Source of the DNA: Bacteroidota bacterium
GTDB taxonomy: Bacteria; Bacteroidota; Bacteroidia; Chitinophagales; Saprospiraceae
Assembly: GCA_963169325.1 (NCBI GenBank)
Contig: CAUJEY010000290.1
Location: 1-57,467, forward strand
Direction of reading: 5' to 3'
DNA length: 57,467 bases
Made by a program: the position numbers and the translations under genes. The notes below the pieces were generated by a model. That model ran no database searches. It was not told the DNA's origin and was given only the letters and a program-made list of their open reading frames with translations. Shown here piece after piece: positions 1 to 57,467 of the stretch (its first letter is position 1; the number at the start of each line of letters is the position of its first letter).

Positions 1-75
1 CGAAATGACGACCAATGACGAAATGACGACCAATGACGAAATGACGACTAATGACGACTAATGACGAAATGACGA
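1..75 (+). repeat. ATGACGA tandem array running into the aroK start
   Basis: Eight ATGACG units lie head to tail, spaced alternately 10 and 8 bp apart (ATG at 5, 15, 23, 33, 41, 51, 61 and 69). The last unit is the probable start codon of the shikimate kinase gene. The array may continue beyond the window edge. The same unit recurs at 13785, 34902 and 35346, so it is a dispersed repeat and not local slippage alone. Confidence 0.9.
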
Positions 76-581
76 TTTTCCTCCTCGGACCGATGGGGAG
101 CGGCAAAAGCTGGTTAGGCATTCGTTTAGCGAAACGCCTGAATGTCGCTTTTATTGACCTGGACCGGCAAATTGAACAGGGAGAAGCCGCCACGATCACT
201 GAAATTTTCGAACGATCCGGCGAAGCGGGTTTCCGGGAATTGGAGCACGTATATCTGCGTCGCCTGGAGGGGATGCCGGCTGCCGTGGTGGCGACCGGTG
301 GCGGCACACCGTGTTTTTTCGACAATATGGAATGGATGAATGCACGGGGAATCACGGTTTACCTGAAAGCCCCACCGGATATCTTGCTTTCACGGCTTTT
401 GCCGGCCCAAGACACGCGGCCATTGTTACGAGGTCTTTCCGGGCAGGATTTGGAAGCATGGCTGGCAAAAATGCTGCAACAAAGAGAGCCTTTTTACCGG
501 AAGGCCCATATCACGCTGCATCAATCCGGTGAAACGGATTTTTTGTCGTTGCTCGAAGAAAAAATCCGCAAAAATCGGTAA
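69..581 (+). CDS. aroK: Shikimate kinase
   Basis: This cytoplasmic enzyme phosphorylates shikimate with ATP in the chorismate (aromatic amino acid) pathway. The 170-residue product has the usual family length. It shows the Walker A loop GPMGSGKS at residues 7-14, the shikimate-binding DLD at 30-32, an FRELE segment, the GGGTP loop and a lid with DTRPLL. The ATG at 69 is chosen because the fold starts there with MTIFLLG. An in-frame ATG at 51 adds only repeat-encoded residues (MTTNDE). The start codon is itself the last unit of a tandem repeat, so copy-number change could alter the leader. The gene converges on recQ with a 19-bp gap and no visible terminator. Confidence 0.95.
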   Translation: MTIFLLGPMGSGKSWLGIRLAKRLNVAFIDLDRQIEQGEAATITEIFERSGEAGFRELEHVYLRRLEGMPAAVVATGGGTPCFFDNMEWMNARGITVYLKAPPDILLSRLLPAQDTRPLLRGLSGQDLEAWLAKMLQQREPFYRKAHITLHQSGETDFLSLLEEKIRKNR

Positions 582-600
582 AATCTACGGGAGACGAAAG

Positions 601-2529
601 TCAGCCCTGGCCCCGGACCGGCACAAAAAGTCTGCCGGCATCATCCGTTTTCAGAATTTCCTCATCTAAAAGGTACCCTATTACCGCGGTTACCTGATCT
701 TTTTGTCGCTGTGGGAAAATTTTCAAAACTCCTTCCAGTGGCATCTTTTCCTGTTGCAACACGGCAATGATTTTACTTTCCAATACGGCAAAAACATCAG
801 CGGGCACATCTGACGCATTCCGGCCAGTGCAAACGTCGCAAATTCCACAAGGGGCGCTTTCGGTTTCGCCAAAATAGGCCAACAGCAATTGGCTCCTACA
901 GCGGCGTGTTTCAGCATAACGAATAGCCTGATCCACCCGTTCTTCGGCGCGTTGTTTCCTGAAATTAAACAGTGTTGTGTTCAGGTCCAGGTTATCCGCT
1001 GCTACCCGCGCCCGCAGGAAGGTCAGTTGCGGTTTGTCTTTTTGCGGTTGGTAGTCCAGGATGCCTTCTTTTTGTGCCATTTGGAGGGTAAGTTCCACTA
1101 CTTCAAGCGGCAGATTGGAATATTTGGCCATACTGAGTACACTGATATCCGTAAAATCGCGCTGGATACCCGGGTAGGCGCGTAGTAAAATTTTGGTGAG
1201 TACATCGGCCTGTTTATTCCGCAATTGATAATCATAAAGCGCCTCCCGGCCTGCTGCGATGTGTACGCGCGCGGGCAAGCCGCCGGTGTCGAACAGGGCA
1301 ATCCAGCCTTCCTGTTCCAGCAGTCGAAGGGCTGCGTGTGTCGGGCCGTGTTCGAGGCCGTACGTTTGACAAAAATGGGGGAAATCAAAATCAAAACTTT
1401 CGCCGGCGCCGGCACCCGTGGCCAGTTGGGTGAAGCTGCCTAATGCCTGATAGACCCGTTTGATCAATTCCATGTCCGGATAAGCGGCACGCAGGTAATA
1501 CCGCAGGGTATCGGCGTCGGCCGGCGTGTACAGTAAAACGGCGTACGATTTTTTTCCGTCTCTACCGGCACGGCCTGCTTCTTGAAAATAGGCCTCCAGG
1601 CTTTCGGGTAAGGTCAGGTGAACGACGATGCGTACGTCTGGCTTGTCGATGCCCATGCCAAAGGCGTTTGTACAGGCCATGATACGGGTACGGCCGGCCA
1701 TCCAGGCCTCTTGTTTGGCATTGCGCTCCTCGGGGGCGAGCCCGGCATGGTAAAAATCGGCCTGAATGCGATTTTCCTGCAGGAAACGGGCCACTTCTTT
1801 TGTTTCACCCCGGCTCCGCAGGTAAATGAGGCCGCTTCCCTGGACGTTACGCAGAATGTCGAGCAGTTTTTCCCGTTTTTTGTTTTCGTAGAGCACAGAA
1901 TAGGATAAGTTCTGCCGGGCAAAACTTTGCTGAAAAACCAGCGGTTTGGAAAAGTCCAGCTTTTCCTGAATATCCTGCACAACCGGCGCCGTGGCTGTGG
2001 CGGTTAGGGCCAACACGGGAACGCCTGGTAATAACTCCCGGAATTCGGCAATTTGTAAATAAGGCGGCCGGAAATCGTACCCCCACTGGCTCACGCAATG
2101 CGCTTCGTCAACGGCCAGCAGATTGACGGCCATTCGTCCGATTCGCCCTTGTACCAGGTCGGTTTGTAAACGTTCCGGACTGAGATACAAGAGTTTATAG
2201 GCGCCGTTGCAGGCATTTTCAAAGATAATGTCCAACTCCCGCCGGCTCATGCCGGCATATACGGCAGCGGCGGATATACCTCTTTTTTGTAATTGTTGCA
2301 CCTGGTCCTTCATCAGGGCAATCAGTGGCGAAATGACCAGGCATAATCCTTCGCGACAGAGGGCAGGAACCTGGTAACACAACGATTTGCCTCCACCGGT
2401 CGGCAACAGTGCCAGCGTATCCTGACCGTTGATAGCCGACCGGATAATGTCTTCCTGCAAGGGTCGGAAGGCCGGATATCCCCAGTATTGCCGGAGAATG
2501 GCGAGCGGTTCGGCAGGTGGTGGTTGCAT
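601..2529 (-). CDS. recQ: ATP-dependent DNA helicase RecQ
   Basis: This is a superfamily 2 3'-5' DNA helicase of recombination and replication repair. The 642-residue protein has Walker A TGGGKS around residue 48, a DEAH box at 141-144 followed by the RecQ aromatic-rich loop (CVSQWGYDFRP), the helicase C domain with GRAGRDG, and the RecQ zinc cluster (Cys near 544, then CGICDVC). A winged-helix domain follows. It stops without an HRDC domain, so it is the short RecQ form. Bacteroidota often carry both a long and a short RecQ, so this may be a second copy in the genome. Confidence 0.95.
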   Translation of the reverse strand: MQPPPAEPLAILRQYWGYPAFRPLQEDIIRSAINGQDTLALLPTGGGKSLCYQVPALCREGLCLVISPLIALMKDQVQQLQKRGISAAAVYAGMSRRELDIIFENACNGAYKLLYLSPERLQTDLVQGRIGRMAVNLLAVDEAHCVSQWGYDFRPPYLQIAEFRELLPGVPVLALTATATAPVVQDIQEKLDFSKPLVFQQSFARQNLSYSVLYENKKREKLLDILRNVQGSGLIYLRSRGETKEVARFLQENRIQADFYHAGLAPEERNAKQEAWMAGRTRIMACTNAFGMGIDKPDVRIVVHLTLPESLEAYFQEAGRAGRDGKKSYAVLLYTPADADTLRYYLRAAYPDMELIKRVYQALGSFTQLATGAGAGESFDFDFPHFCQTYGLEHGPTHAALRLLEQEGWIALFDTGGLPARVHIAAGREALYDYQLRNKQADVLTKILLRAYPGIQRDFTDISVLSMAKYSNLPLEVVELTLQMAQKEGILDYQPQKDKPQLTFLRARVAADNLDLNTTLFNFRKQRAEERVDQAIRYAETRRCRSQLLLAYFGETESAPCGICDVCTGRNASDVPADVFAVLESKIIAVLQQEKMPLEGVLKIFPQRQKDQVTAVIGYLLDEEILKTDDAGRLFVPVRGQG

Positions 2530-2594
2530 GTTGGATGGTACGAAAAATAACGGGTCAAATTGCTGCTAAACAACAACTTAACCCGATTTTTATG

Positions 2595-2681
2595 CGGAGG
2601 AGGAGGGATTCGAACCCCCGGTACCCTTACGAGTACGGCGGTTTTCAAGACCGCTCCATTCAACCACTCTGGCACTCCTCC
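2595..2681 (-). tRNA. tRNA-Ser (anticodon UGA)
   Basis: On the minus strand an 87-nt cloverleaf starts with the acceptor GGAGGAG, which pairs with CTCCTCC at the 3' end and is followed by discriminator G, as expected for serine tRNAs. The anticodon loop reads CTTGAAA with anticodon TGA. A long variable arm precedes the GTTCGAATCC T-loop. The 3' CCA is not fully encoded (GCA follows the stem). The strong TACCTTTG box at 2700-2707 upstream fits its promoter. Confidence 0.97.
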
Positions 2682-2699
2682 GTTTTATTTTAGACGCTG

Positions 2700-2707
2700 C
2701 AAAGGTA
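2700..2707 (-). promoter_or_regulatory. Promoter -7 element for tRNA-Ser
   Basis: On the minus strand the sequence is TACCTTTG followed by C, matching the Bacteroidota -7 consensus TAnnTTTG. It lies 18 bp before the tRNA 5' end, leaving a leader of about 12 nt. No clear TTTG -33 box is seen at the ideal spacing. Confidence 0.6.
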
Positions 2708-2749
2708 TAAAAAACCGATGGTTTGCAGAAGGTTCCCTAAAAATCAAAA

Positions 2750-3784
2750 TTATTCGGAAAGTGGCACCCGCATTCGCACCGGCACGTCGTCGGTTTCGGT
2801 GATTTGATCAAAGAAGGTATCCAGATACCCCATGAGTTCCAGGGAAGAATCTCTTGATATCAACTTGGAGCGGCAGATAGCGTACAGGTCTGGTTTTGCG
2901 CTTTTCAGGATTTGAGTCGCCCGGCGCAGGGCGTCCCGGTCGATGCCATTAGCCATGAGGAACCGGTCGCGCACTGTGAGGAGTCCACTTTCTGAAGCCG
3001 GGCTTGCATAGGGAGCGCTGACAAAGCCGGAAAAGTCGAAATCATAAGGGATAACCAAAATTTTTCCGCTTTCCGCGGATCGGATAAGCCGGACGTTTCG
3101 CATCATGGAAATATCCCAGTCGGTATTGCCGATCATGTATTCGAACATCGCTACCAATGCCGTTTGGTAAAGTATCGTGCTATCTACCGGTAACCCATAC
3201 TGTTCGACCAAGACGCCGTTTAAACGGGCCGCGGTCTCCTCATTATCCTCCAATAATATGGCGTACATCACTTTACGCGATTTTTCCACGTGCGTATCCC
3301 GAAGGGTAAGTTTCACCAGGCGGGCGCGTACGCTGGCGCCGGTCAGTTTCTCGAACATCCGATAGGTCAGATATTCCCGGATGATGAGTTCGTCGCCTAA
3401 TATATTGTCGTAGCAGGGCAACACAAGTCTAACCTCGTTCAAGGTGTCCAAGCCTTCAGCTTGTAGCGATTTTTTTGTAAACTTGATTTTTAGCGGGGGG
3501 ACTTCCGCCACTTTACGCCGGTATTTACCTTTCGGTTTAATTTTTACCTGGAACGATTTTCCATCAGCGAGGGTGAGCAAAGCCGGATAATATTCATCGA
3601 CCTGCCGGCTGGCCAGGAGCGTGGTCATGTCGGCTTCGAGGGTCATTTTGACCGCTTCCTCTCTGGCAAGATATTCAAAAATAGTACCTGGCTTGTTTGC
3701 TGTTTGAGCAATCCCGTTTTGAAAATGGAGCAAAAACAACAGGTTAAAGAAGGTATATGCTGTAAAATATTTTTTAACTGTCAT
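2750..3784 (-). CDS. Secreted CotH kinase-like protein
   Basis: The 344-residue protein has an N-terminal signal peptide (about residues 1-27, ending GIAQ) and no obvious sorting domain. Near the C-terminus it has GNTDWD at 219-224, N230 and IPYDFDFSG at 245-253. This resembles the spore-coat CotH atypical kinase fold, where two Asp-rich motifs bind metal and ATP. The assignment rests on these motifs only. Substrate and role are unknown, and it could be a degenerate relative. It has its own well-formed promoter (3860-3890) and two operator-like palindromes upstream, one of them 5 bp from the ATG, which suggests regulated expression. Confidence 0.6.
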   Translation of the reverse strand: MTVKKYFTAYTFFNLLFLLHFQNGIAQTANKPGTIFEYLAREEAVKMTLEADMTTLLASRQVDEYYPALLTLADGKSFQVKIKPKGKYRRKVAEVPPLKIKFTKKSLQAEGLDTLNEVRLVLPCYDNILGDELIIREYLTYRMFEKLTGASVRARLVKLTLRDTHVEKSRKVMYAILLEDNEETAARLNGVLVEQYGLPVDSTILYQTALVAMFEYMIGNTDWDISMMRNVRLIRSAESGKILVIPYDFDFSGFVSAPYASPASESGLLTVRDRFLMANGIDRDALRRATQILKSAKPDLYAICRSKLISRDSSLELMGYLDTFFDQITETDDVPVRMRVPLSE

Positions 3785-3788
3785 GGCA

Positions 3789-3805
3789 ACAGAATTTAAT
3801 TCTGT
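3789..3805. promoter_or_regulatory. 17-bp operator-like palindrome next to the CotH-like start codon
   Basis: ACAGAATTTAATTCTGT is a perfect palindrome around its central base, placed 5 bp upstream of the minus-strand ATG at 3784. A related site (14 of 17 matches) lies at 3870-3886 in the spacer of the predicted promoter. Confidence 0.55.
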
Positions 3806-3859
3806 AAAGTTAAGGGTGTTTTCAATGCGGCAATTGAGAAATTTTTAGTCTTCTCTTTG

Positions 3860-3890
3860 CAAATATAAGAAAGAATAAAATTCTGTCAAA
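3860..3890 (-). promoter_or_regulatory. Bacteroidota-type promoter of the CotH-like gene
   Basis: On the minus strand TTTG (3890-3887) is followed by exactly 19 bp and then TATATTTG (3867-3860), an ideal match to the -33/-7 consensus TTTG-N19-TAnnTTTG. Transcription would start near 3853, giving a leader of about 70 nt. The spacer holds an operator-like palindrome. It is the best-formed promoter seen in the window. Confidence 0.75.
3870..3886. promoter_or_regulatory. Second operator-like palindrome inside the promoter spacer
   Basis: AAAGAATAAAATTCTGT matches the site at 3789-3805 at 14 of 17 positions and lies between the -33 and -7 boxes. A protein bound here would block RNA polymerase. 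The two sites are 81 bp apart, close to a whole number of helical turns. The rest of this 343-bp divergent intergenic region (3785-4127) holds the promoters and a TTTGCA/TGCAAA inverted repeat at 3908-3926. Confidence 0.5.
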
Positions 3891-4075
3891 GACTATTAAC
3901 AAGAGTGTTTGCAGAATTATTGCAAATTTAACAATCATTTCCGGGATTTGGTTCCAATTTTCCGAGTTAACGTAAGTGTAACACTTAGCCATGGTTTGAT
4001 CTTTTTCGTTTTGGTGGTTGAAACAAAATGACGATGAAATGTCTTAATATGACAAGTGTTGCAACGTGTACGCCG

Positions 4076-4083
4076 TACATTTG
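4076..4083 (+). promoter_or_regulatory. -7 element upstream of the metalloprotease gene
   Basis: TACATTTG matches TAnnTTTG and lies 44 bp before the ATG at 4128. No TTTG is present at the ideal -33 distance, so only the -7 box is supported. Confidence 0.45.
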
Positions 4084-4127
4084 TGCCTTAGAAACTATTA
4101 AACACCTTTCTAATTTTGTTTCCGACA

Positions 4128-5684
4128 ATGAAAAAAGTTCTGTTATTGCTCGCGGCCTGTTATTTGGGCGCTAACCAGATGTCAGCACAAGATACGAAAA
4201 GCGCGTGCGGAATGAGTGCTGCTGACCAGATGTTGTTTGACGAGCGCTTACTAAACAATATTGAAAAAATGAGATCCGGACAAGTGGTCAGGGAGCGGGG
4301 CGCTATCCAATACGTGCCCGTTCATTTCCACCTTGTCGGTGATGCCCAAGGGGCGGGAAGGGTGAAAGAAAGCCGGGTGCTGGACCAGTTGTGCGCCTTG
4401 AATAAGGCTTATGAGGCCATGGATATCCGATTTTATTTGCGGCCGCACCAGACCCTTGGTACCTTGTTTAATTACAATATAAACAGCGCCAATGTTTACA
4501 CCAATCAGACCTCCTGGCTGACGATGTATAACAACCGGCACACGAATGCCCTTAACGTATTCGTGGTCGATGAAGCCGTGCCGCTCGGCAGTACCGGCGG
4601 CGACGATGGGGAAATACTCGGCTACTACAATCCAACGCGCGACTGGGTCGTGTGCAAACGAAGCAGGGTAAACGGTTCTGCATCCAACTCAACGTTGCCG
4701 CACGAAGTAGGCCACTTTTTTAGCTTAAAACATACCTTTGTGGGATGGGAAGGCACCTCTTTCGGCCCCGGCTCTGCCGGCTGGCCTACCGCCCCAACTT
4801 CGGCCCCGGATGGCACGCCTACCGAGCGTATGAACGAGTTGAACTGCACGGCAGCCGCCGATAAACTGTGCGATACTCCACCGGACTATAATTTCGGTTA
4901 TGGCAATAGCGGCTGTACCTACGATGAAGGTGCCAAAGACCCGCTGGGCGTTTTGGTGGAAACTATGGAGAACAACATGATGGGGTATTTTGAAAGTTGC
5001 AATCCCTATGAATTTACGCAGGAGCAACAAAACGTGATATTAGCCGACCGCGCATCGACGGATCGCAATTATCTGAACAACAATTTTGCTCCCATTGCCA
5101 CGGAAATTACCACCCCTGCCAACTTGCTTAATTCGCCGGCCAACGGCGCTACAACTGCTTACTACGATCAGGTACTGCTTGAATGGAAACCGGTTACCGG
5201 CGCCACCTACTACCTGGTGGAAGTGGACTTTATTTTCGCCTACAATTCGCCTACCGCCCAATCATTCGTGGTCAGTTCTACCTCCAAGTTGATCACCGGT
5301 CTGGATCCGGACAAAACCTACTACTGGCGGGTGCGCCCTTTCAACGAATATGTAACCTGTGCGGAATCCCGTCAACAATCCTTCAAAACATCAATTACTT
5401 CGGCGATCCGCGATATTGAAGGGTTGACGGCTTTGCAAGTTGCTCCCAATCCAGTGCGCGATGGTTTAGCAACTCTTTTTGTACATGCCGAGCGTGATTT
5501 TGAAGCAAATCTTCAAGTGTTTGATGCTACCGGACGCCAGGTATATACCCAAACCGGTCTGAATTTTGCAAATGGCGAATCCACGGTCGAATTACCCATA
5601 ACCGGTCTGCAAAACGGACTTTACTTCGTTATGCTGCAAAGCAACGAAGGCCGGGCCGTGCGGAAGTTTACGGTGCTTCGGTAA
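4128..5684 (+). CDS. Secreted M43 (pappalysin/cytophagalysin-like) zinc metalloprotease with T9SS type A sorting domain
   Basis: The 518-residue protein has a signal peptide (about 1-21, ending MSAQ) and then a metzincin-like domain with the zinc site HEVGHFFSLKH starting at H192. Here Ser replaces the usual Gly, as I recall for many Bacteroidota members. A Cys-rich stretch and a Met-turn candidate (NNMMGYF) follow. A fibronectin III-like domain covers roughly residues 330-425. The last 80 residues (VAPNPVRDG to YFVMLQSNEGRAVRKFTVLR) form a type A T9SS sorting domain. It is probably secreted or surface-anchored and degrades proteins outside the cell. The ATG at 4128 starts the signal peptide; a TTG 12 bp earlier is less likely. 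The stop codon lies in a palindromic repeat. Confidence 0.9.
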   Translation: MKKVLLLLAACYLGANQMSAQDTKSACGMSAADQMLFDERLLNNIEKMRSGQVVRERGAIQYVPVHFHLVGDAQGAGRVKESRVLDQLCALNKAYEAMDIRFYLRPHQTLGTLFNYNINSANVYTNQTSWLTMYNNRHTNALNVFVVDEAVPLGSTGGDDGEILGYYNPTRDWVVCKRSRVNGSASNSTLPHEVGHFFSLKHTFVGWEGTSFGPGSAGWPTAPTSAPDGTPTERMNELNCTAAADKLCDTPPDYNFGYGNSGCTYDEGAKDPLGVLVETMENNMMGYFESCNPYEFTQEQQNVILADRASTDRNYLNNNFAPIATEITTPANLLNSPANGATTAYYDQVLLEWKPVTGATYYLVEVDFIFAYNSPTAQSFVVSSTSKLITGLDPDKTYYWRVRPFNEYVTCAESRQQSFKTSITSAIRDIEGLTALQVAPNPVRDGLATLFVHAERDFEANLQVFDATGRQVYTQTGLNFANGESTVELPITGLQNGLYFVMLQSNEGRAVRKFTVLR

Positions 5685-5778
5685 AAGTCAAAATGTAAAA
5701 GTCAAAATGTAAAATGTAAAAGTGACACGCGAGGCCCTTTTACATTTTACATTTTGACTTTTACATTTTGACTTTTAC
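5681..5778. repeat. Perfect 42-bp inverted repeat between convergent genes
   Basis: Arms 5681-5722 and 5737-5778 are exact reverse complements over 42 bp, with a 14-nt loop (TGACACGCGAGGCC). Each arm is built of GTAAAAGTCAAAAT-like tandem units. The stop codon of the protease gene (5682-5684) lies in one arm. The last residues (VKVKM) and stop of the DUF423 gene lie in the other. It could act as a bidirectional terminator. Confidence 0.95.
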
Positions 5779-6147
5779 CGTCCACAACAGCCCCCACCCG
5801 GCAATAAATCCAATGCCGCCCAAGGGGGTAACCGGCCCCGCCCATCCGACCGGGAATGGCAACAAATCCCGGCAAGCCAGGAGGTAAAGCGAACCGGAGA
5901 AACAGATGATGCCGAACAGGAAAAACCACCCGGCAAGCCTCAATCCCTTGGCGATCCCGCCCTGTTTCTCCAGTAATCCCACCGCCAATAAGGCCAGTGT
6001 ATGGTAAAACTGGTATTGTACCCCTTTTTCATAAATAGATAATTGGTACGCATCGAGATGCGGCTTCAGGGCGTGCGCGCCAAAGGCGCCGATAATGACA
6101 CAAAGTGCGCCTGATATTGCGGCGATTTGAATAAACCTGTTTTGCAT
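5761..6147 (-). CDS. DUF423 family inner-membrane protein
   Basis: The 128-residue protein has about four hydrophobic helices and the family hallmark near the N-terminus, where a first helix is followed by GAFGAHALK and then YQFYHTLALL. The family (YgdD-like) has no assigned biochemical role. The start at 6147 (MQNRF) is preferred over the ATG at 6174, which adds a poorly hydrophobic extension. The final residues VKVKM and the TAA are encoded by an arm of the palindromic repeat at 5681-5778. The natural C-terminus has therefore been replaced or extended by repeat sequence. Confidence 0.88.
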   Translation of the reverse strand: MQNRFIQIAAISGALCVIIGAFGAHALKPHLDAYQLSIYEKGVQYQFYHTLALLAVGLLEKQGGIAKGLRLAGWFFLFGIICFSGSLYLLACRDLLPFPVGWAGPVTPLGGIGFIAGWGLLWTVKVKM

Positions 6148-6272
6148 AATAAAAATTTGGTTGCTGAAAATCAATACGTTAGAGCGAAATCGGATCGAAC
6201 CTGATCTTAAATTTCAATATTTCTGCCGGTAAATTCCCAAAAAATTGGCTATTTCGCCGCAAACCTTTCCCG

Positions 6273-8915
6273 ATGAACGATATATTTATAAGGAGGACCT
6301 GGCGTTTTGTCGCATTAGCCGTTTTTTTATTGAGTCTGACGCTTTATTGCGCGTTTTGTGCCAACCGGTCTTATAACGTCTTCCGGGGTATTCCATCGCA
6401 AACAGCCGTTGTACTGAATTTCAACGGTTTTCTACGGGTCACTACATCAGACACTGCCCGAAATAAGCCATCCGCACTGCCGCTACCTGCCATTTCCATT
6501 ATTGAGTCTGCCAACGCCGAGGCCGGGCTCGTGGCCAGCTTGTTCCGCCACAATGCGATCATACAGGAGGCATTCAACAACCGGGCCTTGACTGCGGCAT
6601 TTAGTTTGCAAGCAGCCGACAGTCTGCAAGCGTTGTTTATACTCGATTTAGGGCAGGAAATATCTGCCGAACAATTAACAGCTGGTATTTCAGGGGCCCG
6701 AAAAGTATTCTCTTCCACTTACAAAGGACAATTACTGTTTACCTTGTATTTACCAAATGGAGAAAAGGTTGTTCTGGCGGTCAAACGAAATGTACTACTT
6801 TTTTCCCGGTTCTCTTATCTGGTGGAAGATGCCATGGTGCAATTGGACCATCGCGGATCGTGGTGGGCAAAAGATTTCGGCGCCGACAAAAATGACAAGA
6901 CCGATTTGTTCCGGATCATTGTTCGTACAGAAGTCTTGGCTGAGCGGCTTGTGGGACAAATAGAAACCTTGTGGGCGCAATTACCCGACTGGTTTGCTCA
7001 AAAAACGGAGTGGTGTAGCCTGGGCTTGAATGAAAAAGGCACGTGGAGGGTTTCTGTCGGTATGCAGGAAGCGTTGCCCCGGCCGGGTACTTTGCAGGAG
7101 CCGGGCCGGAGCGCTATTTTTTCCATTTTGCCGGACAATACGGCTTTGCTGGCCTGGGCTGGTTTGCGATCACCCGAAGCGTTGTCCGGTTTCCTTAGTC
7201 CCGGAATCGATAGGGGCGATTTTCAACAATTTATCCAACCCTGGGCCGGCCATGAGATCGCTTATGCCATCATCGAGCCGTACTCCGCGGGTATGTCGGA
7301 AGATCAGTTTATTGTCCTTAAAGTGCAGGATAGCACCCTGGCGCGCTATAAATTGCAGGAATACGGCGCCCAACATGGTTTGATCAAACAATATGATTAT
7401 CAGACGTTTGCAGTCAATCAATTCCTCAGCCAATCTCTCCTGGCTCCCTTAACCGGTAGCAGGGGGGCGAGCTTTCAAAATCCGGTTTGCGTCATACTGG
7501 GCGATTATGCCGTTTTTGCGTCCACAGGTTCTGCTATCGAACTTTTAATTGATAAATACATTGTGAATCAAACCCTTGCCAATGCGCCGGATTTTCTTCA
7601 ATTACAGAAAAAGCGCACGCAACAGGGAGATGTTTCCCTCTTTTTTAATTGTAATTACGTACCTCTTTTTGTCAAAAACATATTTGGAACAACGCGTTAT
7701 CCCGAAGCCGGAAAAGATATTCAGGCGCTGCAACAGACGGGTGTTGTGTGCCTGGATTTCCCCATAAAAAAAGGACGGCAAATAAATACGACCGTAGTGA
7801 CGCAACCCGTGGGGGAAGTGTCGGCTGGCGTCAGTATCTTGTGGAAGACGACCTTGGGCAGTGCGGTTGTTGGGGCACCCAGCATTGTCCGCTTGTCGGA
7901 GGGGCAAACAGAATCAGCTATATTGATCCAGGACGACCAAAACCAACTCTACCGATTTTCCGCAGGAGGGGAAGTGGTTTGGCGTAAACAAATTGAACAA
8001 CCCATTTTGTCGGGTATATATGGTATTGATTTTTATCGCAACGGGCGCCCGTACTACCTGTTCAATACCTCGGATGCCATCTGGATTCTGGATGATGAAG
8101 GCCACGAAATAGAGGGGTTTCCGTTGCAATTGCAATCGCCGGCCACCAATGGCGTGTTGATGGTGGATTTTCACAATACGCGCGATTATTCTCTTTTTAT
8201 TGCCTGTGAGAATGGGAATTTATATGGATTCGACCAGTTCGGCCGGCCCATAACCGGCTGGAACCCGCAATCAGGCGCCGGACGGGTACAATTCCCGCTG
8301 ATCCATTTTAAGTGGGACGACAGAGATTATCTGGCGGCGCTCAGTGTCAAAGGGAAACTTTCTGTTTTTAACCGGAACGGTGCTCCACATTTTACACCGG
8401 TGAGTTTTAACGGGACCTTTAATAATTGCCCACCCCAATTTGACGATTTTTCAAAATCGCCCCGTATCGTGTGTATGAATACGGAAGGCCGCATTTTCGT
8501 GTCCAACCTGCAAGGCGAAACCTCTGGGGTGCAATTTGCAGCCGGAGGGGTTAACGAAAGGCCATTTATGGTGTACGGTGATCTGACAGACGACGGCAGA
8601 AAGGATTTTGCCGCTGTTTGGGGGCAACATTTTCGCATATCGGGTTACGAAGGCACTACCTTAAAAACGAAGTATAACAATACTCTTTCAACAGAACAGG
8701 ATACCCTTTTTCAAGCCGGATGTTGTGGTATGCTCGGCAGTTTAAACCGGGCAAAACGCCAGATTTATTTAATGGACAAAACCGGTAACCCGCACCCCGA
8801 TTTTCCCCTGGCGGGCACCACACCGTTTGTCCTGGGCCGAATTTTCCAAAGCCGGAAAGAACATATTTTGATTGCCGGCAATGGGAATGCACTTTATGCC
8901 TATAAAATTAAATAA
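6273..8915 (+). CDS. Membrane-anchored protein with DUF3352-like N-terminal half and C-terminal beta-propeller
   Basis: The 880-residue protein has one N-terminal membrane segment (residues 11-30). About 500 residues follow that resemble DUF3352-like Bacteroidota proteins, beginning IPSQTAVVLNFNGF. From about residue 530 on there are repeating strands of the PQQ/WD type, such as LYRFSAGGEVVWRKQI, IWILDDEGHEIEGFPL, LYGFDQFGRPITGW and IFVSNLQGE. These suggest a beta-propeller facing the periplasm. No catalytic motif is recognised and the function is unknown. Both neighbours are exported proteins. Confidence 0.7.
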   Translation: MNDIFIRRTWRFVALAVFLLSLTLYCAFCANRSYNVFRGIPSQTAVVLNFNGFLRVTTSDTARNKPSALPLPAISIIESANAEAGLVASLFRHNAIIQEAFNNRALTAAFSLQAADSLQALFILDLGQEISAEQLTAGISGARKVFSSTYKGQLLFTLYLPNGEKVVLAVKRNVLLFSRFSYLVEDAMVQLDHRGSWWAKDFGADKNDKTDLFRIIVRTEVLAERLVGQIETLWAQLPDWFAQKTEWCSLGLNEKGTWRVSVGMQEALPRPGTLQEPGRSAIFSILPDNTALLAWAGLRSPEALSGFLSPGIDRGDFQQFIQPWAGHEIAYAIIEPYSAGMSEDQFIVLKVQDSTLARYKLQEYGAQHGLIKQYDYQTFAVNQFLSQSLLAPLTGSRGASFQNPVCVILGDYAVFASTGSAIELLIDKYIVNQTLANAPDFLQLQKKRTQQGDVSLFFNCNYVPLFVKNIFGTTRYPEAGKDIQALQQTGVVCLDFPIKKGRQINTTVVTQPVGEVSAGVSILWKTTLGSAVVGAPSIVRLSEGQTESAILIQDDQNQLYRFSAGGEVVWRKQIEQPILSGIYGIDFYRNGRPYYLFNTSDAIWILDDEGHEIEGFPLQLQSPATNGVLMVDFHNTRDYSLFIACENGNLYGFDQFGRPITGWNPQSGAGRVQFPLIHFKWDDRDYLAALSVKGKLSVFNRNGAPHFTPVSFNGTFNNCPPQFDDFSKSPRIVCMNTEGRIFVSNLQGETSGVQFAAGGVNERPFMVYGDLTDDGRKDFAAVWGQHFRISGYEGTTLKTKYNNTLSTEQDTLFQAGCCGMLGSLNRAKRQIYLMDKTGNPHPDFPLAGTTPFVLGRIFQSRKEHILIAGNGNALYAYKIK

Positions 8916-9137
8916 ATATTTGTTTTTCAGGAAATTATGAAATTTTTTTAAAATTGAAATAGCAAATTTTCGCCGTATTTGTAATTTATTATCTTGCAAA
9001 ACGGTAGTTGTGGGCAATTTATAATTGTCATTTATCCGGCGTTTAGATAAATAATTGGGAGCATACGGCAAATGTTTGCTGCTTAGCAGTATATTTCGCC
9101 TTTCTTTTTTTTGCTTCTAACAATCCTTTCACTGCTT

Positions 9138-12100
9138 ATGAAAAAAATCCTACTGCTCCTGTCTTTTATCTGGGCGGGCTATTCTACTGTTTGGGCCCAA
9201 ATTCCAAACGGAAGTACTGCACCCAATTTCACCGTGGTGGACATAAATGGCCAGTCACACAATTTATACAACTTGCTCGATCAGGGCAAAACGGTATATC
9301 TGGACTTTTTTGCCACTTGGTGTGCCCCCTGCTGGAACTACCACCAAACCCATGCCCTTGCTGACATTTGGGATGAATACGGCCCCCCTGGCACCGGTGA
9401 GGCGTATGTAATTTCCATCGAAAGCGATCCGAGCACTAATGTCGCTTGTATAACGGCTTTGCCGAGTTGTGTAGGCGGTACCCAGGGCAACTGGGCTGCC
9501 GGAACCCCGTACCCGATTGCCGATGCAGCCACTGTTGCCGGCAATTACCAGATCAGTTATTACCCGACCATTATGATGGTGTGTCCGGCAGATAGAAAGG
9601 TATATGAGGTGGGGCAGCAAAGCGCCGGAGGGCTCTGGGCTGCGCGAAGTACGACCTGCCCTCCCCTGGCGGTGGTTACAGCAATTGAAAGCGTGCAAAA
9701 TACGACCTGCTATAACTCAAACACCGGCGATATCGACATCTCTATTGAGTCGGGTGGTACGGCGCCATACACTTACAACTGGTCTAACGGCGCTCATACG
9801 CAGGATTTGGTGAACGTACCCGTGGGTACTTATACCTGCACGGTAACTTGTTCGCAAGGCTGGACCGGAACAACGGGCCCAATTACTGTGGAAGGCCCCC
9901 CTGAGCCCCTAACTATGCAGGTCGTCGAGAGTCTTCCCGTCGGCTGTAACGGGATTACTGGTTCCGTCACAGTAGCGGGAGGCGGTGGCTGGCCGGGGGA
10001 GTATACCTACAATTGGAATAACGGGCAGACTGGCCCGGAAGCCTACAATTTGACATCCGGGAATTATACTGTCTCCATCATTGACGAGAATGGTTGCACC
10101 ACACCTTTCCCGGTGACCGTTGCCCCGGTGTCGCTCCCAACCGCTTCTATTACGCCCCCGGGCATAATCACTTGCACCACCCCCACTCAAGAGTTAAATG
10201 TTACCGTATCGGGGGGATTGGGCGATTATAATTATCAATGGAATGCCTCGGCAGGTGGTAATATTGTATCGGGAGGTGAAACGCCGAATCCAATTGTAAG
10301 TGCCGCCGGTAATTATTCCGTGCAGATAACCGACACGTACACCTCTTGTACAGCATTTGCACTCACTCCTGTAGCGGCCAATATTTCTGCTCCGACTGCT
10401 AATGCCGGCCCGGCCCAATCGGTCACCTGTAGTTCACCATCAACGACACTTCAGGGCTCCGGATCATCCGGTGCGAATTTCATTTATTTATGGACCGCCT
10501 CTAACGGCGGAAATGTCACCGGCGGCGCCAACACACTTACCCCGACAGTGAATGCCAGCGGCACCTACACTTTGGTGGTGACGAACGCCAATAACGGTTG
10601 CACCCAAGGGTCTGCCACGACGGTAACAGGCAACAATGTACCGCCTTCAACCAGCGCTTCCGGAGGCGCCCTCACCTGCGTGACAAATGCAGTCGGGTTG
10701 ACCGCGAGCACCAACGCTACTACGCCATCTTTTATCTGGACCGGCCCCAATGGATATACCTCTACCGAGCAAAATCCAACCGTCGGCGTAGTCGGCGATT
10801 ATCTGCTGACAGTGTCTGATGCTGCAACAGGCTGCTCCAACACCGCATCTGCAGTTGTGGCCAATAACACCCAGGCGCCGGGCGCCGGTGCAACTGGCGG
10901 TACGCTTACCTGCGCCGCAACCAGCGTCACCTTATCGGGTAGTTCTAATGTTTCGGGCACATCGTTCAGCTGGACCGGGCCGAACGGATATGTTTCTGCG
11001 GAACAAAATCCGGTTGTATCTCTTACCGGCGATTATAATCTGTTGGTAACCAACACGGCAAATGGTTGTACCTCTACAGCCATGACAGCAGTCGGCGAAA
11101 ATACGACACCACCAACAGCCGGCGCCACCACACCCGGCAATCTGAACTGTCAAAATCTGCAAATACAGATCGACGGCTCCGGTTCATCACAAGGGGCCAA
11201 TATGGTTTACCTCTGGTCGACGACTACAGGCCACATCGTTTCCGGCGAAAACACCCTCATGCCTTTAGTGGATGTAGCCGGCACTTATAATCTCCTGGTC
11301 ACGAACTCGGACAATGGCTGTACTTCAACAACCGCTGCCCAGGTGGCACAAAGTGCGGTAGTAACGGCTGCCATTAACAGCCCCACCAATGTGGCTTGCA
11401 ACGGCGGAGCAACAGGTTCTGCTATGGCAATACCAGGAGGCGGCAATGCCAACTACAGTTATATCTGGAGCAATGGCGCATCTGCTGCAACGGCAACCGG
11501 ATTGGCCGCCGGCACCTACCAGGTGACGGTAACAGATGGCGAAAATTGTACGGCTTCTGCCGCTGTTTCTATTACGGAACCCAGCGTGTTAGTGGTCAAT
11601 GCTTCCGCAACTGCGCAGACGGCAGCCAATACAAACGACGGCACTGCAACCGCCAGCCCTGCCGGTGGAACAAGTGGATATACCTATGCCTGGAGCAACG
11701 GAGAAACTACCCAAACCATTACAGGGCTTGCGCCTGCTGCTTATACGGTGACCATCACAGATATAAACGGCTGCGCTGCGGTGCAAACCGTAACGGTAAA
11801 TGCGTTCAATTGTACCCTGCTGGCAACACCTGCCACAACAAATGTGACCTGCTTCGGCGCTGGAAACGGAACGGCAAGTCTTTCGCTGGAAGGCGCAAAT
11901 GAACCCATTACTTTTGAGTGGAGCAACGGTGCAAATACACCTTCCGTTCAGAACCTCACACCAGGCGCTTATACCGTCGAAGTGACAGACGTGACCAATT
12001 GTGCGCTTTTGTTCAATTTAACCATTTCGGAGCCAACCGTACTAAACGCCAACGCTTCGGCAACGCCTGTCAGTGGTGCAGGCGCTACCGATGGCACCGC

Positions 12101-13706
12101 AACGGCCGCCCCCACTGGCGGGACAGCCGGCTATACCTATATCTGGAACAATGGAGAAACAACGCAAACCATCGTTAATCTCGCTCCGGATACTTATGTC
12201 GTGACGGTGACGGATGCCAACGGTTGTACCTCCGTACAATCGGTTGTCGTAAATGCCTTTAATTGTTTAATTGAAGCAACAACTGCCGTAGGTAACATTG
12301 CCTGCGCTGGCGATAACAGCGGCAGTATTTCCCTGAACATCTCTGGTGGTACCGAGCCCCTGACTTTCGCCTGGAATAATGGTGGCAATACCGCCTCGCT
12401 CGTCGGTCTGGCGCCGGGGACTTACACCGCCAGTATTACAGATGCTAATGGCTGCCAAACAGTGGCTGGCGCTACCATCACAGAACCGGAGGCACTCGAA
12501 ACGGAATCGAATTCTGCCAATCCGGCTTGCCCGGATAATCTGACCGGAACGGCTGAAGTGATCGCAGCCGGCGGTTTGACCCCTTACGCCTACAACTGGA
12601 GCAACGGCGCAACAACCAATAGCATCAGCGGCCTGGCGCCCGGTACATACACCGTCACCCTGACAGATGCTAATAATTGTACCGCCGTAAGTATCTTCCT
12701 CCTTACAGCAACGGATAATATAGCGCCGGCAATCACTGCGCAAAATACCACCCTGGCGCTTGGGGCCAGCGGAACTGTTGCGGTCAGTCTGCAAAATCTG
12801 GGCGCTTCCGTTTCAGACAATTGCACGGTGGCCGACGTTGTCATTACGCCGGGCGCTTTCAATTGCGACGAATTGGGCGAACAGGAAGTTACCCTTACCG
12901 CTACTGATGCCGCCGGCAATACCGCTTCAGCAACAGTGCTTGTGATGGTCGTTGACGATATTGCCCCGACAGTCACCTGCCCGCAGGCCATTACCCATTG
13001 CTGGTATGCAAATACCGTTACCTACGATGCTCCGGTCGCTGTCGACAATTGCCTTGGTGAAACAGGGGAATGGAAATTAGTAGAAGGATTGCCCAGTGGT
13101 TCGGAATTCCCAACAGGTGTGACCAATCAAACATACACCTATACGGATGCAAGTGGAAATGCCGGCACCTGTTCTTTCGCCATTACCATTACAACGCCGA
13201 TGAACCTCGCTGTTGCCAGCGTGACCAATGACATAAACAATCAGGGATTGGGCGCTATCGACATCAATATTGGAGGTGGCACTGCGCCTTATAAGTTCGT
13301 CTGGACCAACTCATTTGGTCTGGTTGTAGGCGATACGGAGGATTTGACGGGAATTCCGGCAGGTTCTTACACCGTGCAAATAAGAGACGACAATGATTGT
13401 TTGATCGCTTTGGAATCGATTGTGGTCAGCAATACGACGGCTACCAGCGAACCTTCCTGGCTGCAAGGCGTAATGCTTCGCCCAAATCCGACCAAGGGTT
13501 ACACCCAGGTCGTATTTACGAATGCCTTAAGCGAACAAATGGAAGTGAGCGTGATTGACGCCACCGGCCGCGTTGTGTTGAATCAAATCGTAGATCACCC
13601 AACTGTTGTGAAACTGGATTGTTCCGGTTTGCCGGAGGGAATTTACCAGGTTCGTTTCCGAACCGGCCAGGAAACCGGCGTGCGGAAATTAGCCGTGAAC
13701 CGGTAA
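9138..13706 (+). CDS. Giant secreted thioredoxin-SprB repeat-HYR protein with T9SS type A sorting domain
   Basis: The 1522-residue protein starts with a signal peptide (about 1-21, ending VWAQ). A TlpA/redoxin-like domain has the active-site motif WCAPC at C62-C65. From about residue 180 to 1170 run many SprB-type and Ig-like repeats, recognised by GGT.PY.Y.WSNG, GLAPGTYTVTVTDANGC and similar segments. HYR-like modules follow (near IAPAITAQNT, and DIAPTVTCPQ to TCSFAITI). The C-terminus (LRPNPTKG to VRKLAVNR) is a type A T9SS sorting domain. The likely location is the cell surface. The start at 9138 opens the signal peptide; ATGs at 9111-9135 only add residues before it. The adhesin-like repeats suggest attachment or gliding, and the redoxin domain is an unusual partner. 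Confidence 0.88.
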   Translation: MKKILLLLSFIWAGYSTVWAQIPNGSTAPNFTVVDINGQSHNLYNLLDQGKTVYLDFFATWCAPCWNYHQTHALADIWDEYGPPGTGEAYVISIESDPSTNVACITALPSCVGGTQGNWAAGTPYPIADAATVAGNYQISYYPTIMMVCPADRKVYEVGQQSAGGLWAARSTTCPPLAVVTAIESVQNTTCYNSNTGDIDISIESGGTAPYTYNWSNGAHTQDLVNVPVGTYTCTVTCSQGWTGTTGPITVEGPPEPLTMQVVESLPVGCNGITGSVTVAGGGGWPGEYTYNWNNGQTGPEAYNLTSGNYTVSIIDENGCTTPFPVTVAPVSLPTASITPPGIITCTTPTQELNVTVSGGLGDYNYQWNASAGGNIVSGGETPNPIVSAAGNYSVQITDTYTSCTAFALTPVAANISAPTANAGPAQSVTCSSPSTTLQGSGSSGANFIYLWTASNGGNVTGGANTLTPTVNASGTYTLVVTNANNGCTQGSATTVTGNNVPPSTSASGGALTCVTNAVGLTASTNATTPSFIWTGPNGYTSTEQNPTVGVVGDYLLTVSDAATGCSNTASAVVANNTQAPGAGATGGTLTCAATSVTLSGSSNVSGTSFSWTGPNGYVSAEQNPVVSLTGDYNLLVTNTANGCTSTAMTAVGENTTPPTAGATTPGNLNCQNLQIQIDGSGSSQGANMVYLWSTTTGHIVSGENTLMPLVDVAGTYNLLVTNSDNGCTSTTAAQVAQSAVVTAAINSPTNVACNGGATGSAMAIPGGGNANYSYIWSNGASAATATGLAAGTYQVTVTDGENCTASAAVSITEPSVLVVNASATAQTAANTNDGTATASPAGGTSGYTYAWSNGETTQTITGLAPAAYTVTITDINGCAAVQTVTVNAFNCTLLATPATTNVTCFGAGNGTASLSLEGANEPITFEWSNGANTPSVQNLTPGAYTVEVTDVTNCALLFNLTISEPTVLNANASATPVSGAGATDGTATAAPTGGTAGYTYIWNNGETTQTIVNLAPDTYVVTVTDANGCTSVQSVVVNAFNCLIEATTAVGNIACAGDNSGSISLNISGGTEPLTFAWNNGGNTASLVGLAPGTYTASITDANGCQTVAGATITEPEALETESNSANPACPDNLTGTAEVIAAGGLTPYAYNWSNGATTNSISGLAPGTYTVTLTDANNCTAVSIFLLTATDNIAPAITAQNTTLALGASGTVAVSLQNLGASVSDNCTVADVVITPGAFNCDELGEQEVTLTATDAAGNTASATVLVMVVDDIAPTVTCPQAITHCWYANTVTYDAPVAVDNCLGETGEWKLVEGLPSGSEFPTGVTNQTYTYTDASGNAGTCSFAITITTPMNLAVASVTNDINNQGLGAIDINIGGGTAPYKFVWTNSFGLVVGDTEDLTGIPAGSYTVQIRDDNDCLIALESIVVSNTTATSEPSWLQGVMLRPNPTKGYTQVVFTNALSEQMEVSVIDATGRVVLNQIVDHPTVVKLDCSGLPEGIYQVRFRTGQETGVRKLAVNR

Positions 13707-13738
13707 TCTAACGATATTAAAAGACTCTAGTGAGAATT

Positions 13739-13774
13739 CCGGGGTTGTGCCGTCAGGTACAACCCCGGTTTTTT
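13739..13774 (+). terminator. Rho-independent terminator after the SprB-repeat gene
   Basis: CCGGGGTTGT (13739-13748) pairs with ACAACCCCGG (13759-13768) around a 10-nt loop and is followed by TTTTTT. This is a strong GC-rich hairpin 32 bp after the stop codon. Confidence 0.92.
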
Positions 13775-13784
13775 GCATCCACCC

Positions 13785-13823
13785 CAATGACGTCCAATGA
13801 CGAACAATGACGTCCAATGATGA
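13785..13823 (+). repeat. AATGACG tandem array
   Basis: Four copies of CAATGACG/CAATGATG, spaced 10 bp apart, follow the terminator and precede the HAD gene. The unit is the same as at 1-75, 34902-35016 and 35346-35413. There is no inverted arm here. Confidence 0.85.
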
Positions 13824-13893
13824 GTAATCTGGAAATCAAATTCCCTTTCCGTTGAAATTACAATAACTTCGCCGCTGAATTTTTGACAATAAA

Positions 13894-14574
13894 ATGGACG
13901 GTATCCAAAATATTAAGGGTTGTATTTTCAACATGGATGGCGTGATCGTGGATACCGCAAAGTACCACTATCAAGCCTGGCGGCGTTTAGCCAATCAGTT
14001 CGGGTTTGACTTCACCCGGGAACAACACGAAGAATTGAAAGGCCTCAGCCGTATGGCCAGCCTGGAAACAATTTTAGAATGGGGCGGTATTTACATGCCG
14101 GAGGCTGAAAAAATGCACTGGGCTGATGTAAAAAACAACTGGTATATCGGGCTCATCTCCAACATGAAACCCGGAGAAGTATTGCCAGGCGTGCTGAATT
14201 TTCTGCAGCAGGTGCGTGCCACCGGGCGGATAACAGCCCTTTCATCCGCGTCTCAAAACGCCCGGTCGGTTTTAAAAACAACTAACCTGGAATCCTGTTT
14301 CGATGTTATCCTTGATGGCAACCAGGTAAAAAAACAAAAACCTGACCCCTCCTGCTTTTTAATGGCCGCGCTGGAAATGGGGCTTTCGCCGGCGGAATGT
14401 TTGGTTTTTGAAGACGCTCCTCCGGGAGTGGAAGCGGCACTACGGGGCGGATTTACCGTAATTGGTGTTGGCAAACAAGAAGACCTGGTGAAGGCTCACT
14501 TAGTTATTAAAGGATTTGAAAATCTGAATTTTAATACCATGGTCGCGCATATTGTGGAGCGCGCAGTATCCTGA
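13894..14574 (+). CDS. Beta-phosphoglucomutase-like HAD protein lacking the nucleophile Asp
   Basis: The 226-residue protein has the HAD fold with a beta-PGM-type helical cap and an N-terminus like Lactococcus beta-PGM (GVIVDTAKYHYQAWRRLA). Motif I reads FNMDG, so the nucleophilic Asp is Asn13, while the acid/base Asp15 is kept. Motif II (LSSAS), the motif III Lys (KKQKPDP) and motif IV (FEDAPPGVEAA) are all intact. Beta-PGM converts beta-glucose 1-phosphate to glucose 6-phosphate in maltose and trehalose breakdown, which fits the GH13 enzyme two genes downstream. With Asn as nucleophile it should be inactive unless deamidated, or it has another role. A 4-bp gap separates it from the next gene, so they probably form an operon. 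Confidence 0.85.
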   Translation: MDGIQNIKGCIFNMDGVIVDTAKYHYQAWRRLANQFGFDFTREQHEELKGLSRMASLETILEWGGIYMPEAEKMHWADVKNNWYIGLISNMKPGEVLPGVLNFLQQVRATGRITALSSASQNARSVLKTTNLESCFDVILDGNQVKKQKPDPSCFLMAALEMGLSPAECLVFEDAPPGVEAALRGGFTVIGVGKQEDLVKAHLVIKGFENLNFNTMVAHIVERAVS

Positions 14575-14578
14575 TTTT

Positions 14579-15169
14579 ATGATGAAATTGAACATTGTTT
14601 TATCCGTTTTAGTCGCAGTAATGGGTTGGGTTACCTGCAAAAACCTTCAAAAAACACCAACTGCCGATACGGCCGTCGGACAACAGCCTGCATCTGCCGG
14701 CCCGTCCGGTTGGAATGCTTCCCGGGTAATTGAAGGGAGCAATCCGGATACGGCTGGAACCTACCAGGTAAAAGAGCCGCCGCACCGGGTGAATGTTCCC
14801 GTAGATGCCTTGCCACCTGCTACGGCCAGCCACCGGGCATACCTGAGTACCGGGTACTGGCATCTGAATATGGCCTTCCAACCCAGCGATACCACCGTAC
14901 ACCATAATTACCAGTCGAAATGGTTGAAATTCCGGGAGGACCAAACCTTTGACGTATTAATCAAAGGGAAAGTAGTAGAGTCCGGCCGCTGGAACTGGGA
15001 TGCGGCCAAAAACGAGATATATTTATCCTGTAATGACCCTTATATCAACAATACCTGGGCGGTGACGGATAAAGGGTTCGTCATGATCTGGAAAGGGAAT
15101 ACCGCAATAAATGTTACCGGTATACAAGTGCGCGTGATTGGCTCGGGGACGTTGCCCGCGAGCGAGTGA
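14579..15169 (+). CDS. Predicted lipoprotein of unknown function
   Basis: The 196-residue product starts MMKLNIVLSVLVAVMGWVTC, and the Cys at position 20 fits a lipoprotein signal peptide. A low-complexity linker rich in T, P, A and S is followed by a C-terminal region of about 100 residues (from AYLSTGYWHLNM) with alternating strands. These include KWLKFREDQTFDVLIKGKVVESGRW and a second WKGNTAINVTG stretch, like small beta-barrel lipoproteins. No family is recognised. It lies 4 bp after the HAD gene and 71 bp before the amylase, so it is likely co-transcribed with both. Confidence 0.75.
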   Translation: MMKLNIVLSVLVAVMGWVTCKNLQKTPTADTAVGQQPASAGPSGWNASRVIEGSNPDTAGTYQVKEPPHRVNVPVDALPPATASHRAYLSTGYWHLNMAFQPSDTTVHHNYQSKWLKFREDQTFDVLIKGKVVESGRWNWDAAKNEIYLSCNDPYINNTWAVTDKGFVMIWKGNTAINVTGIQVRVIGSGTLPASE

Positions 15170-15240
15170 ACATCCTGACCGTTGTGGCCAAATGGCTTTA
15201 AATCACGAAGAAGTCCTGAAATCATACTTTGAGAATCAAA

Positions 15241-16659
15241 ATGCTCTTTCTACGTAATATATTCGTTTTCAGTTTATTCATTTGGATTTTGTCGGGTTGT
15301 GAAAGCCCGCAACAACCCGTCGCTTCTCAAACGCCAACCACCATTGCCGTGCCAAAATATGATGGCTTATATGCACCGGACTGGGCTCCATCAGCCACTT
15401 TGTATGAGTGCAATGTCCGGCAGTTTTCGCCCGAAGGCAATTTTGCCGGAGTGTCCCGGCAAATCCCCCGCTTGAAAACATTAGGAGTAGATGTACTTTG
15501 GATTATGCCCATTCACCCAATTGGGAAAGCACGGCGAAAAGGCACACTCGGCAGCCCTTACTCCGTGCGGGATTATTATGCCATCAATCCTGATTACGGA
15601 ACGCTCGATGATTTTAAAGCGCTGGTAAAAACAGCACACGACCAGAATATAAAGATCGTCATGGATTGGGTACCGAATCATACCTCCTGGGATGCGGTTT
15701 GGAAGCAAAAATATCCGGAGTACTATACCAAATACAAGGGCGATTTTACCGTACCCCTGAATGAACACGGCGAACCTATCGACGATTGGAGCGATGTGTG
15801 CGATTTAGATTATGGGAATCCGGCTCTGCGCAAAGCTATGACCGAAGTCATGCAATATTGGATTCGGGAATGTGATATCGACGGTTACCGCGTGGATATG
15901 GCCGGTCTGGTACCCAATGATTTTTGGGCAACACTCCGGCCGGCATTGGATTCGATTAAGCCGATGTTTATGTTAGCCGAATGGCAGGACGAGCCGAAAC
16001 ATTTTGAAACCTGTTTCAACGTCAATTATGGCTGGAAATGGAAAGATATTACCAAAGATATTTGGGCTGGGAAACAAAGCCCGCTCGCGCTCGACACCTT
16101 GTTGAATTATTTGAACGAATTTTACCCGAAAGGTTATTATCAGCTATATTTTACCCAAAATCACGATGAAAATGCCCATAACGGCACAGAATCTGAATTG
16201 TATGGAGCATCAGCTGATGCTTTTAACGTGCTTGCCTTTACCTGGCAAGGCATTCCACTGATTTATAATGGTCAGGAAGATGGCCTTAACCTGCGCCTCG
16301 GTTTTTTTGAAAAAACGCCCATACGCTGGAAAAAATACGCTAAACAAGATTTTTATTCCCGGCTTAATGCCCTCCGTCACATCAACCGGGCATTGTGGGC
16401 CGGCCGGGCGGGTGGCGCGGTGCAAAAAATATCGAATGATTCCGAAGATAAAATTTATTCCTTCGGACGGGAAAAAGATGGCGACCGGGTCATTGTGATT
16501 TTGAACCTGAGCAAAGAACGTACCACGGTTACGCTTCAGCCGGGCGCCACTTTTGCCGGCGCTTATGCAAACGTGTTCGGCAGCAGTACGCTTCAGGTGA
16601 CCAAAGAAATGATACTGACCTTGAAACCTTGGGAGTACACGGTGTTTTCGAGTAAATAA
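15241..16659 (+). CDS. Alpha-amylase family (GH13) lipoprotein
   Basis: The 472-residue protein hydrolyses or rearranges alpha-glucans. A lipoprotein signal (SGCES, Cys about residue 20) should anchor it in the envelope. The TIM-barrel residues are all visible: region I MDWVPNHT, nucleophile D219 in GYRVDMAG, acid/base E247 in MLAEWQD and D309 in QNHDEN. A C-terminal beta domain ends the protein. The ATG at 15241 starts the signal peptide; an upstream in-frame TTG is unlikely. With the beta-PGM-like HAD upstream it suggests use of maltodextrins, although no phosphorylase is present here. Confidence 0.92.
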   Translation: MLFLRNIFVFSLFIWILSGCESPQQPVASQTPTTIAVPKYDGLYAPDWAPSATLYECNVRQFSPEGNFAGVSRQIPRLKTLGVDVLWIMPIHPIGKARRKGTLGSPYSVRDYYAINPDYGTLDDFKALVKTAHDQNIKIVMDWVPNHTSWDAVWKQKYPEYYTKYKGDFTVPLNEHGEPIDDWSDVCDLDYGNPALRKAMTEVMQYWIRECDIDGYRVDMAGLVPNDFWATLRPALDSIKPMFMLAEWQDEPKHFETCFNVNYGWKWKDITKDIWAGKQSPLALDTLLNYLNEFYPKGYYQLYFTQNHDENAHNGTESELYGASADAFNVLAFTWQGIPLIYNGQEDGLNLRLGFFEKTPIRWKKYAKQDFYSRLNALRHINRALWAGRAGGAVQKISNDSEDKIYSFGREKDGDRVIVILNLSKERTTVTLQPGATFAGAYANVFGSSTLQVTKEMILTLKPWEYTVFSSK

Positions 16660-16701
16660 GTGCAGATTCCACCGTTCCAGGATACTTAATAAACCGGCAA
16701 T

Positions 16702-17805
16702 ATGTTTCCTGCCAACTATGTTCATTTTATTCTGCTGTTCCTTCGGTTACCGGGTATCCAAAAGAGCCGGCGGCATCGTTTCGAACGGTTTGTGCAAACG
16801 ATTATACGGTTGCGCCTGGCAGTTGTCCTCGTGCTTTTCTCCCTGCTCAGCGGTACGGTCGGATATGTTACGATTGAGCAGTATACCTGGCTGGAAGCTT
16901 ATTATATGGCGGTCATTACCCTGGCTTCCGTTGGTTTTGGCGAAGTACACCCCCTGAGTCCGGCCGGCCGGATATTTACTACATTTTTGATCCTCTTCAA
17001 CGTCGGATTATTTGCCTACTCCATTTCGACGATCACCAGCATATTTGCCGAAGGCGGTTTTACGAATATGCTCAAAGAATTTCGGATGAACCGGAAAATT
17101 GAAGCACTCAACGATCACACTATTGTATGCGGCTTCGGACGACATGCCACAGAAGTTGCCCAGGAGTTGGCCAAACAAAGCATGCCTTTTGTCGTAATCG
17201 AAAACCGGCCCGAGAAAATTGAGGCACTCCGCGCCGATACGGATTTTCTGTTTGTAGAAGGAGATGCCACGAGCGATGAGGTGTTAAAGGAAGCCGGTAT
17301 TCAGTCTGCCAGGGCTCTGGTGGTTACCTTGCCCAGCGATGCCGACAACCTCTTTGTCACCTTATCTGCCCGGCAAATGAATCCCGGTATGCGAATTATT
17401 TCGCGGGCCAATAATGCAGCCGATGAAATAAAAATCCGGCGCGCCGGCGCCAACCATACGGTTGTGCCGGAACAAATCGGCGGGTTTTATATGGCTACGC
17501 TGGTCAATAAACCCGATTTGGTTGAGTTTTTCAACCTGTTGTCCAATATGGGCCCCAGCAATGTTGTGTTTGAAGAAATTCAGGTAAGCGAACTGAAACT
17601 CAGTTTCCAGAATAAGGCAATGTCTGAAAGCGGGCTCGACAAGGTGGGGCGCGTATCCATTGTGGCAATTCGGTATCCCAGTGGCCAATATGAACTGAAC
17701 CCACTGCCCTCTGTGGTGCTACATCCGGATTGGCATGTAGTCGTTTTAGGCAATCCGGAGCAAATGGACGCATTCCGGAAAATTGCGGTTACCGACATAA
17801 CCTGA
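16702..17805 (+). CDS. Two-TM potassium channel with RCK (TrkA-N/TrkA-C) domains
   Basis: The 367-residue protein has membrane helices near residues 37-57 and 92-112. Between them lies a pore loop with filter TLASVGFGE (73-81), a variant of TxxTVGYGD. A Rossmann RCK domain starts near 117 (HTIVCGFGRHATEVA, with a GxGxxA nucleotide loop). A TrkA-C domain ends the protein. It is an MthK/KCh-type ligand-gated K+ channel of the inner membrane. The start codon is 42 bp after the amylase gene, and kup lies 74 bp downstream, so the two K+ genes probably work together in K+ balance. Confidence 0.9.
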   Translation: MFPANYVHFILLFLRLPGIQKSRRHRFERFVQTIIRLRLAVVLVLFSLLSGTVGYVTIEQYTWLEAYYMAVITLASVGFGEVHPLSPAGRIFTTFLILFNVGLFAYSISTITSIFAEGGFTNMLKEFRMNRKIEALNDHTIVCGFGRHATEVAQELAKQSMPFVVIENRPEKIEALRADTDFLFVEGDATSDEVLKEAGIQSARALVVTLPSDADNLFVTLSARQMNPGMRIISRANNAADEIKIRRAGANHTVVPEQIGGFYMATLVNKPDLVEFFNLLSNMGPSNVVFEEIQVSELKLSFQNKAMSESGLDKVGRVSIVAIRYPSGQYELNPLPSVVLHPDWHVVVLGNPEQMDAFRKIAVTDIT

Positions 17806-17879
17806 TGTGATAGTTTCCGGATAATACTACATTTGCCCCACTTAGCAGGCGAACATTCCCTTACTATCCGAAATATATA

Positions 17880-19847
17880 ATGCCCTCGAACGGCTCCTCA
17901 CAACACGGACATCATCAGTTATCCCTTGCCGGGCTCATCATTACGCTGGGAATAATTTACGGCGATATCGGCACCTCGCCTTTGTATGTGATGCGGGCGA
18001 TCGTGGGCACGGGAGCAGTAGAGCGCGAAACGATACTGGGCGCTGTTTCTTTGGTTTTCTGGACGCTCACGATCCAAACCACGTTCAAATACGTCACCCT
18101 GATCCTTCAGGCCGACAATAGGGGGGAAGGAGGCATTTTTTCGATGTACACCCTCGTGCGCCGGCGCCGAAAATGGCTGCTTTTCCCGGCCATGATCGGC
18201 GGCGCCGCCGTGTTGTCAGAAGGCATGATCACCCCACCGATCTCCGTTTGTTCTGCAATCGAAGGTATCGAAACCATCGAACGTTTCCATGCCATGCATA
18301 TCCCAACGGTTCAAATAACGATCGGGATAATAACGGCTTTGTTCATCTTGCAACAATTTGGAACGGCTACCGTCGGCCGGTTTTTCGGACCGGTCATGTT
18401 GGTCTGGTTTTCTATGCTGGGCATCCTGGGCATTTTCCAGGTAGCAGGCCATTGGTCCGTACTCCAGGCATTGAGCCCGTTATTTGCCGTAAAAGTGCTG
18501 ATGCACCATCCGCATGCCCTGGTACTGATGGGGGCTGTGTTTTTATGTACAACGGGTGCAGAAGCCCTGTATGCCGATCTTGGGCACTGTGGCAAACAAA
18601 ACATCCGGATCAGCTGGATTTTTGTTAAAACCTGTCTGGTGCTCAATTATCTGGGCCAGGCCGCCTGGTGTCTGCAATTTGAAGGGAGCCCGTTGCCGGT
18701 GAATAGCCCTAACCCCTTTTATGGTGTCATGGCCCCCTGGTTTTTACCCTTCGGTATTGCCATTGCTACCCTGGCCGCTATTATTGCCAGCCAGGCCATG
18801 ATTTCAGGCTCCTTTACCCTGGTGAGCGAAGCCATCCGCCTGGGGCTGTTACCTAAACTGACCGTAATTTTTCCAACCGATCTCAAAGGGCAGTTGTACG
18901 TGCCCGCGGTAAACACCCTTTTATGGGCCGGATGTGTTTTTGTAACCATTTATTTCCGCGAAAGCGGCAAAATGGAAGCAGCCTACGGTCTTTCGGTGAC
19001 GATCACCATGCTCATGTCCACCATCCTGATGGCCAATTTTTTTGTGATGAACCGGGTTTCCTCTCCATTAATATGGGCTTTCCTGTTTTGGTATCTGTGT
19101 TTTGAAGGGGCATTCTTTTCAGCCAATTTGCTCAAATTCAAAGACGGCGGTTTTATCACCGTTGTTATTGCCTCTGTGTTGTTTTTGTTGATGTTCGTTT
19201 GGGTCAGAGCCAAAAAAATCAAAGACAGATTTCTTCAAAATGTCAAAATCCGGGATTACATCGACCAGTTAATTTCGTTAAGCAACGACGAGAGTGTGCC
19301 CAAATTTGCCACCAACCTGGTGTTTCTCAGTAGTGCCAAATCGTCGGATAAGGTAGAAGAAAAGATTTTATATTCCATTCTGCAAACCCAACCCAAACGC
19401 GCCGACGTGTATTGGTTCGTACATATTGAAGTGACCGATGAACCGTACACCATGGAGTATAAAGTGAAAATTCTGGCGCCCGACGATGTGTACAAGGTAA
19501 CCTTCCGGCTTGGTTTTCGGGTGGAACAACGGATGAATCTTTTTTTGAAAAAAGTGGTGGAGGATTTAATCGAAAACGACGAGTTGAACACCGTATCGCG
19601 ATACCATGTCAGCCGGGCAGAATTGCCTACGGGAGATTTTAAATTTGTACTCATCCAGGAATTTCTTTCCCATGAAAACGACCTTCCCGTACCGGAACAA
19701 ATGGTGATGAGTATTTATCTGGGAGTTAAAAGTTTTACCGCGTCTCCGCAAAACTGGTTCGGCCTCGATAGCGACTCCGTTGACATAGAAAAAGTCCCGC
19801 TTGTGCTCCGCCCGGTAAAGGCATTTCGGTTAATTCGGGTAAAATAA
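17880..19847 (+). CDS. kup: Kup-family potassium uptake transporter
   Basis: The 655-residue protein begins with the Kup signature GIIYGDIGTSPLYVMRA, has about 12 membrane helices to near residue 440, and ends in a cytoplasmic region of about 210 residues. Kup proteins import K+ with H+ across the inner membrane. Next to the K+ channel gene this makes a small K+ transport cluster. The stop codon is directly followed by an octamer tandem repeat. Confidence 0.95.
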   Translation: MPSNGSSQHGHHQLSLAGLIITLGIIYGDIGTSPLYVMRAIVGTGAVERETILGAVSLVFWTLTIQTTFKYVTLILQADNRGEGGIFSMYTLVRRRRKWLLFPAMIGGAAVLSEGMITPPISVCSAIEGIETIERFHAMHIPTVQITIGIITALFILQQFGTATVGRFFGPVMLVWFSMLGILGIFQVAGHWSVLQALSPLFAVKVLMHHPHALVLMGAVFLCTTGAEALYADLGHCGKQNIRISWIFVKTCLVLNYLGQAAWCLQFEGSPLPVNSPNPFYGVMAPWFLPFGIAIATLAAIIASQAMISGSFTLVSEAIRLGLLPKLTVIFPTDLKGQLYVPAVNTLLWAGCVFVTIYFRESGKMEAAYGLSVTITMLMSTILMANFFVMNRVSSPLIWAFLFWYLCFEGAFFSANLLKFKDGGFITVVIASVLFLLMFVWVRAKKIKDRFLQNVKIRDYIDQLISLSNDESVPKFATNLVFLSSAKSSDKVEEKILYSILQTQPKRADVYWFVHIEVTDEPYTMEYKVKILAPDDVYKVTFRLGFRVEQRMNLFLKKVVEDLIENDELNTVSRYHVSRAELPTGDFKFVLIQEFLSHENDLPVPEQMVMSIYLGVKSFTASPQNWFGLDSDSVDIEKVPLVLRPVKAFRLIRVK

Positions 19848-19892
19848 AGTGTTTTAGTGTTTTAGTGTTTTAGTATTTTAGTGTTTTAGTGC
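19846..19892 (+). repeat. TTTTAGTG octamer array with GC-rich core
   Basis: About six units of TTTTAGTG (one TATTTTAG variant) begin at the kup stop codon. They are followed by CCCCTCGCGCG. The reverse complement of that tail (ACGCGCGAGGGGC) resembles the loop core of the palindrome at 5681-5778 (ACACGCGAGGCCC), and in both cases the tandem units start directly beside it. No inverted second arm is present here. Confidence 0.85.
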
Positions 19893-19920
19893 CCCTCGCG
19901 CGTTTCATTCAGATTTTTTC

Positions 19921-20901
19921 ATGAAAATTCTACTGCTTCGGTTTAGTTCCATCGGCGATATCGTGTTGACTACTCCGGTGGCCAGGTGTCTGAAACAACA
20001 ACTCGGGGCAGAGGTGCACTACCTGACCAAAGAGCCCTTTGTGCCTATCTTAATGCCTAATCCAAACGTCGACCGGGTATTTTCCTTTAAAAAAGCGGTA
20101 ACCGAAGTGCTGTCCTTGCTCCGGGCAGAACGGTACGATTGGATCATCGATCTGCACCACAACCTGCGGACGCTGCGACTAAAATGGGCCCTGGGGCGCC
20201 CGGCCAGATCCTTTAATAAACTCAACTTCGAAAAATGGCTGCTTGTGAATACCGGCATCGACCGGCTCCCTGATGTCCATATCGTACACCGGTATTTGGA
20301 TACGGCACGGCATTTGGATGTAAAATACGATGGCCGGGGTTTGGATTATTTCATTCCACCGGATGAGGAGTTACATCTGCCGGATGTGTCTCTGGTTTTA
20401 TCTTCAGGTAACTATTTTGGATTTGTGATCGGGGCCACCCACGCGACCAAACGTTTGCCGGTAGATAAAATCATGGCTGTATGTCGCAATCTGCACCGTC
20501 CGGTCGTTTTGTTAGGCGGTGGAGCAGAGGCGGAAACCGGTGATTACATTGCTCGAAATGCCGGCGGGCACGTAATCAACTTATGTGGCAAACTGAGTTT
20601 GCACCAGTCGGCTTCCGCCGTTCGTCAGGCAGCGGCAATAGCCACGCACGACACCGGATTAATGCATGTAGCTGCGGCATTCAGCAAAAAGATCATTTCG
20701 ATTTGGGGCAGCACCGTACCCAAATTCGGAATGTATCCCTTTTACCCCGACGGCGAAAACCACAATATTACCATTGAAAATACCGGGCTTAAATGCCGGC
20801 CCTGTACCAAAATTGGTTATGCCCGTTGCCCAAAAAATCATTTTCACTGCATGAATGCGCTGGATATTGCTCAAATTTGCTCGGCTTTGGAAAGTCGCTG
20901 A
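19921..20901 (+). CDS. Glycosyltransferase family 9 (heptosyltransferase-like)
   Basis: The 326-residue protein starts MKILLLRFSSIGDIVLTTP, the classic GT9 N-terminus. It has the nucleotide-sugar half near residue 175 (VIGATHATKRLP) and the conserved HDTGLMHVAAAF loop near 245. GT9 enzymes transfer heptose (ADP-heptose) to lipopolysaccharide at the cytoplasmic face of the inner membrane. The exact acceptor cannot be told, and a WaaF/RfaF-like role is the closest guess. Confidence 0.9.
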   Translation: MKILLLRFSSIGDIVLTTPVARCLKQQLGAEVHYLTKEPFVPILMPNPNVDRVFSFKKAVTEVLSLLRAERYDWIIDLHHNLRTLRLKWALGRPARSFNKLNFEKWLLVNTGIDRLPDVHIVHRYLDTARHLDVKYDGRGLDYFIPPDEELHLPDVSLVLSSGNYFGFVIGATHATKRLPVDKIMAVCRNLHRPVVLLGGGAEAETGDYIARNAGGHVINLCGKLSLHQSASAVRQAAAIATHDTGLMHVAAAFSKKIISIWGSTVPKFGMYPFYPDGENHNITIENTGLKCRPCTKIGYARCPKNHFHCMNALDIAQICSALESR

Positions 20902-21036
20902 TTTGCCTCAAACTTTCCAAAAACCCTTTTTTATTAAATTCAACCCCGTAGCGTGCGAAGTGATTGACAATTTTGCTCTATTTTTCGCGGGAATTACCAA
21001 CCATAATCCGGACTTTTTCAAAACAATCTTGTTTGT

Positions 21037-22095
21037 ATGCACAGTAAGAAACTACTATCCCTTTTTTCCGCCGTGCTCATCGGCAGCGGCCTTTGGGCGC
21101 AGGATATCCACTTTACCCAATACTATATGTCGCCCATGACGCTCAATCCGGCCATGACAGGCAAGTTTGAGGGTACGGCCCGAATAGGTGGAATTTACCG
21201 CGACCAATGGTCCAGCGTTATTAAAAAACATGCCTATCGCACGCCTTCAGCGTGGGTGGATGCGCCAATTATCAAGGGTTTTCGCAAACGCGACTGGATC
21301 GGTGTTGGTTTTATGATGTATCAGGACAAAGCCGGGGCGGTGGCGCTCTCGCATGCTGCCGGCAAACTGGGCGCCGCATACCACCTTGCACTGGACAAAA
21401 AAGGTACCGCCGTGCTGTCCATCGGTGGGCATTATGGCGGCGAACAACGCAAGATTAACACCGATGAATTGGAGTTTTCCGATGGGTTCAACTCGCTGGG
21501 CGATTATGTGTCAAGCCTTAGTAAAGATGACGGACGTATCGCCGGCGACGCCAAATACACCGATATCGACCTCGGCGCAGGCCTTTCTGCAAGGCTGAAC
21601 AAAACAATGGACTTCAATATCGGCTTCTCTATTTATCACCTGACGAAACCGAACTATAGCCTCGTCACCAGCGGCGGCGGCGGCGGGACCTCCACACCTA
21701 CGGCCGGCGTATCGAAACTGCCGAGACGTGCCGTGGCACATGGTCAGTTTAATGTTGAACTCACCGACAAGTGGACTTTTAACCCATCCTTCATTTTCCA
21801 GACGATGAGTGGAAACGATGAAATAATGGTACAAGCCATGACCGGCTATTTGCTCGACCCGGAAAAAGACATCACCATTCACCTGGGCCTCGGCCATCGT
21901 TTGGGCGATGCTATTAATGTTTTGGCGGGTATGCGATATAAGGACCTGCGTGTGGGTTTGGCTTACGATGTCAATACCTCCAGCCTGAATACGGTCAGTA
22001 ATTATCGCGGTGGTTTTGAAATAGCCGCTAATTATATTATTAAAATTTACAAACCGGCTGTTGTGCGACCGAAGGTGTTGTGCCCAAGGTTTTAA
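21037..22095 (+). CDS. PorP/SprF family type IX secretion outer-membrane protein
   Basis: The 352-residue protein has a signal peptide (ending GLWAQ, about residue 22) and the family opening DIHFTQYYMSPMTLNPAMTGKFEG. A beta-strand-rich barrel follows, with YRDQW and GIGVGF-like segments. PorP/SprF proteins sit in the outer membrane and link secreted T9SS type B cargo to the gliding or secretion machinery. The PorE-like gene starts 26 bp downstream, so the two probably form one transcript. A type B cargo gene lies just beyond. Confidence 0.92.
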   Translation: MHSKKLLSLFSAVLIGSGLWAQDIHFTQYYMSPMTLNPAMTGKFEGTARIGGIYRDQWSSVIKKHAYRTPSAWVDAPIIKGFRKRDWIGVGFMMYQDKAGAVALSHAAGKLGAAYHLALDKKGTAVLSIGGHYGGEQRKINTDELEFSDGFNSLGDYVSSLSKDDGRIAGDAKYTDIDLGAGLSARLNKTMDFNIGFSIYHLTKPNYSLVTSGGGGGTSTPTAGVSKLPRRAVAHGQFNVELTDKWTFNPSFIFQTMSGNDEIMVQAMTGYLLDPEKDITIHLGLGHRLGDAINVLAGMRYKDLRVGLAYDVNTSSLNTVSNYRGGFEIAANYIIKIYKPAVVRPKVLCPRF

Positions 22096-22121
22096 TTGTT
22101 TTCCCTTTCAACTCAACAAAT

Positions 22122-24155
22122 ATGACAAAACGTATTTTTTTTATACTTCTGCTGGCCTTTTCTCCAGGCATATTGCTCCTGGCACAACCGTTGAACCGTT
22201 CCACGCCGGACGCGATGTTGAAGTCGGCAAAAGAGGCCGAATCAACCGGCAATCCTTATGCTGCGTTGGAATATTATGAAGACGTGTTCGACGAAACGAA
22301 AGACAAAGCGATCAATGTCAAAATTGCTCAATTAAATTTTGAACTGCGCGACTACCAGCAAGCCGAGCGGCTGCTCAGCCGGATTGTATTGCGCGACCGG
22401 AAAAGTGAATATACCGAGATCAAATATTGGTATGCCATGGCCCTCAAGCACAACGGCAAATATGCGGATGCGGCGGACATGTTTACCCAGTATATTTCCG
22501 AAGGACAGGATAAGGCCTTGGTGGAAGCCAGCAAACGTGAGGCTGCCGGCTGTAAAATCGGTATGAAAGCCAAACAACCGGAAAACCTGCTGGTAAATAA
22601 CATCGGGAAAAAGGCGAACACTCCGCAAACGGAGGCGTCTCCCTCTTTCAGCGGTGGTGAATTGTATTACTCTTCTCTGGCCTCAAAAGAAGTCATTACG
22701 CTGGATGGAAAAGAAGGGGATTGGTATTCCAAAATTTTTACTTCAACCAAAGCGAGCCAGTCATCGCCTGAATTTGCCGCGCCTACTGCCTTGGGTACTC
22801 AAATCAACCGCGAAGGCTGGCACCAGGGCAATGTCAGTATCTCGCCGGACGGAAAAACCATGTACTTCACCCGGGTACAAATGGAAAACAACTACGTCAG
22901 CGAGAGCAAGATATATTATGCAGGCAAAGGCTCCGACGGCTGGGGAGCCGCCAAAGAAGTAACTGGCGTAAACGGCGATTATATCGCCAAACACCCCTGT
23001 GAAGGAGAACTTTTTGGCGAAAAAGTCCTGTTTTTCTCTGCTAATATTCCGGGAGGCAAAGGCGGTTATGATATTTATTATGCTCCGAAAAAAACAGATG
23101 GCGTTTATGGCTTACCGGTAACATTGGGTGAAGTAATCAATACGGTAGGCGATGAATTAAGTCCCTTTTACCAGGATGGCAAATTGTTTTTCAGCAGCAA
23201 CGGCCGCGAGACGATAGGGGGCCACGATGTATTTGAAAGCCAGTGGAACGGCTCCGTTTGGAGCGCGCCGCAAATGTTGCCGGTTGGTATCAATTCGAGC
23301 GTCGATGATATTTACTACACCCGTTCGGCCGACGGTTACAGCGGCTTTGTCGTAAGCAACCGCCCCGGCCCCAACAACCTGAAAAGTAAAACCTGTTGCG
23401 ACGATATTTACGCTTGGGAAATTGAACGGATAAAAGTGGAATTATTAGCCACCACTTTCCGCATCAAAAAATCGGGGGAAAAAGCCAACCCGGCGCTCAC
23501 TGGTTGCACGGTGCAAATTGTAGATGTTTCCGATCCGAATCCCGTTAATGTGGATAGCCGAACCAATCCGTCCGCTAACGATTTTGCATTTACCCTGCTT
23601 CCTGACAAATCCTATCTGGTGACTGCCGAGCGGGAGGGTTATGAGTCGGACACCGTTCGATTTAATACCACCGGGGTGAAGAAGACGATTAAGGTAGAGA
23701 AAAAGCTCACCCTGCGCAGCAAGCGGCCACCCAAAAAGCGCGTCATTAGTCGCAATGAACCCATCCGGTTGAGCAGTATTTACTACGACTTTGATAAGGC
23801 AGATATTCTTCCCGATGCGGAAAAAGATCTTCAATTTCTGGTTGACCTGATGAATAAATACCCGGAAATGAAAATCGAGCTCTCCTCCCATACGGATGCT
23901 CAGGGCAGAGATGACTATAACGAAAAACTGTCCCAGCGCCGGGCCGATAGCGCCAAAACCTGGATGGTTGCCAAAGGGATTGCTGTAGACAGAATCGTTG
24001 CCGTGGGTTCCGGAGAGAAATTTATCCTGAACCGCTGCAAAAATGGCGTTGAGTGCCCGGATGAAGAGCACCGATTCAACCGCCGGACCGAGTTTAAAAT
24101 CCTCTCCGGACCAACCAGCATAACAATAGAAGAGGAAGTGCCGGAAGGACAGTAA
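22122..24155 (+). CDS. PorE-like OmpA-family protein (TPR, propeller, CRD, OmpA)
   Basis: The 677-residue protein has a signal peptide (ending LLLAQ). TPR-like helices follow at about 30-155. A PD40/WD40-like propeller spans about 170-445 (repeats such as VSISPDGKTMYFTR and PFYQDGKLFFSSNG). A carboxypeptidase-regulatory-like domain covers about 455-545. A C-terminal OmpA domain (YYDFDKADILPDAEKDL, SHTDAQG, LSQRRADS) binds peptidoglycan. This order matches PorE, the T9SS subunit that fixes the outer-membrane machinery to the cell wall. The GTG at 22080 overlaps porP and is rejected; the ATG at 22122 opens the signal peptide. Confidence 0.9.
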   Translation: MTKRIFFILLLAFSPGILLLAQPLNRSTPDAMLKSAKEAESTGNPYAALEYYEDVFDETKDKAINVKIAQLNFELRDYQQAERLLSRIVLRDRKSEYTEIKYWYAMALKHNGKYADAADMFTQYISEGQDKALVEASKREAAGCKIGMKAKQPENLLVNNIGKKANTPQTEASPSFSGGELYYSSLASKEVITLDGKEGDWYSKIFTSTKASQSSPEFAAPTALGTQINREGWHQGNVSISPDGKTMYFTRVQMENNYVSESKIYYAGKGSDGWGAAKEVTGVNGDYIAKHPCEGELFGEKVLFFSANIPGGKGGYDIYYAPKKTDGVYGLPVTLGEVINTVGDELSPFYQDGKLFFSSNGRETIGGHDVFESQWNGSVWSAPQMLPVGINSSVDDIYYTRSADGYSGFVVSNRPGPNNLKSKTCCDDIYAWEIERIKVELLATTFRIKKSGEKANPALTGCTVQIVDVSDPNPVNVDSRTNPSANDFAFTLLPDKSYLVTAEREGYESDTVRFNTTGVKKTIKVEKKLTLRSKRPPKKRVISRNEPIRLSSIYYDFDKADILPDAEKDLQFLVDLMNKYPEMKIELSSHTDAQGRDDYNEKLSQRRADSAKTWMVAKGIAVDRIVAVGSGEKFILNRCKNGVECPDEEHRFNRRTEFKILSGPTSITIEEEVPEGQ

Positions 24156-24160
24156 TGAAT

Positions 24161-24228
24161 GTAGTTATAAGTTATAAGTTATGAGTTATGCCGAATAAGA
24201 TAACTCATAACTTATAACTCATAACTAC
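24161..24228. repeat. 29-bp near-perfect inverted repeat of AGTTATA heptamers
   Basis: Arms 24161-24189 and 24200-24228 match at 28 of 29 positions around a 10-nt loop (GCCGAATAAG). Each arm is a run of AGTTATA/AGTTATG heptamers. It lies between convergent genes, and its right arm supplies the TAG stop of the minus-strand gene (24225-24227). Confidence 0.95.
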
Positions 24229-25490
24229 CTAAGCAGGGTAACCGAACCACTAATAATTTCCGTAGTTCCGTCCCACCATTCCAATTCGGCCCAAAAAGCG
24301 TACACGCCAGGGTTGGCCTGCTGGCCATTATACGTTCCATCCCAACCACTTTCCGGGTCATTCAAGGGCATATCTTCCCGCTCCCACACGATTCCTCCCC
24401 AGCGGTCTGCAATTTGTATCTTGCTGACGTTGACAATACCTGCGCTGGCGTTGATAGAGAAAAAGTTGTTGGGCCACTGCGTGTCTGGCTTAAAAACATT
24501 GGGGGTATAATAGTGCGGTTGCTTCTTTACATTAACCCGGATGGTATCATTCAAAACGCATCCTCCCGGTGCTGTAACGGTGACCAGAAATTGCTCATTG
24601 GAAAAGAAAGTTTTACAATAGAGAAAACAATCCGGATCCAGACAGGGTGGGGTAGGGGTCCAGGTTAAGGCTTCCGGCAGAAAATTATACAAGGGCGTAA
24701 TACAAACACTGTCGCCCGCTCCAAGTTGTAAATCCTCGCCAAGCGTCACCCATAATTCCCGGAAAGTAAGCCGGACATTCACTAAAGAATCGCAACCCTG
24801 CACGCCGGCATTGGGCAGTATCTCCAGGCCTGACCGGTTATTGTTGTCATACCGGGTACCGTTTATAATCAGAAAACTATCCGGACAAAGCGTATCGGTT
24901 ATTTCACTGAAAGGCAGCGGAATAGCGGTGAGCATCACTTGCACGACACTGTCGCATCCGCCGGTTGCACCCCCAGTTATTGTTTCTTCTCCTTTGAGCC
25001 TAAAGGCGCTGTATGCAACGCCATTAACCAGGAGCGTATCGCCCTCACAAATAGTTTGCTCTATTTTTACCAATACCTGGCCGGAGAAGTTCAAGTTTAC
25101 CTGTATGATGCTATCGCAGCCGTTTGCCGCGCCGCTTTCAATAATTTCCTGGCCGACATAAAAATTTTCATGATATGCTGCCCCGTTTACCCAAACGGTA
25201 TCTGAATTGCACCGGATTTCATCTAAAACATAGATAACTGGCTGAAAAAAAACGAGGCGGACCTCGATAATACTGTCCCCTCCATTAGCTGCTGCGCCGG
25301 GGAGTATTTCGGTTCCAACCGGATTGTCCGGACCGTACAAATGATTATTAATGAGGAGTAATTGATTAGAACAGAAAGTATCCCGTAAAAAAAAAGTTTG
25401 GCCGGTGGCATCGCTGATAAAAAAAAAGGCAGGAATAAAAATCAACAGATACCAATGCCGTGCAGGGTGGTGCATCGTAAGTTTTCTCAT
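24225..25490 (-). CDS. Secreted repeat protein with T9SS type B (gliding-motility-associated) C-terminal domain
   Basis: The 421-residue protein has a signal peptide (ending ATGQ) and four tandem modules of about 65 residues. Each contains a Cys near its start, then D(T/S)..(V/I)NG..Y and GCDSI..V.L. The C-terminus (YTPNVFKPD to ISGSVTLLR, with WDGTYNGQQANPGVYAFW) is the CHU_C type B sorting domain. It is probably exported by T9SS with help from a PorP/SprF protein such as its convergent neighbour. The first ATG lies about 18 bp after a -7 box (25508-25515). The ATG at 25475 is an alternative. The stop codon comes from the palindrome. Confidence 0.85.
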   Translation of the reverse strand: MRKLTMHHPARHWYLLIFIPAFFFISDATGQTFFLRDTFCSNQLLLINNHLYGPDNPVGTEILPGAAANGGDSIIEVRLVFFQPVIYVLDEIRCNSDTVWVNGAAYHENFYVGQEIIESGAANGCDSIIQVNLNFSGQVLVKIEQTICEGDTLLVNGVAYSAFRLKGEETITGGATGGCDSVVQVMLTAIPLPFSEITDTLCPDSFLIINGTRYDNNNRSGLEILPNAGVQGCDSLVNVRLTFRELWVTLGEDLQLGAGDSVCITPLYNFLPEALTWTPTPPCLDPDCFLYCKTFFSNEQFLVTVTAPGGCVLNDTIRVNVKKQPHYYTPNVFKPDTQWPNNFFSINASAGIVNVSKIQIADRWGGIVWEREDMPLNDPESGWDGTYNGQQANPGVYAFWAELEWWDGTTEIISGSVTLLR

Positions 25491-25507
25491 TTAATGGACA
25501 ATAGGAA

Positions 25508-25515
25508 CAAAGGTA
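25508..25515 (-). promoter_or_regulatory. -7 element of the type B cargo gene
   Basis: TACCTTTG on the minus strand matches the consensus. A TTG lies 18 bp further upstream (25536-25534). The predicted start is about 10 nt before the ATG at 25490. Confidence 0.5.
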
Positions 25516-25519
25516 AGGC

Positions 25520-25573
25520 GTAAAAAAATGCCACAAGCGCTGCATACCAAGCAGTCTTGCGGCATTTTTTTAC
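25520..25573. terminator. Bidirectional hairpin terminator after the S74 gene
   Basis: GTAAAAAAATGCC at 25520 pairs with GGCATTTTTTTAC ending at 25573. Inner stems are ACAAG/CTTGC-like and GCTGC/GCAG. A-rich and T-rich flanks allow termination in either direction. It separates the S74 gene from the next minus-strand promoter. Confidence 0.85.
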
Positions 25574-25588
25574 GTTGATCTTCCGGCA

Positions 25589-28500
25589 CTATTTCTTTGC
25601 CGATCCAAGTACCTGGTTAATACGCAATTCAAGGGTATTCAACCGTTTGCGCAAATCTTCATTTTCCTGCTTAAGTGATTCAATTTGATCCTGCTGTTCT
25701 TGAACGGCTTTCACCGCCAAAACACCAAATCCGGCATAATTGAGTCCCAGGTAAGAATTGCCATCCCTCGCGGTATTTTCAGTCACCAGCTCCGGGAAAT
25801 AGGTTTGCACGTCTTGCGCCAGGAAACCGATGGAGCGCTGACTCCCGGCTTTTTCAGGCAGGTAATGGTAAGAAACCGCGTTGAGACGCCGTATCTTATC
25901 CAATACCCCGGGCAGGTTGGAAATATCCTTTTTCAGCCGGCGGTCTGAAGGGGTATAAACGCCGTTTGTGGCGAAAATACCTGCTGGAATGCCCCCGAGC
26001 GTGCTGTTGTATAGTTGCAAATTACCGGATAAAGGTGCCACCTGAAACTCCCAGTTGTTGCCATCGGGGTTTTGCAGCAAAAAACCGCCGTTCAGGTCAT
26101 GGTACACCGCCAGTTTTGCGGCGCCGGTATTGGCAGCGCCGATACCTACATTTCCACTGATTCCATCCACGAAAAGCGACTTTGAATTGGCAGTTGCCAA
26201 TACGATAGAGGAGGAGTCGTTGGTAGCAAGCGTAAAATAATTGGATGTTTTGTTCAAAATTGCATTAACGGCGCCTCCGCCCCCGGCAAACCCGATTTGT
26301 GCGCTGTTTGTGCCTTCCACACGAATAACTTCGCCATTACCTTTTACGTGTAGTGTAGATATGGGAACAGTTGTTCCAATACCTACATTGCCGCTGTTCG
26401 TGTTGTTAATGTTGCTGCCATTGGCGCTCCAAAAACCCGAACTGACACTATTTAGCAAAGTATCCAGGCTTACTTCACTATTGGTACCGGTAATTTTTAG
26501 CAAAGTACCGTTCAAGCTCAGATTTTGCAATTCATTTGCCGGATTACTATCGGCGTCGCCGGTGTTGATAATGGTAAAGTTTGGGGCCGAGCCTGCGATG
26601 TTAATGCCTGCGCCAGCGCTGTAATTATTTACCACAGGAATGGGCAGGGTTACCGTGCCGCCGCCATTCGATAACGAAAGGTTATTTCCGGCCAGTGAAA
26701 GGTTCTGCAGTTCATTGGTATTACTCAGGTCGCCCGTATTGTTAATCGTCAGATTCGGTATTACGCCGGTAATACTGATCCCTGTGCCGGCGGCGTAATT
26801 ATTGCCGCCGCTACCGCCCAGCAGGTCGTCGGACGGCGCCCAGGTAGTGCCGGTCCATTTGAGCACTTGTCCGGCTGCTGCGCCCTGCGGCGCCAGTGCA
26901 AGCGGGGAGATCACGGTTCCGTTACCAATGAATTCATTGGACGATTCAACGGATTGAACGCCCCAGTTGTCGCCGTACTCATCTTCGGGCGCCCAGAAGG
27001 TTCCCTGCCATTTAAGCACCTGTCCAAATGTAGCGCCCTGCCCGGCAAGCCGTAGTGGTGCACCTACTGTGCCATCACCCAAAAAATCAACGTTGGTTAC
27101 CACCGTTTGGGTGCCCCAGTTGTCGCCGACTCCGGTACCGCTATCATCGGCGGGCGCCCAGGTGGCGCCATCCCATTTCAAAACCTGGCCGGGTGTGGCG
27201 CCTTGTTGTGCGATGTTGAGCGGGCTGCCGACAATGCCGGTGCCCGTAAGTGTAGTGCCGGCAAGAGCCGTTTGGGTGCCCCAGTTGTCGGGACCTGCGT
27301 TGTTATCATTCTGCGGCGCCCAGGTAGTGCCGTTCCATTTCAAAACCTGGCCAGGCGTAGCGCCTTGTTGCGCTATATCGAGCGGACTGCCGACTATGCC
27401 GGTACCCGTAAGCGTGGTGCCGGCAAGAGCCGTTTGTGTCCCCCAATCGTCTCCTCCGGCTTCGTCGAAGGGCGCCCATAAAACACCGTTCCATTTGAGT
27501 ACTTGCCCATTTGTTGCGCCTTGTGAGGCTATCCGAAGTGGATCGCCCACGGTGCCATTCCCATCAATGGTGGGGTTGGTGATAGCTGTCTGCGTTCCCC
27601 AGTTGTCAGGGCCGGTATTGTCATCATTCTGCGGCGCCCAGGTAGTGCCGTTCCATTTAAGGACTTGTCCGACAGCTGCACCTTGTGGAGCCAGTTCGAG
27701 GGGTGATGCCGCGGTACCGTTCCCTGCAAATTCGCTATCCGCGACGACTGTTTGAGTCCCCCAGTTGTCCCCACCAGTATTATTATCGGCCGCAGGTACC
27801 CAGGTAGTGCCGTTCCATTTCAAAACCTGGCCGGGCGTGGCGCCTTGTTGTGCGATGTTGAGCGGGTTGCCGACAATGCCGGTACCCGTAAGTGTGGTGC
27901 CGGCAAGAGCCGTTTGAGTTCCCCAATTGTCGGGGCCTGTATTATTGTCGGCCGCAGGCGTCCAGGTAGTGCCGGTCCATTTGAGCACTTGCCCATTTGA
28001 AGCGCCTTGTTGTGCAATGGCCAGCGGGTTGCCTACGGTACCAACACCCGAAAGGGTTGGATTGGCCACTACAGACTGCGCGCCCCAGTTATCACCGCCC
28101 GTATCATCGGTTGCAGGCGCCCATGTTGCCCCGTTCCATTTGAGCACCTGGTTGTTGAGTGCGCTCATTTGGGCAATTTTCACACCGGTTACCGCGGCGT
28201 TTTGCAGGTTATTTGTCGAAATGGAGTTATTCGCCATTTCAAAATTGGTGATGATGTTTTGTTTGATCTGCAGATTACTGAAAGGTCCGCTCAAATCACC
28301 ACCGGCAGTACTGTTTTCCGTAATGTCATCGAACGGGTTAACATCGCCGTTATTACCGATAACATAACCGCCGGGAACAGGAATCACGTCGATACCTACG
28401 CCTGGGGAGATGGTCGTGGTGCCGGTATTGTCGTTGGCGGGCGCCCAGGTAGTGCCATTCCACTTGAGTACCTGGCCGTTAGAAGCGCTTTGTTGCGCAA

Positions 28501-29878
28501 TCTTATTGCCGGTAACGGCGCCGTCGCCGATCTTGGGCGTCGTCACGGCATTAGCACTCAACTCATTGGCGCCCACCACATTGGGTTTCAACTGAAGATC
28601 GGCAAACGGGCCGGTTACATCGCCATTGGCTTGTGTGAAGGTAGTGATATCATCGGCCGCGTTCGTATCCCCCGTATTGACGATCGTAAAATTAGGGGCA
28701 CTACCGGTCACATTGATCCCCGTACCGCCGGTAAGATTGATCGTACCGGTATTATCTACTGCAGGCGCCCACGCTGTGCCCGTCCATTTGAGCACCTGAC
28801 CCGAAGCGGCGCCCATGTCATTCAATTTTGCAGCGGTCACTGCATCGTCAGCAATTTTAGTGGTACCCACGGCATTGTTGGCTAATTCCGTGGCGCCAAC
28901 TGCTCCACCGGCTATTTCGGCACTACCCACTGCGTCGGGATTGATCTGCAGGTTGGAAAAAGGCCCGCTTACATCGCCCGCGGCAACTGTACCGGTTGTC
29001 AGATCGTCATTAGCATTCGTATCACCCGTATTGGTAATGGTAAAATTGACCCCGTTTTGTTGCACGTTAATGCCGGCGGCGCCGGTTATGCCGATGGTGG
29101 TAGGTTGTGGCATCACCGTAAAAACATCCGTGATTCGACCTGTTTGGTCCACGGTAATTACTGGAATCTGGGCAGAACCGCCATAAACACCCGGCGCTAC
29201 CGCAGTATTGTCGAGGCTGATGGTTCCCGAGGTGGTAATCGGGCCACCGGTTAATCCCGTACCGGTATTAATTTGAGTTAGGGTGCCACCGGTTTGTACG
29301 GTATCGGAAATATCGTTCTGGGGCGCCCATTTAGCGCCGTCCCATTTGAGCACTTGTCCGGTTTGCGCGCCTTGCTGGGCAATGCCAAGGGGGTTAGCGG
29401 CTGTGCCGTCGCCTTTAAGAGCCGGATCGGTCTGTACCACCTGGGTACCCCAATTGTCTTGTCCGTTTGCCGAATTTTGGGCATAAATGGCATACGGCAC
29501 ACTCATCAATTGGGTGGAACCGAGCTCATCGAAGACGTTTGGCGCCGTTTCAACCGAGACGGTTAAAAATTTAGCGCCACTGCCCCAGTTCACGGCAGGA
29601 AAAGTGCCTTGCAAAGGGCTTCCTTGCCCGATGACCAAATTTACCAATCCAAATTCGTTGGTTGATACAGTTTGTTTTTCGGAGTAGTTTACCGGACCGT
29701 TTGATGTCCCGGAGCGCACGGTGAAGAGCAGCGTGACGGTTTGGTTATTCATGGAAGCGCCGGTTCCATCCCGCACAATGCATTGGTAGTTAAAACCCTG
29801 AGGCGTAAATTGCGCTTCGGCGCGCCAGGCAATCAGGATCATCAGGAGGGAAAGGAGTAACAAATGACGTCTTGTCAT
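25589..29878 (-). CDS. Giant repetitive surface protein with C-terminal peptidase S74 autoprocessing domain
   Basis: The 1429-residue protein has a signal peptide (ending AEAQ). An N-terminal domain common in Bacteroidota surface proteins follows (FTPQGFNYQCIVRDGTG to VPYAIYAQ). Twelve modules carry GQVLKWNGTTWAP or close variants, many followed by DNWGTQ, alternating with ISLDN or GINVTG-type strands. The C-terminus is an S74 intramolecular chaperone domain with the dyad S1311-K1316 in SDRRLKK and a coiled coil at the end. S74 domains trimerise the protein and then cut themselves off; they are best known from phage tail spikes. The start at 29878 opens the signal peptide. No T9SS sorting domain is visible. 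Confidence 0.85.
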   Translation of the reverse strand: MTRRHLLLLSLLMILIAWRAEAQFTPQGFNYQCIVRDGTGASMNNQTVTLLFTVRSGTSNGPVNYSEKQTVSTNEFGLVNLVIGQGSPLQGTFPAVNWGSGAKFLTVSVETAPNVFDELGSTQLMSVPYAIYAQNSANGQDNWGTQVVQTDPALKGDGTAANPLGIAQQGAQTGQVLKWDGAKWAPQNDISDTVQTGGTLTQINTGTGLTGGPITTSGTISLDNTAVAPGVYGGSAQIPVITVDQTGRITDVFTVMPQPTTIGITGAAGINVQQNGVNFTITNTGDTNANDDLTTGTVAAGDVSGPFSNLQINPDAVGSAEIAGGAVGATELANNAVGTTKIADDAVTAAKLNDMGAASGQVLKWTGTAWAPAVDNTGTINLTGGTGINVTGSAPNFTIVNTGDTNAADDITTFTQANGDVTGPFADLQLKPNVVGANELSANAVTTPKIGDGAVTGNKIAQQSASNGQVLKWNGTTWAPANDNTGTTTISPGVGIDVIPVPGGYVIGNNGDVNPFDDITENSTAGGDLSGPFSNLQIKQNIITNFEMANNSISTNNLQNAAVTGVKIAQMSALNNQVLKWNGATWAPATDDTGGDNWGAQSVVANPTLSGVGTVGNPLAIAQQGASNGQVLKWTGTTWTPAADNNTGPDNWGTQTALAGTTLTGTGIVGNPLNIAQQGATPGQVLKWNGTTWVPAADNNTGGDNWGTQTVVADSEFAGNGTAASPLELAPQGAAVGQVLKWNGTTWAPQNDDNTGPDNWGTQTAITNPTIDGNGTVGDPLRIASQGATNGQVLKWNGVLWAPFDEAGGDDWGTQTALAGTTLTGTGIVGSPLDIAQQGATPGQVLKWNGTTWAPQNDNNAGPDNWGTQTALAGTTLTGTGIVGSPLNIAQQGATPGQVLKWDGATWAPADDSGTGVGDNWGTQTVVTNVDFLGDGTVGAPLRLAGQGATFGQVLKWQGTFWAPEDEYGDNWGVQSVESSNEFIGNGTVISPLALAPQGAAAGQVLKWTGTTWAPSDDLLGGSGGNNYAAGTGISITGVIPNLTINNTGDLSNTNELQNLSLAGNNLSLSNGGGTVTLPIPVVNNYSAGAGINIAGSAPNFTIINTGDADSNPANELQNLSLNGTLLKITGTNSEVSLDTLLNSVSSGFWSANGSNINNTNSGNVGIGTTVPISTLHVKGNGEVIRVEGTNSAQIGFAGGGGAVNAILNKTSNYFTLATNDSSSIVLATANSKSLFVDGISGNVGIGAANTGAAKLAVYHDLNGGFLLQNPDGNNWEFQVAPLSGNLQLYNSTLGGIPAGIFATNGVYTPSDRRLKKDISNLPGVLDKIRRLNAVSYHYLPEKAGSQRSIGFLAQDVQTYFPELVTENTARDGNSYLGLNYAGFGVLAVKAVQEQQDQIESLKQENEDLRKRLNTLELRINQVLGSAKK

Positions 29879-29941
29879 AGTCGGAATCAGTTTTGGAATG
29901 TTCACGAATAAAAAAATCGGGATGATACTGCGATCAAAAGA

Positions 29942-30445
29942 TTACAAGCGTACGATCCGTACGGTAGCGTGGGCCCTTGTTTGCGGGTCCAGTAACTGCA
30001 AAAAGTAGACTCCGGGCTGCCAGAGACTACAGTCGATGAGGGAACCAGTCGGTTCAGATAAGGGGGATGCGTCAAGGATAACCCTCCCGAGCAAATCCAG
30101 TACGTTGACTCGAAGTGCAGATCCCTTTTCTGCCGAAAAACGGACCGTTAACCGGTCAGTTGCAGGGTTTGGGAATACCTCGATGTTCCAATCGGCTAAT
30201 TCTGGTTGGTCTACCGAAACGATTTTTGTTTGTTCCGGCTGATGAAAACCTTGTGTGAAGATGAAGTCGCCGACCGATCCGGTAAAAATAACGACTTCTC
30301 CAACCGTATAGGCGTAACTAAGGCCTTGTTGCACAGCAACATTTCCGGTGGAGGCAACAACTTGGTTGAAGAGGCGGGCATCCTGTGCTGCGCTAAAACA
30401 TAGCGCCAGATGCCACATAGCAGTGGTGAGTAGTAATCGGCTCAT
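29942..30445 (-). CDS. Small secreted protein with T9SS type A sorting domain
   Basis: The 167-residue protein has a signal peptide (MSRLLLTTAMW to SAAQ) and a short domain of about 60 residues (FNQVVASTGNVAVQQGLSYAYTVGEVV to FTQGFHQPEQ). A C-terminal sorting domain follows (VFPNPATDRLTVRF to ATVRIVRL). The short domain is common in front of such sorting domains and has no known activity. It lies 63 bp upstream of the S74 gene on the same strand, so the two are probably co-expressed. The ATG at 30445 is chosen because the signal peptide starts there. Confidence 0.85.
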   Translation of the reverse strand: MSRLLLTTAMWHLALCFSAAQDARLFNQVVASTGNVAVQQGLSYAYTVGEVVIFTGSVGDFIFTQGFHQPEQTKIVSVDQPELADWNIEVFPNPATDRLTVRFSAEKGSALRVNVLDLLGRVILDASPLSEPTGSLIDCSLWQPGVYFLQLLDPQTRAHATVRIVRL

Positions 30446-30584
30446 GAGAAATTGTGGATTGAAAACAATTCTACAAATTACGTGCAAAATTCAGACCATT
30501 TTCAGCCTTTTTTTAACGGATAGACGACAAAACGCGAGTTTGTGGTTAGCCTCGTCGTAGATTTGCCTCCTAAATCAAGATATT

Positions 30585-31016
30585 ATGCGCTACTTATTTT
30601 TACTTTTTATATGCTTAAATCTTACACCGACAGTCACTTTGGGTCAGACTTTGGCAAAGAAATCGGTGCTGGATACGGAGGAGCAGCGATTCGCGGCCAT
30701 GACCAGACGAGACACCGTTTTTCTTAAAAATTATTTAGCCGACGATCTGGTTTATATACACTCCAATAGTTTGACAGAAACCAAAACGGCACATATTCTT
30801 GCGATCAGTTCCGGAAGCATCATATACCGGACGATGGATCGTGCCTTCGAAACGCAGGTCAGGCATTATGGCAAATGGGCGATTACCAACGGTATGGTCG
30901 ACGTGACGGGTATCCTGAACGACAACCCTTTTGAGGTACGGTTATGTTACTCGGCTATTTACCGGAAAAAAAAGGGGAAGTGGCTCTTGACGAACTGGCA
31001 ATCTACCCGGATTTAG
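30585..31016 (+). CDS. Secreted NTF2-like (DUF4440/SnoaL-type) protein
   Basis: The 143-residue protein has a signal peptide (ending TLGQ, about residue 21) followed by an NTF2-like cone fold of the DUF4440 type: EEQRFAAMTRRDTVFLKNYLADDLVYIHSN, then YRTMDRAFETQVRHYGKWAI and a C-terminal YRKKKGKWLLTNWQST. Family members range from isomerases to non-catalytic proteins, so no reaction is assigned. A -7 box TAGATTTG lies at 30558-30565. Confidence 0.82.
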   Translation: MRYLFLLFICLNLTPTVTLGQTLAKKSVLDTEEQRFAAMTRRDTVFLKNYLADDLVYIHSNSLTETKTAHILAISSGSIIYRTMDRAFETQVRHYGKWAITNGMVDVTGILNDNPFEVRLCYSAIYRKKKGKWLLTNWQSTRI

Positions 31017-31037
31017 ATTTTTTGTTGGACTATCTGC

Positions 31038-31045
31038 TACCTTTG
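31038..31045 (+). promoter_or_regulatory. -7 element upstream of the E1 dehydrogenase gene
   Basis: TACCTTTG followed by CA is a strong consensus match and lies 48 bp before the TTG start. It supports transcription of the E1 gene from its own promoter and rules out starts upstream of about 31050. Confidence 0.55.
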
Positions 31046-31092
31046 CACCACCCCTTTCCCGATTCGGCAAAACCATTTTAATTTTCGAACTG

Positions 31093-33261
31093 TTGAGCAC
31101 CACCACCATTTCCCGACACAAAACTTCCGCTGCAAAAAACGGCAATACCGCCGTCCCAAAACCTGTTCTGGAGCGCGCCTTTCGCCTCATGGCCACTGCC
31201 AAGGCTATGACCGATATTTACGAAGCCAATTTTAAATTCGTTTCCAAATACGTCCATGCCACCTCGCGGGGACATGAAGCTATCCAATTAGCAGTAGCCC
31301 TGCAATTACTCCCGCAGGATTATATTTTCCCCTATTACCGCGACGACAGTATCCTGCTCGGTATTGGGCTTCGCCCTTATGAGTGCATGCTGCAACTCAT
31401 GGCAAAACGTGACGACCCTTTTTCCGGCGGGCGCTCTTACTATTGCCATCCCAGCCTGCGCCGCGACAATATGCCTAAAATTCCGCACCAAAGCAGCGCC
31501 ACTGGTATGCAAGCAATTCCAGCCACCGGAACGGCCATGGGGTTTTGGTATAAAGAAAAGTTTGAAGTTCAAAGTTTGAAGTTTGAAGATCAAACAGATA
31601 CCCCAGAACTTCAAACTTCAAACTTCAAACTTCAAACTTCGAACGTTAAACCGGTTGTCGTTTGTTCGCTTGGCGACGCCTCCGTGACGGAAGGTGAAGT
31701 AGCAGAAGCCTTTCAAATGGCCGTTTTGAAAAAGCTACCTATATTATATCTGGTGCAGGACAATGGCTGGGATATTTCTGCCAACGCCGAAGAAACCCGT
31801 GTGGCTAATGCGGCGGAGTACGCAAAAGGTTTCCCGGGGCTGGAAGCGGTCAGTATAGACGGCAGCGATTTTGAAACGTGTTGGAGTACGGTGCAGGATA
31901 TCCTGAATACAATTCGCCGCGAGCGCCGGCCTTTTTTACTCCACGCCAAAGTGCCCTTGCTCAATCACCATACTTCCGGCGTACGCAAAGAGTGGTACCG
32001 CGACGATTTAGCGGAACACCAGTCCCGCGACCCCTTTCCCATTTTGTACAACACGCTGCTGGAAAACGGGTTTACCGCTGATCAATTGCATAAAATAGAA
32101 GCAGAAGTGGCGGTTTTGGTGGGCGCCGATTTTGAACTTAGCAAAAACGCCGAAGATCCCCGGCCTGAAGACCTCTATACTCACGACTTTGCGCCAACGC
32201 CTGTCACAGAAGAACGCGGCATACGGGAGCCGGCCGGACGCGAGCCGAAAGTTATGGTGGATTGCGCTCTCTTTGCTATTGAAGAACTGATGCGCAAACA
32301 CCCCGAATGTCTGCTTTACGGCCAGGATGTGGGCCGGCGTCTCGGCGGGGTGTTTCGGGAAGCCGCGACTTTAGCAGAAAAATTCGGCGACCACCGCGTG
32401 TTCAATACCCCCATTCAGGAGGCCTTTATCATTGGCAGTACCGTAGGCATGAGCGCCGCCGGCCTGAAACCAATCGTTGAAGTCCAGTTCGCCGATTACA
32501 TCTGGCCTGCCCTCAACCAACTTTTTACCGAAGTGAGCCGCTCCTGCTACCTGACCAACGGCAAATGGCCGGTCAGTTGTGTCCTGCGGGTGCCCATAGG
32601 CGCCTACGGCAGCGGCGGCCCCTACCACAGCAGCAGCGTGGAAAGCGTGGTGGCCAATATTCGTGGGATCAAAATCGCCTACCCAAGTACCGGCGCCGAT
32701 CTGAAAGGCCTGATGAAGGCGGCCTACTACGACCCGAACCCGGTTGTTATTTTTGAGCACAAAGGACTTTACTGGTCCAAAGTACGCGGTACCGAAGGCG
32801 CCCGTACTCCGGAACCCGACGAAGACTATATTATTCCATTTGGAAAAGCCCGCGTTGCCTTATCCGCTGATCCTGAATTGGTTAAAAAAGGCGAAACGCT
32901 CGGTGTTGTAACTTACGGTATGGGCGTTTACTGGGCTATGAACGCCGCGGAACAGTTCAAGGGTAGGGTAGAGGTACTTGACCTGCGCACCCTGTACCCC
33001 CTCGATGAGCAGGCCATGTATGACTTAGCCAAACGCCACGGTAAGGTATTGGTCATCACCGAAGAGCCGGTGAACAACACCTTTGCGCAAAGTCTGGCGG
33101 CGCGTATTTCTGAAAACTGTTTCCAATGGCTCGATGCGCCCGTACGCACCATCGGCGCGGCGAACATGCCGGCAGTGCCCCTGAATTCGACCTTGGAAGG
33201 GGAGATGATTTTGTCGATTGAGAAGGTAGGGAAAGTTTTGCAGGAGGTGTTGGCGTTTTAG
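31093..33261 (+). CDS. 2-oxoacid dehydrogenase E1, alpha and beta subunits fused (branched-chain type)
   Basis: The 722-residue protein joins an E1-alpha half (about 20-370) to an E1-beta half (about 385-722). It is the thiamine-diphosphate decarboxylase of a branched-chain or related 2-oxoacid dehydrogenase complex. The TPP motif GD (194-195) runs to DNGWDIS near 223. The beta half shows GQDVGRRLGGVFREA, FNTPIQEA and a C-terminal EEPVNN. Residues 157-184, just before the TPP motif, are encoded by a palindromic heptamer repeat and look like an in-frame insertion. The predicted start is TTG at 31093; the first ATG (31189) would remove a conserved N-terminal helix. Confidence 0.9.
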   Translation: MSTTTISRHKTSAAKNGNTAVPKPVLERAFRLMATAKAMTDIYEANFKFVSKYVHATSRGHEAIQLAVALQLLPQDYIFPYYRDDSILLGIGLRPYECMLQLMAKRDDPFSGGRSYYCHPSLRRDNMPKIPHQSSATGMQAIPATGTAMGFWYKEKFEVQSLKFEDQTDTPELQTSNFKLQTSNVKPVVVCSLGDASVTEGEVAEAFQMAVLKKLPILYLVQDNGWDISANAEETRVANAAEYAKGFPGLEAVSIDGSDFETCWSTVQDILNTIRRERRPFLLHAKVPLLNHHTSGVRKEWYRDDLAEHQSRDPFPILYNTLLENGFTADQLHKIEAEVAVLVGADFELSKNAEDPRPEDLYTHDFAPTPVTEERGIREPAGREPKVMVDCALFAIEELMRKHPECLLYGQDVGRRLGGVFREAATLAEKFGDHRVFNTPIQEAFIIGSTVGMSAAGLKPIVEVQFADYIWPALNQLFTEVSRSCYLTNGKWPVSCVLRVPIGAYGSGGPYHSSSVESVVANIRGIKIAYPSTGADLKGLMKAAYYDPNPVVIFEHKGLYWSKVRGTEGARTPEPDEDYIIPFGKARVALSADPELVKKGETLGVVTYGMGVYWAMNAAEQFKGRVEVLDLRTLYPLDEQAMYDLAKRHGKVLVITEEPVNNTFAQSLAARISENCFQWLDAPVRTIGAANMPAVPLNSTLEGEMILSIEKVGKVLQEVLAF
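31561..31644. repeat. Heptamer palindrome inserted in frame inside the E1 gene
   Basis: The left arm (31561-31588) is four heptamers, TTTGAAG or its variant TTCAAAG. The right arm (31607-31644) is five CTTCAAA-type heptamers, the reverse complement. An 18-nt loop separates them. The reading frame stays open and yields LQTSNFK-LQTSNVK, since three heptamers equal seven codons. The architecture is the same as the intergenic palindromes at 24161 and 46667. Confidence 0.95.
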
Positions 33262-33269
33262 GTTTGCCA

Positions 33270-33692
33270 TCAAAACCCCGCCTTCACATACGCCCAGCCC
33301 TTTTCCTGTTTGTCAATGATTTCCAACAAACCGGCGGGCACGGTGCGGCATTCAGCTGCGAGTTCTTCGCGTGCGATTTTGCGCTCGCGCATGGTGTTTT
33401 CGCAAGCAACGAAATCGACGCCGGTCTTTTTCAGTTCCTGGATGCCGGCGGTTTGTTTGCTCACGGCGGTTTGCAGGAAGGTGATGCCGTTGTTGTGGCA
33501 TACCACTTCAATTTTGGTGTTGGGCGCCGCGGCCTGCACGTTGCGGATTTGTTTGATCAAAGCCTTGTGTACCAGCGTGTCGCTGCTGGTGAGTTGGAAC
33601 ACGACTTTGTGCTTTTTTTTATCGACCGATTGGTTTTGGGCGGTTGCGAAAAGAGGAAGGGCAAGTGCGAAGAAGAAAAGAAGGTGTTTCAT
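33270..33692 (-). CDS. Secreted DsrE-like sulfur-relay-fold protein
   Basis: The 140-residue protein has a signal peptide (ending FATAQ) and a DsrE/YchN-type fold: HKVVFQLTSSDT, a helix IKQIRNVQ, IEVVCHNNGI with a Cys, and GVDFVACENTM with a second Cys. Periplasmic members of this group are common in Bacteroidota and their activity is unknown. The related cytoplasmic DsrEFH proteins carry sulfur on a Cys. It converges on the E1 gene with an 8-bp gap and lies near two rhodanese genes. Confidence 0.85.
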   Translation of the reverse strand: MKHLLFFFALALPLFATAQNQSVDKKKHKVVFQLTSSDTLVHKALIKQIRNVQAAAPNTKIEVVCHNNGITFLQTAVSKQTAGIQELKKTGVDFVACENTMRERKIAREELAAECRTVPAGLLEIIDKQEKGWAYVKAGF

Positions 33693-33710
33693 GTGTGACT
33701 TTTTTAATTC

Positions 33711-33772
33711 ACCACGGAGGCACGGAGTAGTTCCTTACAGGACAAGTCTCCATGTCTCCGTGTCTCCGTGGT
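33711..33772. repeat. 17-bp inverted repeat of CACGGAG units
   Basis: Arms 33711-33727 (ACCACGGAGGCACGGAG) and 33756-33772 match at 16 of 17 positions, with a 28-nt loop. Outer AATTC/AAATT bases extend the pairing. It lies between two minus-strand genes, upstream of the DsrE-like gene. CACGGAG repeats of this type are known to me from many environmental bacteria. Confidence 0.88.
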
Positions 33773-33791
33773 AAATTTTTTATAATAAGAA

Positions 33792-34019
33792 TTAAGTAGC
33801 GGAGCGTCCTTTCCACAAACGCAGCACCGCCAGCCGCAGCAAAAGTACAAAAGGCGCGCCATGCATCAACAGATCGAACCAGTCCATCGGTTTCATGCCC
33901 ACGGCGCCGCCAGCAACCCAGCGGAGTTTGCCCCACACGTGGGGTTCCGGTACGAAGGGTGCCAACCCAAGCGTGAGGCAGGCGAGTAGGACGAATTTCC
34001 AGTCATTGAAAATATTCAT
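33792..34019 (-). CDS. Small conserved-looking membrane protein
   Basis: The 75-residue protein has two hydrophobic helices (about 6-24 and 48-68) around EPHVWGKLRWVAGGAVGMKPMDWFDLL. Its start codon overlaps the stop of the sterol-desaturase-like gene (ATGA at 34016-34019), a strong sign of translational coupling. The function is unknown; a role with the lipid-modifying neighbour is an inference from the overlap. Confidence 0.75.
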   Translation of the reverse strand: MNIFNDWKFVLLACLTLGLAPFVPEPHVWGKLRWVAGGAVGMKPMDWFDLLMHGAPFVLLLRLAVLRLWKGRSAT

Positions 34020-34888
34020 GATCGACGTTTGAAGGGTTTTAGCATTTGGCTAAAAAAACCGTGCGGGTACTCGTCTACGCCTGGGAAACCCAGTTTAATA
34101 TCGCGCCCGTTTTTGGGCATCCAAACGGTGCCGAACAGGTAATCCCAAATACTGAGCGTGATACCGTAGTTGACGCCGGAGCTGCCTTCCGGCAACTTTT
34201 CGGAGTGATGCCAGATGTGCATTTGCGGGCTGTTGAAGATGTATTGCAGCGGCCCGAGCGGCAGGTAAAAATTGGCGTGATTCAGGTGTCCGATCGTGAT
34301 GGTAAACAAGTGTACCAGGATAAAATCCTGTATCCCGAAGCCGATCATAGCCAATGGCAGGTACTCTATGGAGCGATAAACGATGGTTTCCATAAAATGG
34401 TAGCGCAGGTGCGCCGCGAAACCCATTTGCCGCACGGAATGATGCACTTCGTGAAATTTCCACAGCCAGGGAGACCAGTGCAACAGCCGGTGTACGTTCC
34501 ATTGAATAAAATCGCGGACCACAAACAGGAGAAGCAACTGCACCCAGTGGGGTAGGGTAGCGACGTTGATGGCTGCTAAGTTCCGGATGCCGAAGGAGCC
34601 GGCCAGAAAATCGTTGAACGCGTGGACGGCCACATCGGAGACTGCGGCATAACCGACCAGCGAGAACAGGAAAAAGTTGAAAAACATATAAAATGTGTCC
34701 AACCAGAAATCTTCCCGGATGCGAGGCTGGTTTTTCCTCCAGGGGAAAAGCAACTCCAGCGCATACACGGCTACCGAAATGCCGATAAGCCAATAGAAAA
34801 AATTGCCCCAATGCGGGTGGGTTACCTCATGCCAAAAGTAGTTGGCGTAGCCGGTATAGGCGTTTTGAATAATTTCCCAGTATTCCAT
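34016..34888 (-). CDS. Sterol desaturase / fatty acid hydroxylase family protein
   Basis: The 290-residue membrane protein has the eight-histidine di-iron motifs of this superfamily: HRLLH and HEVHH around residues 130-145, then HLNH and HIWHH. About four to five membrane helices surround them. Such enzymes hydroxylate or desaturate lipids using O2, but the substrate is unknown here. The ATG at 34888 begins MEYWEI. An in-frame ATG at 34906 lies at the edge of a tandem repeat (ATGACG) and adds six residues. The next gene overlaps by 4 bp. Confidence 0.9.
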   Translation of the reverse strand: MEYWEIIQNAYTGYANYFWHEVTHPHWGNFFYWLIGISVAVYALELLFPWRKNQPRIREDFWLDTFYMFFNFFLFSLVGYAAVSDVAVHAFNDFLAGSFGIRNLAAINVATLPHWVQLLLLFVVRDFIQWNVHRLLHWSPWLWKFHEVHHSVRQMGFAAHLRYHFMETIVYRSIEYLPLAMIGFGIQDFILVHLFTITIGHLNHANFYLPLGPLQYIFNSPQMHIWHHSEKLPEGSSGVNYGITLSIWDYLFGTVWMPKNGRDIKLGFPGVDEYPHGFFSQMLKPFKRRS

Positions 34889-34901
34889 AATCAAAGAGAG
34901 C

Positions 34902-35016
34902 GTCATTGGATCGTCACTCGGTCATTAGTCGTCATTGAGTCATTCGCTGATTGACGTAATGACGACTAATGACTAATGACCGTAATGACGACTAATGACG
35001 TTTAATGACCAATGAC
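34902..35016. repeat. AATGACG family array with inverted arms
   Basis: Left-side units GTCATT (for example GTCATTAGTCGTCATT at 34921-34936) are exactly reverse-complemented by AATGACGACTAATGAC at 34958-34973 and again at 34984-34999. The array covers the whole gap between two minus-strand genes. It encodes the last residues (VIGH) and the stop codon of the rhodanese gene at 35002. Confidence 0.92.
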
Positions 35017-35313
35017 ATTTTCCAAAGCATTCCAGGCTCCGCCGTTGTAGGCTTCTATACCGGCGCTTTTCAGCATGCCGACGGCTGCGCCGCTGCGGGC
35101 GCCTGAGCGACAAACGGCGATGATCGGTTTGCCTTTTTTCTTCAAATCGGCAATTTTTCCTTGTATGACTTGCACCGGGATATTCAACGAGCCTTTGATG
35201 TGGCCGCCTCGAAATTCTTCCGGCGTTCGCACATCCAGAATAATGGCGCCTTGTTGGACAAGCGCTTTAAAGTCGGCCTTCGGACCGAAGAGTTTATTCA
35301 AAAAATTGAACAT
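35002..35313 (-). CDS. Single-domain rhodanese, cytoplasmic
   Basis: The 103-residue protein is a rhodanese-like domain: LVQQGAIILDVRTPEEFRGGHIKGSLNIP, then the active-site loop VCRSGARSG with the catalytic Cys. Rhodaneses carry a persulfide and transfer sulfane sulfur. There is no signal peptide, so it acts in the cytoplasm. The start at 35313 (MFNFLNKLF) is chosen because the upstream in-frame extension is repeat sequence. The C-terminal VIGH and stop come from the AATGACG repeat, so the tail may not be ancestral. Confidence 0.9.
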   Translation of the reverse strand: MFNFLNKLFGPKADFKALVQQGAIILDVRTPEEFRGGHIKGSLNIPVQVIQGKIADLKKKGKPIIAVCRSGARSGAAVGMLKSAGIEAYNGGAWNALENVIGH

Positions 35314-35345
35314 ATAAAATTGAAGTTTTTCCAAAAATATTAAGC

Positions 35346-35413
35346 CAATGACGCTCAATAAACAATGACGGCCAATGACGAATGACAACCTAATGACGAT
35401 TAATGACGAATCA
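35346..35413 (+). repeat. AATGACG tandem array
   Basis: Six or so irregular copies of AATGACG/AATGAC fill the gap between the two rhodanese genes. The stop codon of the upstream rhodanese (TGA, 35411-35413) lies at its end. No inverted arm is evident. Confidence 0.85.
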
Positions 35414-35800
35414 TTGCACCGCCTTCTTCCCCGCAGCGCGCCAGGCACGCATACCGCCGGTAAGGTCGTACACCTTTTTAAAGCCCATTTTATTCAATTG
35501 CTCTGCAGCAGATGCGCTGCGGCCGCCGGCAGCGCAGTACACCATGACGGGTTTGCTTTTATCCAACTTGCCAATTCTTGCAGCAAAGTCAGTGTCATAA
35601 AAATCGATCAGGCGCGCGCCTTCGATATGTCCGGCTGCATATTCTTCCGGTGTACGAACGTCGACCAACTGTACCGTTTTATCTTTGGACAGGATCGATT
35701 CAAATTCGGCGGCATTGAGTTTACCGCTTTGTGCCTGTACGGCAGTCTGCGTACAGGAAAGGCTGGACAGCACCAGCAAGAAAAACAAAAGTTTTTTCAT
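35411..35800 (-). CDS. Exported rhodanese-like protein
   Basis: The 129-residue protein has a signal peptide with a possible lipobox (LSSLSCTQ, Cys about residue 16). One rhodanese domain follows: VQLVDVRTPEEYAAGHIEGARLIDF and the active loop VYCAAGGRSASAA with its Cys. It is probably periplasmic or lipid-anchored, while the downstream paralogue is cytoplasmic. The pair suggests sulfur handling on both sides of the inner membrane. Confidence 0.9.
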   Translation of the reverse strand: MKKLLFFLLVLSSLSCTQTAVQAQSGKLNAAEFESILSKDKTVQLVDVRTPEEYAAGHIEGARLIDFYDTDFAARIGKLDKSKPVMVYCAAGGRSASAAEQLNKMGFKKVYDLTGGMRAWRAAGKKAVQ

Positions 35801-35891
35801 AGTCTTCCAAATTGATGCTGCAAAGGTGCGTCATTGGAGGGGCAATACCCGCGAAAAAACTATTGAGTGTGTTGCACTTTTTATGGATCGG

Positions 35892-36356
35892 TTATTTTTT
35901 CTTAAATTCGATGGTCACGACGTAAAACTCAACCGCGTCTACCTTTTTCACGCCGAACCGGTACAAAAAAAGATGCCCGACATAAATATCCGGGTTTTCG
36001 GTGATGCCGCCGGTGGCGCCGCGGTCTGTGATCGACTGGCGCAGCTGGCGAAAATGGTCCTCATTCAACGTAAAAAAGGAAATAGAGTTAGATTCTGTAT
36101 TCCACCAAATCAGTTGCTCGAAAATGGCTTTTTCCCGAATCGTAGCGTTCCAGCACTTGCTGTAGCCGCGGGTTTTAGCACCTTGGGTCACGAATTCGCT
36201 GCGGAGGTCGAATCCGAGGTCCTGGATTTTACTTTCTTTTAAGGCAGGATCGGTTCGTTGCAGGGTTTGTAAATCGGATAGTTGGAATGCAGGGCATTGG
36301 GCATGCCCGAAGACGGCGGCGGCAAAAAATGCCGGAAGGATTAAGATGAACTTCAT
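35892..36356 (-). CDS. Secreted protein of unknown function
   Basis: The 154-residue protein has a signal peptide (ending GHAQ). The mature part is mixed and contains two Cys (CPAF and KCWN). WNATIREKAIFEQLIWWNTESNSISFFTLNEDHF is its most distinctive stretch. I recognise no family. It has its own -7 box at 36374-36381, so it is likely a real, separately expressed gene. Confidence 0.75.
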   Translation of the reverse strand: MKFILILPAFFAAAVFGHAQCPAFQLSDLQTLQRTDPALKESKIQDLGFDLRSEFVTQGAKTRGYSKCWNATIREKAIFEQLIWWNTESNSISFFTLNEDHFRQLRQSITDRGATGGITENPDIYVGHLFLYRFGVKKVDAVEFYVVTIEFKKK

Positions 36357-36373
36357 GTGTTGTTTTTTAGGAG

Positions 36374-36381
36374 CAAATGTA
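36374..36381 (-). promoter_or_regulatory. -7 element of the secreted unknown protein
   Basis: TACATTTG on the minus strand, followed by CTCC, lies 18 bp upstream of the ATG at 36356 and matches the consensus exactly. Confidence 0.5.
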
Positions 36382-36506
36382 TGGCAAATAGATGCTATTT
36401 GTCTTTATGGCGGGCTTCTGTGATCGTTAAAGTTTGAGTAACCTTTAATGTTTGGGGGGACTGCCAGATACTCAACACTAAAAGTGGCGTACTCGCGCCC
36501 GCTATG

Positions 36507-36514
36507 TATTTTTG
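36507..36514 (+). promoter_or_regulatory. -7 element that fixes the start of the 36531 gene
   Basis: TATTTTTG matches TAnnTTTG and sits 17 bp before the ATG at 36531. Transcripts would begin near 36520, so the in-frame ATG at 36504 cannot be used. Confidence 0.55.
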
Positions 36515-36530
36515 CAAAAAAAATACGGCC

Positions 36531-36914
36531 ATGAAGATACGTTGTGAACAAAATAGCATACGTCTGCGCCTCCGCCGTTCGGAGTTGGTTCAGCTGCGCG
36601 CTGAAAAATGGCTCGGGGCAGCCGTACATTTCCCCAATGGTCCGGACCTGGGCTGGGAATTACTGCTGGAAGACGGATTGCCTGATATGACCGCCACTTT
36701 CCTTCAAAACCGGGTTATTGTCAAGGCGCCTTATGCCAGGGCCCTGCATTGGATGGATACCGATGAAGTAGGGATGGAGTGTTTTTTGCCGCTCGGCGCC
36801 GGCACGGCACTGCATGTTCTGGTGGAAAAAGATTTTCCATGCAAGGACCGTCCCGATGAAGACAAGACGGATTTTTTTACGGAACTCTCCGAGGAGGCGC
36901 CGGTAAAGTGCTGA
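36531..36914 (+). CDS. Small protein of unknown function next to molybdopterin genes
   Basis: The 127-residue cytoplasmic protein begins MKIRCEQNSIRLRLRRSELVQL, a compact N-terminus, followed by strands (WELLLEDG, ATFLQNRVIVKAP) and an acidic tail. I do not assign a family with confidence. It converges on moaE with a 20-bp gap and has its own -7 box. A link to molybdenum cofactor use is an inference from position only. Confidence 0.75.
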   Translation: MKIRCEQNSIRLRLRRSELVQLRAEKWLGAAVHFPNGPDLGWELLLEDGLPDMTATFLQNRVIVKAPYARALHWMDTDEVGMECFLPLGAGTALHVLVEKDFPCKDRPDEDKTDFFTELSEEAPVKC

Positions 36915-36934
36915 AGGTTGGGCGCCATTTTCAC

Positions 36935-37351
36935 TCAAGGATGCGCAGCCACCCAAACCTCGCCATCTTCAAAAATTTCTTTTTTCCAGATTGGCACCGT
37001 TTGTTTGAGCGTATCGATACAGAACTGACAGGCCTCGAACGCGGCTGCCCGGTGGGCGGATGAAACGGCGATGACGACCGGAATTGCTCCGATTTCAAGA
37101 ATCCCCGTCCGGTGGTGCATACTCACCCGCAGGATGGAAAACCGGACTATTGCTTCTTCCGCAATTTTACGCATTTCGAGTAAGGCCATGGCTGGGTAAG
37201 CCTCAAATTCGAGGCGGATTACGGCTTTGCCTTGCGTCTGCCGGCGCACCGTTCCAATAAATTCGACGATAGCGCCCGCGTCATCGGCCGCGACATAATT
37301 CCGGCATTGTTCGACGGATAAAGGCGTGTCAAGTATTTGAATATCAATCAT
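36935..37351 (-). CDS. moaE: Molybdopterin synthase catalytic subunit MoaE
   Basis: The 138-residue protein matches MoaE in length and motifs: AIVEFIGTVRRQTQGK, LEFEAYPAMA, MHHRTGILEIG, SSAHRAAAFEACQFCIDTLK and the active-site stretch VPIWKKEIFEDGEVWV with its two lysines. With MoaD it converts cyclic pyranopterin monophosphate into molybdopterin. It follows moaD by 1 bp, so the two are translationally coupled. Confidence 0.95.
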   Translation of the reverse strand: MIDIQILDTPLSVEQCRNYVAADDAGAIVEFIGTVRRQTQGKAVIRLEFEAYPAMALLEMRKIAEEAIVRFSILRVSMHHRTGILEIGAIPVVIAVSSAHRAAAFEACQFCIDTLKQTVPIWKKEIFEDGEVWVAAHP

Positions 37352-37352
37352 G

Positions 37353-37595
37353 TTATCCTCCGCTTACAGGTGGAATAAGCGCAATTTCATCACTGTCCCG
37401 GAGGAGGGTGTCCGGTGTCACATATTCGGCGTTAACGGCTATCCGGAGGGAATTCAGTCGTTTAAGGGCCGGGAATTGCTCCTGCAACAGGGTTTGTAAA
37501 TCGGCGGAGTTCGAACCTGCCGGGAGTTCCACCCATAGATTGCCTGTATTGGTGATATCCCGGACGATGCCGAAAGTTAGTACACGAATTTTCAT
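37353..37595 (-). CDS. moaD: Molybdopterin synthase sulfur carrier MoaD
   Basis: The 80-residue ubiquitin-like protein ends in the required Gly-Gly (PPVSGG), which is thiocarboxylated to deliver sulfur to MoaE. The ATG at 37595 gives the normal length. The start overlaps the stop of the TSUP gene (ATGA), and moaE begins 1 bp after the stop. All three genes should be one operon. Confidence 0.93.
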   Translation of the reverse strand: MKIRVLTFGIVRDITNTGNLWVELPAGSNSADLQTLLQEQFPALKRLNSLRIAVNAEYVTPDTLLRDSDEIALIPPVSGG

Positions 37596-38335
37596 AAATG
37601 ACGCCATAAAATAGTTAAGCCGGCATAAAACACCAGTGCCGCGGTTAGGTTGCGCACGCGGGCCTGCGGAAACCAGCCGGCACTCCACCTGGCTCCGATC
37701 TGGCCACCGAGCAGCACGGCGGCCAATAGGGGTAAAATGGAAGTCCAGTCAAGCGTCGGCTGGCGGGCTAATTGCCCGGTCAAGCCGGCTGCCGATTGGC
37801 AAAATATAAAAAGGCTGGCCGTTGCGGCAATGATTTTTGGTTTGTCCCACCGAAGCAGGTTGAGCAGGGGAGATAAAAAAATGCCGCCGCCAATGCCGGT
37901 CAGGCCGGCTAAAAAGCCGAGCACGCCACCGATACCTATATTGGCCGAATCCGGCAAACTTGTCGGGGACTCATTTAGAGGCTTGGATAGCCGGTTTTGC
38001 GCCCACATTGCAATCGCTGCCGCCAACAGCCCGGAGCCCAGCAACAAAAAAAAATTCCGTTCGCTCAATTTCCAGAATCCACCCAAAAAAGCCAACGGTA
38101 TGCCGGCAAGCATCAGCGGAGCGCTCTGCCGGATTTTAAGTTGACCGTTTTTCCAAAATATAATCAAGTTGCCACTAACGACCACCAAATTGCACAAAAG
38201 AGCTGCCGGCCGCAACGTCTCCATCGGCACGGCAAAGAGCGCCAAAACGGCCAGGTAACTGGAGCCGCCGCCAAAACCGGCCGAGGAATACACCACGGCG
38301 ATAACAAAAAACAGCAGTAGTAATTCGATCTGCAT
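37592..38335 (-). CDS. TauE/SafE (TSUP) family sulfite/sulfonate-type exporter
   Basis: The 247-residue membrane protein has about eight helices in two halves, each with a Gly-rich family motif (SSAGFGGGSSYLAV near the N-terminus and GFLAGLTGIGGGIFLSPLL in the middle). TSUP proteins move sulfur-containing anions across the inner membrane. It opens an operon with moaD and moaE, which suggests a link between anion export and molybdenum cofactor or sulfur supply. The start at 38335 (MQIELLLL) is chosen at the first helix; the ATG at 38392 adds a polar extension. Confidence 0.88.
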   Translation of the reverse strand: MQIELLLLFFVIAVVYSSAGFGGGSSYLAVLALFAVPMETLRPAALLCNLVVVSGNLIIFWKNGQLKIRQSAPLMLAGIPLAFLGGFWKLSERNFFLLLGSGLLAAAIAMWAQNRLSKPLNESPTSLPDSANIGIGGVLGFLAGLTGIGGGIFLSPLLNLLRWDKPKIIAATASLFIFCQSAAGLTGQLARQPTLDWTSILPLLAAVLLGGQIGARWSAGWFPQARVRNLTAALVFYAGLTILWRHL

Positions 38336-38507
38336 GTTGAAGAGATTCTGTTGCCTGGCGCCAAAGGTCGTCAATTCAACGAAATCACTCATGACCCTGT
38401 TTATCAGGCATCCTTTTTCAATCTTACCTTTTTACTCAGACAAAATTTCCCTATCAATAATCTCTTACAAAAAAAACCAGGTCCTTAAAAAAGCCGATAA
38501 ACCTGTC

Positions 38508-38515
38508 TATTTTTG
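38508..38515 (+). promoter_or_regulatory. -7 element of moaC
   Basis: TATTTTTG matches TAnnTTTG and lies 17 bp before the moaC ATG. It makes the longer ORF start (38334) unlikely. Confidence 0.5.
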
Positions 38516-38531
38516 GGCAGAAAATTGGAAT

Positions 38532-39020
38532 ATGGCTGAATTTACGCATCTCGATGTATCAGGCAACCCGGTTATGGTAGATGTGGGGGACAAAGCAATT
38601 ACCCGTCGTATGGCGAAAGCCAGGGCCGTGGTATTACTTCCAGCGGAGGTGCTCGAACATTTTGATCGGGGCGATATTCAAACGGCAAAAGGGGCAGTTT
38701 TTCAAACAGCGATATTAGCCGGTATCATGGGCGCTAAAAAGACGGGCGAATTAATTCCGTTATGTCACCCGCTGGGCCTCGACAATTGCCACATACAGAT
38801 CAACCTATCTGAAAAACGGGAAGTGGTGATCGAGTGTCTGGCTACAAATTCCGGGAAAACCGGTGTGGAAATGGAAGCGCTTACCGGAGCCACCTTGGCC
38901 GCATTGACTATTTATGATATGTGTAAGGCCTTTTCCCACCATATTGTGATTAAAGAGGTTCGTTTACTGGAAAAAACCGGCGGTAAAAAAGATTTTAAAA
39001 TTTCTACGAAGGATTCATAA
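38532..39020 (+). CDS. moaC: Cyclic pyranopterin monophosphate synthase MoaC
   Basis: The 162-residue protein has the complete MoaC set of motifs: VDVGDKAITRRMAKA, AKKTGELIPLCHPLGLDNCHI, and GVEMEALTGATLAALTIYDMCKA with the catalytic Lys/Asp region. It makes cyclic pyranopterin monophosphate from the MoaA product in the cytoplasm. It is divergent from the TSUP-moaD-moaE operon, so the cofactor genes are split over two promoters. moaA is not in the window. Confidence 0.96.
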   Translation: MAEFTHLDVSGNPVMVDVGDKAITRRMAKARAVVLLPAEVLEHFDRGDIQTAKGAVFQTAILAGIMGAKKTGELIPLCHPLGLDNCHIQINLSEKREVVIECLATNSGKTGVEMEALTGATLAALTIYDMCKAFSHHIVIKEVRLLEKTGGKKDFKISTKDS

Positions 39021-39085
39021 TACTACTTGTATCCCGACGTTTTCGGGTCCAAACCAATCGTTTATCCAACTTAAAAACAGCCACT

Positions 39086-40009
39086 ATGAGTGAAAATCAA
39101 AACTCACGCGTTTACAGCATCGTCGTTACTGCGTTGCTTATTCTTTCAGCCATTCTGGGGTATTTTTTCTGGCAAAAATCGCGCAACATGATCTCGGAAA
39201 GCCAGGATCGCCAGGCGACGCTCGATTCATTAACCCTGATAAAAGCCAATATTGAAGGCGAGCTGGACAGCTTGTCCATGGCTTATTCCAACCTCCGCAC
39301 CGAAAATGAAAGTTTGCAGGGAAAGGTGACCAATACTGCAGCGATTATTCAGCAAAAGGAAATCGCCATCAAACAGATAAAGGCTACCTCAACTAAAAAT
39401 CTGGATGAACTGCGAAAACAAGTAGCTGACCTGCAAAAGGCTAAAACCGAATACGAAACGATTATCCTGGTATTGCGACAAGAAAATGACCAGTTGAAAG
39501 ATGAAAATGCCAGACTAACCGGTGAAAATGAACAATTAAAAGGGGAGCGAGCGCAACTCAGCGGCCAGGTAACCGATTTGGCAAAACAACTGGAAGATCA
39601 AATCCGGAAGACCCAATCGGCTACCTTCAAAGCAACTTCTTTCCGGGTAGAGGTAGAACGCCGCAACGACAAACTTACAACGAAAGCCCGCAGAGCCCGA
39701 GAACTCCTGGTTAGTTTTGACCTGGCCGATGTGCCGCAATCTTTCCAGGGCGCGCAAAAAATATATCTGGTTATAACAGATGATAAAGGCAACCCGATTG
39801 CCGCAAAAAATCCGGTAAAAGCGACCGTCTACGCCCCAACCGGCCCGGTGGAAATTATGGCTCAACAAGTGAAACAAGTAGTTATTGAATCCACCCAGCG
39901 TATGTCGTTTGCTCATCAGTTGGAAGATAAATTGAAATCGGGTAATTATGTCGTTGCTATATATTGCGACAAAGGGTTACTCGGAGCATCGAGTTTCCGG
40001 GTATCCTGA
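39086..40009 (+). CDS. Membrane-anchored coiled-coil protein of unknown function
   Basis: The 307-residue protein has one membrane helix (about 10-28), a coiled coil of roughly 150 residues (40-195, rich in E, Q, L and K, with heptad runs such as ENDQLKDENARL), and a C-terminal beta domain of about 100 residues (ELLVSFDLADVPQ to SSFRVS). It most likely faces the periplasm. The coiled coil suggests it spans or measures the periplasm. The function is unknown. It precedes tamB by 86 bp, with a terminator-like hairpin between. Confidence 0.8.
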   Translation: MSENQNSRVYSIVVTALLILSAILGYFFWQKSRNMISESQDRQATLDSLTLIKANIEGELDSLSMAYSNLRTENESLQGKVTNTAAIIQQKEIAIKQIKATSTKNLDELRKQVADLQKAKTEYETIILVLRQENDQLKDENARLTGENEQLKGERAQLSGQVTDLAKQLEDQIRKTQSATFKATSFRVEVERRNDKLTTKARRARELLVSFDLADVPQSFQGAQKIYLVITDDKGNPIAAKNPVKATVYAPTGPVEIMAQQVKQVVIESTQRMSFAHQLEDKLKSGNYVVAIYCDKGLLGASSFRVS

Positions 40010-40043
40010 TAAATCATACCGTTGATACAATTTTATTGCTATC

Positions 40044-40082
40044 AAAAAAGTGTGGAAACGAACGTATCCCACACTTTTTTGT
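40044..40082 (+). terminator. Terminator-like hairpin directly before tamB
   Basis: AAAAAAGTGTGG (40044-40055) pairs with CCACACTTTTTT (40069-40080) around a 13-nt loop and is followed by GTTTTT. It ends 14 bp before the tamB ATG, which leaves no room for a separate promoter after it. It may be an attenuator or a partial terminator. Confidence 0.8.
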
Positions 40083-40095
40083 TTTTAATACGATA

Positions 40096-43000
40096 ATGGC
40101 CGACGCACCTTCTTCTCCAGATCAATCGACCACCCCCGGGCCCTTTGCCATGCGGGTGTGGATGGTATTGCGCCGGTTATGGCGCAGGGTCGAAAATATC
40201 GTGTTCGGTGTGGTACTTGCCTTAATTGTTTTTTACTTTATCCTTCAGTCATCCGTCGTTCAAAATTGGTTGATCGGAAAGATTACAGGCTATTTATCTG
40301 ATGAGTTGCATACAACCGTTGAAATCAGGCGTGTCGATATTTCTTTTTTTGATAATTTAATTCTGGAAGGATTTTACGTTGCCGACCTAAGGGGAGATAC
40401 GTTGTTGTTTGCGCAAAGCCTGAAAGCAGGCCTGAATTCGAATATCTTTACCTTGTTAGGTAACAGACTGGAATTCAATGAAATAAGCCTGACAAAAGCG
40501 CGATTTAACCTCCGGCGCGCCGAAGGCGAGTATGAAAACAACCTGCAGTTTATCCTGGATTATTTCGCCGGCGAAACCAAGCAGAAATCAGAACCGGCCC
40601 CGTTACATATTCGGATACAAAACCTTCGTTTGACGGATGTTCAGTTTGTTCAGGAAGATTGGGTAAGGGGACAACGGATGGCCGGCGCCATCCGCTCCGG
40701 AAATATTCGGATAAACGACCTCGATTTTGGCTCTAATGTGTACGATATTCAATCGGTTCAATTAGAGGGCCCGGTCTTTTCCATTGCCGAGTACCCGGCG
40801 AAGGCATTAACCGGTAGGGTAGGGGCCTCCCCGGTTGCGCGCCCCATCGCCAATCAGGCGGACTCCACAACCCAGGGCAAGCCGGCCAAACCGATGCAAA
40901 TCCGGATTGGGTTACTTTCCCTCCACGATGGCCAATTCTCACTCGATCGATTCGATGTTTCGCCCACTCGTACGACGGCGCCGAATGTGATGGACTACAA
41001 TCATCTGGCCGTGCATCAAATTAACGTTGAAGCGGATAACGTAACCGCAAATGATGATCTGGCTTTTAGCGGGAATCTTCGGCATCTGTCGGGGCTGGAA
41101 CAATGTGGATTCGGCATAGAGAACCTAACCGCAGACAAAGTTCTTGTAAATGATACTATCGCCGCATTGTACAGCACACAACTGAAGACATCCAATAGTT
41201 TGCTGGGAGATACGATTGCTTTACATTATAACACATACCGGGATTTTAACAAATTTACCGATCGGGTCAAGTTGGATGCACGGCTGGCGTCCGGTTCTAA
41301 AATTCAGTTGAGCGACATCATGGTTTTTAGCCCGGAATTAACTGAAAACACTTTTTTTGTCAAAAACCAGGCGGAGAAAGTAGATATTACAGGACTTATC
41401 GACGGGAGCATAAACAGGTTGAACGGTAGAAATCTCCAAATTCGTTTGAATGGTAACACCTTTATCGACGGCGATTTTGACGGAGATGACATGGCAGAGG
41501 GGAGCGACCGTATGCGGTTGCATTTCAACCTCAAACAAGCCAGTTCAACCATGCCGACCATCCGGCAGATTATTCCCGGACTCAATGTGCCGGAATATTT
41601 CAATCGCCTCGGAAAAGTGAATTTTGAAGGCTCATACCAGATACTTTTTGGCTCTAATCATATCCTGGCCGGCAAATTAGCCACTGATCTTGGATATGGA
41701 AATCTGGATATGAAGCTTGACCTGACCGGAGGAGCGGCAAAGGCCGTTTATTCCGGTTTTCTCAATATGAATGGTTTTGATCTTGAAAAATGGACGGGCA
41801 ACAGCGACTTTGGAAAATCCACTTTCCGGGTAAATATTGCCAACGGCAACGGACTGACAATAAATACGATTAATGCGAAGGTAACCGGTGTGTTGGATTC
41901 TTTTTCATTTCGCGACTACAATTACAGTAATGTTGAGATGAACGGCCAGTTTAATAAATCGGTGTTTCAGGGACACATGAACGTGGAGGACCCAAACATT
42001 GATTTTACTTTCGACGGAACGATTAACCTAAAAGACACGACCGAATATGATTTTAAAGCCGACTTACGCCGATTAGACCTGGGCGCTTTAAACCTGGTGA
42101 AAGAGGATTGGGTATTGTCCGGCAAAATCAATAAAATTCAGTTGTATGCGCGAAATCTCAACGACCTCAGGGGCACGGTTATTCTCCGCGATTTCAGGCT
42201 GATTCAGGACAAACAACACGTCCATCGCATCGATTCGCTCACTTTTGCGGCCTTGAACCGACCGAATGGTGAGCGGTACTTTATTTTATTATCAGATATT
42301 GCCAATGGGATTTTGGAAGGCCGGTTTGAACTCAACAGAATGGGCGCTAACCTTTTCCGGTTGTTTCACGACAACTATCCTGTGCTGGTGGAGCAGGCCT
42401 TCGGCAAGCCGCCCGAAGCAGATACATTGCCCGTTTTTGATAACTATAAATTAAATATTCAGATCAAAAACACCCGGAATCTGACCCGGTTGATTGACCC
42501 TGGCTTGGGTACCATTAGCGGCGCCTGGATTCGTGGATACGTCAATGCCGAGAAAATGTCATCCGAACTTAAGTTGTATGCGCCGGATTTGGCTTACAAT
42601 GGGTTTAATATCCGCGACGTAAATTTTTCGTGGAATAATACTGAAAATCAGGGAAAATACGACTTGAGCATTCCTCAGGCAATGTTATCCAACGGACAAC
42701 AATTGGCCCAGATTCATTTTTTCGGGGAGGCCGACAATGACCAGATTGGTTTTACGCTTAACACCCAAGACACAAGTTCCATCGTTAAACGGGCGAATTT
42801 GAATGGCGTATTATCTGCGGTAGACTCCCTTTGGCAAATTCACTTCAATACCTCCGACATTACCCTGTTTGATGAAGAATGGTTGATGGACGAAGATAAC
42901 TATCTCCGTTTTTCAGACACCTATTTTGATGCACGAAATTTTGACCTGATGCACGGACTTCAGCGGATCGTCATCGACAGTTTCAATACGGGCAAAGGGG

Positions 43001-45054
43001 CATTATTGTCGCTTGCCAATTTTGATGTGAGCTTTTTACAGCGATTTCTGAAACTGGATGGGATCAACTACAGGGGTAAAATTTATAACCTCGATATTGA
43101 ACTGTACGACCTGTTTCAGTTAAAAGATTTTAGGGGATATTTAACAACGGATACAATATTTGTAAACGAACGGCCTTATGGCAGGCTAATCGGTAACGTT
43201 GAACTTCCTGCGCTTGACTCGGCGCTTTGGTGGCGTGTTTTTCTGAGTGACAAAGAAAAACATCAACTCCGTATACTGGGGGCCTGGGCTCAGGATAATA
43301 AACGCGAACATACCTTTGATGAATTGGGTAAAGTTCGTCCGGGCGAATTCCAAACAAAGATTTCGATGACAGACTTCCCAATGGAGGTTCTTCAATTGTT
43401 TGTACCGGATATTTCCAAAACAACAGGAAAACTTAATGCCGAGGCTATTTATCTGGGCGGGCCGTTTAATCGAATGGGGATGAGCGGTTCAGCGCGGGTT
43501 GACGGACAATTTCAATTAGATTATCTCAAGGCATTGTTTTATATCCCAGATCAGACCATCAAACTGACTAATTATCAACTGTGGGCAGACAGTGTAACAA
43601 TCTATGATGCCGGCCGGCATGCCGCTATCGTACAGGGGGGCCTTCGTCATAATCATTTTCAGGATTGGACCCTGGACTGCCGGATCAGGTCGGTACGAAA
43701 TGATTTTATGATGCTGAATACCTTGAGCACCGACAATGAATTGTTTTACGGGCAAGGTATTGGACAGTTTGACGCCAGATTTACAGGCTCATTTAGCCGT
43801 ACAAACATTGTTATTAATGCTGTCACCGGCAAGGATACGAGGCTATATATACCGTTAGGTTCCAATGCGGACATTCAGGCGGCCAGTTTTATCAACTTTA
43901 AAGAAAAAAATACGGATCAGATAATAAATAAAACAAAAAGTTTTATATTTGAAGAACTGAAAGGCCTTAACCTGGAAATGAATTTGACGATCACCGATGA
44001 AGCAGAAGTGCAACTCATTTTTGATGAAAAATCGGGGGATATTGTGAAGGGTAGGGGAGAGGGCGATATTCGGATGACCATTAACAGGGAAGGGGAGTTT
44101 AAAATGTATGGCACCTACCAGATTCAGCGCGGCGAATACCTTTTTACGCTGTTGAACTGGATTAATAAACCGTTTACGGTTGCCGAAGGCGGAAATATTA
44201 ACTGGTCCGGTGATCCATACAGCGCGCAGATTAACCTGGATGCTACTTATTCGGAAAATACCTCGTTGTACAATCTGCTGCGTGATGAACTGGCTTTGAC
44301 GAACAGCCTCGGTCCGGAGGCAACCAAATCAACAAAGGCCGTCGTAACGATGCACCTGAAGGGTGATTTGTTTAAACCGAATATAACATTCGATTTGAGT
44401 TTTCCAAATGTTACATCTCAACTTAAATCACTGATAGACAGTAAATTAACATTATTACGGCAAGATCAGAATGAGTTGACACGGCAAGTGTTCGGCCTGA
44501 TAGTGGTGGGTTCTTTTTTGCCGCCATCTTCCGGATCGGGTAATATTCAGAGCAGCGATTATCTGGCATCTGCCTTCAATACATTGACACAGGTTTTGAG
44601 TAATCAATTCTCCGGCTACCTGACGGGGTTGGCTACCGAATGGTTTGGAGGAACAGTGTCGAGCATCAATTTTGATATTGCTTACAATGAATACCGCAAT
44701 CAGACTGATCCAAGTCAAACGAACCTGGCACAAATAGGGCGCGAACTCCAATTGCGCCTGACAAGTGGTTTTATAAACGACCGGATTACCGTACAAGTCG
44801 GTTCCCAATTCGGCTTGGGCCAGCCGGGCACAACGACAAACGAAGGATTTTTGGGCGAAGACGTAACAGTAGAAATCCATCTCACGGAAAACCGCCAGTG
44901 GCGGCTCAAGGTATATCAGCGTACGGAGCCGGATATTGCCGGCGGTTCCAGGCGTTCCCGGTACGGGTTTGGTATCAATTTTCGGAAGGAATATGATTCG
45001 TTTGGCGATTTGTTAAACGGCCTGACGGGCTGGATGCAGCAAAAGAAGCGTTAA
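40096..45054 (+). CDS. tamB: TamB-like translocation/assembly protein
   Basis: The 1652-residue protein has one N-terminal membrane helix (about 33-53) and then a long run of beta-strand repeats of the AsmA/TamB type. The C-terminal TamB (DUF490) domain is marked by GEYLFTLLNWINKPFTVAEGGNINWSGDPYSAQINLDATY and by RQVFGLIVVGSFLP. TamB-like proteins form a hydrophobic groove bridging inner and outer membrane for lipid transport and outer-membrane assembly. The ATG at 40096 is the first after the hairpin; the longer ORF crosses it and is rejected. No TamA gene is adjacent. Confidence 0.9.
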   Translation: MADAPSSPDQSTTPGPFAMRVWMVLRRLWRRVENIVFGVVLALIVFYFILQSSVVQNWLIGKITGYLSDELHTTVEIRRVDISFFDNLILEGFYVADLRGDTLLFAQSLKAGLNSNIFTLLGNRLEFNEISLTKARFNLRRAEGEYENNLQFILDYFAGETKQKSEPAPLHIRIQNLRLTDVQFVQEDWVRGQRMAGAIRSGNIRINDLDFGSNVYDIQSVQLEGPVFSIAEYPAKALTGRVGASPVARPIANQADSTTQGKPAKPMQIRIGLLSLHDGQFSLDRFDVSPTRTTAPNVMDYNHLAVHQINVEADNVTANDDLAFSGNLRHLSGLEQCGFGIENLTADKVLVNDTIAALYSTQLKTSNSLLGDTIALHYNTYRDFNKFTDRVKLDARLASGSKIQLSDIMVFSPELTENTFFVKNQAEKVDITGLIDGSINRLNGRNLQIRLNGNTFIDGDFDGDDMAEGSDRMRLHFNLKQASSTMPTIRQIIPGLNVPEYFNRLGKVNFEGSYQILFGSNHILAGKLATDLGYGNLDMKLDLTGGAAKAVYSGFLNMNGFDLEKWTGNSDFGKSTFRVNIANGNGLTINTINAKVTGVLDSFSFRDYNYSNVEMNGQFNKSVFQGHMNVEDPNIDFTFDGTINLKDTTEYDFKADLRRLDLGALNLVKEDWVLSGKINKIQLYARNLNDLRGTVILRDFRLIQDKQHVHRIDSLTFAALNRPNGERYFILLSDIANGILEGRFELNRMGANLFRLFHDNYPVLVEQAFGKPPEADTLPVFDNYKLNIQIKNTRNLTRLIDPGLGTISGAWIRGYVNAEKMSSELKLYAPDLAYNGFNIRDVNFSWNNTENQGKYDLSIPQAMLSNGQQLAQIHFFGEADNDQIGFTLNTQDTSSIVKRANLNGVLSAVDSLWQIHFNTSDITLFDEEWLMDEDNYLRFSDTYFDARNFDLMHGLQRIVIDSFNTGKGALLSLANFDVSFLQRFLKLDGINYRGKIYNLDIELYDLFQLKDFRGYLTTDTIFVNERPYGRLIGNVELPALDSALWWRVFLSDKEKHQLRILGAWAQDNKREHTFDELGKVRPGEFQTKISMTDFPMEVLQLFVPDISKTTGKLNAEAIYLGGPFNRMGMSGSARVDGQFQLDYLKALFYIPDQTIKLTNYQLWADSVTIYDAGRHAAIVQGGLRHNHFQDWTLDCRIRSVRNDFMMLNTLSTDNELFYGQGIGQFDARFTGSFSRTNIVINAVTGKDTRLYIPLGSNADIQAASFINFKEKNTDQIINKTKSFIFEELKGLNLEMNLTITDEAEVQLIFDEKSGDIVKGRGEGDIRMTINREGEFKMYGTYQIQRGEYLFTLLNWINKPFTVAEGGNINWSGDPYSAQINLDATYSENTSLYNLLRDELALTNSLGPEATKSTKAVVTMHLKGDLFKPNITFDLSFPNVTSQLKSLIDSKLTLLRQDQNELTRQVFGLIVVGSFLPPSSGSGNIQSSDYLASAFNTLTQVLSNQFSGYLTGLATEWFGGTVSSINFDIAYNEYRNQTDPSQTNLAQIGRELQLRLTSGFINDRITVQVGSQFGLGQPGTTTNEGFLGEDVTVEIHLTENRQWRLKVYQRTEPDIAGGSRRSRYGFGINFRKEYDSFGDLLNGLTGWMQQKKR

Positions 45055-45171
45055 AAAGTTTTCGATTTTTCACCCATAATTTATATTATGTTAAATAGAT
45101 AAAGAAAAACACCCCTGAAGCGATCACTTTCCCACGATAAAAAGTAATGCCGGACAATTGCTAAAAGCCTC

Positions 45172-45179
45172 TACCTTTG
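45172..45179 (+). promoter_or_regulatory. -7 element of the arginine decarboxylase gene
   Basis: TACCTTTG followed by C lies 68 bp before the ATG at 45247 and is an exact consensus match. The leader of about 60 nt has no obvious structure. Confidence 0.5.
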
Positions 45180-45246
45180 CCAGCGTTTTATCATTTATTC
45201 GTTCACCAGAATCAGACACTGCTAAGTCTGAACGTCTTGTTTTTCA

Positions 45247-46665
45247 ATGAAAAACACTTATTATGACCTGGTCGCACAGACCTTTGATTTTCCCCAGGAT
45301 GGCTTCCGTCTAAGAAACAATCGTCTCCTGTTTAATGACATCGATATCTACGATTTGGTGAAAAAATATGGTTCGCCCTTAAAACTGACCTATTTGCCTA
45401 AAATCGGAGAGAAAATCCAAACAGCCCGAAAGCTGTTCCGGGATGCTATTCAACGGCATAATTATAATGGAAAATACATTTACTGCTACTGCACCAAAAG
45501 CTCACATTTCGCCTTCGTACTCAATGAAGTGCTGGAAAACGGCACTCAATTAGAAACCTCCTCTGCGTTTGACATCGACCTGATTTGGCGATTGTACAAA
45601 TTGGGCAAGATTAATAAGAGTACCATTATTGTGAATAACGGCTATAAACCACGGGCCTATGTGCAACGTATTGCGCAACTGATTGACGAAGGGTTCCAAA
45701 ACGTCATTCCAGTGTGCGATAACGTCGCGGAACTGGAATTGTACAGTTCCTTAGTCAAGAGTTCCAATTGCAATATCGGGATCCGAATGGCAACGGAAGA
45801 AGAACCAAATTTTGAATTTTATACTTCCCGCCTCGGCATTCGCCAAAGCGAGGTGTTGCCTTTTTATAAAAACCAAATTGCCAATAATCCTAAGTTTAAC
45901 CTCAAAATGCTGCATTTTTTTGTAGATATTGGGATTAAAGACACCATTTATTACTGGAGTGAACTCAAAAAAGGCATAAAGACTTACTGCGAATTGCGCA
46001 AAATATGTCCTACCCTATCTTGTCTGAATATAGGTGGTGGGATGCCCATCCGTAACTCATTGGGTTTCGACTACGACTACCCATATATGGTAAATGAAAT
46101 TATCCGGATCATCAAAGAATATTGCGACGATGAAGGCGTACCGGAGCCGGATATTTATTCTGAATTCGGCAAATTTACCGTTGGCGAAAGCGGCGCTACG
46201 ATTTTTTCTGTAATCGGTAAAAAGCAACAAAATGACGCTGAACAGTGGTATATGTTGGATAATTCGCTGATTAACACCCTGCCGGACAGTTGGGGAATAA
46301 AAGAACGATTTATTTTATTACCCATCAATCACTGGGACAAGGAGCACCAAAAAGTAAACATTGGCGGCATCAGTTGTGACAACGCCGATTATTACAATTC
46401 GGAAGCGCACATCAACCAGGTATATTTACCGGTTTACGACGAAGAAAAGGATGAGCCTTTATTTATCGGGTTTTTCCATACCGGCGCGTACCAGGAGGCG
46501 CTAAGTGGTTATGGAGGCTTGAAACACTGCTTGCTCCCTGCGCCCAAGCATATCTTAATAGATAAAAACTACTACGGAGAACTCACCGATTGGGAAGTTT
46601 TCCAGGAACAGGATGCCGATTCCATGTTGAAAATTCTGGGCTACGATTCACCGTATGCCTCCTGA
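45247..46665 (+). CDS. speA: Biosynthetic-type arginine decarboxylase (PLP-dependent, short form)
   Basis: The 472-residue protein is a fold type III PLP enzyme. The PLP lysine probably lies in YIYCYCTKSSHF; HFFVDIG, LNIGGGMP and EFGKFTVGESG mark the cofactor and active-site regions. It forms agmatine from arginine, the first step of polyamine synthesis. It is shorter than the E. coli enzyme (about 660 residues) and matches the Bacteroidota form. The related diaminopimelate/ornithine decarboxylases are the main alternative. Its stop codon abuts a palindromic repeat. Confidence 0.88.
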   Translation: MKNTYYDLVAQTFDFPQDGFRLRNNRLLFNDIDIYDLVKKYGSPLKLTYLPKIGEKIQTARKLFRDAIQRHNYNGKYIYCYCTKSSHFAFVLNEVLENGTQLETSSAFDIDLIWRLYKLGKINKSTIIVNNGYKPRAYVQRIAQLIDEGFQNVIPVCDNVAELELYSSLVKSSNCNIGIRMATEEEPNFEFYTSRLGIRQSEVLPFYKNQIANNPKFNLKMLHFFVDIGIKDTIYYWSELKKGIKTYCELRKICPTLSCLNIGGGMPIRNSLGFDYDYPYMVNEIIRIIKEYCDDEGVPEPDIYSEFGKFTVGESGATIFSVIGKKQQNDAEQWYMLDNSLINTLPDSWGIKERFILLPINHWDKEHQKVNIGGISCDNADYYNSEAHINQVYLPVYDEEKDEPLFIGFFHTGAYQEALSGYGGLKHCLLPAPKHILIDKNYYGELTDWEVFQEQDADSMLKILGYDSPYAS

Positions 46666-46666
46666 T

Positions 46667-46734
46667 TCAATGTGGTCAATGTGGTCAGTATACTTGCGAT
46701 CTGTTTTGACCACATTGACCACATTGACCACATT
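46667..46734. repeat. Perfect 21-bp inverted repeat of AATGTGGTC nonamers
   Basis: Arms 46667-46687 and 46707-46727 are exact reverse complements, with a 19-nt loop, and the right side carries one more unit. The array starts 1 bp after the arginine decarboxylase stop and ends 3 bp before the stop of the convergent exonuclease gene. Confidence 0.95.
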
Positions 46735-46737
46735 AAT

Positions 46738-47283
46738 TTAAAGGCTCCAATTGCCCAGGTATTTCAAAAATAATTTGGCCAAATTTTCAGCGTCTGAAAT
46801 GCCGCGATGATGCACTCCAGTAAATAATATATCTTCTTTTTCCACTGCTTTTTTAAGGCCGATGGAATGCCGCAATCGTTTGAAGGTTTTGTATTGCTCT
46901 TTCAGGTTCACATGGTGCTCCGCCCAGGTGGCGTCGATCCGGTGTAATTGGCAGTCGCTGATAAACATTTTTTTATCGAAAGAACCCCAGGAACAGAGGA
47001 CGTAATCCTCTTCCTCGATGCGCGCCCAGTCCCAGAATTCTTCGATTACCTGCGGAAAAGTTCGCGCCCGGTTGATGTCTTCCTGATTGATGGTGGTCAA
47101 CTGGCGGCAAAAAGGCGAAAGCGTCGGATGTACTACTGGCCGGATAAAACGATTGAATTTACCACGTACTTCGCCGTATTGATTTACCCGGAAAGCGCCT
47201 ATTTCAATGGTTTCCTGTACATAGCCCGGCGGCATATTTTCCCAACAAGTAGCTTCGAGATCGTAAATAATGAAGTTTTTCAT
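46738..47283 (-). CDS. DEDDh 3'-5' exonuclease (ERI-1/KapD-like)
   Basis: The 181-residue protein starts MKNFIIYDLEATCW, giving the first acidic pair of DEDD exonucleases. It has EIGAF, CSWGSFDKKM and HHRGISDAENLAKL, the DEDDh histidine and final Asp. Such small ERI-1-like enzymes trim RNA or DNA 3' ends. The natural substrate is unknown. It ends beside the palindrome at 46667. Confidence 0.9.
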   Translation of the reverse strand: MKNFIIYDLEATCWENMPPGYVQETIEIGAFRVNQYGEVRGKFNRFIRPVVHPTLSPFCRQLTTINQEDINRARTFPQVIEEFWDWARIEEEDYVLCSWGSFDKKMFISDCQLHRIDATWAEHHVNLKEQYKTFKRLRHSIGLKKAVEKEDILFTGVHHRGISDAENLAKLFLKYLGNWSL

Positions 47284-47319
47284 CGCGTATATTTTTCGCG
47301 GTGAAGAAGAATGGATTAA

Positions 47320-48234
47320 TCAACGCAACCCAATGACGTGCAACAGGTACCATAAGCGCAGTTGGAACCGGCTTTTTTGTGAGTAATAAAAAAATAGTTG
47401 TTCCAGTTTCGGATCAACCACCCTTTCCGCCGGGTGCGAAATAGGAAAATTCATGGGTTGTGCTTGTTTCCGGGCATTTTGATTTGACGCGGTCGTATTT
47501 GTAGCATCCGCCTCCCCTACCCCAATATTTTGCACTAAATTTATTCTTGGGACAATACACAATCCATTGTTTTTCAATATACTATAAAACCAGGCATAAT
47601 CCCAAGTATTATTTTTACCTGTTCTGGTAGCCTCAAATTTCGCGCGCATATAGGCTTGTGACTTATAATCTGAAACAAAACGTTTCAAACCGCCATTTCG
47701 TTCAAATGTTTCCAGGCCATCCAGGTTGATCGTCATGGCCTGCCAGGCCCGCCGCCAGGTAGCCCAGCCCCAAATAAAAGAAAATCGGGAAAACAGGTAA
47801 TCATCGGACCGGTTTTGGGTGTATTCTTCTGCCAGATTGGAGCAACCGATATGCATGATTTGTGGATCATCCCGGTACCGAAGCAACAATTCTTCACAAA
47901 ATTGGAAAGCAGAAATATCCGGGACACAGTCGTCTTCCAGAATGATCCCGTATTCTTCCTGTTCAAAAAACCAGTTGATAGCGCCAAAGATTCCTTGACG
48001 TAAGCCTATGTTCTTTTCCCGGAAAAGTGTTTTTACGCCTAAATGGCCTAATTGCTCCTGAATAAGCCGTTTTACTTCCGCTGTCTTAGGAATATCGTCC
48101 GGCACATGACCTCGCGGTCCATCACAATGTGCATACACTTTTACAGGCGCCGCTTTTCGGATTTGCTCCAGCACTTTTATCGTTTTCTCCGGACGATTAA
48201 AGGCAAGTAATAAAACAGGGACGGAACAAGGCAT
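47320..48234 (-). CDS. Glycosyltransferase family 2-like protein
   Basis: The 304-residue protein starts with VPVLLLAFNRPEKTIKVLEQI, a GT-A N-terminus, and has the metal-binding LEDDCVPDI (DXD-type) and a WGWATWRRAWQ segment typical of a Bacteroidota GT2-like group. It probably adds a sugar to a polysaccharide or lipid precursor at the inner membrane. It diverges from the GT4 gene at 48349, a pairing typical of surface-polysaccharide loci. Confidence 0.87.
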   Translation of the reverse strand: MPCSVPVLLLAFNRPEKTIKVLEQIRKAAPVKVYAHCDGPRGHVPDDIPKTAEVKRLIQEQLGHLGVKTLFREKNIGLRQGIFGAINWFFEQEEYGIILEDDCVPDISAFQFCEELLLRYRDDPQIMHIGCSNLAEEYTQNRSDDYLFSRFSFIWGWATWRRAWQAMTINLDGLETFERNGGLKRFVSDYKSQAYMRAKFEATRTGKNNTWDYAWFYSILKNNGLCIVPRINLVQNIGVGEADATNTTASNQNARKQAQPMNFPISHPAERVVDPKLEQLFFYYSQKSRFQLRLWYLLHVIGLR

Positions 48235-48348
48235 GTAGATTAGTTAAAAGTTTAGAGTTTTGGGGCAAAATAACAGCAATTCACCAATGCATCCTATTTT
48301 TAACTGATTTTACACCAAACTAACCTCGCAAACGGCGATTGTTTCGAT

Positions 48349-49599
48349 ATGAATGTGTTGCTTTTAACTACCTATATGCACGGTGGCGCAGGCGTCGCTT
48401 GCCGGCGTTTACAAACGGCCCTCACGGAATCAGGCGAAACAGTGAATCTGCTCACTATGGATCAGACCCCGCCAAAATGGCCTTTTTACGCCGAAAGGCT
48501 TTCCTTTTTGCCTTATGAGCGCGATAAATCCGTCCGTTTTTCCTTTTCCCTTGCCAATTTTGGCCATGATCTGCGACGGCACAAATGGGTGCAAGAGGCC
48601 GATGTGCTACATTTGCACTGGGTAAATCAGGGCTTTTTGTCGCTGAAAAATATCCGCCAGCTAGCGTCTTTGGGCAAACCAATTGTTTGGACCCTGCATG
48701 ATATGTGGGCCTTCACCGGCGGTTGCCATTACAGTGGCGAATGTAATCGTTACCAGAAGTCCTGCGGCCAATGTCCCTATTTGCGCAGCCCGGGCCCAAA
48801 AGATCTCTCCTACCGTATCTGGCAGAAAAAAAAGGAAATATTTCCGCCTGGTATTCAGTTTGTTACCTGTAGTGAATGGTTGGCCGGCGAATCTCGTAGC
48901 AGTGGTCTATTAAAAGACTATCCGGTTTCATCTATTCCAAATCCGATTGATACCCGGCTTTTTCAACCACTTTCCGAAACGGATCGCGCTGCATTCCGGC
49001 AGGCCCAAGGTGTTGCGCCAAATGCTGTGCTGGTGCTGTTTGCTGCCATGAAAGTTAAAGAAAAACGCAAAGGTTTTCATTACTTGTTGGATGCCTTATG
49101 CCGGCTCAAAAGTGCATACCCCGATTTGCCAGTGGAACTGTTAGTTCTGGGGCAATCAGAGCCTCAGGAACTTGAGGCGCTCCCCTACCCTTTTCATGCT
49201 CTGGGCATGGTTCGGGATGTTTCGCAATTGGTTTCTGTTTATGGCGCCGCCGATATTTTTATCATTCCTTCTTTAGAGGATAATTTACCCAATACCGTGA
49301 TGGAATCTTTAGCCTGCGGCACGCCGGTTGTCGGATTTCGTACCGGCGGAATACCGGAAATGGTTGGGCATTTACATGAGGGATTTATCGCGCCGCAACA
49401 AGATGCAGAAGCCTTGGCGCAAGGACTTTATTGGGTTGCCCGGGGTGAAATGCCGATCGAAACCCTGCGAAAAGCGGCTCGTGAAAAGGTTGAAAGGCAA
49501 TATTCCAATTCCATTATAGGTAACCGGTATATCCAATTGTACCGGGACTTGTTGACCGGCATTTATTCACCGGGTAACTCAACGTTACCCGGTGAATAG
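48349..49599 (+). CDS. Glycosyltransferase family 4 (group 1)
   Basis: The 416-residue GT-B enzyme starts MNVLLLTTYMHGGAGVACRRL. It has an N-domain Cys pair region (GGCHYSGECNRYQKSCGQCPYL, a possible metal or structural site) and the C-domain signature IIPSLEDNLPNTVMESLACGTPVVGF with the donor-binding Glu. It probably builds a surface glycan with the neighbouring GT2-like protein. The last residues (SPGNSTLPGE) overlap a perfect hairpin. Confidence 0.92.
   Translation: MNVLLLTTYMHGGAGVACRRLQTALTESGETVNLLTMDQTPPKWPFYAERLSFLPYERDKSVRFSFSLANFGHDLRRHKWVQEADVLHLHWVNQGFLSLKNIRQLASLGKPIVWTLHDMWAFTGGCHYSGECNRYQKSCGQCPYLRSPGPKDLSYRIWQKKKEIFPPGIQFVTCSEWLAGESRSSGLLKDYPVSSIPNPIDTRLFQPLSETDRAAFRQAQGVAPNAVLVLFAAMKVKEKRKGFHYLLDALCRLKSAYPDLPVELLVLGQSEPQELEALPYPFHALGMVRDVSQLVSVYGAADIFIIPSLEDNLPNTVMESLACGTPVVGFRTGGIPEMVGHLHEGFIAPQQDAEALAQGLYWVARGEMPIETLRKAAREKVERQYSNSIIGNRYIQLYRDLLTGIYSPGNSTLPGE
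49564..49598. terminator. Perfect 15-bp hairpin overlapping the stop codon of the GT4 gene
   Basis: TATTCACCGGGTAAC (49564-49578) and GTTACCCGGTGAATA (49584-49598) pair perfectly around a 5-nt loop. The hairpin lies inside the last codons of the GT4 gene and reaches into its TAG stop. The YfhO gene ends 13 bp away on the other strand. Flanking T-runs are weak, so bidirectional termination is likely but not certain. Confidence 0.85.
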
Positions 49600-49611
49600 C
49601 CGTATTTAGCC

Positions 49612-52089
49612 CTATTTTTTCTTCCTTACTGGTTTATCTGCTTTAGCAGGCTTTGCCTTTTCGGTTTTTGGCATATCGCTTAACCGGTTAGGATCTTCGA
49701 GCGGATGTTTGCGAAACCACCAGTACAGTCCTCCGAAAAACAGCAACAACAACAAACCCGAGGCGCCAAGAGCAACCATTTCGCCCCAGGTAAAGCAAGC
49801 AGGTTCAAAACGCATTTCCAGCCGCATATTTTGTCCGGCAGGCAGCCGCATACCGCGCAGGAGGTAATCCACTTTAATAAAATCCGGCGCCGGCTGGTCG
49901 TTCAGATAACATTTCCAGCCTTTGGACGGTGGGTAATATATTTCCGAGAACACGGCCAATTGTTCCGAGTTGGAGGAGTATTCATACTCCATTTTAACCG
50001 GATGGTATTTGGCCAATCGGATTTGCGCTGTGCTGTCCGGCAGTATATTGAGTCCTTGTAGCGTACCGGCAAAAGCCTGCTGCACGACCGCGGTATCTTT
50101 CGGATTCAAGGCGTGCAGCGCATTTATCTCGGCATCAGCGTTGGGCACTACCTCAACATGTTTCACAAACCAGGCATTGCCGCATGCCTCCGGGTTACGC
50201 ATAACTTTCCCGTCTTGGGTGACGACGTATTTCCCGTTAAGCATACCCACAATGTGCAGGTTGTTTCCCAGGTCGGCAGTTAAAAAAGTATCGACAACCT
50301 CCTGGAACCGCCCCAGTTTGGCGGCGTGGTATCCGCTCAGGCTTTTATGAAAATAAGACGTTTGCGCATTCCCGGTTATGCCGCCCCGCGCGAGGTCCAG
50401 CACCCGGTAATGGGGGTCGGGGTCCTGTTTAATTTGTTTATCATAGTCTGTTTCCTGGGGTGGCGACAATGCAGCGCGTTTGTTTTCATATTTCTGGGCT
50501 GTCAGGGTACGTGTACACACCATCCAATTGTCGGCCAGTGAGGCCAGTGCAACTAAAATAACCATCAAGCCAGCCTTAAGGTAACCTTGCAAATAAAGCC
50601 AGATTATCCAGACGGCGACAGCCACAAACCCTGCCGACCGCAGTGCGTCGCTGCGCAGCATTGACGCACGGTCATCCTGAAGCAACTGGAGCAATCGCTG
50701 GTCTTGCGCCAGCACCTGATCGTTCGGGCCGCTTGTGTCGCCGAGCATCACCGCAAAAAAACACAGGACGCCGGTGATTCCTGCCGCTATCCAAAGCGCC
50801 TTTTTTTTGCGTTCCGGGTCAACTTCGGGGTCGGTCAGTTTTTGCAGACCTAAAGCGGCCAGAATGGCAAAACACAACTGGCCCATGCCCAAAGCCATGG
50901 AAACTGCCCGGAATTTATTGAACATGGGCAGATAATCGTACCAAACAAAATTTAAAAAGAAATTTTTACCCCAGGCCAACGAAATCATAAACAACCCGCC
51001 GGCCAGCAACCAATATTTTGGCCCGCCGGGCACTAGCCATGCGCCCATTATAAATAAAAAGAAAACAATGGCGCCGAAGTATATTGCCGTACCCACGAAA
51101 GGCTGATCGCCCGAATAAAACAGACTTTTGACTTGGTTGCGGAATTGCGGGTCCAAGGCACTGAGCAGTTTGGTATTGGTAAAGGACTCCCCTGCGCCTC
51201 CCCCGGCAAAATGTGGGACTAACAGAGTGAAACTCTCTGCTACGCCATAACTCCAGCCGAACAGGTAATCTTTGTCGAGGCCGTCGCCTTTGCCGCTGCT
51301 TTTACTGAGTTCCGACTTGCCGCGGATGGTTTCTTTGCTGTATTCATACGTGCAGTACAAACGCGAAGTATTGGCGGCAAAACCGACAGCAATTGCCAGG
51401 CAACTGACAACCAGGGCTTTGCCCCAAACAGTATAAGATTTTTCGATAACAGCGTCTACCAGTTTCGCTAAAAAATAGATACCGCAGAGCAGCAAAGTAT
51501 AATAGGTGATTTGGACGTGATTGGCGTACACCTGCATTGAAATAAAGAGCGCCATCAAACTTCCACCTAACAAATAATTCCCCCTGAATGCCAACACCAT
51601 GCCGGCCAACACACCCGGCGCAAAGGCCAGAGCAATCATTTTCGTGGTATGGCCTGCTTCCAGAATATCGATATTATAGGTGGTAATGCCATAGGCCAGC
51701 GCCCCAAATATCGCGACACGCCAATCGGCTCCCATAACACTCAGCAGCAGATACAGGCAAAGCATAGCCAGAAAGACCTGCACCCAAGCGGCACTGCTGA
51801 TATCAGACCATAGCAGTAAGGCATTAAAAACAGGGCCGGTCAGGTTGCCTTCCATTGGGGAGTAAATTTGATAGGAAGGCATGCCGCCGAAGGCGCTGTT
51901 GGTCCACAACGGAGCGTTTCCTTCCGTTTTGATGTAGGACTGAATCTCCGTTTGCATACCGCGGGCCTTATCGTTGTCCGGTTGCGGTAACACTTTGCCG
52001 CTGAAAGCATTCGGGGCAAAAAAAACGGCGGCAACGGCCAGCAAAACGCCGAATGCGATGAGGTGAGGAAGAAATTTTTTAAAATTCAT
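49612..52089 (-). CDS. YfhO family membrane glycosyltransferase-like protein
   Basis: The 825-residue protein has about 12 to 13 membrane helices. The N-terminal periplasmic loop begins with FFAPNAFSGKVLPQPDNDKARGM, and LWTNSAFGGMPSYQIYSPM is a typical YfhO segment. It ends with a periplasmic domain and a Lys-rich tail (KPVRKKK). YfhO proteins belong to the GT-C-like membrane group linked to glycosylation of cell-wall polymers. The sugar and acceptor are unknown here. Confidence 0.9.
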   Translation of the reverse strand: MNFKKFLPHLIAFGVLLAVAAVFFAPNAFSGKVLPQPDNDKARGMQTEIQSYIKTEGNAPLWTNSAFGGMPSYQIYSPMEGNLTGPVFNALLLWSDISSAAWVQVFLAMLCLYLLLSVMGADWRVAIFGALAYGITTYNIDILEAGHTTKMIALAFAPGVLAGMVLAFRGNYLLGGSLMALFISMQVYANHVQITYYTLLLCGIYFLAKLVDAVIEKSYTVWGKALVVSCLAIAVGFAANTSRLYCTYEYSKETIRGKSELSKSSGKGDGLDKDYLFGWSYGVAESFTLLVPHFAGGGAGESFTNTKLLSALDPQFRNQVKSLFYSGDQPFVGTAIYFGAIVFFLFIMGAWLVPGGPKYWLLAGGLFMISLAWGKNFFLNFVWYDYLPMFNKFRAVSMALGMGQLCFAILAALGLQKLTDPEVDPERKKKALWIAAGITGVLCFFAVMLGDTSGPNDQVLAQDQRLLQLLQDDRASMLRSDALRSAGFVAVAVWIIWLYLQGYLKAGLMVILVALASLADNWMVCTRTLTAQKYENKRAALSPPQETDYDKQIKQDPDPHYRVLDLARGGITGNAQTSYFHKSLSGYHAAKLGRFQEVVDTFLTADLGNNLHIVGMLNGKYVVTQDGKVMRNPEACGNAWFVKHVEVVPNADAEINALHALNPKDTAVVQQAFAGTLQGLNILPDSTAQIRLAKYHPVKMEYEYSSNSEQLAVFSEIYYPPSKGWKCYLNDQPAPDFIKVDYLLRGMRLPAGQNMRLEMRFEPACFTWGEMVALGASGLLLLLFFGGLYWWFRKHPLEDPNRLSDMPKTEKAKPAKADKPVRKKK

Positions 52090-52129
52090 GCGGCAAAAAT
52101 GAAGATTAAGTGATCGATTACAAAGATTG

Positions 52130-52780
52130 TTAGTTTAGTTTTTCCAATAATTCCCGCAAAGCATCTCCTGGAATTTCGTGACCGCCCTCAAAAGTCGATT
52201 CTGCGAAATCTATCCCACTGTTTTCTTCCATTTCCTGCAATTGATTCATGCGGTCCGGCGTTAAAAAGGGGTCATTGGAGCCGTATAATAAATACAGGTT
52301 TTTATCAGCCAAATAGGTTTTATGGGCCTGGTAATCCAAATCTTCCGGGGGCATGCCCGCCCAAAGCACCAAGTCGTTAAAATGGGGATGATACCGCAAA
52401 ATCCAACGGCAAACCGTCGCAGTACCCTGGGAAAATCCAAGCAAAATAATACGTACACCGGCTGGCAAAAGCGCTGTGTATTTACTCAACAGGGACTGCA
52501 TATAGGCACCATTGTCGGCAATTTCATCTTCCCGGCAGTAGCGAGTCATCCAATTGGCGCCCACCGGACCGGTAAAACCTTTTTTGTAAAAATGGTTTAA
52601 TCCTTCGGGGGCAACGATCAGGGTATGACCGTTATTTAGTAAGTTAAAATCCTCCAAAAACTCCGACGCCAGTTGGGCGTACCCATGGCAAACGATCCAT
52701 AATTGACGGACATGTGGACCCGGCTCGCCCAAGGTATAATAATGGGCCGTTTTTGAAACGTTGAGTTTGTGTTGTTGCAT
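52130..52780 (-). CDS. Alpha/beta hydrolase, phospholipase/carboxylesterase type
   Basis: The 216-residue protein has the esterase fold with the nucleophile in GFSQGTA (about residue 120), an Asp in YGSNDPF and the His in EGGHEIP. An oxyanion strand lies near WIVCHGYAQ. It hydrolyses small esters or lysophospholipid-like substrates in the cytoplasm; no signal peptide is visible. It lies 40 bp upstream of the YfhO gene on the same strand. Confidence 0.9.
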   Translation of the reverse strand: MQQHKLNVSKTAHYYTLGEPGPHVRQLWIVCHGYAQLASEFLEDFNLLNNGHTLIVAPEGLNHFYKKGFTGPVGANWMTRYCREDEIADNGAYMQSLLSKYTALLPAGVRIILLGFSQGTATVCRWILRYHPHFNDLVLWAGMPPEDLDYQAHKTYLADKNLYLLYGSNDPFLTPDRMNQLQEMEENSGIDFAESTFEGGHEIPGDALRELLEKLN

Positions 52781-52829
52781 TTAGCAAGAAATTTCCGCAA
52801 GGTAAACAGGCTAACGTCTACCTTTTCAT

Positions 52830-52837
52830 TACTTTTG
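52830..52837 (+). promoter_or_regulatory. -7 element of the EGF-like lipoprotein gene
   Basis: TACTTTTG matches TAnnTTTG and lies 47 bp before the ATG at 52885. Confidence 0.4.
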
Positions 52838-52884
52838 CGGCGAACTTATAAAAAACTTATTCTATCACACAAAAACATTCAAAG

Positions 52885-53385
52885 ATGAACAAAAAACTAG
52901 TTTATTCATTCGCGCTTCTTTTGTCGATGGTCGCATTTGCTCCCTCCTGCGGCGATTCGGACCCCTGCAAAGACGTAGTTTGCGGCGATAATGGCAGCTG
53001 TTTTGAAGGTGTTTGCGTCTGCAATGTCGGTTTTGAAGGCAGTGGATGCGACGAAGAGTGGGCAACAAAATTTCTTGGCAGCTACACCGGAACCGATGGT
53101 TGCGGCGGCGCTCTGACGAAACCTGTTACCATTACTCGTCTGTCCGGGTCGACTGTACGGGTCACCAACTTCGGCGGATTTGATTCCTTCGTTGATGCTG
53201 AAATTTCATTGGAAACATCATCGTCTACCACGGCACAAGTTATTTCTTTAAATAACTACACTGATCCCGCTCAACGTAAATTCAGCGGAACGGGCAAAAT
53301 TTCCGGCAACACGATCAACATGAACTATGTAGTTACTTATTCCGACAATTCGACGGAAAACTGCACGTTCATTATTACAAAGTAA
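52885..53385 (+). CDS. Lipoprotein with EGF-like domain
   Basis: The 166-residue protein has a lipoprotein signal (FAPSCGDSD, Cys22). An EGF-like domain follows with six Cys (CKDVVCGDNGSCFEGVCVCNVGFEGSGC). After it comes a beta-sandwich-like region of about 100 residues (FLGSYTGTDGCGG to CTFIITK). EGF domains bind proteins or calcium outside the cell and are uncommon in bacteria apart from such Bacteroidota lipoproteins. The function is unknown. It ends at a strong terminator. Confidence 0.85.
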   Translation: MNKKLVYSFALLLSMVAFAPSCGDSDPCKDVVCGDNGSCFEGVCVCNVGFEGSGCDEEWATKFLGSYTGTDGCGGALTKPVTITRLSGSTVRVTNFGGFDSFVDAEISLETSSSTTAQVISLNNYTDPAQRKFSGTGKISGNTINMNYVVTYSDNSTENCTFIITK

Positions 53386-53401
53386 GGTCTTTTTGTACCA
53401 A

Positions 53402-53450
53402 TAAAAAAAACAGGCCGGCGGATGTGAATCCTGCCGGCCTGTTTTTTTAT
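53402..53450. terminator. Bidirectional rho-independent terminator
   Basis: AACAGGCCGGC (53409-53419) pairs with GCCGGCCTGTT (53433-53443), flanked by an A-run and a T-run, so it works for both the EGF-lipoprotein gene and the convergent gene at 53465. Confidence 0.95.
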
Positions 53451-53464
53451 TGCGTTTTCGTCAG

Positions 53465-53914
53465 TTACTTACCGCCGCCTGCTGCGCCTGGGCGTTTTTT
53501 CTGCTCTGCTGGGGCGGGAGTTGTCGTTGGTGCGGCACCCTCCCGTTTTTTCTGTTGTTCAACATCTCCCGGTTGAGCCGCGCCAGAGCGCGTTTTCTGC
53601 GGATCGGTCGGTACCTTTTGCGGCAATGGCGCTACTTTGGTTCCTGTACCAGCTTTTTTCTTAGTTGTTTTGCTGCCTGGTTTGGCAGCTTCTGCTTGTA
53701 ATGTGGCTAGATAAGCCTGATGACGCACTTGGGCCTCTTCGTTTACCTTTATAGTACATTCTTCGTCTTTTTGGGCGGCAAATTCGTCAAGCCGGGCCTG
53801 GACGGCTGCGGCTATTTCCTGTGTTTGTTGTTCCCGGGTTTTTCCGCCAAAAGCAGTCAGGGTAATGAATCCCGCGGCAACTACAATACCCGCAAGAATG
53901 AGTTTCTTATTCAT
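53465..53914 (-). CDS. Exported protein with Lys/Ala/Pro-rich tail, unknown function
   Basis: The 149-residue protein has an N-terminal hydrophobic segment (about 6-23). A helical part follows with a single Cys (QARLDEFAAQKDEECTIKV). The second half is low-complexity and rich in K, P, T, A and G with repeated KKR.GAA motifs. It shares the helical layout and the DEC core with the next protein (53989-54231), so the two look like diverged paralogues. No function is known. Confidence 0.7.
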   Translation of the reverse strand: MNKKLILAGIVVAAGFITLTAFGGKTREQQTQEIAAAVQARLDEFAAQKDEECTIKVNEEAQVRHQAYLATLQAEAAKPGSKTTKKKAGTGTKVAPLPQKVPTDPQKTRSGAAQPGDVEQQKKREGAAPTTTPAPAEQKKRPGAAGGGK

Positions 53915-53988
53915 CGTTAAATGTGTTTTTAAAAGTGAAAATTTAAATTTTTAATGATTGGGCAGAACCTCTGTTTTCGGAAGTTTCA

Positions 53989-54231
53989 TTACTGCACAAC
54001 CGGCGCTGCTTCGGCTTCAGCCTTCAAGCGCTCAACCTCGGCCGTAACCCTTTCTTCAAACGTAGCCTGGCACTCGTCGTTCTTTGCAGTTTCAACGGCG
54101 CCTTTTCCGGCTTCAAAGCCTTTTTCAATTTCGGCCTGAACTTGCTCGTCTGTGAGCAGCTTTTCACCACACGACGTTAAGCCGAACGTCAGCAGGGCTC
54201 CTGCGAGCATTACAAGAAGTGTTTTTTTCAT
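53989..54231 (-). CDS. Small helical lipoprotein
   Basis: The 80-residue protein has a lipoprotein signal (FGLTSCGEK, Cys21). One charged helix follows (TDEQVQAEIEKGFEAGKGA, then NDECQATFEERV and AEVERLKAEAEA). Its single mature Cys and spacing resemble the protein encoded 75 bp downstream. The ATG at 54231 begins the signal peptide; an upstream extension is not needed. Confidence 0.75.
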   Translation of the reverse strand: MKKTLLVMLAGALLTFGLTSCGEKLLTDEQVQAEIEKGFEAGKGAVETAKNDECQATFEERVTAEVERLKAEAEAAPVVQ

Positions 54232-54445
54232 GTGTAAGTGTATTTTACAGGTTTTAAAATTACCGCGCAAAAATAGCGGATACCCGGTAAGCGATACAGG
54301 GAAACCACATAATTTTTGCTCGAAAAATTAACTTTCACCAGAGTCCCCGGTCCTTATAGAAAGGAAATCAATCTTTCGCTCCTCTAACGGTTTTTTCTTC
54401 GGTACATTGTGCCCAAATTCAACGCCGGTTGCGAATCACAACCGG

Positions 54446-56515
54446 ATGCTCCCGGATATGTTGAATCCTCGCAAATTACACAAAACAATTGGAAAAGGGT
54501 GGTTCGTTCTGCTCCTGCTCTGTCCTACCCTACCCTGTTTGGGTCAAATTGAAGACCCGGCTACAGGAGAATTACTGGAAAATTTTTTCCGGGAAAATGA
54601 ACAGGCTTCCGAGGCTGATGCGCAACTTTTACTGGAAACGTTGGAAAACCTGCGCCTGCGACCGCTCGACCTCAATCGCGCCACCCGCGATGATTTAATG
54701 GCCATTCGGCTGTTAAATGAAATTCAAATTGAAAATCTGCTGGCTTATCGTACGCAATTCGGGCCGTTCCTGAATGAGTATGAATTGCAGGCCATTCCGG
54801 GCTGGGAACTGGCTGATATTCGCCGGATGCTTCCATTTGTGCAGGTTTCTACCGGCTTGGATTCTAGGAATATACCTCTGCAACATGGTTTTGTCCGTGG
54901 CGAAAATGAGTTTATTTTGCGCTGGGGGCACAATAATCGCCAGAATATCCCTGCCTCGGCGGAAGGTAAGCCCGATGCCATGGCCATACGTTTCCGGCAT
55001 ACTTTCGACAACCGCATGCGTTTTGGTATAACCGGCGAAAAAGACCCCGGAGAAGCATTTTTCAAAGGCAGCAACCCGCGGGGATTTGATTTTTACAGCG
55101 CGCATTTTTTTGTTCAAAATGTAAATCCGACGCTCAAGACCCTGGCACTGGGCGATTTTTCTGCACGATTCGGACAAGGCTTGCTGCTTCAAACCGGTTT
55201 TTCGCCTGGTAAATCGGCTGAAACGATGTCGATTGCCCGGGACAGCAGAAAAATTAACGCCTATTCTTCTTTTGGCGAAGCATATTTCCTCCGGGGAGCC
55301 GCGACTACGCTCACTTTCGGTAAAAATTGGGAGGTAACAGCCTTGTTTTCAGCCCGGCGACGCGATGCCAATGTCCTTGCGCCCGCAGATACCACCGACC
55401 AGGAGTTTGCCGATCTGGCTTTTTCGTCGCTTCAGGCTTCCGGCCTGCATCGCACTCCCTCGGAAATAGCCGATGAAAAATCGATCCGGGAATGGGTCGG
55501 CGCTTTGTCGGCTACCCGTCGCTGGAAAAACGGACAAGTATCGCTGAATGGTTTGCACCTGGAATATGACAAGCCCTGGCAACCTGCGGTGGCGCCTTAC
55601 CGGCAATTTATTTTCGCCGGAAAACGTCTGACCGGCGCCAGTTTGGATTATAATTGGCGCCACCGGAACTGGTATGCGTTTGGCGAATTTGCCCGGAGCG
55701 ACAATGGTGGCATGTCCGCCCTGAATGGTCTGCTCTTTGCCGCCGACCGCCGGGTAACGCTGGCTGTATTACACCGTACCCTGGGCCGCGAATACCAATC
55801 GGTATATGCCGCACCTTTTGCCGAAACCTCCGGAGCGTCCAACGAACAGGGGGTTTATCTTGGCACGGATGTACGTTTCGGGCGGAAATGGCAAATCAAT
55901 GCTTATGCCGATGTGTGGCGGCATCCCTGGCTCCGATTTGGCGTGGGAGCGCCTTCCGCAGGGAGCGAATACCTGGGGCGATTAATTTGGACGCCAAAAC
56001 GAGGTGTCTCATTTTATGCGCTTTGGCAATTGGAAATTAAAGAACGCGATAACGATGCGGAAGGTAGCATAGGCCTGGCTGAGAATCGTCGCGGCCGTTT
56101 TCGGTTGCATGGCTCATATAAAATCACGCCGGCGGTCGAATTGCGCAGCCGCGTAGAATGGACCTCATTTCAAGTCGGATCGCTTGCCCGATCACGCGGG
56201 TTTTTGGCGTATCAGGAAGCCGTTGTACGCCCCTTGGGCTCACCGGTTTATGGCTCGTTGCGATATGCCCTTTTTGACACACAAGACTACGACACCCGGG
56301 TTTATACCTTTGAAAATGACTTATTTGCGGCAATTTCAATACCCGGATTTGCCGGGCGGGGCGCGCGGTATTTTATCAACCTGACCTGGAGAGTGAACGA
56401 GTGGTTGCGCCTGGAAAGCCGGCTGGAGCAAACGATGCAACGCCTGGCAGTAACAGATTCGGGGCAAACCGGACGGGTAACCGGGTGGAAGATGCAGGCG
56501 AGTGTAAGATTTTAA
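54446..56515 (+). CDS. Helix-hairpin-helix protein with predicted outer-membrane beta-barrel
   Basis: The 689-residue protein has a signal peptide (ending LPCLGQ). HhH motifs of the ComEA type follow (about 70-130: LDLNRATRDDLMAIRLL and YELQAIPGWELADIRRMLPF). From about 160 on there is a long stretch of aromatic-ended strands ending in KMQASVRF, as in outer-membrane barrels. ComEA-like HhH domains bind DNA without sequence preference. The fusion suggests DNA handling at the outer membrane, but the HhH might bind another ligand. Starts at 54446 and 54458 both suit the signal peptide. Confidence 0.82.
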   Translation: MLPDMLNPRKLHKTIGKGWFVLLLLCPTLPCLGQIEDPATGELLENFFRENEQASEADAQLLLETLENLRLRPLDLNRATRDDLMAIRLLNEIQIENLLAYRTQFGPFLNEYELQAIPGWELADIRRMLPFVQVSTGLDSRNIPLQHGFVRGENEFILRWGHNNRQNIPASAEGKPDAMAIRFRHTFDNRMRFGITGEKDPGEAFFKGSNPRGFDFYSAHFFVQNVNPTLKTLALGDFSARFGQGLLLQTGFSPGKSAETMSIARDSRKINAYSSFGEAYFLRGAATTLTFGKNWEVTALFSARRRDANVLAPADTTDQEFADLAFSSLQASGLHRTPSEIADEKSIREWVGALSATRRWKNGQVSLNGLHLEYDKPWQPAVAPYRQFIFAGKRLTGASLDYNWRHRNWYAFGEFARSDNGGMSALNGLLFAADRRVTLAVLHRTLGREYQSVYAAPFAETSGASNEQGVYLGTDVRFGRKWQINAYADVWRHPWLRFGVGAPSAGSEYLGRLIWTPKRGVSFYALWQLEIKERDNDAEGSIGLAENRRGRFRLHGSYKITPAVELRSRVEWTSFQVGSLARSRGFLAYQEAVVRPLGSPVYGSLRYALFDTQDYDTRVYTFENDLFAAISIPGFAGRGARYFINLTWRVNEWLRLESRLEQTMQRLAVTDSGQTGRVTGWKMQASVRF

Positions 56516-56524
56516 AGTAAAACC

Positions 56525-56586
56525 ACAAAGTCCACCATAATGCACATTAGTCTAATCTTGCTAATGTGCGCTAAGGTGGACTTTGT
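56525..56586. repeat. 26-bp imperfect inverted repeat between convergent genes
   Basis: Arms 56525-56550 and 56561-56586 match at 23 of 26 positions around a 10-nt loop. It starts 9 bp after the HhH gene stop and ends 9 bp before the NifU-like gene stop. Its sequence is less clearly made of tandem units than the other palindromes but occupies the same kind of site. Confidence 0.88.
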
Positions 56587-56595
56587 CGTATAATA

Positions 56596-56850
56596 TTAAA
56601 GCCCGTTTATCGCATCTACCCCCATGATTTCGGGGATTTTACCCTTGATGGCCTCGGCAATGCCGGCGCGAAGCGTCATAGTAGACATAGAACAGGACTC
56701 GCACATACCCATCCATCGGATTTTCACCTGCATATCGTCAGTTACATCCACCAGTTCCACGTCTCCGCCATCTACATTGAGATGAGGTCTTACAGTGTCC
56801 AATGCTTCTTCTATTCGTTGCAGGAGTTGTTCTTTTTCAGTCGCGATCAT
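56596..56850 (-). CDS. NifU-like Fe-S scaffold protein (C-terminal NifU domain)
   Basis: The 84-residue protein is a single NifU C-terminal domain with VDGGDVELVDV and the cluster-binding Cys pair in MGMCESCSMST (CxxC). It carries or transfers Fe-S clusters in the cytoplasm. The start at 56850 is preferred: a -7 box at 56870-56877 places the transcript start near 56863, downstream of the longer ORF start. Confidence 0.92.
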   Translation of the reverse strand: MIATEKEQLLQRIEEALDTVRPHLNVDGGDVELVDVTDDMQVKIRWMGMCESCSMSTMTLRAGIAEAIKGKIPEIMGVDAINGL

Positions 56851-56869
56851 GCTATTGCTTGGTTTATTG

Positions 56870-56877
56870 CAAAGGTA
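56870..56877 (-). promoter_or_regulatory. -7 element of the NifU-like gene
   Basis: TACCTTTG followed by C on the minus strand, 19 bp upstream of the ATG at 56850, is an exact match to the consensus. It also excludes the longer start at 56883. Confidence 0.6.
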
Positions 56878-56912
56878 CAACACGCGCAGCTGGTTTTTGC
56901 TTAAATTTCAGG

Positions 56913-57467
56913 CTACTGCTTTCGCTTTTCCTGGAATTTCTCCCTGAATTTCTTCACTTTTGGACCTACCACGTACACACAGTACGACTGGTTCGGATTG
57001 TCCCGGTAATAGTTCTGGTGGTAATTTTCGGCTTTATAAAACTTGCTGAATGCTGCGATTTCGGTGACTGCCGGTTTGTCCCATATTTCAACTGCCGCTT
57101 TTTTGGCGGCTTCGGCAAGTGTTTTTTGCTCCGGGGTATGGTAATAAATAGCCGAGCGGTACTGCGTACCCACATCGTTGCCCTGCCGGTTCATTGTGGT
57201 TGGATCGTGTACCGTAAAGAACACTTCAAGAATTTCGGAGAATGAAACAACCGCGGGGTCGAAGGTGATTTGGGCTACTTCTGCATGGCCTGTAGTGCCC
57301 GCACATACGGCATCATAGGATGGGTTGTCCACGTGGCCGCCCGAGTACCCGCTTTCCACTTTGAGCACGCCGTTGAGCTCCTGATAAACGGCCTCTACAC
57401 ACCAAAAACAACCGCCACCCAAGGTGGCAATTTCGGTTCGGCCGGAACCAGGTTTAAGGGTGTCGGG
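56913..57467 (-). CDS. msrA: Peptide methionine sulfoxide reductase MsrA (5' end outside the window)
   Basis: MsrA reduces methionine-(S)-sulfoxide in proteins. The visible 184 residues include the active site GGGCFWC, GYSGGHVDNPSY, HAEVAQITFDP, HDPTTMNRQGNDVGTQYRSAIY and a KAENYHQNYY stretch, so the catalytic domain is complete. The reading frame stays open to the window edge, with at least 16 residues (PDTLKPGSGRTEIATL) before the catalytic motif. The start is therefore outside, and the enzyme has an N-terminal extension, possibly a signal peptide. Confidence 0.95.
   Translation of the reverse strand, partial: PDTLKPGSGRTEIATLGGGCFWCVEAVYQELNGVLKVESGYSGGHVDNPSYDAVCAGTTGHAEVAQITFDPAVVSFSEILEVFFTVHDPTTMNRQGNDVGTQYRSAIYYHTPEQKTLAEAAKKAAVEIWDKPAVTEIAAFSKFYKAENYHQNYYRDNPNQSYCVYVVGPKVKKFREKFQEKRKQ

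Follow-up and report, generated by a model that had tools for sequence, protein, structure and literature searches.

How does a palindrome of tandem heptamers come to lie, in frame, inside the gene of a conserved enzyme? This question is raised by a contig of a Saprospiraceae bacterium that was analysed over its whole length of 57,467 nt (referred to as the window), and that encodes an E1 alpha-beta fusion of a 2-oxo acid dehydrogenase. No stop interrupts its ORF of 722 amino acids, the translation of which matched the Pfam domains E1_dh, Transket_pyr and Transketolase_C (Table 1). Two facing heptamer arms were found in frame at 31558-31651, directly ahead of the stretch GDASVTEGE, which we take to be the ThDP-site motif of E1. 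An earlier inspection of the letters alone (the sequence-only reading) had placed this palindrome at 31561..31644 in the E1-alpha part; it is indeed real, in frame and ahead of the ThDP motif, but its arms extend slightly beyond those limits. When the window was searched for the 14-mer TTTGAAGTTTGAAG with at most one mismatch, all five matches fell inside the E1 array, against a mean of 0.02 over 100 shuffles, which rules out a chance origin.

Table 1. Features of the E1 gene and neighbouring palindromes (window positions).
Feature	Position	Strand	Remarks
E1 alpha-beta fusion, 2-oxo acid dehydrogenase	31093..33261	+	722 aa, TTG start
Domain matches of E1			E1_dh 54-358, Transket_pyr 395-560, Transketolase_C 596-712
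Left arm	31558..31595	+	units AGTTTGA AGTTCAA AGTTTGA AGTTTGA AGATCAA; codes FEVQSLKFEDQ
Spacer of E1 array, 11 bases	31596..31606	+	AGATACCCCAG
Right arm, longer	31607..31651	+	CTTCAAA units, decay at right end; codes LQTSNFKLQTSN
GDASVTEGE codons, residues 194-202	31672..31698	+	downstream of loop
GTAAAAT/GTCAAAAT palindrome	5679..5780	.	no spanning ORF of at least 120 aa; arms mirror near-perfectly
AGTTATA/AGTTATG palindrome	24163..24226	.	no spanning ORF of at least 120 aa
Palindrome of 9-bp units TCAATGTGG / TTGACCACA	46667..46734	.	no spanning ORF of at least 120 aa
Palindrome of 10-bp GTCATT/AATGAC units	34919..35009	.	

The E1 loop and its reading frame

The array strand was computed to fold at -41 kcal/mol (z -7.3), a strong predicted hairpin, and the facing arms are poor mirror images of each other. 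In the protein, the array makes up the loop that links helix 141-157 to strand 189-194. An AlphaFold2 model of E1 (25 sequences) gave a pLDDT below 50 at residues 161-182, with flanking blocks of ten at 72-89; this low confidence arises in part because few aligned sequences span the array. Whereas the commonest same-genus class (15 rows, including that of the relative G020) has a loop of 24 residues, the loop here has 42, a net gain of ~18 residues (54 bp) instead of the ~28 extra residues (157-184) put forward in the sequence-only reading. The array also takes the place of part of the ancestral loop, or conceals it.

On the coding strand, TTTGAAG brings TGA into frame at every third unit. The explanation given earlier, that the frame stays open because three heptamers make seven codons, fails here, since a pure (TTTGAAG)x3 meets TGA in any frame and it is the variants that keep it open. 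From 31561, the left arm of E1 reads TTT GAA GTT CAA AGT TTG AAG TTT GAA GAT CAA, and is open only because its units 2 and 5 are variants; the right arm (LQTSNFK) is stop-free.

Arrays and word families in related genomes

The E1 protein was matched in 60 of 60 genomes (the window's own, referred to as G000, and 59 relatives, G0xx), some of the matches being paralogues or parts only. The 130 E1 loci read (Lxxx, a label used here for any locus, of E1 or not) yielded 124 distinct parsed loops (one locus unparsed, five duplicates), nine of which contain a period-7 or -8 array: those of G000, G020, G033, G007, G009, L096, L054, L056 and L126. The cut-off for an array was a period score of at least 0.81, chosen after the scores were known and with the next score at 0.67; the other 115 loops scored at most 0.67 for every period from 5 to 12. 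The L096 array belongs to Aequorivita lipolytica, and the other hosts include several Saprospiraceae. Among the 36 parsed same-genus genomes (G015/L038 was not parsed), five bear an E1-loop array: besides G000, these are G020 with (CTCAAAA)x4, G033 with GTCAACN units, and G007 and G009 with CACCCATx3. The latter two are near copies with the same word, and the remaining array loops all have different words. As a separate observation, the E1 loop is longer in part of the genus and includes a VDLENPYPYHFK-like segment (L005, L006, L009, L014-L017, L033, L035), and in the G033 loop tandem arrays lie on both sides of such a segment.

Alignment with homologues and comparison of sister genomes, both proposed in the sequence-only reading, bore out its view of the insert: the G000 array occurs in no other of the 124 loops, eight of which bear arrays of other words, and sister genomes differ in the presence, word and length of the array. 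The counter-case it had named, homologues from distant genera in which non-repetitive codons encode the same insert, did not turn up in the 80 loci read for it. A maximum-likelihood tree (quick method) was made from 124 E1 proteins minus the loop, a set that overlaps with the 124 loops without being identical to it. On this tree the nine array rows entail seven changes of the array label, six of them forced by well-supported branches. The labels were mildly clustered (10 of 500 shuffles were equally low), as would be expected from near copies and related hosts. Differing words and scattered positions on the tree rule out one ancestral insert shared by the E1 loops, and the loop appears to have received such arrays several times independently.

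In five species (G000, G020, G033, G022 and L054) the E1- or TsaB-loop word is abundant in the bearer's own genome; the counts that follow are not site numbers, because matches overlap in long arrays. (TTTGAAG)x3, a dispersed and near-private family, gave 72 matches in G000, one in G014 and none in the remaining 35 congeners. CTCAAAA, the E1 word of G020, gave 225 in G020, 100 in G000, four in G024 and none in the other 34, and GTCAACN, that of G033, gave 107 in G033, 23 in G010 and at most five elsewhere. CAATCCG, the TsaB-loop word of G022, matched 99 times in G022 and at most three times in its congeners; it is also the E1-loop word of L054 (50 matches in that genome), and has 29 matches in the L056 genome, whose own E1 loop bears another word. 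Words are not strictly private, CTCAAAA being common to G000 and G020, and CAATCCG to the G022, L054 and L056 genomes. CACCCAT matched once each in G007 and G009, in the E1 loop only, and gave four overlapping matches at a single place in G022. In Aequorivita, AATTCAG has one site besides E1 (two other matches were assigned to E1 by coordinates); because these two words are not dispersed, not every loop array fits the notion of an own dispersed family. Each genome would seem to hold several such families, with some words nearly private to a species and some shared.

With regard to a phage origin, no match was obtained in 50,697 phage records, a search in which the BLAST low-complexity filter could mask one. 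A small palindrome, ATCCCGAGGCCTCGGGAT, was noted itself or as a near copy inside TTTGAAG arrays at L219:975-1095 (the same site as L150:18974-19051), L190:1484-1632, L199 and L201, and also solitary at L137:14896 and L142:4868; it is perhaps a small element nested in the arrays.

Arrays in other genes and between genes

TTTGAAG arrays stand in open frames of recognisable genes at no fewer than 11 of 38 G000 sites, which were grouped by hand from the (TTTGAAG)x3 list and, C137 apart, examined in unequal depth. A site was counted as in-gene on an open frame plus a Pfam domain or, for TsaB, on orthologues matching both sides. These at least 11 sites lie in the genes of E1, TsaB, an AcrB-like pump, MurF-Alr, TrpE, an M36 peptidase, a ketosynthase-bearing (polyketide synthase-like) protein, NamZ, a prolyl oligopeptidase and two T9SS-sorted proteins. 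Domains flank the array on both sides in some and on one side in others. E1 and MurF have it within a domain match; TrpE and the T9SS proteins have it in the stretch between domains. A peptide search, which gives no rate because it is biased to open frames, further revealed TTTGAAG arrays in HisB and a third T9SS-sorted protein (L201). Among 25 tandem palindromes listed in an unselected 457 kb of G000, two lie inside conserved genes (E1 and TsaB), and a further one falls in a probably untranslated N-terminal extension.

The search for TsaB and HisB covered 28 of 37 same-genus genomes. For HisB, 16 genomes besides G000 show both sides of the array (the other 11 gave a weak one-domain match or none), and in 16 of 16 the array, which lies inside the IGPD domain, is absent, the match breaking off at 269-271 and restarting at 301-305. 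Because all 16 orthologues skip the array, HisB gained ~35 residues between ERYG and PMDDAL, and is the clearest case; by eye, no target-site duplication was seen at the array junction. Elsewhere in HisB, the inter-domain linker (query 149-157) is longer in several congeners (L280, L282-L286), where in G034, G027 and G009, for example, ~66-81 nt separate the two matches.

The TsaB loop counts 52 residues in G000 versus 33-39 in 19 congeners (G000 and G008 counted by hand), a gain of ~15 residues. The same loop carries a CAATCCG array in G022 and a two-word array in G033, with different words of equal polarity on its two sides (read by eye). The pattern reading missed the TsaB rows of G025, G013, G001 and G033 and many HisB rows; the TsaB rows of G002, G004 and G012 were read separately and that of G033 by eye. 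A penicillin-binding protein gene of G009 (pbpC, L151:3645-6167) was seen to hold two different in-frame arrays of other words, one between the transglycosylase and transpeptidase domains and one within the transpeptidase match. We take survival within genes to follow place and phase, the arrays lying within domains at presumed loops in E1 (where the loop is that of the structural model), HisB, TsaB and MurF.

The bearing of phase was examined in nine genes (TrpE had no scorable unit). At the TGA-prone phase, 12 of 12 units are variants (10 CA, 2 CG), whereas phase 2 units have the TG form in 11 of 11 and phase 1 units are mixed (TG in 4 of 11). Reference units, which are mostly intergenic, have TG in 70 and TA in 7 of 122 (77 of 122 for either); a reference unit was required to have array on both sides, a unit in a gene on one side, and in-gene arrays are present at some of the reference loci too. 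This pattern fits arrays that are translated as protein, in a test that is partly circular because open frames were selected for. The CA:CG ratio at the TGA-prone phase is 10:2 in genes versus 10:35 in the reference, an excess of CA that might reflect coding copies from coding-compatible parents or selection on the residue.

The likeness to nearby intergenic palindromes that the sequence-only reading had noted is confirmed, the same kind of element being found outside ORFs (Table 1). Other repeats were seen alongside. Arrays of 10-bp units, in which a CGTCATT core is joined to three bases that vary (GGG, GAT, ATT, AGT), having facing arms in several places, occur in the window at 1-75, 13784-13820 and 34902-35009, and at L131:4927-5167 and L132:5156-5403. 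A 162-bp repeat in five and a half copies (27142-28033) lies inside a large minus-strand ORF (25589-29905). A longer palindromic element with ends like CACACTACTGGACATTTT, MITE-like in character, is present at L139:10943-11065 and near 5791 of the joined G009 stretch, and absent at the G007 counterpart, and a TTCGATA heptamer palindrome (L173:908-1007) lies ~400 bp ahead of an ORF that matches Y1_Tnp.

G007 and G009 were compared over 16 blocks (83 kb aligned of ~190 kb), and are ~95% identical over the main blocks, with differing array copy numbers. The joined G009 stretch has other palindromic insertions, at about 5791 and 57378, and a 186-base difference, a gain or a loss, was seen at the AAATCGT array near 84746 of G007; no clean gain of a heptamer palindrome was found in these 83 kb.

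Origin of the arrays and comparison with known systems

We consider it probable (roughly 0.7) that the E1 insert is an in-frame copy of a dispersed, non-autonomous, hairpin-forming palindrome of tandem units that is copied within the genome and tolerated in flexible loops. Such an element would consist of facing arms of tandem ~7-bp units with a short spacer between them, foldable as a hairpin; single, one-arm arrays exist as well. Copies would arise within the genome, probably via a folded single strand or repair synthesis templated by another array, the arms would later gain or lose units (visible as copy-number differences only), and in-gene copies would persist if they are stop-free and located in flexible loops or linkers. 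We expect the E1 array to be close to neutral for the enzyme. Within-genome copying is favoured because near-private words recur at dozens of sites, spacer cores are shared and HisB shows a gain. Most spacers are dissimilar among arrays; GAGGGGC or its complement occurs in 7 of 30 TTTGAAG spacers (after removal of four belonging to the GGTT family) versus 31 occurrences in 457 kb, and GCCGAAYAWGATAAC is common to three of four AGTTATG spacers. Neither a target-site duplication nor a mover was found for the arrays, Y1_Tnp having been sought as mover candidate.

Alternatively, the arrays might have grown in place, slippage extending a chance seed and a nascent strand snapping back to copy the facing arm, with nothing imported and with the polymerase or repair system of the species having a mutational preference that makes dispersed arrays share a word. 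The copy-number variation between G007 and G009, the near-perfect mirroring of some arms (5679-5780) and the lack of a second CACCCAT site in G007 and G009 speak for this. However, the preference would have to settle on a single exact 7-bp word for dozens of sites, with other words in congeners, spacer cores recur between sites, and HisB stands ~35 residues ahead of 16 congeners; we regard growth in place as unlikely. The sequence-only reading had supposed that the element can land in or grow inside genes, and it is indeed present in frame in other genes; as between landing and growing, the near-private family and the HisB case favour landing. Movement of the hairpin as single-stranded DNA by a Y1 (RAYT/IS200-type) transposase appears decidedly improbable: hairpin and inverted doublet resemble REPINs (PMC3116915), and G000 has three Y1_Tnp matches, but the arms are runs of short units instead of one conserved 16-mer, and TRF found no TTTGAAG array in 2.2-3.3 kb around the three Y1 genes, two of which do have heptamer arrays of other words close by. 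With none of the three adjoining a TTTGAAG array within these stretches, RAYT mobilisation of this family was rejected.

Strand polarity bears on a further possibility, namely that 3' ends at breaks are extended with tandem units by some activity and that the joining of two ends then produces facing arms, as in fused telomeres. Two-arm arrays from eight families begin with G-strand units in 66 of 66 cases (four arrays were counted twice), which points the G-richer strand to the centre, and in an unselected scan of tandem-repeat pairs this held for 34 of 38 complementary pairs of opposite skew (three more had equal or zero skew), the four C-first pairs representing two families, CACATAG and ACCCCACCCCCG. 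The different words of the same polarity on the two sides of the G033 TsaB array (by eye) agree with such end writing. Yet polarity is inherited within a copied family, so that the number of independent cases is that of the families, and by family the tally is ~17-20 to 3 (CACATAG, ACCCCACCCCCG and one weak exception in G009), made by hand, including E1 loops and depending on how a family is defined. Shared spacers moreover point to copying, and there is no candidate enzyme. End writing is therefore kept at a very low probability, the families being the independent units and three running opposite.

Selection of the array for a function in the E1 protein or messenger could account for the repeated hits on one loop in several lineages and for the strong computed RNA hairpin, but words and lengths vary, 115 of 124 loops have no array, the loop has low model confidence and similar peptide occurs in unrelated enzymes, which makes it highly improbable. 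We give almost no credence to an artefact of assembly or binning: many of the genomes are metagenome assemblies and assemblers struggle with repeats, but the in-frame arrays are spread over several genes and genomes, among them assemblies in 7 and 9 contigs and the record of a named strain, Aequorivita lipolytica Y10-2. This array-bearing strain could serve to test the mode of spread. As a broader and quite doubtful conjecture, an activity might write tandem copies of a short word onto DNA ends or into hairpins, the G-rich strand nearly always pointing to the centre, with new words replacing old ones between sister species and the old E1 and TsaB sites being reused; core enzymes would then bear peptide signatures of the current word.

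The preferred reading, copying within the genome, suggests that such repeats spread through these genomes and land repeatedly in tolerant protein loops. The arrays may mark insertion-tolerant loops in E1, TsaB, HisB and MurF, and several word families with recurrent loops would amount to replicate natural experiments on the gain of flexible protein segments.

Heptamer arrays spread in genomes are known from Nostoc, with its heptanucleotide STRR repeats and its small dispersed repeats. In the open-licence literature searched, no report of in-frame tandem-heptamer palindromes in Bacteroidota was found. According to PMC4679880, TAACTGA heptamer repeats occur in hosts that include Beggiatoaceae, Cyanobacteria and five Bacteroidetes, and show indels in 7-nt steps between two Cyanothece strains; they are alike in being dispersed heptamer arrays, with some sets in ORFs. 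In that same text, however, the sets are direct (169, plus one indirect repeat in that genome), lie mostly just upstream of starts and, within ORFs, mostly at protein ends or overlapping the stop, except in one beta'-like protein, whereas the arrays described here have facing arms, lie within genes for E1, TsaB, HisB and MurF, mid-domain and in core enzymes, and change their words between species.

REPINs are likewise hairpins dispersed within a genome that arise from an inverted doublet, and a doublet is present here; the conserved 16-mer core beside RAYT genes and the extragenic location that PMC3116915 describes were not observed. Borg tandem repeats, as described in PMC9879509, evolve fast, lie in genes, form disordered segments and have a recurrent hotspot region, all of which is alike, but they are direct and belong to archaeal extrachromosomal elements, unlike the facing arms here. 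PARCELs share with the arrays a protein-coding repeat with dyad-symmetric DNA, and differ, according to PMC2996958, in their amphipathic motif of 25 residues and in residing in ORFs without assigned function, many of them membrane-targeted.

A close parallel in outcome is formed by the Rickettsia palindromic elements (RPEs), which, according to the review PMC2229807, are palindromic and dispersed, both between genes and in frame in conserved genes; an RPE-bearing Gmk is translated and active with altered substrate affinity, and a title cited there places RPEs in Wolbachia too. In-frame insertions that are absent in relatives were found here in E1, TsaB and HisB (16 of 16), as were copies between genes. 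RPEs are described in that review as defined sequences of 105-146 bp with terminal inverted repeats, which sets them apart from the present units of ~7 bp in variable number and word, with a dominant word that differs by species and several coexisting families. We file the arrays as a new variant among protein-coding palindromic repeats, belonging neither to the RPEs nor to the TAACTGA repeats. In-frame palindromes in housekeeping proteins are best known from Rickettsia, and Bacteroidota show the same outcome by a different construction.
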